DNA from: Anaerolineaceae bacterium
GTDB taxonomy: Bacteria; Chloroflexota; Anaerolineae; Anaerolineales; Anaerolineaceae
Length of the DNA: 64,000 bases
Direction of reading: 5' to 3'
Assembly: GCA_029265815.1 (NCBI GenBank)
Contig: JAJUGU010000001.1
Coordinates: forward strand, 1 to 64,000
The notes under the pieces were generated by a model. The model did no database searches, was not told the origin of the DNA, and was given only the letters and a program-made list of their open reading frames with translations. Positions 1-64,000 of this stretch are shown one piece after another. A program made the translations under genes and the position numbers. How positions within the stretch are numbered: the stretch's first letter is position 1; each line of letters begins with the position of its first letter.

Positions 1-220
1 GGGTTTTTTGTTGCCATCAGAGGTTCGAATACCCGCAGGGGGTACTGTGTCCTTTGCCCCCAGCCTACAAAACTCCCGCGCAAGCGGGTTTTTTGTTGCC
101 ATCAGAGGTTCGAATACCCGCAGGGGGTACTGTGTCCTTTGCCCCCAGCCTACAAAACTCCCGCGCAAGCGGGTTTTTTGTTGCCATCAGAGGTTCGAAT
201 ACCCGCAGGGGGTACTGTGT
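1..220. repeat. 85-bp tandem repeat, about 2.6 copies visible, truncated by the window start; each full unit contains a CCCGC-GCAA-GCGGG hairpin followed by T6
   Basis: GGGTTTTTTGTTGCCATCAGAGGTTCGAATACCCGCAGGGGGTACTGTGTC starts at 1, 86 and 171 (period 85); hairpin plus T-run at about 75-94 and 160-179. Confidence 0.95.
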
Positions 221-438
221 CTTTTTAGATTTCTCCCAATTTCAGCACTCTATTAAAAATAAGTTGTCTATGAGAGAAGTCGAAATATGTATACCGAATG
301 GATTAATCAATTTCGTTATCACTACTTCCCCTGCATTTTTTTTTAAACAGACAACCTGAAGTGTTAATGAAAAAAAATACTGATGATCTAAGAGGTCGGG
401 TATAATTGCTTGTTTACTTTTCTTCAGGTGTAATCATC

Positions 439-1851
439 ATGAACTTACTGCGAAAAGCCATCCTATTTTTCAAGGATCCGGAATATTACCGGGTTCTATT
501 TCGACTGGCTTTACCCATTGCTTCACAAAATTTGGTTTCTGCTTCCTTGACCTTAATTGCCACCCTATTCATAGGTCAGCTGGGAGAGACTGCTGTCGCT
601 TCTGTCAGCCTTGCCAACCAGGTATTCTTCCTGGTTAACCTGATGGTTTTTGGAACTGTCAGTGGATGCGCTATCTTTATTGCCCAGCTCTGGGGAAAGA
701 AAGATGTTCATAACATCCACCGCGTGGTATCCCTGATGGTGAAGCTGGCACTGTTAGTTGCGGTATTGTTTACCGCTTTAGCTTTCTTTTTCCCAGAGAT
801 GGTGCTTCATGTTTATTCCAATGATCCAGAGGTCATTAAACAAGGAGGCCATTTCCTCCAGATCATCTGCTGGACTTATATCTTTTATGCCACGACAATG
901 GTGTTCAGTACGGCTTCCAGATCAACAGGAAATGTGCGCTTGCCATTATTTGTCAGCACGACGGCATTGGGAATCGAAATTATCCTGGCATTTCCGTTGA
1001 TCTTTGGTGTGAAAGCAATTGGACTTCCAGCCCTCGGAATTGATGGATTTGCGATTGCAGCCCTGATTGCCAGGATATTAGAGTGCGGCGCCATGTTGTT
1101 CTTCATATATCGCGACCCATTGAATCCCGTGCGGGTGGAATTAAAAGAATTACTTGATTGGGATTCAAAATTTGTAGCAACTGTATTAATGCCAGTGCTG
1201 CCTGTGATCGGTAATGAAACGTTGTGGTCATTTGGTATCACCACTTACAATGCGATATATGGTCATGTGGGTACTGACGCTGTTGCTGCCATGAACATGG
1301 TGGCGACCATCGAACAAATAGCATTTGTCCTCTTTCAAGGGGTGGGAACCGCCACTTCGATCATGGTTGGTAACCTTATCGGAAAAAAAGAAAGGGAAAA
1401 AGCATTTATTTATGGGGGAAGGTCTCTGGCTCTACAGGCTGGAAGTGCAGTGATGATGGGGCTTCTCGTATATCTTTTTGCGGGCAATATTTTTCAACTG
1501 TATAAAGTTTCACAAATAGTTATTGCCGAAGCCCAAGCAATTCTCGTTGTTCTGGCTCTCGGGATCTGGATTAAAGCCACAAATCATGTCATTATAATCG
1601 GCTTATTGAGGGCAGGTGGAGACACCAGGTTCTCTCTTGTGTTGGATGGAATGGTGATCTGGTTCGTGGGAGTCCCTGCCACAGCTTTAGGGGCATTTCT
1701 CTTTCACCTCCCGATATGGTATGTTTATGCCCTCACATTTACAGAAGAAATCGTGAAAGCCAGTATCGGTTTGTGGCGTTATTTCTCCAGGAGATGGATC
1801 AATGATATGACCCGAAAGGTTGAAGAAATTTCACCATTCGAGTTATGTTAA
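439..1851 (+). CDS. MATE family efflux transporter
   Basis: Multi-TM protein with MATE-like N-terminus (LFRLALPIASQNLVSASLTLIATLFIGQLGETAVASVSLANQ); ATG at 439 preferred over upstream TTG at 406. Confidence 0.9.
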   Translation: MNLLRKAILFFKDPEYYRVLFRLALPIASQNLVSASLTLIATLFIGQLGETAVASVSLANQVFFLVNLMVFGTVSGCAIFIAQLWGKKDVHNIHRVVSLMVKLALLVAVLFTALAFFFPEMVLHVYSNDPEVIKQGGHFLQIICWTYIFYATTMVFSTASRSTGNVRLPLFVSTTALGIEIILAFPLIFGVKAIGLPALGIDGFAIAALIARILECGAMLFFIYRDPLNPVRVELKELLDWDSKFVATVLMPVLPVIGNETLWSFGITTYNAIYGHVGTDAVAAMNMVATIEQIAFVLFQGVGTATSIMVGNLIGKKEREKAFIYGGRSLALQAGSAVMMGLLVYLFAGNIFQLYKVSQIVIAEAQAILVVLALGIWIKATNHVIIIGLLRAGGDTRFSLVLDGMVIWFVGVPATALGAFLFHLPIWYVYALTFTEEIVKASIGLWRYFSRRWINDMTRKVEEISPFELC

Positions 1852-1855
1852 TCAG

Positions 1856-3118
1856 CTAGGGGGATGGAATCACGGGTACTTTGCTCGCAGGATCTCTGGC
1901 GAGAATAGCCAGAATAGTGACTGAAATTCCAGCGAAAATCGCTGACACGATAAACATCATCGTGTATCCATACATGTCAGCCAGTATTCCTCCCAATAGA
2001 GGGGCAAGTATAGTTGCGGGAGCAACCAAAGTATTGGACATGCCTACGTATAAAGGACGATGCTCTTCAGTTCCAAATTCAAGCGATATAGTCAGTCCAA
2101 TTGTCCAATAACAGGCATTTGCTGCACCGGCCAGGATAAACACAACAGAAAATAAACTGAAATCTTTGACTGTGATTGCTAACAAGCTACTGACTGCTGA
2201 GCATACACAGCCAAGGATGAGTACACTCTTGCGAGACCATTTATCGGCCAGATGGCCAAGAAGCGGATTGGCAATTACTTGGGTAATTAATAGTATGGAG
2301 GTCATGATGCCTGCCTGTATTGTTGACATTTTCAGATGGCTGACAGCGAAGACCGTTATAAAGGCATAAGACATCATTCCAAATTGCGAAATGAATCTAC
2401 TGACCAGATAATTACTAAAAGATCTGTCAGTCTTCAGGATTTTCATCATGTTTTTCCAAATCGGGGTTGGTGATATTGCTTGCGGGTCGATTGGACGTTT
2501 AGACTCGCGGGTTAGATTTAAGAAAATCCAAGAAATGACATATAAACCTGAAGCAATGAAGAAGCACGTAGCAAAATCATACGGAGGGGTAATTTTAGAT
2601 AATAAAATTCCAGATAAATAGGCACCAAGGCTGGATAGGAGATTAGATGCTGCTGCCTGAAACCCATAGAAGGTAGCGCGAATATTGCCAGGAATTACTT
2701 TGCTGATCATGATTTGCCAGGCATTCGCAGTAAAACCTGATCCTAAACCCTGCCAGATGAGGAGCAAGAATGAAATGATCAGAGCTGTTGTGACGTTAAG
2801 GTAAGGGAGGAATATTCCAACAAGTGCCAGACCGAGAATTGGTAAACGTTCTTGGACAGTCATGAACATCACAAACGGCTTAACACGTTCCATTTTCGAT
2901 ATTTGTGAAGCGGTCAATAATTGCGGAAGTTGCCATCCAACATTGTGAATGGCAGGAACAAGACCAATGAGTGTTGCTGAAGAGGTCAAAGTCGATATGA
3001 ACAAAGGAATCACTGTTGTGTAAGAAGCAAAACCAACGCCAAATCCGAAGAATGCACCGTCACCAATGTTGGCAATATAGTTATGCTTTAGCTCCCGGTT
3101 ATCTTCAGATAAACTCAT
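1856..3118 (-). CDS. MFS transporter
   Basis: 12-TM pattern with MFS loop motif (GHLADKWSRKSVLILG). Confidence 0.85.
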   Translation of the reverse strand: MSLSEDNRELKHNYIANIGDGAFFGFGVGFASYTTVIPLFISTLTSSATLIGLVPAIHNVGWQLPQLLTASQISKMERVKPFVMFMTVQERLPILGLALVGIFLPYLNVTTALIISFLLLIWQGLGSGFTANAWQIMISKVIPGNIRATFYGFQAAASNLLSSLGAYLSGILLSKITPPYDFATCFFIASGLYVISWIFLNLTRESKRPIDPQAISPTPIWKNMMKILKTDRSFSNYLVSRFISQFGMMSYAFITVFAVSHLKMSTIQAGIMTSILLITQVIANPLLGHLADKWSRKSVLILGCVCSAVSSLLAITVKDFSLFSVVFILAGAANACYWTIGLTISLEFGTEEHRPLYVGMSNTLVAPATILAPLLGGILADMYGYTMMFIVSAIFAGISVTILAILARDPASKVPVIPSP

Positions 3119-3135
3119 TTTGTTCTCTGCTTATA

Positions 3136-3172
3136 GAAAAAACCCCGGCAATTACCCGGGGTGATTTTTTTT
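3136..3172 (-). terminator. Rho-independent terminator downstream of the 3902-3188 gene pair
   Basis: ACCCCGG-caattac-CCGGGGT hairpin flanked by A/T runs. Confidence 0.75.
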
Positions 3173-3187
3173 GAGGCTTATGTACCC

Positions 3188-3421
3188 TTAATTTTCCTCA
3201 TCAAAGTCCATATCTTCCCAATCGTCTTCCCCCTCTTCTTCCATATCATCCCATTCTTCCAATTCTTCTTCTTCTGTATCCCAGTCTTCATCCGTGACGG
3301 TTTCAGCATTGGGTGAATAGGTTTTGCATCCGGTATCAGGATCGAGTTCTACCATACCTGCAGAACAAATTCCTTCATCCAAAAATGCACAATCCAAATA
3401 ATGGCAACGAATACGTGGCAT
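3188..3421 (-). CDS. Small protein with Cys-containing N-terminus and extremely acidic C-terminal tail
   Basis: 77 aa, MPRIRCHYLDCAFLDEGICSAGMVELDPDTGCKTY then a Glu/Asp/Trp-rich tail; directly downstream of the VKOR-like gene. Confidence 0.7.
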   Translation of the reverse strand: MPRIRCHYLDCAFLDEGICSAGMVELDPDTGCKTYSPNAETVTDEDWDTEEEELEEWDDMEEEGEDDWEDMDFDEEN

Positions 3422-3422
3422 A

Positions 3423-3902
3423 CTATTTTCCTCCTTGTTTTAACAAGATCGGCGTTTGAGATTTAAGTCTTGTGATCGTCGCGATCATAATTACTGTGAC
3501 TGTTAATGCTGATAACATGCACCACTGGCAGATCGCACGGATTACAAATATTTCAAGAAAAGTAAGGTACATTGAATATAGAAAACCTGTAAAAGATACC
3601 CCAAACAAAATTAGATTTTGGTATCTACTGACCCATTCACTCCGTTTACCCAGCAAAAGAACCAGAATAACCATCGCATAAGCGGCTGCACCAAATGCTG
3701 CTATTGGAATTCCCCACAACTCAGACCACTTGCTGGAATTGACTGTATGGCAGTCACCAAGACCTGGTGTGCAGTAGAGGGGGGTCTTTGTGAATTTAAT
3801 CAAAGTAAGATACGACGCATCTATAAAACCGACAATTCCTGCAAGCCATATCACAATCAACGATCTGTTGCCGTTGTCAATTCCGGATTTACTTTTTGTC
3901 AT
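3423..3902 (-). CDS. Vitamin K epoxide reductase (VKOR) family membrane protein
   Basis: GDCHTVNSSKWSELWGIPIAAFG plus CQWC redox motif in a TM context. Confidence 0.85.
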   Translation of the reverse strand: MTKSKSGIDNGNRSLIVIWLAGIVGFIDASYLTLIKFTKTPLYCTPGLGDCHTVNSSKWSELWGIPIAAFGAAAYAMVILVLLLGKRSEWVSRYQNLILFGVSFTGFLYSMYLTFLEIFVIRAICQWCMLSALTVTVIMIATITRLKSQTPILLKQGGK

Positions 3903-4009
3903 AGTTCCTTAACCGGCGGGATTTTACCTTAATCAATAGAACATGTAAAGGCTCGCAAAGGAGAAGATCAGCGCGGGTCTCTTTAAAAAGCGGCAATATT
4001 ATAACATTA

Positions 4010-6256
4010 TTATCCGGGATTCAATCGATGAGCTTCCATGACATTTGGAAGATTCTCTATTCTAGTTAAAACTCTTGACAGTTGTACAATGTCAGATATT
4101 TCCACTACCATTATTAATGAAGCTAGGTTGTGGGTGACATTAATTTTAATATCTTTCAGGTTGATATTTTCATTACTTAAGACGGTAGAAATATCTCCCA
4201 TCAACCCTTGTCGATCGTAGGCTTTAATTTGAATCTCGACCGGGAATGTATGCTTGGGTTCTCCCCAGGCAACTCTAACAATACGGTCACGGTCTTTCAT
4301 GCGAAGGATATTCGGGCAATCCTGCCGGTGAATGGTTGCACCCCTTCCGCGCGTAATATATCCTACAATCGCATCTCCAGGAACGGGATTACAGCAGTGG
4401 GCAAAGTTGGTAAGAATGTTACGTAAACCTAAGACACTGACTGCATTTTCAGTGATGTCTTTGGGAGCTGACGGCTTGATTTCGAACAGGTGGGATTCAT
4501 CAGCCTGGCCTTCTGAAAGGGTGTTGATGATGTGACCAATAGAAATGTCACCGCACCCTACCGCGACATACATGTCATCTAATGAATGATAATCGAATGC
4601 TTTGGCTAATTTATCCAGGTCGTAATTTTGAAGTCCTAGACGACGCAACTCGCGTTCTAAAATCTCTTTACCCTGGGTGAGGTTTTGCTCGCGATTCTGA
4701 TGCTTAAACCAGCTGCGTATTTTGGATCTTGCTCTCTGGGTTTTTACCAATCCCAAGTTCGGATTCAGCCAGTCTCGTGAAGGGCCTCCCTGTTTTGCAG
4801 CCAGAACTTCTACCTGGTCACCGGTTTTTAACGCGTAGTCAAGACTTACTAATTTACCGTTAACTTTTGCTCCACGGCATCTGTTTCCAATTTCGGTGTG
4901 TACAGTATAAGCAAAATCGATGGGTGTTGCTCCAGCTGGCAGATCAATGATATCACCTCGAGGAGTAAACACATAAACTCGATCTTGGAATACATCGGTC
5001 TTCATTCCGTCAACAAATTCATTTGCGTCTTGAACTTCCTGGCGCCACTCCATCAATTTTTTCAACCAGTTGATACGTTGTTCGTATTGTTCGTCTCTTG
5101 GACCTTTTTCTTTATACCGCCAGTGAGCTGCAATACCGTACTCAGCGTTCTGATTCATCTCTGGGGTTCGAATTTGTACTTCAAGGGGTTTACCATCATC
5201 ATATAGAACCGCGGTATGTAAAGATTGGTAAAAATTATCTTTTGGTGCAGCAATATAATCATCAAATTCATTAGGGATGGGACGCCAGTGAGTATGAATA
5301 ATTCCTAAAACTGCGTAACAGGATGGAATATCGGGAACAATTAACCTGACCCCGCGCAGATCGCGAACTAATTCGAAGGGTTTATCTTTGTCGATCATCT
5401 TGCGGTAAATGGAATAGATGTGTTTACTGCGTCCGCTGATTTCTACTTTAATACCAGTTTCGCTAATTAATGCAGAAAGTCTTTCGGTAATGGCTTTAAG
5501 CTGCCGCTCACGTTCAGCGCGAGTTTCAGCAAGATTTTGAGCAATCTCCTTATACTTTTCTGGTTTTGTGTAGCGCAGTCCAAGGTCTTCAAGTTCCCAT
5601 TTCAACTGCCAAATACCCAGGCGGTTGGCAAGAGGAGCAAAAATATCGAGTGTTTCTTGAGCAATTCGGCGTCGTTTGTTTTCGGGCATGTATCCCAGAG
5701 TGCGCATATTATGCAGACGGTCAGCAAGCTTAATGAGAATGACGCGAATGTCATCTCCCATGGCCAGGAAAGTCTTGCGCAGCGTTTCGTTAGCGAGTTC
5801 TCTGCGTCGGTCACGCGCCAATTGAGAATTAAGGAGTGTCTCCTGTTCTTCTTTATCCTTTTCGGTATTGTTGGAAAACATCTCCGCATCGTGTTGGTCA
5901 GCCCTAGAAACTCTTGGAAGGTGTGTGAGTTTGGTAACCCCGTCCACCAGACTGGCGACTTCATCGCCAAAATCACGCCGAATATCTTGAAGGGTAACTG
6001 AAGTATCTTCAACTGTATCGTGGAGCAATCCTGCAGCTACCACAACCGGCTGAACCCGTAATTCCGCAAGAATAATCGCTACCGCAACACAATGAGAAAT
6101 ATAAGGCTCACCGGAGACTCTTTTTTGATTTTTATGCGCTTCCTCGGCATACTGGTAAGCCTGGATAATAAACTCGCGATCAACCAGAGAATAGTTCTCT
6201 GGCAGAACTTCCAGAAGGTTTTCAAGAAAAGGTTTTACATTCTCTGTACTGATCAT
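4010..6256 (-). CDS. rel: Bifunctional (p)ppGpp synthetase/hydrolase (RelA/SpoT family)
   Basis: HD domain (HDTVEDTSVTLQDI), synthetase motifs (YRKMIDKDKPFELVRDLRGVRLIV, EYGIAAHWRYKE), TGS and ACT domains. Confidence 0.95.
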   Translation of the reverse strand: MISTENVKPFLENLLEVLPENYSLVDREFIIQAYQYAEEAHKNQKRVSGEPYISHCVAVAIILAELRVQPVVVAAGLLHDTVEDTSVTLQDIRRDFGDEVASLVDGVTKLTHLPRVSRADQHDAEMFSNNTEKDKEEQETLLNSQLARDRRRELANETLRKTFLAMGDDIRVILIKLADRLHNMRTLGYMPENKRRRIAQETLDIFAPLANRLGIWQLKWELEDLGLRYTKPEKYKEIAQNLAETRAERERQLKAITERLSALISETGIKVEISGRSKHIYSIYRKMIDKDKPFELVRDLRGVRLIVPDIPSCYAVLGIIHTHWRPIPNEFDDYIAAPKDNFYQSLHTAVLYDDGKPLEVQIRTPEMNQNAEYGIAAHWRYKEKGPRDEQYEQRINWLKKLMEWRQEVQDANEFVDGMKTDVFQDRVYVFTPRGDIIDLPAGATPIDFAYTVHTEIGNRCRGAKVNGKLVSLDYALKTGDQVEVLAAKQGGPSRDWLNPNLGLVKTQRARSKIRSWFKHQNREQNLTQGKEILERELRRLGLQNYDLDKLAKAFDYHSLDDMYVAVGCGDISIGHIINTLSEGQADESHLFEIKPSAPKDITENAVSVLGLRNILTNFAHCCNPVPGDAIVGYITRGRGATIHRQDCPNILRMKDRDRIVRVAWGEPKHTFPVEIQIKAYDRQGLMGDISTVLSNENINLKDIKINVTHNLASLIMVVEISDIVQLSRVLTRIENLPNVMEAHRLNPG

Positions 6257-6397
6257 AGTCTACACTCAGTAGAGATAATAGTATATCATTGCGGCGCATA
6301 TGTGTAATCCGCAGTTTTAGTAATTTCCATTCACCGGTTTGGGGTTTACTCCAACCAAACCTATCGGGAAGGTTTTTCGAATATCCCTAACACTTAA

Positions 6398-7558
6398 TTA
6401 TTTGAGTAGTTCCTGTCCTTCGAATTTCCTCAATGGTGAAAGATAACTCAGGGTTTCGTTATCTTCTATCGTCAATGTTTTGGTAACCAGGCGGGTAAGC
6501 AATTCGCCTGTTGATGGCCCTAGCATGAATCCCTGCCCACATAACCCGATACCAAGAAGGAAATTGGAAATTTCTGGCGACCAACCAATGATCGGGAACC
6601 CGTCGGGGGTCATGGGGTAGAGCCCTCTCCATGTGCGGCGCACCCGAATATTCTTTAATCGGGGCATGATTTCGATCATGCGCTTCGAAACCATCGGTAA
6701 AAAGACACTTGTTTCATTTACATCAGTGCCCCAGGCATTCGGGCTTGGTGTGATGCAGAAAATAATTTGCCCTGTGATATGTTGATAGAAATAATAATTC
6801 GATGAGCCAGGTGCGGGGCGAATATCAACGACCATCGGCCCAAGAAAACGGGCAACAGGCTCAGTGATAGCGGCCTCGTGGCTGTCTGGTCTAATGGGGA
6901 GATCAATTCCAGCCATCTTACCCACATCTGCGGCGAATGGCCCAGCTGTATTGATTACGATATAGGAAGAATATTTACCATTTCTTGTTTGAACGGCTTT
7001 GATCCTTCCATGGTCGATATCGAAACCGGTAACCGGCTCACTGAAGTGGAAATCCACGCCTAAATCACGAGCGTGAGAATAATAGGCATGATTTGCTAAA
7101 AGCGGAGAGGCGCTGCCGTCATAAGGAGAAAATGTTCCTCCGATCAATCCTTCAGGATTTAGATCAGGTACGATTTTTAACAGGTCATGGTGTTCATACC
7201 AGTCATTGACAAGCCCATAGGATTTTTGTACAGAAAGAAGGTCTTTGAGAATTTTTTCTTCACGCGGGGAATATGCAACGAATGTATATCCGCATTGGTC
7301 CCATTCAATGTCCTCTCCAAATTCTTCATGAAAGTGAGAAAAAATCTCAATACTACGGAGGCATAATCTGATCTTTGCTGGATCGGAATGTGTGGCTCGA
7401 ATTCCACCAATGGCGCGCTTATTTGATCCCTGACCCACACTGGCAACCGATTCGAGTACGAGGATTTTCAATCCGGCTTTCGCCAGGTAATAGGCAGTAG
7501 GAGTGCCCAGCGAACCAGCGCCGATGATAATTGCGTCATATTGGTTGTCAGTGCTCAT
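6398..7558 (-). CDS. FAD-dependent oxidoreductase (DadA/SoxB-like D-amino-acid/sarcosine/proline dehydrogenase family)
   Basis: N-terminal GAGSLGTPTAYYLAKAGLKILVLE; C-terminal RTWRGLYPMTPDGFPIIG; ATG at 7558. Confidence 0.85.
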   Translation of the reverse strand: MSTDNQYDAIIIGAGSLGTPTAYYLAKAGLKILVLESVASVGQGSNKRAIGGIRATHSDPAKIRLCLRSIEIFSHFHEEFGEDIEWDQCGYTFVAYSPREEKILKDLLSVQKSYGLVNDWYEHHDLLKIVPDLNPEGLIGGTFSPYDGSASPLLANHAYYSHARDLGVDFHFSEPVTGFDIDHGRIKAVQTRNGKYSSYIVINTAGPFAADVGKMAGIDLPIRPDSHEAAITEPVARFLGPMVVDIRPAPGSSNYYFYQHITGQIIFCITPSPNAWGTDVNETSVFLPMVSKRMIEIMPRLKNIRVRRTWRGLYPMTPDGFPIIGWSPEISNFLLGIGLCGQGFMLGPSTGELLTRLVTKTLTIEDNETLSYLSPLRKFEGQELLK

Positions 7559-7559
7559 T

Positions 7560-9647
7560 TTATTCACCTTCTTCGCTTTCTCCCGCAAATTTAGCCAGTG
7601 GTACTTCGATAAAGATTGGCCGCCTTGAAGGATCTGTAACTTTGTCGAAGGAGACCCCTTCTTCACGGAATAAGCGATGTATGAGTGAAGCACAGGTCTT
7701 GGCACCGCAGGCTCCCATACAAGCCCGGGTGACCGTCTTGATTTCGTTGATATCGCGGTAACCTTTTCGTATCAAGCTGCGAATCTCACCTGCTGTCACA
7801 TGTTCGCATCGGCACACAATCGTGTCATCAGCCACATGATTCACGTACTGGAACATGGGTTGGGTAATGGGAGCAGTTTGAATCCTGATCCCAGCGATCA
7901 AAGGTGCTATTTCTTTATCAGCCTCAACCTGTACTACGAGTGTACGGTCGCTGTTAGGGTTGATATGTAGATCGACAATTTCAGTTTCTCCAAGAGAGTT
8001 TCCTTCGGTGTCAAGGATCGTAACGAAATCGTTCTTACTGATTACTTCCCTTGAAAATTCGTACGGTATGGATACAAATGGCCGGTCGGGGTTGGTGCGG
8101 TAATCAACAAGCGTGATTGCGAGCCCTGGGCACCCGGTAACACAGTTTTCACAGGCCTCGCAGCAATAGCTGCTACCGATAAAGGTAGGCACAGATCGAA
8201 TATCCCTGTTTTTTAATTCGATCAATCCGTGCGGGCATAACGTTGAACAGGGATCGCATGGGATTTCCTGTCGGCAGTGGATGACCGGCAATACGCCGGT
8301 ATGTTCTTCAGGAATTTCTTCATTGTAAACCTGGCCCGGTTTTGATTTTAAAATTTCACCTGTGCGGTACCAGGCAGCGGGAATTTCTCCAACATCTACA
8401 CCCAACGATTTAGCGATTTCGTACCCTTTGATCTTTCCACTGAAGATGGCAGCTGATGCCTCAGCTATTTCTTCGGCATCTCCAGCAACAAAAGCTGGTA
8501 TGCCAAAATCTACCGCTTTGTGATAGAACTCGTTCACTGAATCGAGTCCCACGGCAATCAGAACCGCGTCACATTCATAGGATTGTTCAGTGCCCGGGAT
8601 GGGTTTGAATTGTTCATCAATCTTGGCAATCGTTACAGATTCAACTTTGCCTGAACCATTTGCTGACAGGATCGTGTGAGAAGTATAGATAGGTACTCCC
8701 ATACGCACAAGTTTGTCTTTGTGAACTTTGTACCCACCGCACTCTGGTAAAGCTTCCACCAATCCGACAACACCAATCCCGGCCTGCAGGGCGTGATAGC
8801 CTGCGATCAGACCAACATTACCTCCGCCGACGATGAAGAGTTTCTCAGCAGGCTGCACGAGGTCGCGATTGACGAGCGTTTGAAAAGCTCCAGCCCCGAA
8901 AACACCAGGAAGAGTATTCCCTTTGAAGGCAAGGAATTTTTCTCTGGCTCCTGAAGCGACCAGGATCACCTGCGGTTCAACAAGAACGTAATTGGTACCA
9001 TCTTTAAGGATGCCGACTTTTTTATCACTAAACACAGCCAGACATGTGCTGCCCGTCCAGATTTGAACACTGGGATGAGAGCGAACCTCTCTATCTAACA
9101 AAGTGGCAATGTCAATTCCACGAGTACCTGCATAGACGGCATTGGTTGAGCCAAAAAAACGGTGGGTCTGTAAAACAAGCTTTCCACCTAGTTTTTGTTT
9201 ATCATCCACCAGGATTGCGTCGATACCCAGTTTACCCAATTCAATAGCGGCTGATAGCCCAGAAGGGCCGCCGCCAATGATCAAGACAGGAGTTTTGTAT
9301 TCAGGGATATTATTGAGGGTAGGTACTTTTTTTACTTGAGGCAAAACCGGGTAATCATCATTCGGCATGACCTTCATTCCGGGTTTGACGATCTCCATAC
9401 ATGATTTCAATGGTTTTCCGTCAGCAATGACCATACATTGAGAGCATTGCCCGTTAGCACAAAATATGCCGAGTGGAGAGCCATCCTTATGATGATGTCC
9501 AAAAACACGGATTCCATTGGCGAAAAGCGCTGCTGCGATCGTTTCGCCTTTTTTTGCTTTTAGCGGGGTTCCTTGCCAGGTAAACTCAATTTCTTCAAAT
9601 TCCGGTACAGGTAAGATAGGGTGTTTCTTAATCCGGTAATTTGGCAT
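7560..9647 (-). CDS. Multidomain (2Fe-2S)/FAD/4Fe-4S/BFD-like oxidoreductase, sarcosine oxidase alpha/HcnA+B-like fusion
   Basis: N-terminal Fer2-like CxxGxCxxC (CANGQCSQC), GGGPSGLSAAIELGKLG, 4Fe-4S-type CDPCSTLCP and CEACENCVTGCP, C-terminal BFD-like CRCEHV...ACMGACGAKTC. Confidence 0.85.
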   Translation of the reverse strand: MPNYRIKKHPILPVPEFEEIEFTWQGTPLKAKKGETIAAALFANGIRVFGHHHKDGSPLGIFCANGQCSQCMVIADGKPLKSCMEIVKPGMKVMPNDDYPVLPQVKKVPTLNNIPEYKTPVLIIGGGPSGLSAAIELGKLGIDAILVDDKQKLGGKLVLQTHRFFGSTNAVYAGTRGIDIATLLDREVRSHPSVQIWTGSTCLAVFSDKKVGILKDGTNYVLVEPQVILVASGAREKFLAFKGNTLPGVFGAGAFQTLVNRDLVQPAEKLFIVGGGNVGLIAGYHALQAGIGVVGLVEALPECGGYKVHKDKLVRMGVPIYTSHTILSANGSGKVESVTIAKIDEQFKPIPGTEQSYECDAVLIAVGLDSVNEFYHKAVDFGIPAFVAGDAEEIAEASAAIFSGKIKGYEIAKSLGVDVGEIPAAWYRTGEILKSKPGQVYNEEIPEEHTGVLPVIHCRQEIPCDPCSTLCPHGLIELKNRDIRSVPTFIGSSYCCEACENCVTGCPGLAITLVDYRTNPDRPFVSIPYEFSREVISKNDFVTILDTEGNSLGETEIVDLHINPNSDRTLVVQVEADKEIAPLIAGIRIQTAPITQPMFQYVNHVADDTIVCRCEHVTAGEIRSLIRKGYRDINEIKTVTRACMGACGAKTCASLIHRLFREEGVSFDKVTDPSRRPIFIEVPLAKFAGESEEGE

Positions 9648-9822
9648 AAAGTATCCTTGTCAGGTTTGAAGTATTTATTAATTCGATTCTGAAAAGAACT
9701 TTAGTTACAGGCATTATTTTACCAAAACCTTACGTTTATGAGAAATGGAAAATGATTTGATCAATCAAAGTGGAGTCACGAAGTGATAGAATTAATCAAT
9801 CGTGCTGCAACTGGAGGTAATG

Positions 9823-10791
9823 ATGAAAAGGATCGCAGTTCTCACAAGTGGTGGTGATGCCCCCGGGATGAATGCCGCTATTCGCGCCGTTGTTCGATCT
9901 GGAATACACAATGGATGGGAAGTGTATGGAGTAAAAGGCGGGTATGAAGGTTTGATTAACGGGATTTTTACCCCGATGGGTACCCGAGATGTAGGTGGGA
10001 TCATGCAGCGCGGAGGAACAATTCTGGGCAGCGCACGCTCTCAGGAATTTAAAACTGAACGAGGACAACTCAAAGCTATCCGATCTCTGAATGAAGCCGG
10101 GATTGAAGGCCTGATCGTGATCGGGGGAAACGGATCGCAGACTGGCAATTTAGCGCTGCATCGTCTGGGGTTCCCTGTCGTGGGAATTGCGTCAACCATT
10201 GACAATGATCTTTATGGTTCTGATCAAACCATCGGTGTGGATACTGCCTTGAATATTGCGCTGGAAGCGATCGATAGGTTAAAAACTACGGCATCCTCAC
10301 ACCAACGTGCATTTCTGATCGAAGTGATGGGACGTAATTGCGGATATCTGGCTCTTATGGCGGGTCTCGCGGGTGGAGCAGAACATGTCGTACTTCCAGA
10401 AGTGGAGACCGATCCTGAGCATATCGCTGAAGTATTGACAACTGCCTATGAACATGGCAAGTCGCACGCGATCATTGTTGTGGCCGAAGGTGCCAAATAC
10501 AATGCAACCGAACTCAGCAATTATTTCACGAAACACAAGGAACGGCTGGGATTTGATCTGCGGGTAACTATTCTAGGCCACGTACAACGCGGAGGAAATC
10601 CGAATGCGGTAGATCGGATTCTGGCGAGTAAACTTGGGGCGGCAGCGGTAGAGCAGTTGAAAAAGGGTAAATTTGGTGTTTTGATGGGTGAAGTCAAAGG
10701 TGAGGTGGTTGCCACTCCGCTCCAAAAAGCCGTCGAAACCAAAAAAGTGATCGACAAGGAATTGCTGAATCTCGCGGAATTGCTGGACTAG
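9823..10791 (+). CDS. pfkA: 6-phosphofructokinase
   Basis: MKRIAVLTSGGDAPGMNAAIRAVVR, TIDNDLYGSDQTIGVDTA; GGAGG 5 nt upstream of ATG 9823. Confidence 0.93.
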   Translation: MKRIAVLTSGGDAPGMNAAIRAVVRSGIHNGWEVYGVKGGYEGLINGIFTPMGTRDVGGIMQRGGTILGSARSQEFKTERGQLKAIRSLNEAGIEGLIVIGGNGSQTGNLALHRLGFPVVGIASTIDNDLYGSDQTIGVDTALNIALEAIDRLKTTASSHQRAFLIEVMGRNCGYLALMAGLAGGAEHVVLPEVETDPEHIAEVLTTAYEHGKSHAIIVVAEGAKYNATELSNYFTKHKERLGFDLRVTILGHVQRGGNPNAVDRILASKLGAAAVEQLKKGKFGVLMGEVKGEVVATPLQKAVETKKVIDKELLNLAELLD

Positions 10792-10805
10792 ATCAGGATC
10801 TTTAT

Positions 10806-10852
10806 AAAATCAAATCCTGGCTTAGCAATGACTAACCGGGATTTGATATCAG
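10806..10852. terminator. Putative shared hairpin between convergent pfkA and prfB
   Basis: ATCAAATCC(t)GG(c)TTAG ... CTAACC(g)GGATTTGAT imperfect long inverted repeat; no strong T-run. Confidence 0.5.
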
Positions 10853-10862
10853 CGTTATCTGT

Positions 10863-11946
10863 TTACTTTTTCATGCGAAGCCATGCTTCGATGAAACCAT
10901 CCAGGTCTCCGTCGAGGACTGAAGATGCGTTGCCCACTTCATACTCCGTGCGGTGGTCTTTGACCATCTGGTAAGGGTGGAGGACGTAAGAACGGATCTG
11001 GCTTCCCCATTCGGCTTTTTGATAGGCACCGCGTAAATCAGAAAGATGTTTTTCTGCAGCGATTTGTGCCAGATCAAGCAGACGGGCACGCAGGACTCGC
11101 ATGGCGTTCTCACGGTTTTGCATTTGGGAGCGTTCATTCTGGCATGAGACGACTATTCCGGTAGGAATGTGTGTGATTCGGATGGCTGTGGCATTTTTCT
11201 GCACATTCTGTCCACCAGCACCGGATGACTTGAAAATATCGATTTTAAGATCTTCTGGATTAATGACCACCGTCGGGTCTTCTTGAACTGCTTCGGGCAG
11301 TACCTCTACCTGTGCGAATGATGTGTGGCGGCGATGGGCTGAATCAAATGGTGAAAGCCTGACTAATCGGTGAACACCTTTTTCAGCGCGTAAATAACCG
11401 TAGGCGTACGGGCCGTTTACGGCGATACTGACTGTTTTGATTCCAGCTTCTTCGCCTTCAGTCTGGTCGAGAATTTCTGTAGAATAACCCTTCCGTTCAC
11501 ACCAGCGCAGGTACATTCGCTCAAGCATCGAAGCCCAATCTTGAGCATCAGTTCCACCTTCGCCCGTATTGATCGTCAGGAGTGCATTACCTCGATCATA
11601 TTTACCGCCCAGGAGGGTAGAAAGTTCTAGTTTGTTAAGTTCAACCTGGATGGCGGCGACCTCTGCGTCTAATTCGGCTTGAAGTGAAGAGTCTCCAAGA
11701 TTGGCAAGCTCAAGAGCATCGGTAATCCGTTTTTTTAGCGTTTTCCAAAGGTTTATCTCATCTTTGAGTTCAGAAATTGATTTCATCAAAGACTGAGCCT
11801 GCTTTGGATCATTCCAAATAGCAGGGTCTTCACTTTTTTGAGTCAATTGAGCCAACAGGGATTCTTTTTGAGGGAGGTCAAAGACGCTCCATTAGGGTAT
11901 GGATCGTTGCCTGGTTCGTTAGTAGGGTAGAAATCATGTCATCCAT
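10863..11946 (-). CDS. prfB: Peptide chain release factor 2, expressed by +1 programmed frameshift: join(11946..11881, 11879..10863)
   Basis: GGQ (SSGAGGQNVQ) and SPF (RLSPFDSAHRRHTSF) motifs; short 5' ORF ATG GAT GAC ATG ... ATG GAG CGT CTT TGA C continuing in +1 frame as D L P Q K E S L L A Q L T Q K. Confidence 0.95.
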
Positions 11947-11962
11947 AAAAACCTCGATGATA

Positions 11963-12871
11963 TTATCTCAGAATATTTTTTACAAATTCACTACGGTTAA
12001 ATGGCTGTAAATCGTCAGGTTTTTCGCCAAGACCCGCATAATAAATAGGCAAACCAAGTTCTTTTTGTATAGCAAACGCCATTCCTCCACGAGCTGAGGA
12101 ATCGAGTTTGGAAAGGATCACACCATTTACATTAACTGCTTGCTGAAAAGCACGTGCCTGATGCAGCGCATTTTGGCCAGTAGTGGCATCAAGCACAAGG
12201 AGTACCGCGTGAGGTGCGCCTGGAAGAGCTTTGCCAACAACGCGATACACTTTTTTTAATTCTTCCATAAGGTTGTATCGAGTATGAAGCCGGCCAGCGG
12301 TATCAATCAACACTATATCGGTGCCGCGCGCGATGGCGGATTGTACAGCATCGAAGGCGACCGCGCCCGGATCGCTGTCGGGTTGGCCGGCAATAACTGG
12401 AAGTCCAAGCCTATCGGCCCAAACCTGAAGTTGATCGATAGCGGCTGCCCTGAAAGTATCAGCTGCTGCAAGCAAAACCTTCTTCTTATACTGCGCGTAG
12501 ATATAACCTAGCTTGGCTGCTGTGGTGGTTTTTCCAGAGCCGTTGACGCCCACCAGCAAGATTACAGCAGGGTGGTGGGCATCTAAGTCGAGTTCAGCTG
12601 GCGGCATCAGATGGGAAACAAGCTCGTTTTCCAATGCCTGTTGAAAATCAGCAGATTTGGTAATTCCATTTTCTATTACAAACCGCTTAAGATTATTGAT
12701 GATCAACTGACTCGTTTCTACGCCCACATCAGCCTGAATCAATAAGGCTTCGAGATCATCCCAGGTATCTTGATTAATCTCAGAGGCACCAACAAGAGCA
12801 GCAATACGCCCGAATGTTGATTTTCGAGTTCGGTCTAGACTGTTTTTCCATTTTGAAAAAATATCGTTCAT
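11963..12871 (-). CDS. ftsY: Signal recognition particle receptor FtsY
   Basis: GVNGSGKTTTAAKLG, DTFRAAAIDQL, DTAGRLH. Confidence 0.95.
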   Translation of the reverse strand: MNDIFSKWKNSLDRTRKSTFGRIAALVGASEINQDTWDDLEALLIQADVGVETSQLIINNLKRFVIENGITKSADFQQALENELVSHLMPPAELDLDAHHPAVILLVGVNGSGKTTTAAKLGYIYAQYKKKVLLAAADTFRAAAIDQLQVWADRLGLPVIAGQPDSDPGAVAFDAVQSAIARGTDIVLIDTAGRLHTRYNLMEELKKVYRVVGKALPGAPHAVLLVLDATTGQNALHQARAFQQAVNVNGVILSKLDSSARGGMAFAIQKELGLPIYYAGLGEKPDDLQPFNRSEFVKNILR

Positions 12872-12910
12872 AGATCAAAGATTATAACATGTGTTCTGAT
12901 GGGGCTTTGC

Positions 12911-13951
12911 TTACTGGTGCTTGGAAGCCAGTTGACCGCAGCCTGCACGGATATCGATACCACGCCGAAGGCGAATCGTGCAAGGAATGCCTGATGATTC
13001 GAGAATGCCTTTAAAAACCTCGGCATTTTCACGGGTCGTGGGCTTTCCTTCATACTCTATTGTGGGGTTGAGTGGAATGATGTTCACGTGGCACAGCAAT
13101 CCTTTGATGAGTGATGCCAGTTCACGGGCGTCGGTAGGAGAATCATTTACTCCTTGAATGAGTGCCCATTCAAAGGAGACACGGCGGTTGGTCAATGAAA
13201 CATATTCACGACAGGCCTGCATCAAATCTTCCAGTGGGTATCTACGATTAATGGGCAGCAGCATACTACGCAGGGCGTCATTGGCTGCATGCAGGCTGAT
13301 GGCAAGGTTTACCTGGCGTTTTTCAGAAGCAAATTGTCTGATCGCTGGCACAATGCCGACAGTGGAAATGGTGAAGCGCCTGGCTCCGAGGTTTAGACCT
13401 CTGGGATCGTTCAAACGGTCTATCGCGCTCATCACCGCATCATAATTATGAAAGGGTTCACCCATACCCATAATGACGATATTCGTAACGACTTTGTTTT
13501 CTTTTGCAAGTTCCCGGGCGTAGTAAATGACTTGTTCAACGATCTCGCCAGAGCTTAAATTGCGTTTAAAACCCATTTGACCGGTGGCACAGAAAACGCA
13601 TCCCATTGCGCACCCTGCCTGAGAAGAAATACACAAAGTATCGCGTTCATCGTAATGCATTAATACCGCTTCGATGCTCAGGCCATCTGGCAAACGAAAA
13701 AGGGTTTTAACAGTTTCTCCATCCGATGAAACCAGGCGGTCTATGGGTGTTAAATGTGAAAACTCCATTGACTCGTGAAGTTTGGTTCTCAAGGATTTGG
13801 ATAAGGTTGTGATTTGCTGCGCGTCATGCTCCAATTGAACATACATAGCCTGCCACAACTGCTGAGCGCGGAAGGGAGGCTCATTCAGAACTTTAAATTG
13901 CTCTTTGAGATCTGCAATATTGAGATCAAAGAAAAAAGGTTTACCGGTCAT
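12911..13951 (-). CDS. rlmN: 23S rRNA (adenine(2503)-C(2))-methyltransferase
   Basis: Radical SAM CAMGCVFCATG motif, FGMGEP-like MGMGEPFHNYD, C-terminal RRGIDIRAGCGQL; ATG at 13951. Confidence 0.95.
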   Translation of the reverse strand: MTGKPFFFDLNIADLKEQFKVLNEPPFRAQQLWQAMYVQLEHDAQQITTLSKSLRTKLHESMEFSHLTPIDRLVSSDGETVKTLFRLPDGLSIEAVLMHYDERDTLCISSQAGCAMGCVFCATGQMGFKRNLSSGEIVEQVIYYARELAKENKVVTNIVIMGMGEPFHNYDAVMSAIDRLNDPRGLNLGARRFTISTVGIVPAIRQFASEKRQVNLAISLHAANDALRSMLLPINRRYPLEDLMQACREYVSLTNRRVSFEWALIQGVNDSPTDARELASLIKGLLCHVNIIPLNPTIEYEGKPTTRENAEVFKGILESSGIPCTIRLRRGIDIRAGCGQLASKHQ

Positions 13952-14738
13952 TGAATAAATTAACCAGGTCTCCGAGGGTTGGAACAATAAAATCGATAGC
14001 AGGTTGGTGTTTTTCTGCCTGTTCACGGGTAGCGATTCCCGACAATACCAGAGCAGTCGGACAGCCGAGACGCTGTCCACCAGTAACATCCGTTTCCAGT
14101 CTATCTCCAACAATTAAAGTTTCCTGAGGTGTGGTACCCAATCTTTCGAGAGCGAATTCATATAAAGTAGGACTGGGTTTGCCAGCAATGATTGGGGCGA
14201 CATCAGTGGCAATTTCAATCGCACCGATGATTGCACCGGCTCCAGGAATTAACCCTCTTGGAGTGGGGTAAGTGCGGTCAGGGTTGGTTCCATAAAACGG
14301 CACACCACTGCGGATTAAGAGGGTTGCTTTTTTCATTTTTTCAAAATTAATATTACGGTCCATGCTGACAACCACAGCCAGGCAGTTTTCTTCTGATTGA
14401 TGAAAACCAGCATCCTCAAGTGCCTGGGTAAGGCCAGATTCACCTACGACATAAACAGAACCACCATCAGGAAATCTTTTTGAGAGTAAATAAGCTACTC
14501 CCATTGAAGAATTGATGACTTGATCTTCTGTTACTTCAACACCAAAACCGGCGAGTTTCTCTACATATTGGCGGGGAGTGCGGGTGGCGTTGTTGGTGGC
14601 CAACACAACTTTGAGGTTCAATTGTTTGATTTTTTGGAATATGTGAGACAGGTCACCAATAGGGGCAGATTCGCGCCAGAGCACGCCATCCATATCGAGG
14701 ATCAATGATTTTATGCCTGATAGTTTTAGAAGATTCAT
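13941..14738 (-). CDS. HAD superfamily hydrolase, NagD/phosphoglycolate-phosphatase-like
   Basis: DMDGVLW, ATNNATRTPRQYVEKL, GDRLETDVTGGQRLG. Confidence 0.85.
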   Translation of the reverse strand: MNLLKLSGIKSLILDMDGVLWRESAPIGDLSHIFQKIKQLNLKVVLATNNATRTPRQYVEKLAGFGVEVTEDQVINSSMGVAYLLSKRFPDGGSVYVVGESGLTQALEDAGFHQSEENCLAVVVSMDRNINFEKMKKATLLIRSGVPFYGTNPDRTYPTPRGLIPGAGAIIGAIEIATDVAPIIAGKPSPTLYEFALERLGTTPQETLIVGDRLETDVTGGQRLGCPTALVLSGIATREQAEKHQPAIDFIVPTLGDLVNLFNDR

Positions 14739-14752
14739 AGCACCTCATAAAA

Positions 14753-14782
14753 CGAGCCGGATAGCTAATGCCACCCGGCTCG
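14753..14782 (-). terminator. Rho-independent-like hairpin between clpP and the HAD gene
   Basis: CGAGCCGG ... CCGGCTCG, short T-run on the minus strand. Confidence 0.45.
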
Positions 14783-14798
14783 CTGCGCTCTCTTGAAA

Positions 14799-15404
14799 TT
14801 AATGTTCGGGTGGAGTGAGTACCTGGTCGACCAGACCGTATTCCACTGCTGCCTGTGCATCGAGATAGAAGTTGCGATCGGTATCGCGCTCGATCACTTC
14901 CAGCTTCTGCCCCGTGGATTCGGAGAGGATATTCATCAAACGCGCCTTCAAACGTAGGATTTCCCGTGCCTGGATCTCGATATCAGATGCCTGGCCTTCT
15001 GCTCCACCGAGAGGTTGGTGCATGTGAATGGTGGCATGTGGCAGAGCATAACGTTTCCCTTTGGTTCCGGCGGCAAGCAAAACGGTACCAAATGAAGCGG
15101 TCACTCCTACAGCTACCGTGCTGATCTTATTAGGGATCATTTTCATCGTATCGTAAATCGCCAGACCGGAATAGATTTGTCCGCCAGGAGAATTGATATA
15201 CATCTGAATATCGGCGTCAGGATCTTCACGACTGAGAACCAATAATTGGGCAACTACAGCATTAGCAACCTGGTCGTCAATTGGAGTGCCAACAAAAATA
15301 ATTCGTTCTCTAAATAAAAGGGAATAGATATCATAAGCCCGTTCACCACGTCCAGAAGACTCGATGACCATCGGGATAACGTTCTTGAAATCGGGGATTT
15401 TCAT
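14799..15404 (-). CDS. clpP: ATP-dependent Clp protease proteolytic subunit
   Basis: [63 protein letters not shown] before ATG 15404. Confidence 0.95.
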
Positions 15405-15436
15405 ATTACCTCCTTGTAAAATCCTCAACATAAATC

Positions 15437-16912
15437 TTATTCGGCAGATTCACTGACCTTTTTGCTCTTTTTAGGCTTGGCAAGAGCCTTTTCGCCGGGT
15501 TCGGAATCTGACGATTTGGCTGCTTTCTTTGCGGTTGATTTTGGTTTGGCGGGCGCAGCTTCTTCAACAGGTGCTTCATCGGCTTTACCGGTGGCAATAT
15601 CTTTAAGGCGAAGGAAGATATTACGATTCAGCACTCGATTGGCAGCCTGCATGGTTAACGCGTTAGCCACGCGCTCTGATTTAAGCTGCTTTTCTAACCT
15701 CTTGGTGTCAACAGATTGGGAGAGTTCACCCAGGATATTAGTGACTTCAGATTGTAGATCTTCTTTTCCAACCTGGATTTTTTCAGCGCGGGAAAGTTCA
15801 TCAAGCACGAGTGACCGCTCAAGGCGTTTTCTGGCGGCAGGTTTAACCTCTTCTTCCATCCAGGCTTCTTTACCCTTATTAATCGTTTTTAAGTAAGTAT
15901 CCAATTCCATATGCTTATTGGATAGATCGTGAGTGATGTCTTCGACAACATGTTCCATCTCGTGTTCAAGCACCTGGGGTGGATATTTAATGGTGGCAGC
16001 GGCAGTTAATTCATCAAGGATGGCGTTGAAATAATCATCATCATATTCTGCGTTACTTCGGGCTTCAATTTGAGTTTTGACCGCTTCTTTCAGCTGATCA
16101 AACGTTTCGTAATCGCCAAACATACGAGCAAAATCATCATTTAATTCAGGCAGAGTGAGATGTTTCACACTCTGCATGGTTACATTGAATTCAACTTCCT
16201 TACCCCGCAGCTTCTCGTACCTGGAATCTTCGGGGTAGGTATATTTGAACTTCTTTTGTTCGTCTGCAGAAAGGCCAATTAAAGCATCGCCGAACCCGGG
16301 ATAAGGAAAACCATTCTCTTCAGGGTCATTTTCACCGATCACAAGCTGTAATGGTGAGTCTTTGAGCAATTCCGCTTTTTCACCATCGGCAGGTTCCAGG
16401 ATGTTGGCATCGATCTTGATGTAAACAAGGTCATCTTTACCAGCAGGGCGATCCACAGGTTCAGCTGTGGCGTAAGTACGCTGTAGACGCTTGATGAATT
16501 CATCAATTTGCGCTTGCGTAACTGGTTTGGGGGCATATTCTTTACGAATCTCGCGATATTTTCCCAGATCAACAGTAGGTTCTAGCGGTACCACGAAGGT
16601 GAACTTCAGAGGATCTTCTTTTACAATGTCTTCGAGTGTCCCAGGGGCAGCAGGATTGATTTTAGCTTCATCAAGCATCTGGGGATAAATATCTTTAGCC
16701 ATCAGCTCGATCGCTTCTTCTTCGATAGCTGGTTCGCCATATAATCGAGCGATGACATCGTAGGGGGCTTTTCCGGGTCGGAAACCTGGTATTTTTGCCT
16801 GACCAGCGATTTTTCTGGCTGCCTGTTTTTTGTATTTATCGAGAGAATTGGCTTCAAATTCAGCCACAACCTTCATTTGATGATCGTCACGTGCTTCAGT
16901 AGTTATTTTCAA
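15437..16912 (-). CDS. tig: Trigger factor with long Lys/Ala/Pro-rich C-terminal tail
   Basis: GxFRPGKAP-like [13 protein letters not shown], PPIase-like middle domain; gene next to clpP. Confidence 0.93.
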
Positions 16913-16943
16913 TGTCTTTTTCCTTCAAATATAAATATTTATG

Positions 16944-17028
16944 TGGTGGGGAAAGAGGGACTTGAACCCTCACGTCTTTCGACACATGATCCTAAGTCAT
17001 GCCTGTCTGCCAATTCCAGCATTTCCCC
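16944..17028 (-). tRNA. tRNA-Leu (anticodon TAG), CCA encoded
   Basis: Minus-strand GGGGAAA...TTTCCCCACCA acceptor, anticodon loop CTTAGGA, long variable arm, GGTTCAAGTCC T-arm; 85 nt. Confidence 0.93.
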
Positions 17029-17121
17029 AAATGCGAAAGAATTATAAGCGGAAGGGGAAGGGGCGTCAATAAGGGATATAATATGATTTTTGTTAATATT
17101 TGTTCATGCAAGGAGTATTCA

Positions 17122-17535
17122 TTGGCCACAATTTATTCACCCGACAGTGCTGGAAAAGAAAGGACGCGCTTGACAAAAACGATCGTCCTGGCTCTTAGAG
17201 AGTTAATGAAGCAGAGTGAACCTAATCAAGAGACAAAAGATTTAACCGCTTACGTCGTTTTGGCATTGGAAGAGATCGCTGGAAATATTGATGCGTCGGT
17301 TGAGGCTTGGGAAAAAAGAGGATACTGGGTAAAAGCTGACAAGTTCCGGTTGGAATGGGAATGGGCAGGTGTTACAGCCAGGAATATGCGTACTGCGCTT
17401 AACAATGAAGATTGGGGAACCGTGGCGCTTTCAGCCGCGAAAATCGCGCAAAAATTAATCAAAGTAACCATACCAGAACGACACAGGCTGGGAACTCCCT
17501 GGGTGGGAGCTTCTAGACAGTTTTATCAAAAATAA
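17122..17535 (+). CDS. Conserved hypothetical alpha-helical protein (~137 aa)
   Basis: AAGGAG upstream of TTG 17122; MATIYSPDSAGKERTRLTKTIVLALRELM...; followed by a strong terminator. Confidence 0.65.
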   Translation: MATIYSPDSAGKERTRLTKTIVLALRELMKQSEPNQETKDLTAYVVLALEEIAGNIDASVEAWEKRGYWVKADKFRLEWEWAGVTARNMRTALNNEDWGTVALSAAKIAQKLIKVTIPERHRLGTPWVGASRQFYQK

Positions 17536-17568
17536 AAAAACGCTTCCGAATAATTCGGAAGCGTTTTT
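17536..17568. terminator. Bidirectional rho-independent terminator (convergent genes)
   Basis: AAAAACGCTTCCGAA-taa-TTCGGAAGCGTTTTT. Confidence 0.92.
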
Positions 17569-17580
17569 GATGGAAAAGAT

Positions 17581-19692
17581 TTACTTCTTCTTGAGGATGA
17601 TTCTGGCGTCAGCCACCTTCAAGCCTTCACCTTCTGCATAAACAAGGAAGGGGTTCGCATCAGATTCTGCGATCTCATCCTTGAGATCAAGAATCATAGA
17701 TGAGTAGTTGACAATCGCGTTCGCAAGAGCTTTCCGATCACGCGGCGCTTCACCTCTGGCACCAGCAAGGATTTTTGCACCTTTAATTTCATTGATCATA
17801 TCCATCGCTTCGACAGATGAAACTGGCGAAACACGGAAAGTAACGTCTTTAAGAACTTCCACGAAGATACCACCAAGACCGAACATGAGGGTAGGGCCAA
17901 AGGTGGGGTCATTGATGGAGCCCAAAATGACCTCAGTACCCCAGGGTGCCATTTCCTGTACTGCAATGCCATGAATATTAGCATCGGCTTTGTAAGCCTT
18001 TGCATTCTTCATAATAGTGTTGAAGGCTTCGCGCGCAGCAGCCTCGTCCTTAATATTCACTTTGACGCCACCGGCATCTGACTTATGCAGGATATCAGGC
18101 GAGACGATCTTCATGACGATAGGATAGCCTATCTTCTTGGCGGCAGCAATGGCTTCCTCTTCAGTCTTGGCGAGTGCGATCTTAGTTGTGGGCATTCCAT
18201 AAGCTTCGAAAATTGCTTTGGCTTCGATCTCGGTCAATGCAGTCCGGCCGTCTTTGCGGGCTGCTTCGATGATTTCCATAGATTTCTTCATGGCTTTTTC
18301 GTTCGGTTTGACATGGATATTGTTTTTCTGTTCCTGCAGGATCGCATATTCACGCAGTGCGGCGATAACGTTCACAGCTACGTCAGGAGCGAAGAAAGCT
18401 GGAATACCATGTTCATTAAGCCAGGCGATTGCTTCATTTGATCTATCACCACCCACAAAGGAAACTGTAACCGGTTTATTTTTCACACCGCTGTCGTCGA
18501 TTGCGCGTTTGATGCTTTCGGCGATTTCGTGCGGGTTGGTGATGGAAGTTTCACAATAGAGGATTACCAGGCCGTCAGTCCATTTATTGCTGATGGCATA
18601 TTTAACAGTTTCATAATACCATTCGTTTCCAGCCATACCCGTCATGTCGACCGGGTTCTTGGCAGAACCAAATTCAGGCATGTGTTTCTTCATTTCAGCC
18701 TGTACATCTTCTGGTGCAAACTTCAGTGGGATGCCGTAACGTTCAGCAGCATCTGTTGCAAGTACACCCACACCACCACCGTTGGTGAGTACAAGCAGGT
18801 TGTCACCCTTCATGGGAGGCTGGGAGGAGAGGCCGAGGGTGCGGTCGAATAGGTTGTCAAGATCTGAAGCCTGAATGACGCAAGCCTGTTTGAAAGCAGA
18901 ACCGTAAACTTTTGCTGCACCAGCCAGTGAACCAGTATGCGAGGCGGCAGCTGCGGCGCCATGAGCAGAAACACCAGATTTCAAAGCAATGATGGGTTTT
19001 TTGGAGTTCTTCGCAGCATCAATAAAGCGGCGGCCGTTCTTCAAACCTTCAATGTAAAGTGAAACACAAGAAGTATCTTCGTCATCGTTGAACCATTCAA
19101 TAAGGTCCGCAAAATCAACATCAGCCATGTTCCCAATGGAAATGAGCTTATCAAAACCAACCTTGCGTGTCCAGGTTGCCATCGCCAACGCAATTAAGAG
19201 GGCGCCAGACTGAGAAACCAGGGAGGCCTTACCGGGCAGGGGGAGGCTGGGGCAGAACGAGCCATTGAATTTATCTGAGTTGGACAATGAACCGACAATG
19301 TTTGGTCCAAGAATGCGCATTCCGTAACGTTTAGCGATATTCACAATTTCATCTTCGAGATCTTTGCGGCCGATTTCGCTAAATCCTGAAGTAATAACGA
19401 TCAATCCTTTGACACCCTTTTTGCCGCATTCTTCGGTCATCTCGACCATCGCTTTAGCAGGTACGCACATAACGGCAGAATCGATCTCACCGGGAACGTC
19501 TTTAAGTTCAGCATAGCATTTAACCCCCAGAATTTCAGATTCTTTCGGGTTAATCGGATAGATTTTGCCTTTGTATCCGTCTTTTAAGAGGTTACTGATT
19601 ACAGAATATCCAATCTTTCCAGGTGTAGCTGAAGCACCTACCACAGCTACTGATTTTGGTCTGAGCATCTTGTTTAAAACTTTCTTATCCAC
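17581..19692 (-). CDS. ADP-forming acetate/acyl-CoA ligase, fused alpha-beta (NDP-forming acyl-CoA synthetase)
   Basis: CoA-binding N-terminus (LRPKSVAVVGASATPGKIGYSV), SHTGSLAG, ATP-grasp C-terminus (PIVMKIVSPDILHKSDAGGVKVN). Confidence 0.93.
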   Translation of the reverse strand: MDKKVLNKMLRPKSVAVVGASATPGKIGYSVISNLLKDGYKGKIYPINPKESEILGVKCYAELKDVPGEIDSAVMCVPAKAMVEMTEECGKKGVKGLIVITSGFSEIGRKDLEDEIVNIAKRYGMRILGPNIVGSLSNSDKFNGSFCPSLPLPGKASLVSQSGALLIALAMATWTRKVGFDKLISIGNMADVDFADLIEWFNDDEDTSCVSLYIEGLKNGRRFIDAAKNSKKPIIALKSGVSAHGAAAAASHTGSLAGAAKVYGSAFKQACVIQASDLDNLFDRTLGLSSQPPMKGDNLLVLTNGGGVGVLATDAAERYGIPLKFAPEDVQAEMKKHMPEFGSAKNPVDMTGMAGNEWYYETVKYAISNKWTDGLVILYCETSITNPHEIAESIKRAIDDSGVKNKPVTVSFVGGDRSNEAIAWLNEHGIPAFFAPDVAVNVIAALREYAILQEQKNNIHVKPNEKAMKKSMEIIEAARKDGRTALTEIEAKAIFEAYGMPTTKIALAKTEEEAIAAAKKIGYPIVMKIVSPDILHKSDAGGVKVNIKDEAAAREAFNTIMKNAKAYKADANIHGIAVQEMAPWGTEVILGSINDPTFGPTLMFGLGGIFVEVLKDVTFRVSPVSSVEAMDMINEIKGAKILAGARGEAPRDRKALANAIVNYSSMILDLKDEIAESDANPFLVYAEGEGLKVADARIILKKK

Positions 19693-20028
19693 AGCAGTTC
19701 CTCCAAATGATATTGTTTTAGGTTATTCTTCAAAATTTACAGGTATACAACGAATAATGACGGTAAACCTAAAAGAACACTTTCATTGTATACATTTTTA
19801 TCTAAACAAAAGTACCCAATATTGTGACAATTCGTCATAAATCAACCGTTGACTATGACCACATCTGATCTTCACATCAGGTTCATCGATGTCTGAACGC
19901 GAAAAAGATTATGGATATTGCTACTGAATAATCACTCCTGTCACGAGCAAATCCTTTATTCAATCCTCCTTATGATGAAGAGAAAACTCTTGGAACAACT
20001 CGACATCAACAGAAGATCAGCCAGATCA

Positions 20029-21045
20029 TTATGCATATCTGGCCTTGATCGATGGGATCAAATATTCATCAAATGCCCTTTGCTCGTCATAATCAGGTTT
20101 CCATCCCCAATCTCTGGTGGCGGCACTGTCATCTACATCAGCAGGCCAGGAATCGACAATGTTTTGCCGGGCAGGGTGAGGTTCGAAAGTGATTACTGCA
20201 TTCGGGAATGCCTTTTTTACCCTGACCATAAATTCTTCGGCAGTGGGGCTAAAACTGGTGACGTTGTATACCATCTGTTTCAGGTTTTCACGCGGCGCAG
20301 ATTCAAGTTGCAGCAATGATTTGATGGCGTCTGGCATGACCATAAAAGGCAGTTTTGCATCAGGGCGTACGAAGCATGCGTAAGGTTTGCCCTGGGCAGC
20401 ATGGTGCAGCATTTCTGGACCGTAATCACTTGTTCCACCTGTAGGAATTGTCACAGAGCTGATCAACCCGGGGAAGCGCAGGCAGCGAAAATCAACTGTA
20501 TGTTTTACTTCATCAGCAGCCAATTGTCTGTAATAACGGCTGTAGTACCTACCAAGATGCTCACAGTAAAGTTTGTTACAGCCATACATTGTTGTTGGTG
20601 CACACCAATCACATTCCTTGATCTTACCGGCTTTTTTCTTTACTTCAAGAGACGGGAGGCCATACGCCGCAATCGAACTGGGGTAAAGGAATTTTACTGG
20701 TTTGCCCTGCCAGGAAGATTGCTCAACAGCCAGGCGAAGCAAGTTGAGTGTGCCTTCAACATTGACACGATGTGCCGTCTCAGGATTGTATTCAGCTTTT
20801 GTTGAAAGAATAGATGCCAGGTGATAAATCGTCCGAATATCATATTCAGCCACCAGGCGCCCAAGCAGGAGGTTATCAAGGATGTCGCCCTGAATAAAGC
20901 GTTCGCAAAGGGGCAGCAGTGATGCATCGAGGGGTTGAACATCCATGGCAACGATCTTCGTGTCACCAGATTCTCCGAGATGGCTGATGAGGCCGTGTCC
21001 GATTTCGCCGTTTGCACCTGTTATCAGAACAACTTCTTTACGCAT
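20029..21045 (-). CDS. NAD-dependent epimerase/dehydratase (SDR; threonine-3-dehydrogenase/GalE-like)
   Basis: LITGANGEIGHGL, YPSSIAAYG, YGCNKLYCEHL (YxxxK). Confidence 0.85.
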   Translation of the reverse strand: MRKEVVLITGANGEIGHGLISHLGESGDTKIVAMDVQPLDASLLPLCERFIQGDILDNLLLGRLVAEYDIRTIYHLASILSTKAEYNPETAHRVNVEGTLNLLRLAVEQSSWQGKPVKFLYPSSIAAYGLPSLEVKKKAGKIKECDWCAPTTMYGCNKLYCEHLGRYYSRYYRQLAADEVKHTVDFRCLRFPGLISSVTIPTGGTSDYGPEMLHHAAQGKPYACFVRPDAKLPFMVMPDAIKSLLQLESAPRENLKQMVYNVTSFSPTAEEFMVRVKKAFPNAVITFEPHPARQNIVDSWPADVDDSAATRDWGWKPDYDEQRAFDEYLIPSIKARYA

Positions 21046-21097
21046 AGTATTCTCCATGTTTGAAATTTCAGGACTCCACACAATGAGGAGATTGAAT

Positions 21098-21132
21098 AAA
21101 AAAAGTTCTGGTGGTTAATCCAGAACTTTTTT
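21098..21132. terminator. Rho-independent terminator downstream of secDF
   Basis: AAAAAAAGTTCTGG ... CCAGAACTTTTTT. Confidence 0.9.
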
Positions 21133-21141
21133 CTATATGAT

Positions 21142-22068
21142 TTACGAAGCAGTAGTCTCCTGATTTTTATGGAACCAGGTTTTCCATTCCTTCTTTTCCC
21201 AGACTACCAGCAGTGGGGCTGCGATGAAGATTGAGGAGTAAGTACCGCTGAGAAGTCCAACGAGAAGAATCACAGCAAATTCGCGCAGGGTGACACCACC
21301 AAATAATGCAAGAGAAAGCAGCAAGAATTCAACTGTCATTAATTGGGTATTAATTGACCGCTGCAAGGTTTGAACGATGGAATGATTAGCAAGTTTTTCG
21401 AAATCGAGTTTGCGATAAATGCTGCTATTTTCACGGATGCGGTCGAAAACCACGATCTTGTCTTGCACAGAAAAACCGACTACTGTTAGGAGAGCAGTCA
21501 GATAAAGAGAATCGACCTGCCACCCGAAGAATTTTGCACCGTAACCCGTGAGGGCTAAAACCAATAATACGTCATGGACCATGGCGATAATCGCGCAAAC
21601 ACCGTAACGGAAAGCGTGAGGTACTTTGCGGAATGCAAACCAGATATATAAGACAACTGCAACCGCAGCCAGGCTTACGGCTTGAATGGCACGTTGGGTG
21701 ACACCTTTACCGATTGAGGGCCCAACCGTATCTGCTTTGAGGATGATGATCTCGCTGTTGACGATGTTTTTCAACTCGTCCAGGATGGTATTTTTCACTG
21801 ATTCGCTCAATTCAGAAGAGCGCAAAACAAGTGAACCTTCACTGGTGGATTGAACCTGCAGGTCTTTAATTCCATTTTGATCATAGATATTCTTGATCGA
21901 TTCCGTGGATGGTAACTGCCCATTTTCGAAGCGGACTTCTAGAAGCGTGCCACCTTTAAAATCGATCGATAGAGGCATTCCATTCACAGCCAGCATGATA
22001 AGGCCTGGAATGATGATCAATAGAGATAATGCAAAGAAAAAGTAGCGTTTACCAAGAATGTTTAGCAT
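21142..22068 (-). CDS. secF: Protein translocase subunit SecF
   Basis: SIDFKGGTLLEVRF, VGFSVQDKIVVFDRIREN. Confidence 0.95.
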   Translation of the reverse strand: MLNILGKRYFFFALSLLIIIPGLIMLAVNGMPLSIDFKGGTLLEVRFENGQLPSTESIKNIYDQNGIKDLQVQSTSEGSLVLRSSELSESVKNTILDELKNIVNSEIIILKADTVGPSIGKGVTQRAIQAVSLAAVAVVLYIWFAFRKVPHAFRYGVCAIIAMVHDVLLVLALTGYGAKFFGWQVDSLYLTALLTVVGFSVQDKIVVFDRIRENSSIYRKLDFEKLANHSIVQTLQRSINTQLMTVEFLLLSLALFGGVTLREFAVILLVGLLSGTYSSIFIAAPLLVVWEKKEWKTWFHKNQETTAS

Positions 22069-22079
22069 TGGGTATCCTC

Positions 22080-23480
22080 CTATGCACCAAACCACTTTTG
22101 GCGGTGTTCAGGCTTGATAAAATCGATCACAATGCTCAAGAACGTGCGCGTAATGAAGAAAGCAGTGAAGAGGGAGACAAACACCCCCAATGAGAGTGTT
22201 ACCGCGAATCCTTTGACCACTGTGGCACCGAAGGTAGAACCGAACCAGAATAAAATGACACTGGTAATAATGGTGGCAATATTTGAATCGCGGATCGAAG
22301 GCCAGGCGCGTTTCCATCCCATATCCACAGCCTGCCTCAGCGTACGCCCGTTTCGCAACTCTTCCTTAAGCCTTTCAAAGATCAGGATGTTTGCATCCAG
22401 TGCACTACCGGTTGAGAGCAAGAAACCCGCGATACCAGAGAGGGTGAGGGTGACCGGGATCAGTTTGAATAATGCGAAGGTGAGTCCGGCATATATTGCA
22501 ATTCCAACCACTGCAACGCCACCTGGTAGGCGGTAGTAAATGATCATGAACAAAGCAACAATGGCAAACCCAATCAGACCTGCCAGAAGGCTTTTCTGCA
22601 AAGAATCTGTACCTAATGTTGGACCAACCACACGGCTTTCGACAATTTCAACGGGAACAGAAAGGCGGCCGTAGCGCAGGGTAACAGCCAGGTTGTTAGC
22701 TCTATCGTAATCAAAGTTGCCGGTAATCTGTCCTTTCCCTTCAGTGATTGCGGTGCTTATCTGAGGGCTAGAGATGACCTTCTTATCAAGTACAATCGTG
22801 AGGGCTTTACCTACATTAGCAGATGTATGCTCTTTGAAAATAGTTGTGCCTTCTGCAGTTAATACAAAATCAACTGCGTAACCACCTGTCTCGCTGGTTG
22901 TCACAGTAACAGATTCAATATCCTTGCCAGTCATGATAGTATGCCAAACTGTGGTCTCTGCATTTCCATCTGCTGTTTCTGGGGCAGCGGTCGGTTCCAC
23001 TGTGGCGGTTATCGTTGGTTCTGCAGTTGGTGCTGAAGTGGTATCACCAACGACATAATCGGTTACGATCGAATCACCGGGGTTCATGAAGGTACTGCCC
23101 GTATCAACAAACTCCAGCAAACCAGTTTGTTTAATCGAGGCAATGACATCTTCAGTATTCGTGAGACCAGGAAATTCACCCAGAATATACTTATCTCCCG
23201 AAACCTGGAATATGACTTCACTTACACCGAGGCCGTTAGCGCGGTTTTCGAGGATTTTGCTGGTATCTTCCAGGTCGGTGCGGCTGGCGGTTACACCTTG
23301 TTGAGGACTAAGAAGAACCTGCATGCCACCGCGCAGGTCTAGACCTAAAACGGGGTTTAAGGTACGCTCAAAGCTTCCGATCTTTATTCCGGTCTGGCCT
23401 TCAGCGCGGGGTAGATCCACCCAAACGATTAAAGCCACAAGAACAAGGATCACAATCAATTTTATATAACGACGATCCAT
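22080..23480 (-). CDS. secD: Protein translocase subunit SecD
   Basis: LGLDLRGGMQVLL, TGSALDANILIFERLKEELRNGRTLRQAVDMGWKRA; ATG at 23480. Confidence 0.95.
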   Translation of the reverse strand: MDRRYIKLIVILVLVALIVWVDLPRAEGQTGIKIGSFERTLNPVLGLDLRGGMQVLLSPQQGVTASRTDLEDTSKILENRANGLGVSEVIFQVSGDKYILGEFPGLTNTEDVIASIKQTGLLEFVDTGSTFMNPGDSIVTDYVVGDTTSAPTAEPTITATVEPTAAPETADGNAETTVWHTIMTGKDIESVTVTTSETGGYAVDFVLTAEGTTIFKEHTSANVGKALTIVLDKKVISSPQISTAITEGKGQITGNFDYDRANNLAVTLRYGRLSVPVEIVESRVVGPTLGTDSLQKSLLAGLIGFAIVALFMIIYYRLPGGVAVVGIAIYAGLTFALFKLIPVTLTLSGIAGFLLSTGSALDANILIFERLKEELRNGRTLRQAVDMGWKRAWPSIRDSNIATIITSVILFWFGSTFGATVVKGFAVTLSLGVFVSLFTAFFITRTFLSIVIDFIKPEHRQKWFGA

Positions 23481-23573
23481 AAATTGTTCGACCTCCGATG
23501 AAATCAAAATCCAGCCGTAGCTGGCGTGAACGAAAGAATTATACCTCAAAGTATTTTTATGGATGGCTGTTCT

Positions 23574-23942
23574 TCAATCGTGCAGATAAGTTTGCAGTTC
23601 TTTTACGACTCGATCAATCAATTGTTGGGGGGTGAGATCATCGGTATTGATGCAGATATGAGCATTTTCGATAGCATCTCGGAGACGGAAAAGTTGCTGG
23701 GCGTATTCGTCTCTCGTCCAATTGAGGGATTTACGCGCAATCGTGTTTTCATATGAGACTTCAAGATAAATCAGAATGTCGGGATTTGTAATCCTGCGCC
23801 ACATCGTGGGGACGTAAGAGTGTTCTTGGGCAATGTGCCTGCAATTGAAACCAAGCGCAGTTAATCCGGCGTTGAGTGTGGTTTTTCCTGAAGCACAAAC
23901 GCCGACGATCCCGATCAGAGGTTTAGGCGAGACTTTTTCCAT
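23574..23942 (-). CDS. P-loop nucleotide kinase-like protein
   Basis: GIVGVCASGKTTLNAGL Walker A; 122 aa. Confidence 0.65.
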   Translation of the reverse strand: MEKVSPKPLIGIVGVCASGKTTLNAGLTALGFNCRHIAQEHSYVPTMWRRITNPDILIYLEVSYENTIARKSLNWTRDEYAQQLFRLRDAIENAHICINTDDLTPQQLIDRVVKELQTYLHD

Positions 23943-23990
23943 AATTAAGAAATGAACGAGGGGGCTCCTCGTTCCATTTGTGATCTGGTT

Positions 23991-24710
23991 TTAGTGGTTA
24001 TACATCGGAACCACTGGCAGGCGTACGGTCATGCGCCTTATTTGATCAGTTTCGTGTGGAGTGGACCGTAGTACGACCACACTCATGTCATCGTTAGGGC
24101 GATTATTGTCCAATCGAATAGCCTGCGCAAGGATGGAATCGGCAATCTCCTGTGCTGAAGGGTTTTCTTCTTCCAACATCGCCTCGAGGATGGTGCATAT
24201 ATCGAGCTTTTGGCCGGTTCGATCTCCAGCAAATTTAATTCCATCGGTATAGAGCACGATTGTGATGCCACTTTCAAGCGGGAATTCTGTAATAGAAGGC
24301 CGAATATTGCGTGAAGTTCCAATAGAAGGGCTATCGGTGGAAATACATTCGATCTTATCATCACGAGCGATAAAGACAGGTGTTGGGTTATTGCGTGAAA
24401 TGACAATCGTTCCTGTCTGTAAATCGACAGAAAGAATATTGAGACAAGCGGTTACTTTACCATTTCTCTCTGTAAAAAGATAATCAGATGCAGCCCTGGC
24501 TGCTGCACCATCTCGCACGCCATCGGCAAGCAGGCTGATCACTTTACGCACGACCATGGTCGAGATGGCTTTCGCTCCTCTACCTGAGGTTTGCCCATCT
24601 GCCAGAACTACCGATACGCCACCATTTGGCCGTTCAACGACCTCAAGGGTATCGCCGCTTTCGGACACAGCATATTTATTGATTTTCGCAATCGCTATAT
24701 TAATTTCCAT
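23991..24710 (-). CDS. SpoIIE/PP2C-family serine phosphatase (RsbX-like)
   Basis: VLADGQTSGRGAKAIST, ITIVLYTDGIKFAGD, RPNDDMSVVVLR. Confidence 0.8.
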   Translation of the reverse strand: MEINIAIAKINKYAVSESGDTLEVVERPNGGVSVVLADGQTSGRGAKAISTMVVRKVISLLADGVRDGAAARAASDYLFTERNGKVTACLNILSVDLQTGTIVISRNNPTPVFIARDDKIECISTDSPSIGTSRNIRPSITEFPLESGITIVLYTDGIKFAGDRTGQKLDICTILEAMLEEENPSAQEIADSILAQAIRLDNNRPNDDMSVVVLRSTPHETDQIRRMTVRLPVVPMYNH

Positions 24711-24780
24711 ACAGAGATTTTACATCATTAGTCAAATTTCTTTCAATCCCGAGGAAAGATGTGGAAATTTAAAATTAAGG

Positions 24781-24809
24781 TTGACGGTTAGAGGGGTTTT
24801 ATGTATAAT
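24781..24809 (+). promoter_or_regulatory. Sigma-70-type promoter for rpmF
   Basis: TTGACG - 17 nt - TATAAT. Confidence 0.85.
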
Positions 24810-24816
24810 CCATCAG

Positions 24817-24852
24817 CCTGTCAAATCATGACGGGTAGGAATTTTTGACAGG
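24817..24852 (+). promoter_or_regulatory. 5'-UTR hairpin overlapping the rpmF Shine-Dalgarno
   Basis: CCTGTCAAA (24817-24825) perfectly complementary to TTTGACAGG (24844-24852), which includes part of the AGGAG RBS. Confidence 0.65.
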
Positions 24853-24861
24853 AGTATTGAA

Positions 24862-25059
24862 ATGGTTCCTCTTCCAAAACGAAAACTTTCTAAAGGCAGA
24901 CGCGACCGCAGGCGTGCTCAAGACGCACTCACAACAGCCAACCTGGTTCAGTGCAGTAATTGCGGAGAAATGCGACTTCCTCATACCGTATGCCCCAATT
25001 GTGGGCAATATCAGGGTCGGGAAGTGCTTCATATTGAAAAAGAAGCAAAGAAAAAGTAA
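24862..25059 (+). CDS. rpmF: 50S ribosomal protein L32 (zinc-ribbon form)
   Basis: MVPLPKRKLSKGRRDRRRAQ...CSNCGEMRLPHTVCPNCG. Confidence 0.95.
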   Translation: MVPLPKRKLSKGRRDRRRAQDALTTANLVQCSNCGEMRLPHTVCPNCGQYQGREVLHIEKEAKKK

Positions 25060-25068
25060 GAACGAATA

Positions 25069-25096
25069 GAAAAACGGGCGTAAGCCCGTTTTTTCT
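25069..25096 (+). terminator. Rho-independent terminator downstream of rpmF
   Basis: AAAACGGGC-GTAA-GCCCGTTTTTT. Confidence 0.92.
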
Positions 25097-25115
25097 TTAA
25101 CATTACCGTAATCAA

Positions 25116-26480
25116 TTATTCATTCTCTTCGAGAATATCGTCTTCTGTTTCATCAAATGCTGGTGCCGATGATTGATATTGGCTGAAGCGTGCCATTAAT
25201 CTTCCAGGAATCAACCCCTGAATAAATACGCCCTTGCGAGAATGTTCGATACGGATGACCTGACCTTGTTCATGAAACAGCGAGATCAATTGGCCATCGG
25301 TATAAGGGATCTGGACCGATATTTCTGAGTAATTTTCATATAGCTCTGTTTCAATTGCCTGAAGCAATTCCGGTAAGCCACTGCCATTCAATGCAGAAAT
25401 TCCGACTGCTTTAGGAAAACCGCTTAATAACTCATTGGCAATTTCTGGTTGTGGAAGACGGTCGATCTTGTTTAACGCAACTACCATAGGAATGTGTTCT
25501 GCTTTAATCTCTTTAAGGGTATCCTCAACGGACCGGGCTTGTTCCAACGCATTGGGGTGGGTGATATCCACGACATGGATGAGGAGATCCGCTTCGCTAA
25601 TCTCTTCAAGAGTGGCTTGAAATGCTGCGATTAACTGGGTAGGAAGTTTTTGAATAAACCCGACTGTATCAGTTATCAACGCCTGGTGACCTCCTGGTAG
25701 TTCTATTCGTCGTGTGGTGGGGTCAAGAGTGGCGAATAATTGATCTGCTACCAAGACATCTGAATGAGCCAGGCGATTAAGCAACGTTGATTTGCCGGCA
25801 TTCGTATAGCCAACAATTGAAATTAATGGGATTCGAGATCGTTTACGCTGTGATCTGTAGCGTTGACGATGGGCACGCACCTTTTCCAGCTCTTTTTTTA
25901 GAAACGAGATCCGTTTCCGAATCTCCCGGCGGTCAACCTCGAGCTGTGTCTCACCGGGACCTCGTAAACCGACACCACCCACAGAACCCGTGCGACCACC
26001 TCCGCCACCTGCCTGGCGGGCAAGGTGAGTCCAGGCACGAGTCAAGCGGGGAAGGCGATATTCATATTGTGCCAGTGATACTTGAAGAATACCTTCGCTT
26101 GAATGCGCATGCTGGGCGAAAATATCAAGAATTAATGCGGTCCGATCGATCACCCGTAAATGAGAACCGAATCGTTCCTCGAGTTCGCGTTGGTGGCGTG
26201 GAGACAGCTCGATGTCGAAGATGATGATATCTGCCATCGTTTCTTCGGCCAACATGGCTATTTCCTCCACTTTCCCCGATCCAATAAAAGTGGCAGGATT
26301 TGGTGTATCTAGTTTTTGCGTTGTTTCTCCCACGATTTCGAGATTGGCCGTCTCAGCCAAGCGCACCAATTCGCCCAGAGAATCTTCGAGCGATATAAGG
26401 GGTGTTTCACTACGAATTTCAACCCCTACAAGAAATGCCTTTTCTCGGGGAGAAGATGTGGGGAGAGGCGGCTTTGACAT
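25116..26480 (-). CDS. hflX: GTPase HflX
   Basis: GGGGGRTGSVGGVGLRGPGETQLEVDRR, GYTNAGKSTLLN, DTVGFIQKLP. Confidence 0.95.
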   Translation of the reverse strand: MSKPPLPTSSPREKAFLVGVEIRSETPLISLEDSLGELVRLAETANLEIVGETTQKLDTPNPATFIGSGKVEEIAMLAEETMADIIIFDIELSPRHQRELEERFGSHLRVIDRTALILDIFAQHAHSSEGILQVSLAQYEYRLPRLTRAWTHLARQAGGGGGRTGSVGGVGLRGPGETQLEVDRREIRKRISFLKKELEKVRAHRQRYRSQRKRSRIPLISIVGYTNAGKSTLLNRLAHSDVLVADQLFATLDPTTRRIELPGGHQALITDTVGFIQKLPTQLIAAFQATLEEISEADLLIHVVDITHPNALEQARSVEDTLKEIKAEHIPMVVALNKIDRLPQPEIANELLSGFPKAVGISALNGSGLPELLQAIETELYENYSEISVQIPYTDGQLISLFHEQGQVIRIEHSRKGVFIQGLIPGRLMARFSQYQSSAPAFDETEDDILEENE

Positions 26481-26483
26481 AAA

Positions 26484-27668
26484 TTATCGTTTCCAATCTG
26501 AAAGACGATCCATAGCTTCTTTTATGCGTTGGGTGGAGGTTCCTAATGATACCCTCAAGAACCCTTCACCATGTTTACCGAATATGACACCGGGCGTGGT
26601 ACTCACGCCGGTTTCATCCAGCATGCGGGAGCAAAACTTGATAGAGTCTGTTTCACCTGGTGGTAGGTGTGCCCAAACATATATAGCTGCTCTGGGGACT
26701 TCAAGTGTTAAACCTGCACTGCGCAGGCCTTCCACAACGAGATCACGCCGTTCCTTGTAAACCTGGTTACGTTCTTCAAGCCAACTTTGATCGCCAGTTA
26801 GGGCGGCGACACCGGCTGAAAAGATTGGGCCGAAATTGGAGGTGTCCATTTGACTCTTGTAGGTGAAGAGGTAATCAATCACATCTGGGTTCCCTACGGC
26901 CATGCCTAAACGCCAGCCGGCCATATTATAGGTCTTTGAAAGGGAGTTGAACTCCACCGCAACTTCCTTTGCTCCGGGAACCTGAAGGATGGAAGGTGCG
27001 ATATAACCATCAAAACAGATATCCACATAAGGTGCGTCGTGGGCGATTAAGATTTTGTGTTTACGAGCAAATGAAACCACTTCTTCGAAGAATGCCATAC
27101 TGGCGACGGCACCCGTTGGGTTATTGGGATAATTTAGCCAGAGTATTTTTGCGCGTTCTAGAACGTCAACGGGAATAGCTTTTAGATCTGGAATAAATTG
27201 ATTTTCAGCCAGTAAAGGAAAGTGCACGATCTCACCCCCCGCAATAATTCCACTGGCGCTGTATACAGGGTAGCCAGGATCTGGAACGAGAGCAACGTCT
27301 CCCGGGTTGAGAATAACTTGACTGAGATTAAATAGACCTTCCTTGGAACCGATTAAACCAACGACCTCAGTGGAGGGATCGAGAGTAACTTCAAAACGAT
27401 TGAGATAGTATTCAGCAACCGCCCGTTTATATGCAGGTGTGCCCCCGATGGGAGAATAACCATGAGTATCTGACCGTTGGCTGTCTTTGATCAACTCATC
27501 AATGATGAATTTAGCGGGTGGTAAATCTGGAGAACCCATATCGATACGGATGACATCCGTACCCTGTTTCTTCATTTGTGCGATCTTTTTTCCCAGGGAA
27601 GCAAAAAAATAAGGCTCAAAGGATGAAATCCGATGAGCAGGTGGGACAAACGCAGTATTTTTGTTCAT
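26484..27668 (-). CDS. PLP-dependent class I/II aminotransferase
   Basis: NYPNNPTGAVA, EFNSLSKTYNMAGWRLG. Confidence 0.9.
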   Translation of the reverse strand: MNKNTAFVPPAHRISSFEPYFFASLGKKIAQMKKQGTDVIRIDMGSPDLPPAKFIIDELIKDSQRSDTHGYSPIGGTPAYKRAVAEYYLNRFEVTLDPSTEVVGLIGSKEGLFNLSQVILNPGDVALVPDPGYPVYSASGIIAGGEIVHFPLLAENQFIPDLKAIPVDVLERAKILWLNYPNNPTGAVASMAFFEEVVSFARKHKILIAHDAPYVDICFDGYIAPSILQVPGAKEVAVEFNSLSKTYNMAGWRLGMAVGNPDVIDYLFTYKSQMDTSNFGPIFSAGVAALTGDQSWLEERNQVYKERRDLVVEGLRSAGLTLEVPRAAIYVWAHLPPGETDSIKFCSRMLDETGVSTTPGVIFGKHGEGFLRVSLGTSTQRIKEAMDRLSDWKR

Positions 27669-27748
27669 TATTCTGGAGACCTCGAAAATGAATTTTGGAA
27701 TGCGATATACCTAAGTTTACGACAGCCTGTGAAAATTGCCAAATGATT

Positions 27749-28636
27749 TTATTTTTTCAGCCAGGTGAGTAAAGTCATGCCAATAACTTCCAGACTGCGC
27801 TCTGACACTTTGTCTGGGGTATCTTCACTGGTATGCCAGTATTCATACTCAATATCAATAATATCGATTGCCGGAATTCCAGCGTCGATGAAGGGCAAAT
27901 GATCATCGAGAATCGAATACTTGTTTTCATTGATAAATACATCAGAAAACCCTAAATCAGCAGCTGTCTCCCAAATTTCATCGGTAAGTGATGGGTTTGA
28001 TGCGATCTCACGATAAATATTGAGATCAGCATCTCCAATCATATCGATTACCACCACCGCATCAGGTTTGCCCTCCAGCGCTTGAACGAACGCACGCGAA
28101 CCCAGAATCCAATCCCAGTCTGGTAAATGTCCCTGGTCTTCAGCATCGAAAAATACCAACCAAATTTCCTTATTGATATCCTGTGGAATCACTCTGGCAA
28201 GTTCTAAAAGGACAGCCACTCCTGAGGCTCCATCATTGGCACCATCAACTGGCTGGGCTGCTTTGATTGGATCTGTGTCTTCATCAGCATAGAACCTGCT
28301 GTCGTAATGTGCCCCAAGAATCACCCATTCAGATCCTGTTCCCCGGCGGGCGATGATATTGCGGATAGGATGTCCCATCATTTCAGTGTTTTGGATTTCG
28401 ACCTGCCAGCCAGATTTTTTCAACTCTCTTGAAGCATAGTTTATGAATTCTTCCTGAGATGATGATCCTGGTGTGCGAGGACCAAAATCGATCTGAGTTA
28501 GGACGTGCTGATAAGCACGCTGTGCATCGAAAGACGATTCTTGCCTGGTTTTATGCAGGGAAAGCCTTAACAGGAATAATGCTACCGCCGAAATTAGAAC
28601 GATCGGAATTATGATAATCAGCCATTTACATTTCAT
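27749..28636 (-). CDS. M28-family zinc peptidase with N-terminal TM/signal segment
   Basis: GAHYDSR, GANDGASGVAVLLELAR, DAEDQG. Confidence 0.85.
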   Translation of the reverse strand: MKCKWLIIIIPIVLISAVALFLLRLSLHKTRQESSFDAQRAYQHVLTQIDFGPRTPGSSSQEEFINYASRELKKSGWQVEIQNTEMMGHPIRNIIARRGTGSEWVILGAHYDSRFYADEDTDPIKAAQPVDGANDGASGVAVLLELARVIPQDINKEIWLVFFDAEDQGHLPDWDWILGSRAFVQALEGKPDAVVVIDMIGDADLNIYREIASNPSLTDEIWETAADLGFSDVFINENKYSILDDHLPFIDAGIPAIDIIDIEYEYWHTSEDTPDKVSERSLEVIGMTLLTWLKK

Positions 28637-29994
28637 ACCAGGTCACCATTTAAATGATTTTCTGAAATGAAATTTCGTAGAGACCTCAGCGCTCGTTTTG
28701 AATAGGCAAACCCTTTGTCTTTTCTGGATTGTGGTCGATGTTCCAAAGGGGGAAGCAAGCCGAAAATGGCTTTCATTGGTTGAAAATGTTCAATATCTGC
28801 ACTCGAAATATATTGATGCAGTGCCCCAATCATCGTGTCTGCTGGAAAGGTTAGCGGCTCATCACCCCTTAAAACTCGAGACGCGTTTATTCCCGCTATC
28901 AAACCTGAAGCGATGTTCCCGGTATATCCCTCAATGCCTGCAACTTGACCAGCAAAGAAGAGGTCATTCCGATTTTTATACTGTAGTGTCGGAAGTAAAA
29001 ATTTAGGTGATGCAATAAAAGTGTTGCGATGCATCTGGCCAAAGCGCATAAATTCTGCGTGTGCCAGTGCGGGAATCATGCGAAACACGCGTTCTTGTTC
29101 AGCAAACTTGAGATTCGTTTGAAAACCCACCAGGTTATAAAGGGTGTTTGCGAGATTATCCTGACGCAATTGAAGGACTGCATAAGGGTGACTGTTGTCA
29201 TTTGGATTGCGCAATCCAACCGGGCGTAATGGACCATAAGTCAAAGCTTTTGGATCCCTGGCAGCCAGAACTTCAATAGGGAGGCAGGCTTCGAAATACC
29301 GTTTCCTTCCCGCATTCACTCCCTCACGAACATTTGAATCAATTTTTCTCATTTCAATTTGCTCAGCATTTAAGAGTTCATTGAGAAAATCGAAGTATTG
29401 CGATTCGGTTAACGGGCAATTTAAATAATCACCTTCTGACCCATTATCCTGTTCATAACGCGAACCGCGAAAGGCCTTTGATAAATCAATGCTTTCGAGG
29501 GTAACGATGGGTGCTATGGCATCATAGAAAAAAACGAATTCTTCTCCGAGGAAATGAGAGATTTCTAAAGAGAGACTCGCTGATGTAAGGGGGCCTGTGG
29601 AAATAATGACAGGGGATTCGGGAATTTTTTTTATTTCCTGTCGAATGATAGTAATGTTTGGATGGTTGCTCAGTCTTTCAGTGACCATGGCTGAAAACCT
29701 TTCTCGGTCAACAGCCAGGGCTTTTCCGGCTGGCAGCGCATTTTCTTCAGCGCACTGAATGACGAATGAATTCAATAACTGCAGTTCGTGTTTGAGTAAA
29801 CCAGCGGGAGTGTTCCTTTGCACTGCACCCAAAGAATTGGAGCAAACAAGTTCAGCAAGATCACCAGTTGTATGAACCTCTGTTGAAACCCCGGGGCGCA
29901 TTTCGTATAGAGACACTTTTAACCCTCGATGAGCAGCCTGCCATGCAGCTTCACACCCGGCTAATCCTCCACCAACAACGATTAAGTCTGTCAT
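28633..29994 (-). CDS. trmFO: Methylenetetrahydrofolate-tRNA-(uracil-5-)-methyltransferase
   Basis: VVGGGLAGCEAAWQAA, LVCSNSLGA, FFAGQVAGIEGYTGNIASGLIAG. Confidence 0.95.
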   Translation of the reverse strand: MTDLIVVGGGLAGCEAAWQAAHRGLKVSLYEMRPGVSTEVHTTGDLAELVCSNSLGAVQRNTPAGLLKHELQLLNSFVIQCAEENALPAGKALAVDRERFSAMVTERLSNHPNITIIRQEIKKIPESPVIISTGPLTSASLSLEISHFLGEEFVFFYDAIAPIVTLESIDLSKAFRGSRYEQDNGSEGDYLNCPLTESQYFDFLNELLNAEQIEMRKIDSNVREGVNAGRKRYFEACLPIEVLAARDPKALTYGPLRPVGLRNPNDNSHPYAVLQLRQDNLANTLYNLVGFQTNLKFAEQERVFRMIPALAHAEFMRFGQMHRNTFIASPKFLLPTLQYKNRNDLFFAGQVAGIEGYTGNIASGLIAGINASRVLRGDEPLTFPADTMIGALHQYISSADIEHFQPMKAIFGLLPPLEHRPQSRKDKGFAYSKRALRSLRNFISENHLNGDLV

Positions 29995-30035
29995 TGCCAC
30001 CTCTTCTGTATTCTATCATTTTCTATGAAATGAGC

Positions 30036-30051
30036 TGGCATAAAACTTGCA
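30036..30051 (+). promoter_or_regulatory. Sigma-54 (-24/-12) promoter upstream of rpoN
   Basis: TGGCATAAAACTTGCA, consensus TGGCAY-N5-TTGCA with correct spacing. Confidence 0.85.
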
Positions 30052-30096
30052 CTAAAAATGAATATCCGCTATACTCATTTCAATAAGAGGCAGCCC

Positions 30097-31506
30097 ATGT
30101 TTCAAGTCCAACGTCAATCTATCCGTCCACTTACCACAGCCCACCTCGCGCAAACGATGACTTTATTATCGCTAACTGCAGATGAACTGAAGCAAGAAAT
30201 CGATTCGGAATTGGCTTCAAACCCGGCTCTGGAAATGGTTGAAGAAAGGCGTTGTCCAACCTGTCACAGGCTGCTCACTGAACCAGGAAAATGCCCGATT
30301 TGTAGTTTACCTTCCAATATTGAATCAGACGAACCGGTAGTATTCCTTTCTCCGCGTGAAGAATTCATTCCCCAGAAGGATTATATTGATACTGAAATTG
30401 ACGATGAGCCGTTTGCCCCCGCAACTGAAGATCTGCCTACCTACGTTCTGAGGCAAATCGCACCAGATTTAAAACCAGAACAGCGCGGATTAGCGGCATT
30501 TCTACTCACTCATCTCGATGAAGATGGCTTGTTGACGACAAGTTTAATGGATGTGGCCCGATATACCCATGTAGCACTCTCAGAAGTGGAGAAGGTTCAA
30601 CATATCATTCAGCTTGCTGATCCGATTGGCGTTGGATCGTGCACTACAACAGATGCCTTGCTTGTGCAATTGCGCGTTTTGGCAGATGCTGGAGAAATTC
30701 CCGAACTTGCAGAGACCCTTGTCATGGAATGCATGGATCAATTAAGTCATCACCAATATTCTGATTTGGCCCACCGTTATAACGTTCCCGTACGGAAGGT
30801 GAGCGAGGCAGCAAAATTTATTGCAGAAAACTTAAATCCTTTTCCTGCCAGATCTCATTGGGGAGATATCCGCCAGCCTGCAGATGAACAAATCCAGGTA
30901 TATCACCAACCAGATATCCTTATCAGTTACTTAAATGATGATCCAACCCGACCACTTGTGGTGGAAATTATTATGCCTATTAGTGGAACTTTACAGGTGA
31001 ATCCATTGTTTAAACAGGCTATCCGCCAGGCAAGTGAAGATGCAAAGCCAGATTTGAAGCAAGACCTTGAAAAAGCCTCGCTTTTTGTCAAGTGTCTGCA
31101 GCAGCGAAATCACACTATGGAAAGATTACTCATGCGCGTTGTGGGAATGCAAAGGGATTATATAATCAAGGGAGAAAAATACATAAAACCTGTCACCCGA
31201 GCACAACTTTCACGTGAACTGGAGGTACATGAATCCACCATTTCACGAGCGGTGGCTAACAAGGCAGTCCAATTGCCAAACAAGCGGATTGTTCCGCTCT
31301 CGTCATTTTTTGACAGGAGCTTGAATATCCGTAGCGAGTTGAAAGAGATCATTGAAAAAGAAGTCAAACCTTACAGCGATTCCGATTTAGTAGAAATTTT
31401 GGGGCAGCGGGGATACGATGTTGCCCGCCGTACGGTAGCGAAATATCGAGCCATTGAGGGAATCCTGCCTGCGCATTTGAGAAAGGTAACCACAAAAGTC
31501 ACATGA
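30097..31506 (+). CDS. rpoN: RNA polymerase sigma-54 factor with inserted Cys4 zinc-ribbon-like segment
   Basis: RpoN box VARRTVAKYR, HTH (LSRELEVHESTISRAVANKAVQLPNK), region I LAQTMTLLSLTADELKQEIDSELASNPALEM, then CPTCHRLLTEPGKCPIC. Confidence 0.93.
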   Translation: MFQVQRQSIRPLTTAHLAQTMTLLSLTADELKQEIDSELASNPALEMVEERRCPTCHRLLTEPGKCPICSLPSNIESDEPVVFLSPREEFIPQKDYIDTEIDDEPFAPATEDLPTYVLRQIAPDLKPEQRGLAAFLLTHLDEDGLLTTSLMDVARYTHVALSEVEKVQHIIQLADPIGVGSCTTTDALLVQLRVLADAGEIPELAETLVMECMDQLSHHQYSDLAHRYNVPVRKVSEAAKFIAENLNPFPARSHWGDIRQPADEQIQVYHQPDILISYLNDDPTRPLVVEIIMPISGTLQVNPLFKQAIRQASEDAKPDLKQDLEKASLFVKCLQQRNHTMERLLMRVVGMQRDYIIKGEKYIKPVTRAQLSRELEVHESTISRAVANKAVQLPNKRIVPLSSFFDRSLNIRSELKEIIEKEVKPYSDSDLVEILGQRGYDVARRTVAKYRAIEGILPAHLRKVTTKVT

Positions 31507-33443
31507 GATCGATCACTGAACGGATCACGGATTCGTTAAAGGCAAAGAAAGAACCCGGATTTAACGAAATATTCACCCTGCTCAATTTTGAAGAACTGCC
31601 AACAGCTCTAGTGGATAATACCTCACGGAGCTTGTTGTTTATTAACAGCAGATTGATGAAGATCGTTTCGTATACAAATCAGGATTTAGCACATAAACCA
31701 ATACAAATTCTCTTTCCTGACCTTGATCTTTCGACTGTTTCTACCGGGGAAATCCGGAAAGTTAAGGTCAACCGGCGGGAAAAAACTGCGGTTGAGTACA
31801 AATTACGCTTCGAGTTCATTGATCAGGCTGCCCAATGGATCGTAATCAATTTCTTACCTGAAAAACCGCCAGAAGTTGAAAATAAACAGATTATCCCTGA
31901 TCTATTGATTAAGCTGCGTCAATTTAGCCAACTATCCGATGAATCTAGTCTGCCAATGGCTTTGCAGCAAAGCACCCTTCTGGCGAAGACCATTCTGGGT
32001 TGCGATTACGTTTGCCTTTATCAGGCCGAATCCGATTATCCGCGCCTGCGGATGATCGCAGCCAGCTGTAAGGATGGAAGATTTGCTGAAACATTACCTT
32101 CTACAGATCTAATGCGGCTGGATAAGCCGTATATATGGCTGAAAGAAAATCGCGTACTGACAGAAATTCACCGATCTGCGCGCGAAAACCAGGTGGATTA
32201 CCTGGCGTCAGCACCACTGATTCAAGGCGGTGGAGCGTTTGGTCTGTTTGTGGCTGCAGGGAGAGGTGAACCTCCAGCGAAACTAGGAATTGATCTGCTG
32301 GAATTGCTGGCAGCAATGACCCTTTCCCTTTTCCAGCAGAATTTATTGGCTGAAAACTTGACCAGAAAGATCGAACAAACGCAGGATTTTGCAGATCTGC
32401 GCAATACCGCATTCGAAAATATGAACGAAGGTGCTGTGATTCTGGATAACGATTTTGTCATTACTGAGATCAATCAGGCTGTGGAGTGGATGTTAGGGTA
32501 TTCTGCACAAGAAGTCAGAGGCCAAATTTTTGATAACATTCTCATTGGCACTGACCGCTTATTGCCGGCTTTGATTGAAGCGCAGGAAGGAAAAACCACG
32601 AATGATATTGGTAAGGCCTCTTTGCATCGCAGGAACGGGCAGGCCTTTCCTGTAAAGATCAAGGTCATTCCTGTCTTGTCAGGTGAAGTAACACGATCAA
32701 TTATGGTGTTATTAACTGATATCAGCGAACACGAACAAAGTAAAGCGGTCACCCAACAACTTGAACACCGGGCGATTCTGGGTGATTATACAGCGGCTTT
32801 TGCTCATGACGTGCGCAATCCCATTAATAACATCTCAACGGGTCTCCAATTGTTAGCTGCGGTTTTGCCAGAAAACGATCCGAACATTGATGTAATCAAC
32901 CGCATGCAAGGAGATTGTACGCGGCTTAATCACCTGATGGAAGCCTTCCTTGCTTTCTCACGACCGCTTGAGTTAAAATTTGAATCCTTTGGAGTGGAAC
33001 AATTCCTCAAGCGTATCCTTGATCGCTGGCAACCGCGGATGGCACGTGTAAACGTAAAATCCACCTTATTCATCGATCCAAAGGTTGTTAATATTACCGG
33101 CGATCCTCGTTCACTTGAGAATGTGTTCACAAATCTGATTTCAAATGCTGTGGAAGCAATGACAGATAGTGGTGATACTCTGGCTGTCAAAGCAGTGATG
33201 AGCACTGAACTTGATGGCAGACCTGCGGTAGAGATCAGTATCTCTGATAATGGACCTGGTATCCCGCAAGACATCCAGGAGCACATCTTTGAGCCATTTG
33301 TTACCACGCGCAAGGCTGGGACCGGACTGGGATTGGCCATCACCAAGCAGATTGTCACTGCTCATAAAGGAAGTATTCGGGTAAACTCATTCCCTGGTGG
33401 AACTGTATTTACCGTAAAAATCCCTGCAGAAGGCGGAGAATAA
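31503..33443 (+). CDS. Soluble PAS-GAF-PAS sensor histidine kinase
   Basis: H-box FAHDVRNPINNISTGL, N-box NLISNAVEAM, GPGIPQDIQEHIFEPFVTTRKAGTGLGLAI; ATGA overlap with rpoN; no obvious TM segment. Confidence 0.92.
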   Translation: MRSITERITDSLKAKKEPGFNEIFTLLNFEELPTALVDNTSRSLLFINSRLMKIVSYTNQDLAHKPIQILFPDLDLSTVSTGEIRKVKVNRREKTAVEYKLRFEFIDQAAQWIVINFLPEKPPEVENKQIIPDLLIKLRQFSQLSDESSLPMALQQSTLLAKTILGCDYVCLYQAESDYPRLRMIAASCKDGRFAETLPSTDLMRLDKPYIWLKENRVLTEIHRSARENQVDYLASAPLIQGGGAFGLFVAAGRGEPPAKLGIDLLELLAAMTLSLFQQNLLAENLTRKIEQTQDFADLRNTAFENMNEGAVILDNDFVITEINQAVEWMLGYSAQEVRGQIFDNILIGTDRLLPALIEAQEGKTTNDIGKASLHRRNGQAFPVKIKVIPVLSGEVTRSIMVLLTDISEHEQSKAVTQQLEHRAILGDYTAAFAHDVRNPINNISTGLQLLAAVLPENDPNIDVINRMQGDCTRLNHLMEAFLAFSRPLELKFESFGVEQFLKRILDRWQPRMARVNVKSTLFIDPKVVNITGDPRSLENVFTNLISNAVEAMTDSGDTLAVKAVMSTELDGRPAVEISISDNGPGIPQDIQEHIFEPFVTTRKAGTGLGLAITKQIVTAHKGSIRVNSFPGGTVFTVKIPAEGGE

Positions 33444-33446
33444 TCA

Positions 33447-34619
33447 ATGAGCATTTCAGTATTAATTGTTGATGATGAAGATAATGCACGAGTAAACATT
33501 GGCGGGTATCTCGAAAAAAAAGGATATGAAGTTTTGGGAGCCGCAACAATGGATGAGGCGCGTGAGAAAATCCGCAAGGGAGAGGGAGATGTAGTTCTTT
33601 TAGACGTTCAATTGGGTGGGGAATATGGACCAAATCTTTTGTACGAGACTGCATCCATGCAAAATCGCCCACCATTCATTATTATGACCGGTTTTGGGGA
33701 TGTAGAAACCGCAGTGGATGCGATGAAAAATGGTGCGGTAGATTTCCTGCAGAAACCAATAAATTTTGTGCAGCTTGAAAAATCGTTAAAACACGCGAGT
33801 GAAATTGTTGCAATGCGGCGGGAATTGGATCACTACCGTGAAACGCAGATGGATAAGAGCAATTTTGTGGTGGGTGAAAATGAAATTGTCAAGACTTCCA
33901 TACGACAGTCTTTGGTGGCTTCAGAGAAACAGGTATCGGTATTAATCACTGGTGAAACGGGTACTGGCAAGGATGTGATCGCCAAGTATATTCATGCCAG
34001 CGGCCCGCGAGCGAATAAACCATTTATTTCGATTAACTGTGCAGCCATACAAAGTACAATGCTAGAATCTGAATTATTTGGGCATGAGGCAGGGGCATTC
34101 ACCAGTGCTGACCGGAAAAAGGCTGGTTTAATGGAAATTGCTGATGGTGGAGTGCTCTTCTTAAACGAAATTTCTTCCATGCCACTGGATATCCAGGCGA
34201 AATTGCTCACTGCCATTGAGACGCATTCTTTCAGACGAGTTGGCGGGACTGCATTGATCCACGTTGATGTTCAGGTTCTGGCGGCTTCTAACCGAAATTT
34301 AAAAGAAATGATTAAAAAAGGTGAATTTCGCGAAGACCTGTATTATCGCTTGAAGGTAGTCGACCTTGATTTGCCGCCCCTTCGCGAGCGCAAAGAAGAT
34401 ATTCCTGAATTGGTAGGTTTTTTTATCAGGCAGAACAACGCGCGGCAGGGAATGAACGTGGTAAATGTTTCGAACCAGGCCATGCAGGCATTGCAGAACT
34501 ATTCGTGGCCAGGGAACATCCGCGAATTATCGAACGCAATTGAGCGCGCCATGCTTTTCTGTGATGGTGAAACGATCAATCTGGCAGATTTGCCTAAAGA
34601 TATCACCACTCCTGATTAA
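33447..34619 (+). CDS. NtrC-family response regulator/sigma-54 activator lacking a C-terminal DNA-binding domain
   Basis: Receiver (VLIVDDEDNARVNI, VVLLDVQ), AAA+ Walker A GETGTGKD, GAFTSA loop, FREDLYYRL; ORF stops at NLADLPKDITTPD. Confidence 0.93.
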   Translation: MSISVLIVDDEDNARVNIGGYLEKKGYEVLGAATMDEAREKIRKGEGDVVLLDVQLGGEYGPNLLYETASMQNRPPFIIMTGFGDVETAVDAMKNGAVDFLQKPINFVQLEKSLKHASEIVAMRRELDHYRETQMDKSNFVVGENEIVKTSIRQSLVASEKQVSVLITGETGTGKDVIAKYIHASGPRANKPFISINCAAIQSTMLESELFGHEAGAFTSADRKKAGLMEIADGGVLFLNEISSMPLDIQAKLLTAIETHSFRRVGGTALIHVDVQVLAASNRNLKEMIKKGEFREDLYYRLKVVDLDLPPLRERKEDIPELVGFFIRQNNARQGMNVVNVSNQAMQALQNYSWPGNIRELSNAIERAMLFCDGETINLADLPKDITTPD

Positions 34620-34627
34620 CTAGCGCT

Positions 34628-34643
34628 TGGCATAATACTTGCA
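34628..34643 (+). promoter_or_regulatory. Sigma-54 (-24/-12) promoter upstream of the TPR/peptidase operon
   Basis: TGGCATAATACTTGCA; 15/16 identical to 30036-30051. Confidence 0.87.
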
Positions 34644-34678
34644 TCATGCCCTCTAGAGATCAAATTCTGGAGGGCAAA

Positions 34679-35002
34679 ATGTTTTCAATGACTGTAAATG
34701 ATTTTCTGCTGACGATGGCTTGCGCGCTTCTCTTTTGTGGGGTGGTCATTCTTGGGGTGGGGATTTATACATTGATTGGCAAATTGATGGGCAAAGAGTT
34801 AACCACCATAGCAAACCAGACTGCCAAATTAGCTGAGAAGGGGATTACAGATGAAATTTCTGGTTTAGTCGGCAATGCGCGTACCTTAATCGAAGTTCTC
34901 AATAATATGGTGAAAACCACAGCCGGTATTGGCATCTTCCTGGTCTTAATCGGATTTTCGCTATTTGGTGGAGCATACGCGCTGGTTCTACAAATCCGAT
35001 AA
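34679..35002 (+). CDS. Small membrane protein with two TM segments
   Basis: GGAGGG RBS before ATG 34679; hydrophobic segments FLLTMACALLFCGVVILGVGIYTLI and TAGIGIFLVLIGFSLFGGAYALVL. Confidence 0.75.
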   Translation: MFSMTVNDFLLTMACALLFCGVVILGVGIYTLIGKLMGKELTTIANQTAKLAEKGITDEISGLVGNARTLIEVLNNMVKTTAGIGIFLVLIGFSLFGGAYALVLQIR

Positions 35003-35048
35003 CTCATTACAACCCTCATTACTAGGGTACCCGAGAGGAGAATCCGCT

Positions 35049-38000
35049 ATGCAGTTCACTGATCAAATTTCTGTGGTGAACCACCTGACCTCACTTGATG
35101 AGGTGGCGGTTTATTTTAAAGCATTGCGTCAGGATGAAATTATCTGGAAAGAAGTTCAACGATTTCTTGCCGATCCATCCAGAGTGGAATATCTTGCTGC
35201 TCAGGAAAGGCCTCTTGATGCAGGGGTTCTGTGTTTGCTCTCTATCGATCCCGAAATTGATCTTTCGCGTTACCCTATTGCCTCGTTTTCAGGGCAAACG
35301 CTAGAACAAATCATGTTTGCCTATGAATCGTATATCCAATCTAACGAACCTGTAATTGATTTTGCACACGCAGCTTTGCTTGCTGCTGCTCTGATTGAAA
35401 AACGAAAAATTACTACTCAATGGAAGAATGTAATCCTAGAAATCATTTCCAGAATGAAAATCAGCACTTCTGAAAGATTCTCACAATTCTGGGGAACTGC
35501 TTTCGCTATCATTGCTAATCTAGTTGAAAAACGAGATGAATTACTGGCAGATTTACTTAGTCTGCAGCAACAAGATTTAGGTTTGAAAGTATTTATGCAT
35601 GCAGTGCAGTGCTTGCCTTTGAACGAGGAACAAAAAATTGAGTTGTTCTACAGTCACTTGAAATCAGTTAATACCGCGAATCAGTCTCAAGCTCTCCGAT
35701 TGTTATCGTTAACATCTGATCCGGAGTTTATCCGGCAGGTTGCCCTACGTTTGCTGAGTAAGTCTTTACAAATTGAGACGAACGGACAGACTTACGATAT
35801 TTATTGGAAAAATCCTGCATCATCACTGCAATTTGCGCTGCAATGCCAGTATGCGGCTGACATTGCTCATTATGCTGGTGAAAAGCAAATCGCAGCGAAG
35901 TTAATTGATAAATCAATGGAAATCCTGGCAGCCTTTGAATCAATTGGAAAGATGAAAAAGGTTGATTTATTCCAAGAATCAACAAGTATTCGTGATGTGT
36001 TTGACGAATCTGAACTAGAGCATCCGGAAATTACCTCCGAACTTGTCTACAGTCCATTATGGGGCGAAGTAGAAATTTCTTCTGATCAGGCAATTTTTCC
36101 TGTGAAAATTATTCGTCAATTGGATGAGATTTCTCACGCTGGAAATTCAGAATTTGCCAATGTTGAACTCATCACAGTAATCAATGCACTCTCTGACTGC
36201 GATCTTGAAGAATTATTTGTCAAAGGTCCAAAATTCATTCAGACATGGGATGTAGTGGAAGTCTTAGATAACTTGGCAAACTCGAATGCCAATCAGGAAG
36301 CAAAAAGATTGGCTGAAGTAATATTACGGAAAAATCCGTTCAATGTGAGAGCGAATCTTTCTGCGGCTAAAGTATTGGAAAAGATCGGTGCTTGGGCAGA
36401 AGCGCTGACGCACTGGCAAACACTGGCAATACTGAATCCGGCATCAGACGATGTCAAACGGAATCTGGGGAAGGCGTACATAAAAACTGGAGACAAAGCG
36501 GAAGCGTTTAAGGTTATGAAAGATTTAATCTCAAGAGAAGAACCTGAATGTGAATCCGATCTACTCGATTTAGCAAACCTTGCTCTTGATCTTGACCGGC
36601 CTGACGATACCATAAGCGCAGTAGAAAAAATCTTGGAACAGAACCCAGATCATTCCTGTGCGCTTACTTTGGCTGGTTTAGCACACCATCAAAAAGATGA
36701 GATCGATCTGGCTGTTGAAAAACTCCAGAAAGCCATTGAAACACCTGGAAATGATCCACGAGCATGGATCATTCTCAGCGAAATCAATAACAAGATTGGC
36801 AATAAAGAAGCTGCTTTAAATGTTTTGAAAGAAGGCCTTGCGGTAAATCCTGACCAAAGATCGATCAAAATTGCTTATGCAAAAAACCTGGTACAGAGAG
36901 GTTCAACTACTGAGGCATATCCTCTATTAAGAGAACTTTCCGCGGCCAGCGTTGATTATGAGATTGATACCCTGCTCATTGATGTTATGAAACAGCTAGG
37001 GAAAGAAGACCTTTGTCTGGTGATCGAGGAATTGAAAGGACGCTATCCTGAAGATCCTCGCATTCTTGCGGATTATGGCGAGAATCTGGTCGCTAATGGG
37101 AAGCTTGCAGAAGGTTTAAGCGTTTTAAGGCAGATCAAGTCTGATCTTAAGACCAATTCTGCATGGTCGATGGCATATGTTGCCGCGCTGTTGGGTATTG
37201 ATTACTCGAAATTTCAATCTGAACGCAATATTTCAGTAAAAGATATCAACGAAGCAAAGAGTATGATCGACCAGGTAATCAGTGTTGAACCAGATCAATC
37301 TAAAGCAATCATGCTAAAAGGTGAATTGCTTGCCAGTAATCATCAGCATGAAGCAGCAGTAAAATTGTTTACCCAGGTCTTAGAATCAAAGAACATGCTT
37401 GAAGATGGCTGGTTGGCCAGATTGCATGCAGACCTTACCCGGTCTACTGCTGCACTTGGCAAATCAGAAATTGCGCTTGCCTCAATAGAAGAAGCGATTG
37501 GTCTTCAACCTGACTGGATTGGATTACACCAGTTGAAGACTGACGTGATGCTTTCAGGTGGTGATGTTTCTCAAGCAGAGTCGCAATTTAAACATGTTTT
37601 AGAAATCACACCTGATTCTCATGAAAAATCACTCTGGGCAGCCAAGATATGGCAAAAAATGGGGAATTCAGAAAGGGCCGCTACAATCTTGAAGGATGCA
37701 ATCATAAGAGACCCCGCTCATCTAGATCTGCAATTGATGGCTGCAGAAATGCAACTGGATAAAGCTGCTGAGACTATCATTGGGGATCTTGTGCAGTCCA
37801 TGAAAACATTGGTTATGGAATCATCAGAACCAACTGAATTGATCCATAGTGCCGCACTATTCGTAAAGATGGGAAAAACAGAAGAGGCTATTCTTGCATT
37901 AACCCGTGCATGTGAATTAGGTAGTTGGGAAGCCAGTCTAAACCTGTGCGGATACTATCGTTTGCAAAATGAAAACGAAAAGGCTGGCGAAGTCATTGAC

Positions 38001-40364
38001 CAAATCGAAAAATTAGGCGACGACCCTTCGATCTTTAAGGCTGAGATCGAATCTGTGAATGGAAATATCGAAAAAGCATATGAAATTCTGAAAAATGCTT
38101 CTGATACGCCTATCAATATAGTATTTGAGCCCGTGTTTTTACCGGAGGAATGGAGCAGCTTTGTTAATTCTACCAGACCAGTAACCGCGTTATGGTTGAT
38201 GTTTGGTTTACAAAGCGGTATACATCACGATTCGATGAGTAAGGCTAGGAACTGGATCGAGGCCGAACCACAGAATCTTGAAGCGCGCGTATTTGGGATT
38301 GAAACAGCACTTGCCTGTGGTGCGTTTGAAGATTACGACTGTTTCTTAAATATGGCTGGCTTAACTGAGGCCGATCCATTTTTCCATAACCTCGAATTAT
38401 TGCGTATTGAACGCGAGCAGGATCAAAAAATCTTTGCGCTTTCTGCTGAGAAATTTGATGGTAATGAAATCGCTGATGTGGTAAACCGCCCAGAAGTAAT
38501 TACCAGGGTAAGAGCGCTGGCAGCTGAAGGTCAGCTTCTAGATGCTGAGATTTTGCTTGAGCAAATTGTTTCTGGTTTCGCCAGATCAAACAAAGCACCA
38601 TACATTTGCCGAATCGGACTGTTGCGCAATGCTATCAAAGCTGGGTTGGCGGTCAACAGGTGGAAAGAAGCCGTGAATCTCTATAGGCAGTATGGTAAAG
38701 AGATGGAAGGTAACAATGGAATGAAATCCTTGTTCCTTGAGACTCTGGTTACAGCGATTGAGTTCTTCAATTCTGTGCAGGGATTATCAATAGAGACTCA
38801 TCTCCCCTGGAATGCTTTATTTGTGGCAACATTAGAGGATGAAATTACAAGATTATCAGAATCGTTGGCGGATGATAAGGTAAGCGCTGCGAGGCGTTGG
38901 ACACTACGCGGGAATCTTGCGCTCAATCCATCGCAGGAAAATATCAGAGCACTGGCGTTGATCACTCCGCAGGCAGATGATGCTGCTGCAATTATGGCAG
39001 GATTACGAGCTACTGACCAGGTAAATACTGCCATTCAAGTTGTAAAAAAATTCAGCAATGACCCGCGCGTTCTTTTTGAGCTTGCACTTTGCTTCTATGA
39101 GAAAGACAGCGAAAAAGCGCTTGAGGCTCTCAAATCATCCCTGCAAATATCTCCCGATCAACCTGCTGCACTTTGTTTACTGAGTAAAGTACTCGAAAAC
39201 CTGGGTATGAAAACTGAATCACTGGAAAAGCTCGAAGAAGCGATCAGTCTATGGCCGAATGAAGCGCGTTGGCATATGAGAGCAGCTGAAATTCAGCATG
39301 CATTGGGTAATCTAGATGATCCGGTTAGACATCTGCAAGCAGCGCTTGAATTGACTCCAAACGACACTGAAATCATTTATCGTTTAGGTAAAGCATTCGC
39401 TCTCAATAAGAATCATCAAGCTGCATTGGAATACTTACAGTCTGCAGCCAGCAAGGCTCCCAACCGTGCTGAGATTTGGGAGGCAATCTCTGACGCATAC
39501 CAACAGGCTGGAAGTCTAAACCAGGCGTTGGAAGCTGCTGAAAAAGCCAGTAAAACTGATCCGTTTGCAGTGAAGCCTCATTTGCAAGCTGCAAGGGTGA
39601 ATTGGTACAGAGGAGAGCTTGAGAAAGCTCTTGAACAGGTGAAAATGGCAATCTCTCTCAATCCGGATAATGCAGAAGGCTATGTTTTCCTTGCGCAATT
39701 GCTACGCGAAAAAGGAGAGAATGGCAAGGCGCTTGAGACGCTCGAAAAGGCATCCCAATGCAAGACCATAAATGTGGGTACAATGATCGATCATGCTTCG
39801 CTTTTGAAGGAAATTAATGGAGCAGCTGCGGCTAGAGATCTGTTATCAAATTTCAGCCAACGCTTCCCGGAGAATCCAGAATTGTTAAAGATGCTGGCAC
39901 AAGCTGAAGAAGAATGTGGTGATCTAAGGCGGGCCGAAATCGCCGCAAAACGTGCTTTGGAATTTCATCCTGAGGCAACAGACTTGCACCTTTTCCTTGG
40001 AAGCATTGAGGAAAAAACAGGCAATCTTGACCAGGCAGCTCATTATTTTAGCCAGGCGATCGCCCATCATCCTGAAGAAACCGAGGGATACATAAAATTA
40101 AGCCACGCATTCGCTCAACAGCGTGAGTTTTCAAAAGCGCGTGAGGTATTGGAGGAAGGAATCAGACGTAGCCCGGGTGAAATCAACCTTTATCTCGCGT
40201 GTGCCAACCTGTTGAAAGACGCCAAGGATTATCGTGGCGCTGAACAAATGCTGCGCAAGGCTTCAGAGATCGATCCACGGAACTTGACCGTTCATAGGCA
40301 ACTTGGTGCGGTACTTGCACTGAATTTGGTACATCAATCGCAGGAAGTGAGCTCACACCTATGA
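35049..40364 (+). CDS. Giant tetratricopeptide-repeat protein (~1771 aa)
   Basis: Many TPR-like repeats (e.g. AALNVLKEGLAVNPDQRSIKIAYAKNLVQRG, ALEQVKMAISLNPDNAEGYVFLAQLLREKGENGKALETLEKA); RBS GAGAGGAGAA before ATG 35049. Confidence 0.9.
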   Translation: MQFTDQISVVNHLTSLDEVAVYFKALRQDEIIWKEVQRFLADPSRVEYLAAQERPLDAGVLCLLSIDPEIDLSRYPIASFSGQTLEQIMFAYESYIQSNEPVIDFAHAALLAAALIEKRKITTQWKNVILEIISRMKISTSERFSQFWGTAFAIIANLVEKRDELLADLLSLQQQDLGLKVFMHAVQCLPLNEEQKIELFYSHLKSVNTANQSQALRLLSLTSDPEFIRQVALRLLSKSLQIETNGQTYDIYWKNPASSLQFALQCQYAADIAHYAGEKQIAAKLIDKSMEILAAFESIGKMKKVDLFQESTSIRDVFDESELEHPEITSELVYSPLWGEVEISSDQAIFPVKIIRQLDEISHAGNSEFANVELITVINALSDCDLEELFVKGPKFIQTWDVVEVLDNLANSNANQEAKRLAEVILRKNPFNVRANLSAAKVLEKIGAWAEALTHWQTLAILNPASDDVKRNLGKAYIKTGDKAEAFKVMKDLISREEPECESDLLDLANLALDLDRPDDTISAVEKILEQNPDHSCALTLAGLAHHQKDEIDLAVEKLQKAIETPGNDPRAWIILSEINNKIGNKEAALNVLKEGLAVNPDQRSIKIAYAKNLVQRGSTTEAYPLLRELSAASVDYEIDTLLIDVMKQLGKEDLCLVIEELKGRYPEDPRILADYGENLVANGKLAEGLSVLRQIKSDLKTNSAWSMAYVAALLGIDYSKFQSERNISVKDINEAKSMIDQVISVEPDQSKAIMLKGELLASNHQHEAAVKLFTQVLESKNMLEDGWLARLHADLTRSTAALGKSEIALASIEEAIGLQPDWIGLHQLKTDVMLSGGDVSQAESQFKHVLEITPDSHEKSLWAAKIWQKMGNSERAATILKDAIIRDPAHLDLQLMAAEMQLDKAAETIIGDLVQSMKTLVMESSEPTELIHSAALFVKMGKTEEAILALTRACELGSWEASLNLCGYYRLQNENEKAGEVIDQIEKLGDDPSIFKAEIESVNGNIEKAYEILKNASDTPINIVFEPVFLPEEWSSFVNSTRPVTALWLMFGLQSGIHHDSMSKARNWIEAEPQNLEARVFGIETALACGAFEDYDCFLNMAGLTEADPFFHNLELLRIEREQDQKIFALSAEKFDGNEIADVVNRPEVITRVRALAAEGQLLDAEILLEQIVSGFARSNKAPYICRIGLLRNAIKAGLAVNRWKEAVNLYRQYGKEMEGNNGMKSLFLETLVTAIEFFNSVQGLSIETHLPWNALFVATLEDEITRLSESLADDKVSAARRWTLRGNLALNPSQENIRALALITPQADDAAAIMAGLRATDQVNTAIQVVKKFSNDPRVLFELALCFYEKDSEKALEALKSSLQISPDQPAALCLLSKVLENLGMKTESLEKLEEAISLWPNEARWHMRAAEIQHALGNLDDPVRHLQAALELTPNDTEIIYRLGKAFALNKNHQAALEYLQSAASKAPNRAEIWEAISDAYQQAGSLNQALEAAEKASKTDPFAVKPHLQAARVNWYRGELEKALEQVKMAISLNPDNAEGYVFLAQLLREKGENGKALETLEKASQCKTINVGTMIDHASLLKEINGAAAARDLLSNFSQRFPENPELLKMLAQAEEECGDLRRAEIAAKRALEFHPEATDLHLFLGSIEEKTGNLDQAAHYFSQAIAHHPEETEGYIKLSHAFAQQREFSKAREVLEEGIRRSPGEINLYLACANLLKDAKDYRGAEQMLRKASEIDPRNLTVHRQLGAVLALNLVHQSQEVSSHL

Positions 40365-42958
40365 TTTCACAATTCGGTCGTAAAGAAAACAATCCTCAAA
40401 CCATCAATCGGCAGAGATTACTATTCTTGCTGAACGCGGGGATGGATACAAAAGCATATCGGTTTACCAGACAGGCCGCTCTGGCCTGGTTAGCCTCATT
40501 TCCAGGAGATCTGGAGGTTAACCTGGCTTATGCAAGGGCATTATTGAAAGAAGAGCGTTACGCACATGCTTCTCCTGTGATTCAAAAAATCCTTCACACA
40601 GATCCAGAATTCGTTGAAGCAGCCATCTTGGGGGAAGAGATATTTGCCAGGAGCGATCCTGCGTTTCTCCCTTTCACAGCTGGAACGATCAAGGCTTTGG
40701 GAGGAACACCAGTAAATTCATTGGCATCTCCTGAATGGGGTGAAAAGCTTTTTCTGATTCGCCGCGCGATCGCTGGAGGGCATTACGAGGCTGCCCGGTT
40801 GCAAGTATTCGAGATTTTAGGTGAATCTGAACATGTTGAATTGATCAGCTATTACCATTTATTGGTTGCTGAGAAACTTGAAGATAAGACAAGTCTCGCA
40901 AACCTTGCGTTGCTGTATCACACTCGGTGGCCGGATTGCATTCAAATCAGCCTGATGCTGGCACGTATCTGGATGGATTCTGGCAGGGAAGATGATGCAG
41001 TGAATCTGCTGCATGCTTGTGCATCCAATGATCCAGTCGGGCAAGTACCTTCAAGGATGTGGGGAAAGGTTCATCCCTATCAGGCACTTTATCCGCAAGA
41101 AATGCAGATCAAGCTTGATCTTCCAATCCCCGCAGAAGTGGCCGGAAAGCTGGGGCTGAACCAGCTTGCTGCAGGTAAGCCCTCGGCAACCGGTTCTGTT
41201 GGGGGAAGGCATGTGAAAACAGATGTCACTTCTTTTGATGGGTACAAGGTAACTCCCACGGATAAAGCGTCTTATCCCGTGCACCCCAAGGTCACACCTG
41301 AGGTAAAGAAAAAGAAAAGCCCTGTTTCCACAGAAGTTGAACAGAAATTTAAGGAAATTGCCAGCAATCTTGGACAGGAAGTATTAAATCACACTGATGA
41401 ACGGTTCCCGGCATATGTGATCTTGAGCATGAAGAGTGGACTTCAAAATCAATTTGGAGAACAAAGCGCCAGTGTGATCATTGAAGAATTGTCAACACTG
41501 GCAAAGAATGTCCAGGAAAAAGCCGGTTGGACATCAATCGTTTTCTTGCCCGATGATCTTGCCATTTGCGGTAAGTACAATATAACCCCGGTTGATGCAC
41601 TCGACCCGTGGAAAATCAAACTGGCTTTAGTCGATCTCGACAAATCTCTCGAGAAAACCGGTGAGCGAATTGGAAGTGTACTTATCGTTGGCGGAGATGG
41701 TGTAGTTCCATTTCACAGGCTGCCGAATCCTACGGATGATTCTGATGCAGAGGTTCCGTCAGATAGCCCTTATGGCACATTGGATACGAATTACTTTGTT
41801 CCCGATTGGCCAGTCGGCCGCTTACCAGGAGAAGCTGGCGCAGATGCTGGTTTATTATTGGAACAGATTCGAAATATCAGTCTTTATCATTCTGATGAGC
41901 CGAGTTCTTCATCAATTATTGATGCGATTTTCAGAGTAATCTTCTTCTGGAACCAACCCTGGATACAAAATTTCACTAACATCGGTTATTCTGCGTCAGT
42001 ATGGCGGCGGTCTTCACTTGCTGCATTCAGACCTGTAGGAGAAGGTCGCAATTTATTCCTTTCACCAAATGGAAAAAACACATCCTTCAATCCAGGTAAA
42101 CTGGCATCAGCACAGATAGGATACTTTAATCTTCACGGTGTAGAAGATGGTAGTGAATGGTATGGGCAAAAAGATGTTACTGAAAATGATTCTGGCCCTG
42201 ATTTTCCTGTGGCTTTAAAACCTTCTGATATTCAATGTCTATCTGATCTTCCGCGTATTGTCTACTGCGAAGCTTGCTATGGCGGGCATGTTTTTGAAAA
42301 GCAAGAAGAAGAATCTATTGCCTTAACCATGCTCGGTAAGGGGGTCATGGCTATGGTTGGGTCGACGACGATTTCTTATGGCTCGGTTACAACTCCATTG
42401 ATCGGAGCAGATCTATTAGGGTACCTGATCCTCAAAAATTTGCGAGATGGTTTGCCAATTGGCACCTCAATGTTGAACGCCAGAGTGGAATTCGTTCGAG
42501 AGATGAATCGCAGGCAGGGGTACCTGGATGGAGAAGATCAAAAGACATTGATTTCATTTGTTCTGTATGGTGATCCGCTGGTAGCCTATGATCCTTACCA
42601 ATCTGCCAAAAAGGTGACGCCGCGCGACTTGTATCACCCGGTGGTGAAAACCATCAGTGACAGCCCGGTTTTAGATCAGCAAACAGAAAAGGCTGCGCCT
42701 AAGATGATCGCGCAGGCGAAGAATCTGGTGAAAGAATATCTGCCAGGGATCGAATACGCTGAAGTGCGAGTCAGGAATCAGCAGATAAACGGAGCAGTTT
42801 CTGGTAAATTTTCCAAGACAGCCAATCAAAATGCTTCTGGGCGAGTGGTGGTGAGTTTCAGCAAGCAGTTTACTCAGGCAGAAAAAATTCACCGGCAATA
42901 CGCCAGGGTCACTTTAGACAAAGAAGGAAAGATGGTCAAACTGGCAGTATCACGCTGA
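40361..42958 (+). CDS. C25 (gingipain)-like / caspase-fold cysteine peptidase with TPR-like N-terminus
   Basis: VLIVGGDGVVPFHRLPNP...YGTLDTNYFVPDWPVGRLPGE, candidate His in YFNLHGVEDG, candidate Cys in IVYCEACYGGHV, GKGVMAMVGSTTISYG, FVLYGDPLVAYDP; ATGA overlap with upstream TPR gene. Confidence 0.8.
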   Translation: MISQFGRKENNPQTINRQRLLFLLNAGMDTKAYRFTRQAALAWLASFPGDLEVNLAYARALLKEERYAHASPVIQKILHTDPEFVEAAILGEEIFARSDPAFLPFTAGTIKALGGTPVNSLASPEWGEKLFLIRRAIAGGHYEAARLQVFEILGESEHVELISYYHLLVAEKLEDKTSLANLALLYHTRWPDCIQISLMLARIWMDSGREDDAVNLLHACASNDPVGQVPSRMWGKVHPYQALYPQEMQIKLDLPIPAEVAGKLGLNQLAAGKPSATGSVGGRHVKTDVTSFDGYKVTPTDKASYPVHPKVTPEVKKKKSPVSTEVEQKFKEIASNLGQEVLNHTDERFPAYVILSMKSGLQNQFGEQSASVIIEELSTLAKNVQEKAGWTSIVFLPDDLAICGKYNITPVDALDPWKIKLALVDLDKSLEKTGERIGSVLIVGGDGVVPFHRLPNPTDDSDAEVPSDSPYGTLDTNYFVPDWPVGRLPGEAGADAGLLLEQIRNISLYHSDEPSSSSIIDAIFRVIFFWNQPWIQNFTNIGYSASVWRRSSLAAFRPVGEGRNLFLSPNGKNTSFNPGKLASAQIGYFNLHGVEDGSEWYGQKDVTENDSGPDFPVALKPSDIQCLSDLPRIVYCEACYGGHVFEKQEEESIALTMLGKGVMAMVGSTTISYGSVTTPLIGADLLGYLILKNLRDGLPIGTSMLNARVEFVREMNRRQGYLDGEDQKTLISFVLYGDPLVAYDPYQSAKKVTPRDLYHPVVKTISDSPVLDQQTEKAAPKMIAQAKNLVKEYLPGIEYAEVRVRNQQINGAVSGKFSKTANQNASGRVVVSFSKQFTQAEKIHRQYARVTLDKEGKMVKLAVSR

Positions 42959-42975
42959 GCAAAAATGTGCGCTTC

Positions 42976-43008
42976 GCCCGCGGAATTGGATTTCCGCGGG
43001 CTTTTTTA
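42976..43008 (+). terminator. Rho-independent terminator of the TPR/peptidase operon
   Basis: GCCCGCGGAA-ttggat-TTCCGCGGGC-TTTTTT. Confidence 0.92.
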
Positions 43009-43065
43009 ATCGAATCTGATATTATCGAATATAATTCAGCACATCATTATGAATTAAGGTGACTT

Positions 43066-45798
43066 ATGGCAAAGAAAATGACCGGTGCAGAAATCAGGCA
43101 ATCATTCATTGACTTCTTTAAGAATAAACAGCATACATTTGTTCCTTCATCCTCGCTGGTACCTGGTGGCGATCAGACTTTGTTATTTACCAATGCTGGA
43201 ATGGTGCAGTTTAAAGACGTTTTTCTGGGAACAGACAAACGTCCTTATACGCGTGCCGTAAACTCTCAAAAATGTATGCGCGTGGCAGGAAAGCACAATG
43301 ACCTTGATGAGGTTGGCCGCGATGATTCCCATCATACCTTTTTTGAAATGCTAGGGAATTGGTCATTTGGGGATTATTACAAAAAAGAAGCAATCCAATG
43401 GGCGTGGGAACTCCTCACAAAAGAATGGGGGATTGATCCCAACCTGCTCTATGCGACCTGTTTTAGAGATGATCAGGGCGATCTTCCTGCGGATGAAGAA
43501 GCGTTTGAATACTGGAAAGAACAGCCCGGGCTGCTGCCAGATCACATTCTTTACTTTGGCCGTAAGGATAATTTTTGGGAAATGGCAGAAACTGGGCCCT
43601 GTGGTCCTTGTAGCGAAATCAGTATAGACCGGGGGCCTGAATTTTGCGATAAAAAGGGCGTAGCGGGGCATGTATGCAGAGTAAACGGAGATTGCGCACG
43701 TTTCCTCGAAATCTGGAATTTGGTATTCATGCAATACAAGCGAATCAACCAGACTGTTTTTGAACCTTTACCGGCAACCCATGTGGATACCGGAATGGGG
43801 CTTGATCGCATTGTCTCTATTCTGCAAAACACCAATTCCAACTACCGCACTGATCTATTCAGCCCGATGATGGACAGGATCCGTGAACTTGCAGGGACAA
43901 CGACCGATGAAATGAACGCAAATTTCACCCCATACCGAGTTATCGGCGACCATACACGTGCAGTGACATTTTTGATCGCCGATGGTGTTGTTCCGGGAAA
44001 CATTGGGCGCAATTATATATGCAGGATGATTATTCGGCGGGCAGCCCGGTTTGCACAGAAGATTGGACTAAATGAACCATTTATGGCAAAGGTTGCCGAG
44101 ACCGTAATCGATACCTATGGCTCAGCCTATCCTGAACTTGTCAACAACCGTAAAACGATTTTGGATAGTATTACGCGAGAAGAAAAACGCTTCCAGCGAA
44201 CGGTTGAAGAAGGGATAACCCGATTGCAGGATGAATTGGATGAACTTAAAAAGAGCAATGGAAGGGTACTCGATGGAACGAAGGCTTTCGAACTTTATGC
44301 CACTCATGGATTACCCCTTGAATTGACCCGCGATGTGGCGCGCGAATCTGATCTGGATGTTGATGAAGCGGGTTTTAAAAAAGCAATGGAAGAACACAGG
44401 GTTCAATCAGGTGCCGGCAAAGCATTCGGGCCGCTTGGCGGCGAGGATGTTGAGATTTACCGCGGTGTGTTCGAAGAACTGGTCAAACGCGGTCAATTAG
44501 ACCCATCAGGTGTAGCCTACAACCCTTATGAATGGCTGAGATCTGAAGGAAAGGTTTTGGCCCTGTTTTCTGAAGGTGACCCGGTAGATCAAGCCGTGGA
44601 AGGTCAACCGGTGGAAGTGCTGCTACCTCAAACGGGTTTCTATATTGAATCTGGTGGTCAGGTTGGTGATCGAGGAAAGATCGAAGCAAGAGATGGATCC
44701 TGGAGCATTACCGTTGACCAGGTTCGCCGCCCGGCCACGGGTGTGATTATTCATATCGGCACAGTTGAAAAAGGGAATCCGAATGTTGGCGATGAAGCAG
44801 TTGCCGAAGTAGATAAATCCCGGCGGATGGATATCATGCGAAATCATACCGCTACTCATTTGTTGCACGCCCAGTTGCACAAAATTCTTGGAGAACATGC
44901 ACGGCAGGCAGGTTCGTTGGTAGCACCAGACCGGCTTCGATTCGACTTTACACATCCTGAAGCATTGACGCAGGAACAATTAGACGCCATTGAACGCGGG
45001 GTCAATCAGGATATTCTTGAGGCTCACGAACTATCGATCAAGGTTAAATCTCTACAAACAGCAATGTCAGAGGGAGCAATGGCCTTATTCGGTGAAAAAT
45101 ATGGTGAGAACGTGCGCACGATCACAATCGACCCCGAGCACCCGATTTCCTATGAATTATGCGGCGGAACTCATGTAGAAAACACCGCAGATATCGGCTC
45201 ATTCCTTATCGTTAGTGAAGGAAGCGCAGCTGCGGGTATCCGGCGTGTCGAAGCCGTTACCGGGCGTGCTGCATATGATGTCATCCATAACCGGAATAAG
45301 ATCCTGAGACGTGCAGCGAGATTGACCAATGCCTCTATTGAAGATGTGACGGAAAAAATCAGTAATTTACAGGATGAAGTAGAGTCTTTGCGTATAGAGT
45401 TGGGCAAAATACGCCAGGAATGGGTAAAGAAAGAGTTTGAGGAAAAATTGACTGGAATGACGAACATTTCAGGCATTCCGGTGCTTTCGGTGGAATTGAA
45501 AGGTGCCGACCTTGACACCTTGAGGCAGATGACTGACCTTTTCCGGTCAAAGAATCCATCTGGTGTCGTTGCGGTTGGTTCTGTGATCAACGATAAACCA
45601 ATGATCATATGCTCGGTGACCGAGGATTTGGTGAAACGCGGCATCAATGCCGGTGAGATTGTCAGACACGCCGCATCCATCATCGGGGGCAGCGGTGGCG
45701 GCAGACCAGTACTCGCACAGGCAGGCGGCAAAGACGCATCAAAATTACCTGAGGCAATGGCAAGCATCCCCGCGTTACTTGAAGGAAAACTCAAATAG
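43066..45798 (+). CDS. alaS: Alanine-tRNA ligase
   Basis: FTNAGMVQFKDVFLG, MRNHTATHLLHAQL, ELCGGTHVENTADIG, GGSGGGRPVLAQAGG. Confidence 0.97.
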   Translation: MAKKMTGAEIRQSFIDFFKNKQHTFVPSSSLVPGGDQTLLFTNAGMVQFKDVFLGTDKRPYTRAVNSQKCMRVAGKHNDLDEVGRDDSHHTFFEMLGNWSFGDYYKKEAIQWAWELLTKEWGIDPNLLYATCFRDDQGDLPADEEAFEYWKEQPGLLPDHILYFGRKDNFWEMAETGPCGPCSEISIDRGPEFCDKKGVAGHVCRVNGDCARFLEIWNLVFMQYKRINQTVFEPLPATHVDTGMGLDRIVSILQNTNSNYRTDLFSPMMDRIRELAGTTTDEMNANFTPYRVIGDHTRAVTFLIADGVVPGNIGRNYICRMIIRRAARFAQKIGLNEPFMAKVAETVIDTYGSAYPELVNNRKTILDSITREEKRFQRTVEEGITRLQDELDELKKSNGRVLDGTKAFELYATHGLPLELTRDVARESDLDVDEAGFKKAMEEHRVQSGAGKAFGPLGGEDVEIYRGVFEELVKRGQLDPSGVAYNPYEWLRSEGKVLALFSEGDPVDQAVEGQPVEVLLPQTGFYIESGGQVGDRGKIEARDGSWSITVDQVRRPATGVIIHIGTVEKGNPNVGDEAVAEVDKSRRMDIMRNHTATHLLHAQLHKILGEHARQAGSLVAPDRLRFDFTHPEALTQEQLDAIERGVNQDILEAHELSIKVKSLQTAMSEGAMALFGEKYGENVRTITIDPEHPISYELCGGTHVENTADIGSFLIVSEGSAAAGIRRVEAVTGRAAYDVIHNRNKILRRAARLTNASIEDVTEKISNLQDEVESLRIELGKIRQEWVKKEFEEKLTGMTNISGIPVLSVELKGADLDTLRQMTDLFRSKNPSGVVAVGSVINDKPMIICSVTEDLVKRGINAGEIVRHAASIIGGSGGGRPVLAQAGGKDASKLPEAMASIPALLEGKLK

Positions 45799-45801
45799 AA
45801 T

Positions 45802-45833
45802 AAAAAGAACTCCCAACCGGGAGTTCTTTTTTA
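45802..45833. terminator. Bidirectional terminator between alaS and gcvPB
   Basis: AAAAAGAACTCCC-aacc-GGGAGTTCTTTTTT. Confidence 0.9.
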
Positions 45834-45847
45834 CTTATTTATCAGGA

Positions 45848-47311
45848 TCAATTACTCTCAGGCAGCCAGCAGCAAAGAACCAGTTCTTTGGCTGCCTTTA
45901 CCTCGTCAAGACGGCCGACCGGAGTATGGTGGGGAGCCTCTTTCAACAGTTCTGGTGAAGAGTGTGCTTCCTCTGCAATTTTCAACAGTGCATCCGCAAA
46001 CTTATCCAATACTTGTTTGCTTTCAGTTTCAGTAGGCTCGATCATCAATGCTTCGTGCACGATGAGGGGGAAGTAGTTTGTGGGCGGATGAAAATCGTAA
46101 TCCATCAGGCGTTTTGCCACGTCTAATGCATGAACATCAGGTGCATCAGACCAGCAACCTTCAACAACAAACTCATGCATGTAAGAACGGTCATAAGGTA
46201 ATGTGTATTTATCGCGAATTCTGGAAAGTATATAGTTAGCATTCAATACTGCATATTCTGCTACTTTTTTCAGTCCTTCTGCACCGTGCATGCGAATATA
46301 TGTGAATGCGCGTACCATCACACCAAATTGTCCATAAAATGCTTTCACTCGGCCAATGGTTTTTGCTGGAATCGTTAAACCATATAACGGTGGAATCTCC
46401 TCAGTAGCTTCCTCAATAATGCTCACAATCGGGGCTGGCAGGAAGTCAACAAGGTGCGGTGCAACTCCAACCGGTCCTGATCCAGGACCTCCGCCGCCAT
46501 GAGGGGTTGAAAACGTCTTATGAAGATTGAAGTGCATGACGTCAAAACCGAGATCACCGGGGCGGGTAATACCCAGCAGGGCATTTAAGTTGGCACCGTC
46601 GCCATACACAAGGCCGCCAGCACGATGAACTGTCTCAATGACTTCAAGGACATTTTCATCGAACACGCCGAGTGTATTTGGGTTCGTCAACATCAAGCCT
46701 GCGACCGTCTCATCGCACAGATCGTGCAGTTTTGCCAGGTCCACATTTCCCCGAGAATCAGAAGGGATAGGAATTACCTCTAAGCCATTCATTGCCGATG
46801 TTGCCGGGTTTGTGCCGTGAGCTGAATCAGGGATCAGGATTCGCGTTCGTTTGAAATCTCCGCGGGATTGGTGGTAAGCATGAATAATCTTGACACCGAC
46901 AAATTCACCCTGTGCACCAGCTGCGGGTTGTAAACTGACAGCTGCGAATCCGCTAATCTCTTTCAATTGTTCTTGAAGGCTGTACATGAGTGCGAGACTG
47001 CCTTGAACGGTTTCGATTGGCTGCAAGGGATGAATATTGGCAAAACCTGGCAAGCGGGAGGTTACCTCGTTGATTTTTGGGTTGTATTTCATTGTGCAGG
47101 AACCCAGAGGATAAAGCCCGGTATCGATACTGTAGTTCTTGGTCGAAAGGTGGGTAAAATGCCTTACCACATCCACTTCAGATAACTCAGGGAGTGGAAG
47201 GTTTGTGCGAATGAATTCATCAGGGACCTTGAAGGCGGGTACATCAGACTCTGGAAATTGAACCCCGATTCTCCCGGCAGAAGACAATTCGTAAATGGTA
47301 GGTTCAGTCAT
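45848..47311 (-). CDS. gcvPB: Glycine dehydrogenase (decarboxylating) subunit 2
   Basis: GSCTMKYNPKINE, DSAHGTNPATSAMNG, FNLHKTFSTPHGGGGPGSGPVGV. Confidence 0.95.
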   Translation of the reverse strand: MTEPTIYELSSAGRIGVQFPESDVPAFKVPDEFIRTNLPLPELSEVDVVRHFTHLSTKNYSIDTGLYPLGSCTMKYNPKINEVTSRLPGFANIHPLQPIETVQGSLALMYSLQEQLKEISGFAAVSLQPAAGAQGEFVGVKIIHAYHQSRGDFKRTRILIPDSAHGTNPATSAMNGLEVIPIPSDSRGNVDLAKLHDLCDETVAGLMLTNPNTLGVFDENVLEVIETVHRAGGLVYGDGANLNALLGITRPGDLGFDVMHFNLHKTFSTPHGGGGPGSGPVGVAPHLVDFLPAPIVSIIEEATEEIPPLYGLTIPAKTIGRVKAFYGQFGVMVRAFTYIRMHGAEGLKKVAEYAVLNANYILSRIRDKYTLPYDRSYMHEFVVEGCWSDAPDVHALDVAKRLMDYDFHPPTNYFPLIVHEALMIEPTETESKQVLDKFADALLKIAEEAHSSPELLKEAPHHTPVGRLDEVKAAKELVLCCWLPESN

Positions 47312-48656
47312 TGCCGGCCTCCCTTAATAGTTCTACGAAAGCATCAATATCATCTTTGGAATTCATCTCCGTTACCGCAACCAGCATGTGATTTTTAAGC
47401 TGCGGATAATCGATACCCAGATCGTATCCACCAAGAATGCCATTATCGAGCATATCATTGTTAATCTCTTCAACTGATTTTGGGCACTTGACCACAAATT
47501 CATGGAAGAATGGTTCTTTGTTAACAATTTCAAAACCAGTAACAGTGGAGATTTGCTGGGCGGCGTAATGCGCTTTCTGGTAGCACAGATTGGCGATCTG
47601 TTTCAAACCGTGCTTTCCAAGAAGGCTAAGGTAAATGGTTGCAGCAAGGGTCATCAATCCCTGGTTGGTGCAAATATTGGAAGTAGCTTTTTCACGGCGG
47701 ATGTGCTGTTCACGTGCGGTCAGGGTTAAGACATAACCGCGTCTGCCCTGCGCATCAGTGGTTTCTCCAACCAGTCGGCCAGACATCTTTCGAACCAACT
47801 CTTTTTTTGTTGCAAAGAATCCCAGGTAGGGTCCGCCATACGAGAGCGGGATTCCCAGAGGCTGACCTTCTCCTACGACGATATCCGCTCCGAATTCACC
47901 CGGTGCCTTGATCAACCCGAGTGCAGTGGGATTTGCCACGACCGCGAGAAGAGCTCCATTTTCGTGGGTTTTTTCGGCGAGAATTTTGTAGTCGAATATC
48001 CTACCGAAGAAATCGGGGTACTGGACTACAACCAGTGCAGTTTGATCGTCAATGAGAGGGATCAATTCGGAAGGATTCTCAAATGGACCCTTTTCTTTGC
48101 CACCGGTTTCAATCGAGATATTTTCATAATTACAGAGGTAAGAGCAGAGCACTTCTCGATACTGTGGGTGCACGGCAGGAGAAAGAATTATCCGCGTCCG
48201 TTTTCCACGGAAGTGATGGTATGCCATTACTCCTGCTTCTGCAGTAGCAGTCGCGCCATCATAATGTGAGGCGTTGCTGGCATCCATCCCTGTAAGGTTG
48301 GAAATCAATGACTGAAACTCAAACACCGCCTGCAGTGTACCCTGTGAGATTTCAGGCTGATAAGGCGTGTAAGCAGTATAGAACTCACTTCTGCGCAGCA
48401 ATGAATCGATTACAGCAGGAATATAGTGATTGTAAGCACCTGCACCTAAGAAACTGACCAATTCAGAAACTGGCTCATTCGCCTGGGAATAATCTGTCAA
48501 TTCAGACAAAACTTCCATCTCAGTGACGCCGGATGGAAGATTAAGCTTGGGGAATCGATACTTTTCAGGAACATCGGCGAAAAGATCAGCCATGCTGCTG
48601 ACGCCGATGCTTTTGAGCATCTCCTCCGTTTCTGCTTTAGTATGAGGAATGAACAT
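47304..48656 (-). CDS. gcvPA: Glycine dehydrogenase (decarboxylating) subunit 1
   Basis: FIPHTKAETEEMLKSIGV, AYTPYQPEISQGTLQAVFEFQ, GEGQPLGIPLSYGGPYLGFFA. Confidence 0.95.
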   Translation of the reverse strand: MFIPHTKAETEEMLKSIGVSSMADLFADVPEKYRFPKLNLPSGVTEMEVLSELTDYSQANEPVSELVSFLGAGAYNHYIPAVIDSLLRRSEFYTAYTPYQPEISQGTLQAVFEFQSLISNLTGMDASNASHYDGATATAEAGVMAYHHFRGKRTRIILSPAVHPQYREVLCSYLCNYENISIETGGKEKGPFENPSELIPLIDDQTALVVVQYPDFFGRIFDYKILAEKTHENGALLAVVANPTALGLIKAPGEFGADIVVGEGQPLGIPLSYGGPYLGFFATKKELVRKMSGRLVGETTDAQGRRGYVLTLTAREQHIRREKATSNICTNQGLMTLAATIYLSLLGKHGLKQIANLCYQKAHYAAQQISTVTGFEIVNKEPFFHEFVVKCPKSVEEINNDMLDNGILGGYDLGIDYPQLKNHMLVAVTEMNSKDDIDAFVELLREAGND

Positions 48657-49048
48657 TAGTGACTCCGCGTCTCACAATATTCGGTATATGCTTTCGCGTT
48701 CATCAAATCGTCCAATTCCTTGGGATTAGTGAGTTCGACCTTGATCATCCATGCTGCACCAAACGGGTCGGAATTGACTAATTCAGGAGTGTTGGCAAGG
48801 TCTTCGTTGACTGCAATGACTTTACCAGAAACTGGGATGGTGACATCCGCCGCAGCTTTGACCGATTCGATAGTACCCACAACGCTGCCTTTGGAGAGAG
48901 TTTCACCGATGCCAGCAGTGATCTCGACAAAAACCACGTCAGAGAGTTGATCCTGGGCATAATCACTCACGCCGAGAGTAGCGGTATTGCCTTCAACCAA
49001 CAGCCATTCATCAGTACTTGCATATTTCAAGTTTTCCGGTGTTTTCAT
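48656..49048 (-). CDS. gcvH: Glycine cleavage system H protein
   Basis: Lipoyl-lysine motif GTIESVKAAADVTIPVSGKV. Confidence 0.95.
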   Translation of the reverse strand: MKTPENLKYASTDEWLLVEGNTATLGVSDYAQDQLSDVVFVEITAGIGETLSKGSVVGTIESVKAAADVTIPVSGKVIAVNEDLANTPELVNSDPFGAAWMIKVELTNPKELDDLMNAKAYTEYCETRSH

Positions 49049-49163
49049 GTTTCCTCCATTGGGGATTTGGATTTCCTGACATTAAGTTGAATCAAGGTTT
49101 ATAGATGAGGACTTTGTTATTGCCTTTACATTCTACGAAGCACTGATTAAAAAGTCAAGAAAA

Positions 49164-50456
49164 TTAACCTGGGTTCTCAATGTTCTGCTTATTAAGTAAG
49201 TTTCTCCCCCCTAACCAGAATAATAAGAATCCGGTAAAACGAATCACGGTGGCGGTGACCAGACCAGCCTGCAGAGAGAAAGTATCTGCGATAAAGGTTG
49301 CCACCATCGGTGCGATAATCGCAGCCAGATACTGGATCATCTGGGCAATCGAGACAAAGATAGCACTGTATTGGACAGGCACTGTTTTCATTAACTCATC
49401 AAAAAAAACAAGGTCAACTCCGCCAGAAAAAACACCTGCAAAACCTGCGATCAAAGCGATTTGCCATGGAATCACGGTCAGGGATACCAGCATTGGGTAA
49501 AGAGATAATCCAAGTGTTGTCCAAACTAGGACTGAGCGGGTACCATATTTCTTAGAATGGCGAGTCCAAAAAAAATATGCCAGGATAAGGATTACAGTCT
49601 GGCTCATGTTAATAATAGAGATCCAGGCATCTGATGCATGTGCTACTCTGACAAGGTAAAGTGGAATAAGAGGAATAGAGAGATTGACACCCGCCATAAA
49701 AACGAAACGTTTTGACATAAAACTGATAAATGGTTTTTCAGAAAGTACAAGATCTTTCATATCTTTGAGTTGACTCAGGAGACTTTTTGATGCATTAAGC
49801 ACCGGTGGTATTGTTGGTTCGAGCTTTATTTGCGAAGAATAATAATAGCTCAACAATCCGCCGATAGACATTCCGATGAACATTAACTGGTAATTTAAAG
49901 GGAAAATGATATGGTCAAGCAGTTGTCCGATAGCCAATACTGACAATGATGTTGTGACCCCCATTGTAGACCAGCGTCTGCTCATTAACTCAAAACGTCG
50001 ATCAGGACCAGCTACAGCATTCATGACTACAGAAAATGAAATGGATACTACCGTCTGTGGAACGGTAGCAATTGCCCAGATCATCAGAATCGAATTTACC
50101 AGGATGGTTTCGGGGATGAAAAATGAAATGATGCCGGTTAACGCATAAGAGGCGATGACTAGAACTCTGGCAATGCTGAACCATTTGACAATATTGGGCT
50201 GCTTCTGCAGGAATCTTCCCAATGGAATTGCCAGCACCATTCCGGTAAGTGCAGGCATGGATGAGAGCAACCCGACCTGAAAAGTTGTGGCGTTTAGATG
50301 TGTAAGGAATACCGGTAAAAATGGACTGGCTGCATTCGCCAGACCAACACCAATCGCATCAATCTGAACACATTGGAAATTCCGTTTTGTCTGAACGGTG
50401 AGCGTTTCAGAAAGTCGAAGACTACCTGGCTTAGAAAAAACGGATTTAAATTTCAT
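49164..50456 (-). CDS. MFS transporter
   Basis: 12-TM pattern, FQCVQIDAIGVGLANAASPFLPVFLTHLNATTFQVGLLSSMPALTGM. Confidence 0.8.
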   Translation of the reverse strand: MKFKSVFSKPGSLRLSETLTVQTKRNFQCVQIDAIGVGLANAASPFLPVFLTHLNATTFQVGLLSSMPALTGMVLAIPLGRFLQKQPNIVKWFSIARVLVIASYALTGIISFFIPETILVNSILMIWAIATVPQTVVSISFSVVMNAVAGPDRRFELMSRRWSTMGVTTSLSVLAIGQLLDHIIFPLNYQLMFIGMSIGGLLSYYYSSQIKLEPTIPPVLNASKSLLSQLKDMKDLVLSEKPFISFMSKRFVFMAGVNLSIPLIPLYLVRVAHASDAWISIINMSQTVILILAYFFWTRHSKKYGTRSVLVWTTLGLSLYPMLVSLTVIPWQIALIAGFAGVFSGGVDLVFFDELMKTVPVQYSAIFVSIAQMIQYLAAIIAPMVATFIADTFSLQAGLVTATVIRFTGFLLFWLGGRNLLNKQNIENPG

Positions 50457-50602
50457 ATCAAATGGTATTTGAAATTATACCAATGACCATAAGGTAAGAT
50501 AATCTTAAAATAGGATATGAGTAAATTAAAAATTGATAGATATAATAAACAGCATTGATATAATTTGTAGAAAGAAGACAAACCTAAGGAACAGGAGCGG
50601 AA

Positions 50603-52765
50603 ATGGATTTATCGGTTGCGGAAATTAAAAAGGGGCATAAAGTAGTATCAGAGTTTTCTTATGACTTACACCCTGTTGTGCATGGCTATGCAAATCGGAC
50701 CTTGCACATTAACCTTGAGAGTGGAATCATCACGGCAAAACCAGTTGATCAATATATGAGGGATACATTTACCGGAGGAAAAGGTTTTTGCCTGTGGCTG
50801 CTCTGGAACGCAACTAAGCCTGACACAAAATGGGATGATCCTGAAAACGAGTTGGTAATTGCGGGCGGGCCGATTGGGGGGATTACAGCCTATCCAGGCA
50901 GCGGTAAATGTACTGCGGTTACCATTTCCCCGCTTACGAAATCTGTAATTGACAGCAATGGTGGAGGTTATTTCGGTCCATACCTAAAATTTGCCGGGTG
51001 GGATGCTCTAGAAATCCAGGGTAAGGCAGATAAGGATGTCGTAATTATTATCGATGGTGATCAGGGAAAAGTGAGCGTCGAAGAAGCACCCCTTGAAGCA
51101 GTCGATACTCATATCCTTATTAAACAGATTACTGATATGCTAGCGGAAACAGATAAAGAAAAAAGCGGAATTTCCATAATTTCTGCAGGTACTGCGGCTG
51201 AGCATGTACCGATCTGCGGATTGAATATCAGTTATTACGATTCTCGTAGAAAGGAAATTCGAATCAAGCAGGCTGCGCGTGGTGGGTGTGGCACGGTATT
51301 GCGTGATAAGAAGATCAAAGCAATCATAGTTAAATATTCCAGTTTAAGTGGAGATAGCAATGGAGCAGCCAACATGGAGCTAATCCGGGCTGCCGGAAAA
51401 CGGATTAATAAAGAGATCAGTGATTTTGATGCTTCTCAAAATGACATGCGCCACCTGGGAACACCTTATCTGATCGAGATCATGAATAAATTCGACATCC
51501 TTCCGGTAAAGAATTTTCGCTTTGGATCAGATCCACAGGCATACAAAATTAATGGAGAGGTATGGAAATCCATGTATGATTTTCGCGGACCAGATGGTTG
51601 TTGGTATGGATGTACTCTCCAGTGTGCTCATTCGGTTCCACATTTTCATTTACACTCAGGGCCATATAAAGGGCAACCAGTCAACGTGGATGGTCCGGAG
51701 TATGAATCATTAGGTGCGCTAGGATCCAACCTGGGCATTTTCGATGCCCCGGCTGTTCTTGAATTATGTTTCTATTGTGACACTTATGGTATTGATACCA
51801 TTTCAGTTGGCAATTCAATGGCCTTCGCTTTTGAGTGCTATGAACTTGGCATCCTGGATAAACAAAAAACAGGCGGTCTTGAGTTAACCTGGGGAAATGC
51901 CGAGGCTGCTTTTGAATTGCTGCACCAAATGGCACGAGGCGAGGGGTTTGGCGTAATTGTTGGACAGGGTGTGCGGGAGATGAGACGCTTATTTGTTGAA
52001 AAGTATGGCGCTGATCCCCGCCAATTACTCGACATTGGGATGGAGATCAAGGGACTCGAAATTTCAGAATACATTTCTCGTGAATCACTTGCTCAGCAAG
52101 GCGGGTATGCGCTGGCGTCAAAAGGTCCGCAGCACGATGAAGCATGGTTGATCTTCATGGAAATGGTGCATAAACAATTACCCACATTTGAAATTAAAGC
52201 AGAAGCGCTGCATTACTTTCCAATCTGGCGGACATGGTTCTCATTGCACGGCTTATGCAAGCTGCCCTGGAATGACATTATCCCGGCATCGAATAAAACT
52301 GCCGCAGAACCAGCAAAGGTGCCAGAACACGTGGAGAACTACTGCTGGCTGTATGAGGGGATGACTGGAAAGAAAACTACCCCTGCTGATCTCATGGAAC
52401 AGTCAGAGAAAGTATATAATTTTCAACGGTTGTTTAATTTACGATTGGGTTTTGGAACTCGTCAGCATGACTATCCACCATATCGCTTGATTGGCCCGGC
52501 AACTGAAGCTGAATACCTGGTTCATCAGGATAGATATGATTCACAGTTAAAAGAATTGGTTGGCATTGATCCGGAAGGAAAATCTACAGCAGAAAAAATT
52601 GCAATCATGCGAACTTATCGGGAAAACCAGTATGAACAACTGGTAGATGCAGTTTACAAACGCCGTGGATGGACGATGAATGGCGTACCAACTCAAGAGA
52701 CTGCACACAGGTTAGGTATAGATATTCCCGAGGTAATTGAGCTGATCCGTGATAATGGCGGATAA
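50603..52765 (+). CDS. Aldehyde ferredoxin oxidoreductase family (tungsten/molybdenum-type) enzyme
   Basis: TGGKGFCLWLLW, GSGKCTAVTISPLT, GGGYFGPYLKFAGWDALEIQGKA, Cys cluster CWYGCTLQC, LHGLCKLPWND. Confidence 0.9.
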   Translation: MDLSVAEIKKGHKVVSEFSYDLHPVVHGYANRTLHINLESGIITAKPVDQYMRDTFTGGKGFCLWLLWNATKPDTKWDDPENELVIAGGPIGGITAYPGSGKCTAVTISPLTKSVIDSNGGGYFGPYLKFAGWDALEIQGKADKDVVIIIDGDQGKVSVEEAPLEAVDTHILIKQITDMLAETDKEKSGISIISAGTAAEHVPICGLNISYYDSRRKEIRIKQAARGGCGTVLRDKKIKAIIVKYSSLSGDSNGAANMELIRAAGKRINKEISDFDASQNDMRHLGTPYLIEIMNKFDILPVKNFRFGSDPQAYKINGEVWKSMYDFRGPDGCWYGCTLQCAHSVPHFHLHSGPYKGQPVNVDGPEYESLGALGSNLGIFDAPAVLELCFYCDTYGIDTISVGNSMAFAFECYELGILDKQKTGGLELTWGNAEAAFELLHQMARGEGFGVIVGQGVREMRRLFVEKYGADPRQLLDIGMEIKGLEISEYISRESLAQQGGYALASKGPQHDEAWLIFMEMVHKQLPTFEIKAEALHYFPIWRTWFSLHGLCKLPWNDIIPASNKTAAEPAKVPEHVENYCWLYEGMTGKKTTPADLMEQSEKVYNFQRLFNLRLGFGTRQHDYPPYRLIGPATEAEYLVHQDRYDSQLKELVGIDPEGKSTAEKIAIMRTYRENQYEQLVDAVYKRRGWTMNGVPTQETAHRLGIDIPEVIELIRDNGG

Positions 52766-52778
52766 ACTATAATCCAGT

Positions 52779-53423
52779 TTATTCTCCAATGAAAATTTCA
52801 GTGACCAAGATAGTATTGCAACCCGAATCCTGCCAGTAGCCGATGTAATTACCTGCGTCATCCCATCCATCGATGCGGTCGATTTCATATCCCTTGATCA
52901 AGATGTATTGCCCTTGTTCAACCTGTCGTAAATTTTGAAAAATGGATTGGTCCATGGGCAAGGTGTGCAACAGGTTGATTGAACCCTGAGGTTGTGATCC
53001 GTCCTCTGACCTCCAGGTGAAGTGGTGGTTGGATACTGCAATGGATACCCGGGACGGATCCTGAAAATCTCCGTTGGTTAGCAGTATATCCTGGCTTAAT
53101 ATTGCAAATTCTCCGGAGTGAATTGCTGAGTTGTGGCGCACTTCTCCGGAAAAAACTTGAAGTGTGTTTTCTTCATAAGAAATCTGCCAGTGACGACCAT
53201 CGGGCAGCGATAGCGTATGGAATCCATTGGTAACGATCATCGAATTGAAATCTTCGAGGGCGTTATCGTTAACAATTTTTTCGATTTCATTATGGAACAG
53301 AAAAAGGGAGATCAGAAGGACGATGATGATGAATAGTGGCAGGGTATAAGGAATCATTGCCCTGAGTGAATCGGGTGAAAAGAAATTGTGATGCTGATCG
53401 GGTTGACTATTTTGAAAAGTCAT
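52779..53423 (-). CDS. Hypothetical membrane-anchored protein, extracytoplasmic domain
   Basis: Single TM (IPYTLPLFIIIVLLISLFLFH) then soluble domain; ATG at 53423. Confidence 0.65.
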   Translation of the reverse strand: MTFQNSQPDQHHNFFSPDSLRAMIPYTLPLFIIIVLLISLFLFHNEIEKIVNDNALEDFNSMIVTNGFHTLSLPDGRHWQISYEENTLQVFSGEVRHNSAIHSGEFAILSQDILLTNGDFQDPSRVSIAVSNHHFTWRSEDGSQPQGSINLLHTLPMDQSIFQNLRQVEQGQYILIKGYEIDRIDGWDDAGNYIGYWQDSGCNTILVTEIFIGE

Positions 53424-53484
53424 AGTGTATAATCGAAATAAATCGGAGGTGAATATAAGTTTATATGATAAAGTAAAAAAAAGG

Positions 53485-53645
53485 AAAGCATAGCGCATGG
53501 GCCAGATTACATCTGGTTGACGAGGATGAGGGTTCTCTGCCTCGAGGCAGAGTTAACCGGTGACGCCGGGAAAATCGAAAGATCAGCGGATGCCCTCCAA
53601 GCCATACAGGCTTGAACTTTCCAACAAATGAAAAGAAAAACATCA
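53485..53645 (+). ncRNA. glmS glucosamine-6-phosphate-responsive ribozyme; predicted cleavage between A53492 and G53493
   Basis: A|GCGC ... CCAGATTACATCTGG TTGACGAGGATGAGGGTT ... CAGCGGATGCCCTCC ... AAGCCATACAGGCTT, directly upstream of glmS. Confidence 0.92.
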
Positions 53646-53692
53646 GAGATATTTCCTCTCTGCATTAATACCCAAAATCATTGGAGGAATAT

Positions 53693-55534
53693 ATGTGTGG
53701 TATTGTCGGTTATATCGGCGAAAAAAATGCAACACCGATCATTTTGAATGGTCTAAAAAAACTCGAATACCGCGGTTATGATTCTGCGGGGCTCGCAGTT
53801 CTCACTAATGGGCATATCGAAGTCAGGCGAGATGCCGGAAAGCTCAAAAACCTCGAACAATTAATAATGGAAATGCCCGTTTCTGGCAAAATGGGCATTG
53901 GGCATACCCGCTGGGCGACGCATGGTGAACCTACTGCCAGAAACGCTCATCCACACCTTAGCAGTTCTGGCGAGGTTGTTGTGGTGCATAATGGGATTGT
54001 TGAAAATTTCATCGAACTAAAAGAAGAACTGCTGGCGGATGGCTTGAAATTTCAATCAGATACAGACACTGAAACGATTGTTCTGCTAGTCGAAAAATAC
54101 CTTAAAGGAGTCAATGATCTGGAAACTGCAGTTCGAAAAACTCTAGAGCGGTTAAAAGGAGCTCATGGAATTGTAGTGTTTTCGGCGAAGGAGCCTGATA
54201 AAATCATTGCAGCGCGTATTGGCAACGCAGGTGGTGTCGTGATCGGACTGGGTGAAGGGGAGAACTACATTGCATCTGATATTCCAGCTATTCTAGAGCA
54301 CACACGAAAGTTGATCTTCCTTGAGTCAAGACAAATGGCGATTGTTACCAAAGAAAAAATTGAAGTTTCCACTATCGAAGGTAAACCTCTGGCACCACAA
54401 ATCTCTTCAGTGGCATGGGATCCAATTTCAGCTGAAAAGGGAGAATACCGGCATTTCATGCAAAAAGAGATCCATGAGCAGGTTCGGTCCTTGACCGATA
54501 CTCTGGCTGGAAGAGTGGATTTCGAAGAGGGACGCATTCGTCTACCTCAGTTAAACCTTACAGCCGAACAGGCAAACGACATCCAAAAGATCATCTTAAC
54601 AGCATGCGGCACGGCGTCTTATGCAGGTATGGTTGGACGGATTCTTATTGAGCGGATTGCAAGAATACCGGCCATGCTGGAAATTGCCTCGGAATTTCGT
54701 TACTCAGATCCGATTGTTGATGAAAAAACGACGGTTCTGGCAATCAGCCAATCAGGTGAAACAGCCGACACTTTGGCCGCAATGGAAGAAGCTCGCAAGA
54801 AGGGAGCAAAGCTCTGGTCAATCGTTAATGCTATTGGTTCTCAGGCAATGCGCATTGCGGATGGTTACATCTCTATGCAAACTGGACCAGAAATTGGGGT
54901 AGCATCAACCAAAGCATTCACAGCCCCTCTAGTTGATTTATATATGTTAGCGATACTTCTAGCAGATCTAAGAGGAACGATCACCCCTGAATATCGAAAA
55001 CAGTTAGTTGATGATTTGCGCCTTGTTCCTGAACTGGCGGGACGTTGCCTTGATCGAGAATCAGAAGTGGAAGAGACTGCTCGCCTTTTAAAGGATACAA
55101 GAGATATGCTCTTCCTTGGACGCGGAATCAATATGCCAATCGCGTTTGAGGGTGCACTCAAATTAAAAGAGATTTCATACATACATGCAGAGGCCTATGC
55201 TGCTGGCGAGATGAAACATGGACCGATTGCTTTAATTGATAAGGATATGCCGGTGTTGGCCATTGCTATAAAGGACCCCTGGTACGAGAAAATGATTTCG
55301 CAAATTGAACAGGCAAAAGCAAGGGGCGGAATTGTGGTGGCAGTGGCAACGGAAGGCGATGAAAGAGTAGCCTCTCTTGTTGACCGCGTATTGTGGGTAC
55401 CTGAAGTACCCTGGATGCTCAGTCCTGTGATCACGGTTATCCCGCTGCAAATTCTGGCATATCACATTGCATCGCTGCGTGGATTAGATATCGATCAACC
55501 TAGAAATCTGGCAAAATCAGTAACGGTTGAGTGA
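53693..55534 (+). CDS. glmS: Glutamine-fructose-6-phosphate aminotransferase (isomerizing)
   Basis: MCGIVGYIGEKNATPIILNGLKKLEYRGYDSAGLAV, SQSGETADTLAA, EMKHGPIALID; GGAGG RBS. Confidence 0.97.
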   Translation: MCGIVGYIGEKNATPIILNGLKKLEYRGYDSAGLAVLTNGHIEVRRDAGKLKNLEQLIMEMPVSGKMGIGHTRWATHGEPTARNAHPHLSSSGEVVVVHNGIVENFIELKEELLADGLKFQSDTDTETIVLLVEKYLKGVNDLETAVRKTLERLKGAHGIVVFSAKEPDKIIAARIGNAGGVVIGLGEGENYIASDIPAILEHTRKLIFLESRQMAIVTKEKIEVSTIEGKPLAPQISSVAWDPISAEKGEYRHFMQKEIHEQVRSLTDTLAGRVDFEEGRIRLPQLNLTAEQANDIQKIILTACGTASYAGMVGRILIERIARIPAMLEIASEFRYSDPIVDEKTTVLAISQSGETADTLAAMEEARKKGAKLWSIVNAIGSQAMRIADGYISMQTGPEIGVASTKAFTAPLVDLYMLAILLADLRGTITPEYRKQLVDDLRLVPELAGRCLDRESEVEETARLLKDTRDMLFLGRGINMPIAFEGALKLKEISYIHAEAYAAGEMKHGPIALIDKDMPVLAIAIKDPWYEKMISQIEQAKARGGIVVAVATEGDERVASLVDRVLWVPEVPWMLSPVITVIPLQILAYHIASLRGLDIDQPRNLAKSVTVE

Positions 55535-55553
55535 GGTAACTTTCTAACAATAC

Positions 55554-55584
55554 ATCGCCTGAAAATCAAATCAGGCGATTTTTT
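55554..55584 (+). terminator. Rho-independent terminator downstream of glmS
   Basis: ATCGCCTGA-aaatcaaa-TCAGGCGATTTTTT. Confidence 0.9.
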
Positions 55585-55741
55585 ATATATAAGATGATGG
55601 TTCATTCGTTTTATTCTGAAAAATGGTAGATGAAAGAGTATTCGAGACCTTAGAATACTATGCTACAATTCGTGAAGTGTGCAGGTTTTTAAATGGTGAA
55701 ATTAACAATTAATCCGGAAATCGAACGGGATAATAAACTAC

Positions 55742-56071
55742 ATGTTCAACACCGACACTGAATTACTTTTCCCCACCCGAGTGATACCAGCATTGCGTAA
55801 TTTACGAGGTGAAGAGTGGAAGCAATTAATCGATCGGTTGATCACCTTGAATGCCGATAATCTGGATCTGGTGGCTTTTACTGCGATGATCGCAAAACTT
55901 GCCAGCTGCAATGCCTGCAATGCGGATTCTTTCAGAGCAATGCGCGGTTGTACCCAATGCGCCCGTTTAATTATTCGAAGGTATAAAGGCTCAGATCACG
56001 ATTTAATCGAACTCTTTAATAATTCTCGACAAGAAGTTAAAGAGTATTTCAGGAAAATTACGAATGAATAG
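55742..56071 (+). CDS. Small conserved-hypothetical protein with CxxC pairs
   Basis: 109 aa; ASCNACNADSFRAMRGCTQCARLIIRRYKG. Confidence 0.65.
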   Translation: MFNTDTELLFPTRVIPALRNLRGEEWKQLIDRLITLNADNLDLVAFTAMIAKLASCNACNADSFRAMRGCTQCARLIIRRYKGSDHDLIELFNNSRQEVKEYFRKITNE

Positions 56072-56158
56072 AAAGTATCCCACAAGGGTATGTATTGAGA
56101 ATCTAAATCCTTTTATTAAATAATCCTATCCAGTTCTCTGGGTGAATAAGAAAGTGTA

Positions 56159-57082
56159 ATGAGTATGGAAGAAAATAAACCTCAAAAAATTGTTGGTGTC
56201 CGCTTTTCAAAAGTTGGAAAAATCTACCATTTTGACGCTACAAAAATTGATAATTTACGCCTTGGAGATATCGCTGTCGTTGAAACCAGCCGTGGTTGGC
56301 AACTGGGAGAAGTGATTCTCTTTGTAGACAATCCTGAGAAACCTGCCGAGGGAGGGTGGAAGCCAATCAATCGGTTAGCAACCCCCAGGGATTTGATTCA
56401 ATGGCAATCTTGGCAGGCAAAGCAGTCAGAAGTAGTGGAAGAATGTTTTAAACGGGTCAAGGAATTAAAACTCGTTGGGATTAAAGTTGTTTCGAGTGAG
56501 TACAGTTTCGACGGCTCGAAATTGACGATTCTGTTTAGCAGTGATTCTGAGGAAAAAGCGGAATTAAAATCCCTTCGTACTGATATGCAAAAAAAATATG
56601 CCCCAGCTCAAGTCGAACTGCGACAGATCGGACCGCGAGATGTGGCGAAAATCATGGGTGGAATGGGTGCCTGTGGTCTGGAATGCAGATGCTGTTCCAA
56701 ATACATTACTGAATTCAGCTCCATATCTATTAAAATGGCAAAAGAACAGGGAATCTCACTTACCCCCACTGAAATCACTGGAATGTGCGGCAGGCTGAGA
56801 TGCTGTTTGATCTACGAATACGAGAATTACCTCGAAGCCAGAAAAACGCTCCCGAAAAAGAACAAACAAGTGATCACCCCGAATGGTCAAGGAAAAGTGA
56901 TTGATGTTTACCCGATGAGAGAGGCTATTCTGGTTGAGTTGCCTGAAATTGGCCGACGCGAGTTTCACAAAGATGAGGTGACACTGGTAGAAGAGATGGA
57001 GGTTCTCGAAAAAGCTGCTAAGGATTTTGTGCAGAAACAGGGCGGAGGTGATTGTGAGACATGCAGCCAGAAGAACCTTTAA
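56159..57082 (+). CDS. ricT: PSP1-domain protein, RicT/YaaT-like
   Basis: MGACGLECRCCSKYITEFSSISIKMAKEQGISLTPTEITGMCGRLRCCLIYEYENY. Confidence 0.9.
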   Translation: MSMEENKPQKIVGVRFSKVGKIYHFDATKIDNLRLGDIAVVETSRGWQLGEVILFVDNPEKPAEGGWKPINRLATPRDLIQWQSWQAKQSEVVEECFKRVKELKLVGIKVVSSEYSFDGSKLTILFSSDSEEKAELKSLRTDMQKKYAPAQVELRQIGPRDVAKIMGGMGACGLECRCCSKYITEFSSISIKMAKEQGISLTPTEITGMCGRLRCCLIYEYENYLEARKTLPKKNKQVITPNGQGKVIDVYPMREAILVELPEIGRREFHKDEVTLVEEMEVLEKAAKDFVQKQGGGDCETCSQKNL

Positions 57083-57822
57083 TGCGTATTTGTGAGAATC
57101 CTGAAGGTTGGAAAGAAAAGAAAAAAATTCTGGTTATTCTGGCGCATCCAGATGACCCTGAATTTTTTTGTGGTGCAACGATAGCTAGATGGTGCGAACT
57201 GGGGCATGAGGTGAATTATTGCCTGATTACAAACGGCCAGCGTGGAGCTCAGGATTCTAAAGTTTCGGTGTCTGAAATTGAGCAAACACGCATTCGTGAA
57301 CAGAAATCTGCTGCCCAATTGTTAGGCGTTTCAAGTGTGAAATTTTTAGGTTTTATGGATGGTGACTTGATTCCGGACCTCGAGTTGCGAAGAGAAATCA
57401 TTCGAGAAATTCGCCTGGCTAAACCAAATATTATTGTCACTTGTGATCCACAGAACCTATTTCCAGCTGAAAATCGTATTAATCACCCAGATCACCGCGC
57501 TGCCGGGCAGGTTGTAATCGACGCAGTATTCCCAAACGCGGGAAATTTCCACTATACAATCAAAAATGTGAATCATACGATATTAGAACCACACCAGGTG
57601 GAAGAAGTATGGCTTGCATTAACACATCAACCAAATCTAACCATGGAAGTTTCTGTTTATTTCAATAAAAAAGTAGAAGCGATTACTTGCCATGAGTCTC
57701 AACTCAATGAGACCCCTGATAAGTTTCGAGAAAAGTATCGTTTACGTTGGGAACCTGATCCTGAAGACGGGCGATTGAAATACTTTGAGAAATTTAAAAG
57801 AATCCAGCTAGTTAATAAATAA
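57061..57822 (+). CDS. PIG-L/LmbE-family deacetylase (start at 57061 or ATG 57082)
   Basis: LVILAHPDDPEFFCGATIARWCELGHEV, INHPDHRAAGQVVIDA. Confidence 0.9.
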   Translation: MQPEEPLMRICENPEGWKEKKKILVILAHPDDPEFFCGATIARWCELGHEVNYCLITNGQRGAQDSKVSVSEIEQTRIREQKSAAQLLGVSSVKFLGFMDGDLIPDLELRREIIREIRLAKPNIIVTCDPQNLFPAENRINHPDHRAAGQVVIDAVFPNAGNFHYTIKNVNHTILEPHQVEEVWLALTHQPNLTMEVSVYFNKKVEAITCHESQLNETPDKFREKYRLRWEPDPEDGRLKYFEKFKRIQLVNK

Positions 57823-57851
57823 ACTGATTAATAAGATTATATATTATCAAT

Positions 57852-57900
57852 AACAATGATAGATATCATCGTTGACTTTTTGTATTGATTCTGGTAAACT
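57852..57900 (+). promoter_or_regulatory. Promoter TTGACT-N17-TAAACT with overlapping palindromic operator upstream of the GntR gene
   Basis: AACaATGATA-GA-TATCATcGTT (57852-57873) runs into the -35 at 57872; -10 at 57895-57900. Confidence 0.7.
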
Positions 57901-57937
57901 TTAATCATCGGAATAATCATATTAATAATGAGTTCTT

Positions 57938-58639
57938 ATGGTTGGATCCTCATCATCAAAATCAAGTTTATCCGAGTTTCTTCGATATCTGGCTGAAATC
58001 CCTGAAAAAGGTGATCAGCGAATTCCTCCCTTAAATGAACTCAGTCATCAATTGGGTTTAAGTGTTGCAACCTTGCGAGAGCAATTGGAGGTTGCTCGAA
58101 TATTAGGTGTGGTAGAAGTAAAACCCAAGGCGGGTATTCGAAAACTTCCATATGATTTTCGGCCAGCGCTTATTACCAGCCTCGAGTATGCTGTGGAAGC
58201 TGGATCGTTTTCATTTCAAATGTTCTCAGATTTACGCAAGCATCTCGAAACAGCTTATTTTATTGAAGCTGCACAATCATTAAATTCATCTGATATTGAA
58301 AGTCTGTCTGATCTCGTAAAGTCAGCCCAGGAAAAAATTTCTCGTGTCCCAGGACAGGTTCCAGTTAGTGAACATAAAAAATTTCATCTATTGATGTACA
58401 CGAAATTAAATAATCCTTATCTTTCTGGCTTCTTCGAAGCATTTTGGGAGGTTTATCGGATTGCTGGATTAGAGATTTATCCCGACATTACTTATGCTGA
58501 ACGAGTTTGGCAATATCATGCTCGTATTATCGAACAGATAAAAATTGGTAATTATTCACAAGGTTTAAAGTACCTGGTTGAACACATGGAACTGGTTAAC
58601 CAGAGGGTAAAGGAACCTCCCAGGTTATCGTTTGAATAA
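57938..58639 (+). CDS. GntR-family (FadR/FCD-like) transcriptional regulator
   Basis: wHTH IPPLNELSHQLGLSVATLREQLEVARILGVVEVKPKAGIRK plus helical FCD-like C-terminus. Confidence 0.85.
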   Translation: MVGSSSSKSSLSEFLRYLAEIPEKGDQRIPPLNELSHQLGLSVATLREQLEVARILGVVEVKPKAGIRKLPYDFRPALITSLEYAVEAGSFSFQMFSDLRKHLETAYFIEAAQSLNSSDIESLSDLVKSAQEKISRVPGQVPVSEHKKFHLLMYTKLNNPYLSGFFEAFWEVYRIAGLEIYPDITYAERVWQYHARIIEQIKIGNYSQGLKYLVEHMELVNQRVKEPPRLSFE

Positions 58640-58664
58640 TCTCATTCTTGGAGCACATTCGTTT

Positions 58665-60479
58665 ATGAATCTGAATCGTATGATAGAGAATGATTTTTGC
58701 ATCACTTTTAGTACTATAAATGGATCTGGAAGTGCTACAGCAAATATCACACTCATGCGCGCTCTATTCCGTATGGGGATCCCTGTTTCTGGGAAAAATA
58801 TCTTTCCATCCAATATTCAAGGTCAGCCAACATGGTTCACCCTTCGATTAAGCAAAGATGGATACCTGGCAAGAGTACAAGAAGACGATATTGTTGTGGC
58901 AATGAATCCTAGTACGATTGGCAAGGATATTGATGCATTGGTGTCGGGTGGTGTATTGCTAATCCCAGATGATTTCAAGATTAATGGTGAAATCAGAACA
59001 GATATTGTTTTATATCGTATGCCCGTTCGAAAATTAATCAGAGAAGCCAATGTTTCACCGCAGCTGCGTGATTATGTTGCCAACATGGTTTATGTAGGGG
59101 TACTTGCGCATCTGTTAAAAATCGATATGGATAAGATCTACCAGGCACTTGATTTCCATTTCAAGAGTAACCAGAAGGCGATTAATACAAATTTTGATGT
59201 TGTCAAAGCCGCTTTTGAGTGGGCGACTGAAAACCTGGAAAAAAAGGATCGTTATATCACTGCTCCAATGAAAGGTACCGAGGATTACATCATGACCGAT
59301 GGAAATACCGCGGCAGCATTGGGGTCCATTTATGGCGGGATGCAATTTGCTGCATGGTATCCTATCACTCCAGCGACCAGCCTGGCTGAAACATTGAATG
59401 AATATTTACCAAAGTTGCGTATTGACGAAGCAACTGGTAAAGAGACTTATGCCGTAGTTCAAGCTGAAGATGAGCTGGCTGCCATTGGTATGGCGATTGG
59501 TGCAGGGTGGGGAGGGCTGCGGGCAATGACTTCCACGTCAGGTCCCGGTTTATCACTGATGACCGAATACTTAGGGCTGGCTTACTATGCTGAAGTGCCG
59601 GTTGTCGTTTGGGATGTGCAGCGTGTTGGTCCGAGCACGGGGATGCCAACCCGTACCTCACAGGGTGATCTGACCATGGTCAATTTCATTAGTCATGGCG
59701 ACTCTCAAATGATCATTCTGATTCCTGGTTCAGTCAATGAATGTTTTGAATTTGGCTGGAGAGCCTTTGATTTTGCAGAGCGTTTTCAAACACCAGTGAT
59801 TGTTTTATCAGATCTTGATTTCGGGATGAATCAATGGATAACCAAGAAATTTGATTATCCGGATCTACCGATGGATCGAGGCAAGGTTCTCTGGGAAGAC
59901 GACCTTGAAAAAATGCTTGAGAAGAATAATGGTGTTTGGGGAAGATACCTGGATATTGACGGAGATGGAATCCCATACCGCACGGTTGTTGGTAATCAGC
60001 ATCCGAAGAGCGGATATTTTACCCGCGGGACGAGTCATGACGAATTTGCTAATTACTCTGAAGACAGTGTAGTATGGGAAGAGGTTTTCGCTCGAATAGC
60101 CAAAAAATTTGACACCGCCAAGAAAGAATTGCCCAAACCTGAAATTCTTCTGCAGCCTGGAGCTGAAGTGGGTATCATCTCTTCTGGCTCAGCGGATCCT
60201 GCAGTAATCGAAGCACGGGATCTGTTAAAAGCTGAAGGTTTAAGAACAGATTATCTACGAATCCGCAGTTTGCCATTTTCAGATGAAATCAAAAAATTTA
60301 TCGAGTCTCATAAAGAGGTATATGTTGTTGAGATCAATCGTGACGGTCAGCTTTTCCAGTTATTAACGATGGAATATCCAGATATTGCGAATAGACTTCG
60401 AAAGGCTGCGCATATGGATGGACTTCCACTGACTGCAAAATGGATAAAGAATAAAGTATTGGCAAAGGAGGAGAAGTAA
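58665..60479 (+). CDS. 2-oxoacid:ferredoxin oxidoreductase, gamma-alpha fused subunit
   Basis: N-terminal gamma domain (GSGSATANITLMRALFRMGIPVSGKNIFPSNIQGQPTWFTLRLS), alpha domain (YPITPATSLAETL, TSTSGPGLSLMTEYLGLAYYAEVPVVVWDVQRVGPSTGMPT); ATG 58665 (ORF can extend to TTG 58632). Confidence 0.9.
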   Translation: MNLNRMIENDFCITFSTINGSGSATANITLMRALFRMGIPVSGKNIFPSNIQGQPTWFTLRLSKDGYLARVQEDDIVVAMNPSTIGKDIDALVSGGVLLIPDDFKINGEIRTDIVLYRMPVRKLIREANVSPQLRDYVANMVYVGVLAHLLKIDMDKIYQALDFHFKSNQKAINTNFDVVKAAFEWATENLEKKDRYITAPMKGTEDYIMTDGNTAAALGSIYGGMQFAAWYPITPATSLAETLNEYLPKLRIDEATGKETYAVVQAEDELAAIGMAIGAGWGGLRAMTSTSGPGLSLMTEYLGLAYYAEVPVVVWDVQRVGPSTGMPTRTSQGDLTMVNFISHGDSQMIILIPGSVNECFEFGWRAFDFAERFQTPVIVLSDLDFGMNQWITKKFDYPDLPMDRGKVLWEDDLEKMLEKNNGVWGRYLDIDGDGIPYRTVVGNQHPKSGYFTRGTSHDEFANYSEDSVVWEEVFARIAKKFDTAKKELPKPEILLQPGAEVGIISSGSADPAVIEARDLLKAEGLRTDYLRIRSLPFSDEIKKFIESHKEVYVVEINRDGQLFQLLTMEYPDIANRLRKAAHMDGLPLTAKWIKNKVLAKEEK

Positions 60480-60481
60480 AA

Positions 60482-61528
60482 ATGACCGCACCTTCATCTT
60501 CGACTACACAAATAACAAACCAAGTTGGTTTGACCAAGGCCGATTATAAGGGCGCACCTTCTACGCTTTGTCAGGGATGTGGGCATAATGGTATTGCAGC
60601 TCAAATTGTTACTGCGTGTTATGAAATGAACCTGCTGCCCGAAAAAGTAGTCAAGTTTAGTGGTATTGGCTGTTCCAGCAAAAGTCCTACCTATTTTTTA
60701 GGTCGTTCTTTTAGTTTTAACGGTCTTCATGGAAGAATGCCTTCACTGGCCTTAGGAGCCCTTTTTGCAGATCACACATTAGAAGCGATCGGTTTGAGTG
60801 GCGATGGAGATACGGCGAGTATCGGGCTCGGGCAGTTCAAACACCTGGTGCGTCGAAATTTACCAATGGTATACATTGTTGAGAATAACGGTGTCTACGG
60901 TTTGACCAAAGGACAGTTTTCAGCCACCGCAGAAAAAGGGTTATACCTGAAAAAACAGGGAACAAATCCATTCTTACCAATTGATATTGCTATGGAAGCG
61001 CTGGTTTCAGGCGCAACTTTTGTAGCGCGATCATTTGCTGGTGATCCAAAGCAGGTAAAGGAGTTGATTAAAGCTGCCATTGCTCACGATGGAATTGCAG
61101 TTATCGATATTATCAGTCCATGCGTTACTTTTCACAATCATGAAAATTCGTTTCACTCATATTCATTTGGTAAAGTTCACGAAGAACCACTTCACGAAAT
61201 TTCGCTCGTTCTGGCACGCGAAGAAATCACCGTGGATGACTTTGAAACGGGTGAAGTGCGTGAAGTAACCATGCATGATGGCAGCACGGTTATTCTTAAG
61301 AAACTTGAGAATGAATATGATCCGACTGATAAGTGGCAGGCTTTACGCACGCTCGAGGAAGCCGCGAATAACAACTGGTTGTTAACTGGTCTGCTCTATG
61401 TCGAACCAAACGCGCCGACACTTTTTGATAAATACAACCTGCCAGACACTCCATTGAATCGGCTGCCTGCAGAAAAACTCCGACCAGTCAGAGAGACACT
61501 CGAAAAAATCAATGCGATGATGTTCTGA
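60482..61528 (+). CDS. 2-oxoacid:ferredoxin oxidoreductase beta subunit
   Basis: CQGCGHNGIAAQI, GIGCSSKSPTYFLGRSFSFNGLHGRMPSLALG, SGDGDTASIGLGQFKHLVRRN. Confidence 0.93.
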   Translation: MTAPSSSTTQITNQVGLTKADYKGAPSTLCQGCGHNGIAAQIVTACYEMNLLPEKVVKFSGIGCSSKSPTYFLGRSFSFNGLHGRMPSLALGALFADHTLEAIGLSGDGDTASIGLGQFKHLVRRNLPMVYIVENNGVYGLTKGQFSATAEKGLYLKKQGTNPFLPIDIAMEALVSGATFVARSFAGDPKQVKELIKAAIAHDGIAVIDIISPCVTFHNHENSFHSYSFGKVHEEPLHEISLVLAREEITVDDFETGEVREVTMHDGSTVILKKLENEYDPTDKWQALRTLEEAANNNWLLTGLLYVEPNAPTLFDKYNLPDTPLNRLPAEKLRPVRETLEKINAMMF

Positions 61529-61547
61529 TCAGGGTGTTCGAAGTAGT

Positions 61548-62660
61548 TTATATGAATTTTTGGTATGTTCGGTGAATTTTTGTAATCGTTACACCTAAGT
61601 TCTGCATATCTGACTTGCTGCGGAAGTTGCGTTCATCTACTTGAACCACTTCCGCTTTTTTAAGCCTTGGACTGCTTAGAACTTTATCCAGTTCAGAATA
61701 GAGTAAGACATTACCACCTAGACCCTGGTATTGTGGCAATAGACCTATTCCGTTCAGGTCTACAACGGTAGGATGTTTTTTTTCAATCGAGAGAGCCAGC
61801 CAGCCAAAAGGAAACAAATGACCACCACATTTCTTCAATGATTTGTTAATATTCGGATAAGCAATAATAAAACCAGCAATATCTCCATTATGCAGTATCA
61901 ATTTTATAAATCTCGGGTCGGCGATGGCCAGTATGTTGCGTGAGATCATCTCAAATTCTTCTGAAGTGGAAGGATAGTAATTTGGATTCGACGCAAATGC
62001 TGCATGATGTACATCGTCAATTTTAGAAATCCAGGGAACAATTTCTGAAAGCGTTTGAAAACTGATGACCTGAAAATTCCCTCTTGCCATCACTTTTTTG
62101 GCGATTTCATGAATCACTGGATCGGGATGTTTGTCGAGTATACCGGAGTAATGGTCGAAGGCCTTGCTATAACCGCAAGATTCGATCAATGGACCGTAAT
62201 AAGAATGATTGTATGGTATTCCCATAGCAGGAAGAGTATCGAATCCTTCCACAAGAATTCCTATCCCGCTTGAGCGGAGGAATCCGCGAGCTCCAAGTAT
62301 CGATTTTAGACCACGCTTCTGGCTCCAGTCTTCAATAGCGTCGAACAATCTGGCTGCAACCTGTTGATCTTCGATGCAATCAAAGTAATAGAAAAAAGCA
62401 GTTTCAGTATGATGAAACATGCAATAATTCTTGTTGTGGAGGATACAAATTCGTCCGAGGACTTCTTTTTTGGATTCCACAACAAAGAAATCAGCTTCTG
62501 AATGTACATAGAAAGGGTGATTCTTTTGGCTCATAACCCTTTCTATCTCACCAGGGAGGGGGGGGACCCAATATGAATTACCTCTGTAAAGTGAGTAAGA
62601 TAGTGATTTAAATTTGCGGCATTCAGATCGTTTATCTTTGACTAATTTTCGAGTTTCCAT
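61548..62660 (-). CDS. GNAT-like acyltransferase family protein
   Basis: GNSYWVPPLPGEIERVMSQKNHPFY, LFDAIEDWSQKRGLKSILGARGF, VVDLNGIGLLPQYQGLGGNVLLYSELDK. Confidence 0.65.
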   Translation of the reverse strand: METRKLVKDKRSECRKFKSLSYSLYRGNSYWVPPLPGEIERVMSQKNHPFYVHSEADFFVVESKKEVLGRICILHNKNYCMFHHTETAFFYYFDCIEDQQVAARLFDAIEDWSQKRGLKSILGARGFLRSSGIGILVEGFDTLPAMGIPYNHSYYGPLIESCGYSKAFDHYSGILDKHPDPVIHEIAKKVMARGNFQVISFQTLSEIVPWISKIDDVHHAAFASNPNYYPSTSEEFEMISRNILAIADPRFIKLILHNGDIAGFIIAYPNINKSLKKCGGHLFPFGWLALSIEKKHPTVVDLNGIGLLPQYQGLGGNVLLYSELDKVLSSPRLKKAEVVQVDERNFRSKSDMQNLGVTITKIHRTYQKFI

Positions 62661-62680
62661 ATCCTCTGTTCGCTCTAGTC

Positions 62681-64000
62681 TTAGACTTCTTTCCCAATCG
62701 TATGGAGCAATGCAAGATTTGGTAGGCGCATCGCTCCAACTGGAAAACCAGAAATCAATACTACCTGTTCTCCCACTTTGAGGTGTTTTCGTTCTTTGAA
62801 ATGACGATCTACACTTTGAACCATTTCTTCGAGGCTATTTGAAAATTGAACCAGCGCTGGGGTGACTCCCCAGTACATACTCAACAGGGATAATGTGCGG
62901 GGTTCGGGCGTGAAAGCAATTATCGGTACCCTTGGACGGGCTTTCGACATTAAAAGGGCTGTTTTTCCGCTTTGGGTAAAAACTGCAATATTTGAGACAT
63001 TTCGGTCATGAGCAAGAGTTTTCGCCGCGTTTGAAATCACCAGCGCATCATCTTTGAGGGCTTCCTTTGGAAATTCTTCGACATGGCTCCATTCTGCCAT
63101 ATGCTTTTCTGCTTCACGTATAATTGAATCCATCATTTTTACACTTTCCACGGGAAATTCGCCAGAGGCTGTTTCACCGGAGAGCATTACCGCATCAGTT
63201 CCGTCAAAAATTGCATTGGCGACATCGGATGCTTCAGCTCGTGTAGGACGCGGATTATTGATCATTGACTCTAACATCTGCGTAGCAGTGATCACGACTT
63301 TTGCATGACGGTTTGCACTTTGAATGATCTCTTTTTGAACAATCGGAACCTGTGCTGGTGAGGTTTCCACTCCCAAATCTCCACGGGCAACCATGACTCC
63401 ATCAGCTGCGTGCATAATCGCGTGTAGATTTTTCACCGCTTCAGGTCGCTCAAGTTTTGCAATGATGGGGGTATTCGCACGGGATGGGTTAAGCGCTTTC
63501 ATCGTCTCCCGCACGAGTAGAACATCTAATTCGGATTCAACAAAGGAAATCGCTACAAAATCTACGCAGTTTGCCAATCCAAATTCGAGATCCTGACGAT
63601 CTTTCTCGGTAAAACGAGGAATTCCAAGATCTGCACCGGGCAGGTTTACACCTTTGTGCGATTTTAATAAACCACCTTGAACAACACGGGTTTTGACCAC
63701 TTCTCCGACAACAGAAGTCACCAGTAATTCCAATTTTCCATCATCAAGCAGGATTCGATTACCAGCTTTTACGCCACGTGAGAGATTTGGAACATCAAGA
63801 GGCAGAGATTTCTCATCACCCTCAAAATCTACTGATTGTGTACCAATTGTGAATAGATTTAATTGAGAGCCATCTCTTAATATGATTCCATCAGGGGGTA
63901 GAATACCAACACGCAATTTTGGGCCCTGAAGGTCTTGCAGAATAGCCACAGGTTTCCCCAGTTCTTTTGAGCACTCACGCACCAGGTTTAAGGTTGTCAG
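62681..64000 (-). CDS. pyk: Pyruvate kinase, 5' end beyond the window
   Basis: LQDLQGPKLRVG, LVSKGDLG-type MVARGDLGVE, ITATQMLESMINNPRPTRAEASDVANAIFDGTDAVMLSGETASGEFP; reading frame open through position 64000. Confidence 0.95.
   Translation of the reverse strand: MTTLNLVRECSKELGKPVAILQDLQGPKLRVGILPPDGIILRDGSQLNLFTIGTQSVDFEGDEKSLPLDVPNLSRGVKAGNRILLDDGKLELLVTSVVGEVVKTRVVQGGLLKSHKGVNLPGADLGIPRFTEKDRQDLEFGLANCVDFVAISFVESELDVLLVRETMKALNPSRANTPIIAKLERPEAVKNLHAIMHAADGVMVARGDLGVETSPAQVPIVQKEIIQSANRHAKVVITATQMLESMINNPRPTRAEASDVANAIFDGTDAVMLSGETASGEFPVESVKMMDSIIREAEKHMAEWSHVEEFPKEALKDDALVISNAAKTLAHDRNVSNIAVFTQSGKTALLMSKARPRVPIIAFTPEPRTLSLLSMYWGVTPALVQFSNSLEEMVQSVDRHFKERKHLKVGEQVVLISGFPVGAMRLPNLALLHTIGKEV

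Follow-up and report, generated by a model that had tools for sequence, protein, structure and literature searches.

We analysed positions 1-64,000 of the forward strand of contig JAJUGU010000001.1 (Anaerolineaceae bacterium, assembly GCA_029265815.1), a 64-kb stretch referred to here as the window. Between positions 30036 and 43008, six genes on the plus strand encode, in this order, RpoN, a soluble histidine kinase (HK), a sigma-54 activator, a two-TM (2TM) protein, a TPR protein and a C25-like peptidase (Table 1). Gene order and strand as given in an initial annotation of this DNA were borne out by ORF analysis; the ATGA overlaps it described are present at 31503-31506 (rpoN/HK) and 40361-40364 (TPR/peptidase), as is the terminator at the end of the locus. 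A literature search returned no description of an rpoN-HK-RR-2TM-TPR-C25 locus. Comparison among relatives established the gene set, the promoters, the single activator without DNA-binding domain, the covariation of a leader hairpin and the catalytic dyad of the peptidase.

Table 1 Features of the locus, in window positions.
Feature	Position	Strand	Remarks
Sigma-54 -24/-12 promoter of rpoN-HK-RR, TGGCATAAAACTTGCA	30036..30051	+	Kept in 32/33 relatives, 28 perfect
Sigma-70-type promoter overlapping the rpoN sigma-54 promoter	30047..30075	+	-35 TTGCAC 30047-30052, 17-bp spacer, -10 TATACT 30070-30075
rpoN (sigma-54)	30097..31506	+	Probable start is Met14 of the longest ORF (30058); PF00309, PF04963, PF04552 above cut-off
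Soluble histidine kinase	31503..33443	+	GAF (weak), PAS, HisKA, HATPase; ATGA overlap with rpoN
Sigma-54 activator	33447..34619	+	Receiver, AAA+ (GAFTSA), AAA lid; without C-terminal HTH
Sigma-54 -24/-12 promoter of 2TM-TPR-C25 operon, TGGCATAATACTTGCA	34628..34643	+	Kept in 37/39 and 59/63 relatives
Hairpin pairing the 2TM Shine-Dalgarno, TGCCCTCTAGA / TCTGGAGGGCA	34647..34676	+	Fold z = -8.0; covariation
Two-TM (2TM) protein, 107 aa	34679..35002	+	Longest ORF from 34646; adjoins TPR/C25 in fetched loci
TPR protein, 1771 aa	35049..40364	+	TPR families; start by RBS and reading
TPR + C25-like cysteine peptidase, 865 aa	40361..42958	+	His592, Cys639 invariant; ATGA overlap with TPR gene
Intrinsic terminator GCCCGCGGAA-TTGGA-TTCCGCGGGC-TTTTTT	42976..43008	+	Sequence

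All three Pfam sigma-54 domains (AID, core-binding, DNA-binding) were found in the rpoN product above their cut-offs. Among 33 homologues, the RpoN box ARRTVAKYR is essentially invariant and an added CxxC/CxxC zinc-ribbon-like motif is conserved. The initial annotation had pointed out two strong -24/-12 promoters, one before rpoN and one before the 2TM operon, and both the scan of the 64 kb and the comparison of relatives confirmed them. TGGCATAAAACTTGCA and TGGCATAATACTTGCA are the sole matches to TGGCACRNNNNTTGCW with at most one mismatch in the window, while matches with two mismatches occur as often as expected by chance (20 observed, 20.15 expected). Sites scoring at least 12.5 of 14 precede rpoN in 32 of 33 relatives and the 2TM operon in 37 of 39, compared to 4% of random windows, so that by comparison both are far above chance. 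The ORF start codons at 30058 (rpoN) and 34646 (2TM) are no further downstream than the predicted sigma-54 start sites, and homologues begin at Met14 and Met12, respectively; translation therefore most likely starts at 30097 and 34679.

The rpoN promoter also carries a candidate sigma-70 promoter: a -10 box with at least five of six matches at a spacing of 16-17 accompanies 26 of 33 rpoN promoters, but just 2 of 37 2TM promoters. Might the -12 box of rpoN have been selected merely as a sigma-70 -35 box, leaving rpoN without sigma-54 control? The occurrence of TTGCAC at 17-bp spacing from TATACT in most relatives fits such a scenario, but TGGCAY at -24 is kept at fixed spacing in all relatives but one, including several loci without a TATACT box, and we regard this explanation as very unlikely.

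The kinase shows an invariant H-box His435 (33/33 homologues). The activator matches PF00158 (Sigma54_activat) with 217.8 bits and has the loop GAFTSA, most homologues having GAFTGA or GAFTSA. Pfam detected no HTH in this protein, which stops after the AAA lid, and its homologues, of about 390 aa, likewise lack one. Judged by its sequence, it is thus not a canonical NtrC-type bEBP and files with type Ic, as do FlgR of Helicobacter pylori and CtcC of Chlamydia, sigma-54 activators without DNA-binding domain (PMC3162934, PMC7482065). With these it shares the receiver and AAA+ domains and the presence of few or no further activators per genome: the source genome holds one true PF00158 activator, and most relatives exactly one. 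Unlike FlgR and CtcC, it serves neither flagella nor chlamydial development, and it is set with rpoN and a kinase beside a TPR-peptidase operon.

The order rpoN-HK-activator-2TM-TPR-C25 recurs across the Anaerolineaceae, in which the module is near-universal; the linkage of the regulatory genes to the TPR and peptidase genes, on which the initial annotation depended, is therefore conserved. Cultured bacteria that carry it include Longilinea arvoryzae, Bellilinea caldifistulae and Thermanaerothrix daxensis. rpoN and the peptidase gene co-occur or are jointly absent (Fisher p = 2.6e-7; for this and all other counts and p values across genomes, relatives are not independent samples). All seven 2TM operons of our first set that lie away from rpoN keep the -24/-12 site, and in a second set, which overlaps the first in part, it is found in 59 of 63. 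Outside the order, 2TM-TPR-C25 occurs without a -24/-12 site, so that control by sigma-54 is not an intrinsic property of the system. In Anaerolinea thermolimosa, a C14 caspase gene adjoins the 2TM-TPR-C25 operon.

The initial annotation further proposed that sigma-54 and its signalling pair may be largely dedicated to this operon. Genome-wide, we counted 9 exact -24/-12 matches versus 4 for reversed-pattern controls, most of the extra ones lying inside genes or in a sigma-70 look-alike; the many unrelated sigma-54 promoters that would speak against dedication were thus not found. One-mismatch matches numbered 243 versus 116 in the control, a type of count that coding bias can inflate. Two units outside the window stand out among relatives: a PslG-like pseudo-glycosidase gene with a -24/-12 site in 26 of 27, and a LysM lipoprotein gene with such a site in 15 of 21. 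These are likely to be at least two further sigma-54 units elsewhere in the genome, whereas other candidate targets were confined to two genomes each. The glycosidase-fold gene lies directly 3' of the peptidase gene in several other families and classes. Its product has its best fold match in PslG, a Pseudomonas aeruginosa glycosyl hydrolase (4zn2, about 11% identity); the fold is alike, but most of the copies in Anaerolineales have D(R/K)PN in place of the NEPN motif of PslG and are hence probably inactive as glycosidases. A conserved -24/-12 match upstream of a gene for a cell-wall amidase-like protein (C21:91668) was rejected: what is conserved there is a sigma-70 promoter of the extended -10 type, TGCTATAAT, which the rpoN-less genome G012 has as well.

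The TPR-peptidase operon could be one target among many of an ordinary global sigma-54 network, with its neighbourhood incidental. Broad regulons are common for sigma-54, and extra -24/-12 sites precede orthologous genes in some genomes. This is difficult to reconcile with a single activator per genome in most relatives, with the joint absence of rpoN and the peptidase, and with exact-site counts that fail to tell genomes with rpoN from those without it, such as G071, making a global network improbable. Dedication to the TPR-peptidase system is largely supported by our comparisons, through the one activator, the conserved order and promoters, the co-occurrence of rpoN and peptidase and the few exact sites; what has to be amended is that the regulon is wider than the operon.

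A hairpin in the 2TM leader pairs the Shine-Dalgarno (SD) sequence with bases that coincide with the predicted sigma-54 start or precede it, the left arm of the hairpin spanning about -7 to +4. The hairpin is nearly confined to genomes with the operon after the activator: in the first set, 25/25 linked leaders of the family but 0/7 unlinked ones reached z <= -3.2, although linkage is confounded with family here, since other families with a linked operon mostly lack the hairpin; in the second set, 47/54 linked and 1/9 unlinked leaders had z < -3. Anaerolinea thermolimosa keeps the hairpin despite an unlinked operon. Among 31 leaders, picked for a visible hairpin, we counted 50 double-changed pair cells versus 20.7 +/- 3.0 after shuffling. 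Many changes in the stem are from C-G to U-G, as expected for RNA. Some stems extend to -11, a position the sigma-54 RNA cannot contain. SD openness was 0.32 versus 0.10 (p = 3e-8), the predicted opening in the sigma-54 RNA being partial. Rfam gave no family match.

On the best reading of these sequences, RNA reading through from the activator gene would be untranslatable and the sigma-54 RNA translatable. A covarying hairpin over the SD is the hallmark of RBS-sequestering hairpins with an internal promoter, and the predicted leader has one. In phage T4, leader hairpins of I-TevI, e and soc hide the RBS in read-through RNA, and for I-TevI, RNA that starts at an internal promoter within the hairpin was shown to have a free RBS (PMC2988022). 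The proposed 2TM leader would mask and free its RBS in the same manner, but the gene it precedes is bacterial and chromosomal, and its promoter is of the sigma-54 type. We found no description of a start-site-dependent hairpin at sigma-54 promoters in the literature, the mechanism being known from phage T4 (PMC2988022). Alternatively, the inverted repeat could be a DNA operator for a repressor, which could act at the overlapping predicted start site, or a 5' stem stabilising the mRNA, and the one unlinked genome retaining it would agree with this. We consider both unlikely: the stem varies through compensatory and U-G changes, unlike a fixed operator, while its pairing with the SD stays constant; stems reaching -11 cannot belong to the sigma-54 RNA; and most unlinked operons lack the repeat.

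What might the operon products do? The 2TM protein matched no Pfam family above its cut-off, and the 1771-aa TPR protein has no evident signal peptide. In the peptidase, the His592/Cys639 dyad is invariant among homologues, and the best Foldseek match of the predicted fold is gingipain K (Kgp; E 5e-9). The catalytic region alone had no match among solved structures, and a profile search returned TPR-type proteins. The peptidase itself is too distant from C25 for Pfam (no PF01364 match), but 12 of 33 homologues do match, the best with 4e-15. From sequence and predicted structure, it has the His/Cys dyad in a caspase-like fold of family C25 and, like gingipains, a C-terminal beta domain; unlike them, it carries an N-terminal TPR region, neither a signal peptide nor a secretion domain is evident, and its host belongs to the Chloroflexota.

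The initial annotation had suggested a stress, defence or death function, which was not borne out. A sigma-54-controlled defence or programmed-death module, in which sensing of damage or phage by the TPR protein sets free the caspase-fold peptidase and the 2TM protein serves as pore, would recall TPR-CHAT/Craspase in combining a TPR scaffold with a caspase-fold protease; 2 of 33 peptidase homologues weakly match CHAT, and the C14 caspase gene of A. thermolimosa points in the same direction. However, the window peptidase is gingipain-like and has no CHAT match, TPR repeats reside mainly in a separate giant protein, and no CRISPR partner was present among the neighbour genes examined. PADLOC returned no match for the peptidase and the 2TM protein, and the matches of the TPR protein were confined to the models PDC-M71B and PrimPol and fell on its repeats. 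Moreover, defence genes are sporadic, whereas nearly all of the family carries this module, and co-regulated with it are genes for a LysM lipoprotein and a protein of glycosidase fold. We thus give the defence scenario very little credence; the two co-regulated genes suggest instead an envelope role for the TPR-peptidase system. PEP-CTERM/exosortase systems offer a parallel, as PrsK/PrsR/PrsT comprise a sigma-54 two-component pair and a TPR protein (PMC1569441), likewise tied to a cysteine-peptidase-like envelope system. The window proteins show similarity to the PrsK, PrsR and PrsT models, but all three scores fall below the NCBIfam equivalog cut-offs (81/300, 320/503 and 254/312 bits, respectively). 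Further differences are the soluble kinase of the window, the HTH of the NtrC-like PrsR and the C25-like peptidase in place of an exosortase.

Taken together, we propose that Anaerolineales have a small, dedicated sigma-54 regulon which is controlled from this locus and has it as its main target, and we judge the full model of switch, lock and envelope function to be probable. The overlapping sigma-70 promoter would provide basal expression of rpoN, kinase and activator. The cytoplasmic GAF/PAS kinase would phosphorylate the activator, which, lacking a DNA-binding domain, probably acts from solution on closed sigma-54 complexes. All sigma-54 promoters would be switched on together: rpoN (as feedback), 2TM-TPR-C25, the glycosidase-fold protein and probably the LysM lipoprotein. 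Read-through RNA from the regulatory genes would leave the operon silent as the hairpin masks the 2TM SD, while RNA from the sigma-54 promoter would start inside the hairpin, lack the anti-SD strand and be translated. The operon products probably assemble into a TPR-peptidase machine tethered to the membrane; this machine may act in remodelling the envelope or exopolysaccharides.

Usually, sigma-54 acts as a global regulator with multiple inputs. We lean, with somewhat less confidence, towards an order-wide, near-single-purpose sigma-54 with one activator without DNA-binding domain, serving a new TPR/gingipain-like machine that would depend on it strictly through a translational lock. An order in which sigma-54 serves essentially a single system through one activator would be a compact natural model for sigma-54 logic. 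If true, leaky peptidase expression would be barred by a two-layer lock, formed by the overlap of the sigma-70 and sigma-54 promoters and by a hairpin whose effect depends on the start site. Anaerolineaceae are common anaerobes of digesters and sediments, and a family-wide, previously undescribed peptidase system of theirs is now open to direct tests.

Each part of the locus named by the initial annotation was found in the window: a co-directional six-gene run leads from rpoN through a histidine kinase (HK) and a sigma-54 activator (RR) to an operon encoding a two-TM protein (2TM), a TPR protein (TPR) and a TPR and C25-like peptidase (C25), with a terminator at its end and alaS beyond it. The two -24/-12 sites reported before rpoN and 2TM proved to be the sole window matches with at most one mismatch; as two-mismatch matches occur at chance rate, the reality of both sites rests on comparison. 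Homologue alignment together with promoter position shifted the start codons of rpoN and 2TM (Table). RpoN carries a zinc-ribbon-like insert between its activator-interacting and core-binding domains; the four Cys residues of this insert are conserved without exception across 33 homologues. The genes upstream of the locus resemble housekeeping genes.

Coordinates of features in the window, on other contigs of the same genome (C) and at a fetched locus (L)
Feature	Coordinates	Detail
rpoN start codon	window 30097	
2TM start codon	window 34679	
RpoN CxxC...CxxC insert	window 30253-30303	residues 66-82 of longest ORF
Upstream neighbours	window 28633-30000 (-), 25116-26480 (-)	GidA-family (TrmFO-like) protein, HflX-like GTPase
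437-440-aa protein, own copy	C3:357122-358360	TGGTACAAATCTTGCT at 357032
LysM lipoprotein, own copy	C2:278154-278810	
Amidase-like gene, conserved block	C21:91632-91690	
Peptidase_C14 caspase-family gene, Anaerolinea thermolimosa	L206:12699-13478	opposite strand

Among relatives, 32/33 rpoN and 37/39 2TM promoters scored at least 12.5 of 14 (59/63 2TM promoters in a second, partly overlapping set), a score reached by 4% of random windows. Upstream scores of the remaining operon genes were mostly near background, with raised scoring at C25 starts (12/38). Homologues of the peptidase, rpoN and the window's type of activator occur in 90, 87 and 84 of 101 relatives, respectively. When only strong rpoN matches are counted, rpoN and the peptidase are both present in 83 genomes and both absent from nine, seven carry the peptidase alone and two rpoN alone (Fisher p = 2.6e-7); of the seven with the peptidase alone, three have the activator near a contig end lying on the rpoN side, and another three are <75% complete. 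About 30 fetched genomes maintain the gene order, as do most of the named genomes in a second fetched set, among them Longilinea, Bellilinea, Ornatilinea, Thermanaerothrix and Leptolinea. 2TM-TPR-C25 stands apart from rpoN-HK-RR in several other families and retains its own -24/-12 site there. One family member (G031, L058), in which 10 nt separate the activator gene from 2TM, has lost both the TPR gene and the 2TM site.

A single protein of the genome (99.4% complete) matches PF00158 strongly, and three further matches are weak (24-33 bits) and fall within large proteins; most relatives have, at E 1e-30, exactly one, corresponding to the window's activator. Its sequence stops after the AAA lid and, as in FlgR and CtcC, there is no DNA-binding domain; type Ic activators total ~4% of sigma-54 activators (PMC3162934). 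The locus and its dedicated sigma-54 control, as first proposed, are well supported by comparison.

At 26/33 loci the -12 box of rpoN is at the same time a -35 box, followed 16-17 bp later by a -10 hexamer, so basal sigma-70 transcription plus feedback is probable; only 2/37 2TM promoters share this arrangement, and the 2TM operon looks sigma-54-only. In the 2TM leader, GGAGG is predicted to pair with CCTCY, which spans roughly -6 to +2 relative to the predicted start (own fold z = -8.0). Linked leaders, where the operon directly follows the activator gene, reached z <= -3.2 in 25/25 cases within the family versus 0/7 unlinked loci, and z < -3 in 47/54 versus 1/9 in a second set, linkage being confounded with family; Anaerolinea thermolimosa has an unlinked operon and nevertheless the hairpin, and L229 and L251 are linked, yet lack it. 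Across 31 leaders picked for a visible hairpin, 89% of pair cells were retained (40-56% with slid partners), double changes numbered 50 versus 20.7 shuffled, and C-G to U-G changes were frequent. Some stems extend to -11, immediately past the -12 C, and since sigma-54-started RNA cannot include these bases, the predicted pairing must act on a longer RNA, for which read-through from rpoN-HK-RR is the sole obvious source. In predicted ensembles of 59 distinct linked leaders, Shine-Dalgarno openness was 0.32 for sigma-54 RNA versus 0.10 for read-through RNA (p = 3e-8). We put forward a translational lock as a strong hypothesis; T4 I-TevI follows the same logic, and T4 e and soc are further known cases of ribosome-binding-site sequestration (PMC2988022).

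At least two further likely regulon members lie outside the window. The first is a 437-440-aa protein that belongs to no Pfam family and whose gene is preceded by a -24/-12 site in 26/27 relatives. In rpoN-less G032 its -12 GC is missing; G012, another rpoN-less genome (84%-complete assembly), still has a perfect site. The gene lies directly 3' of the peptidase gene in several other families and classes, an adjacency that, independently of sigma-54, supports functional linkage. Its model (pLDDT 86) matches PslG most closely; two other-class homologues carry an NEPN/SEPN catalytic motif, replaced by D(R/K)PN in 22/25 Anaerolineales copies, so most of these are probably inactive. The second, a LysM lipoprotein, has a scoring site in 15/21 relatives, in most of these ~120-142 nt upstream. 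Extra -24/-12 sites lie upstream of orthologous genes in the pairs L131/L141, L138/L151, L115/L118 and L136/L170 (an ftsZ-like gene, a small ORF resembling a division protein, a 168-177-aa protein and a 354-358-aa TM protein); found in two genomes each, they are possible genus-level regulon members. An amidase candidate was rejected: the conserved TGGCAC...TTGCTATAATTC block of amidase-like genes (L084-L096 and our genome) is an extended -10 sigma-70 promoter mimicking -24/-12, a trap in sigma-54 scans.

Peptidase residues His592 and Cys639 are invariant, the Peptidase_C25 profile matches 12/33 homologues, and gingipain K is closest to the model (pLDDT 77). As no signal peptide was evident by reading the peptidase and TPR sequences, their complex is probably cytoplasmic, perhaps tethered by 2TM. 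In Anaerolinea thermolimosa a caspase-family gene adjoins the peptidase operon. Across the phylum the peptidase profile matches 13/151 sampled genomes, including our own and one of its family. Outside the order, 2TM-TPR-C25 operons lack the -24/-12 site, among them L261, L264 and L265 from other classes, whose TPR protein is larger (2200-2549 aa); the effector set hence seems more widespread than its sigma-54 control. Regarding its role, we favour envelope or exopolysaccharide work ahead of the defence or death initially suggested.
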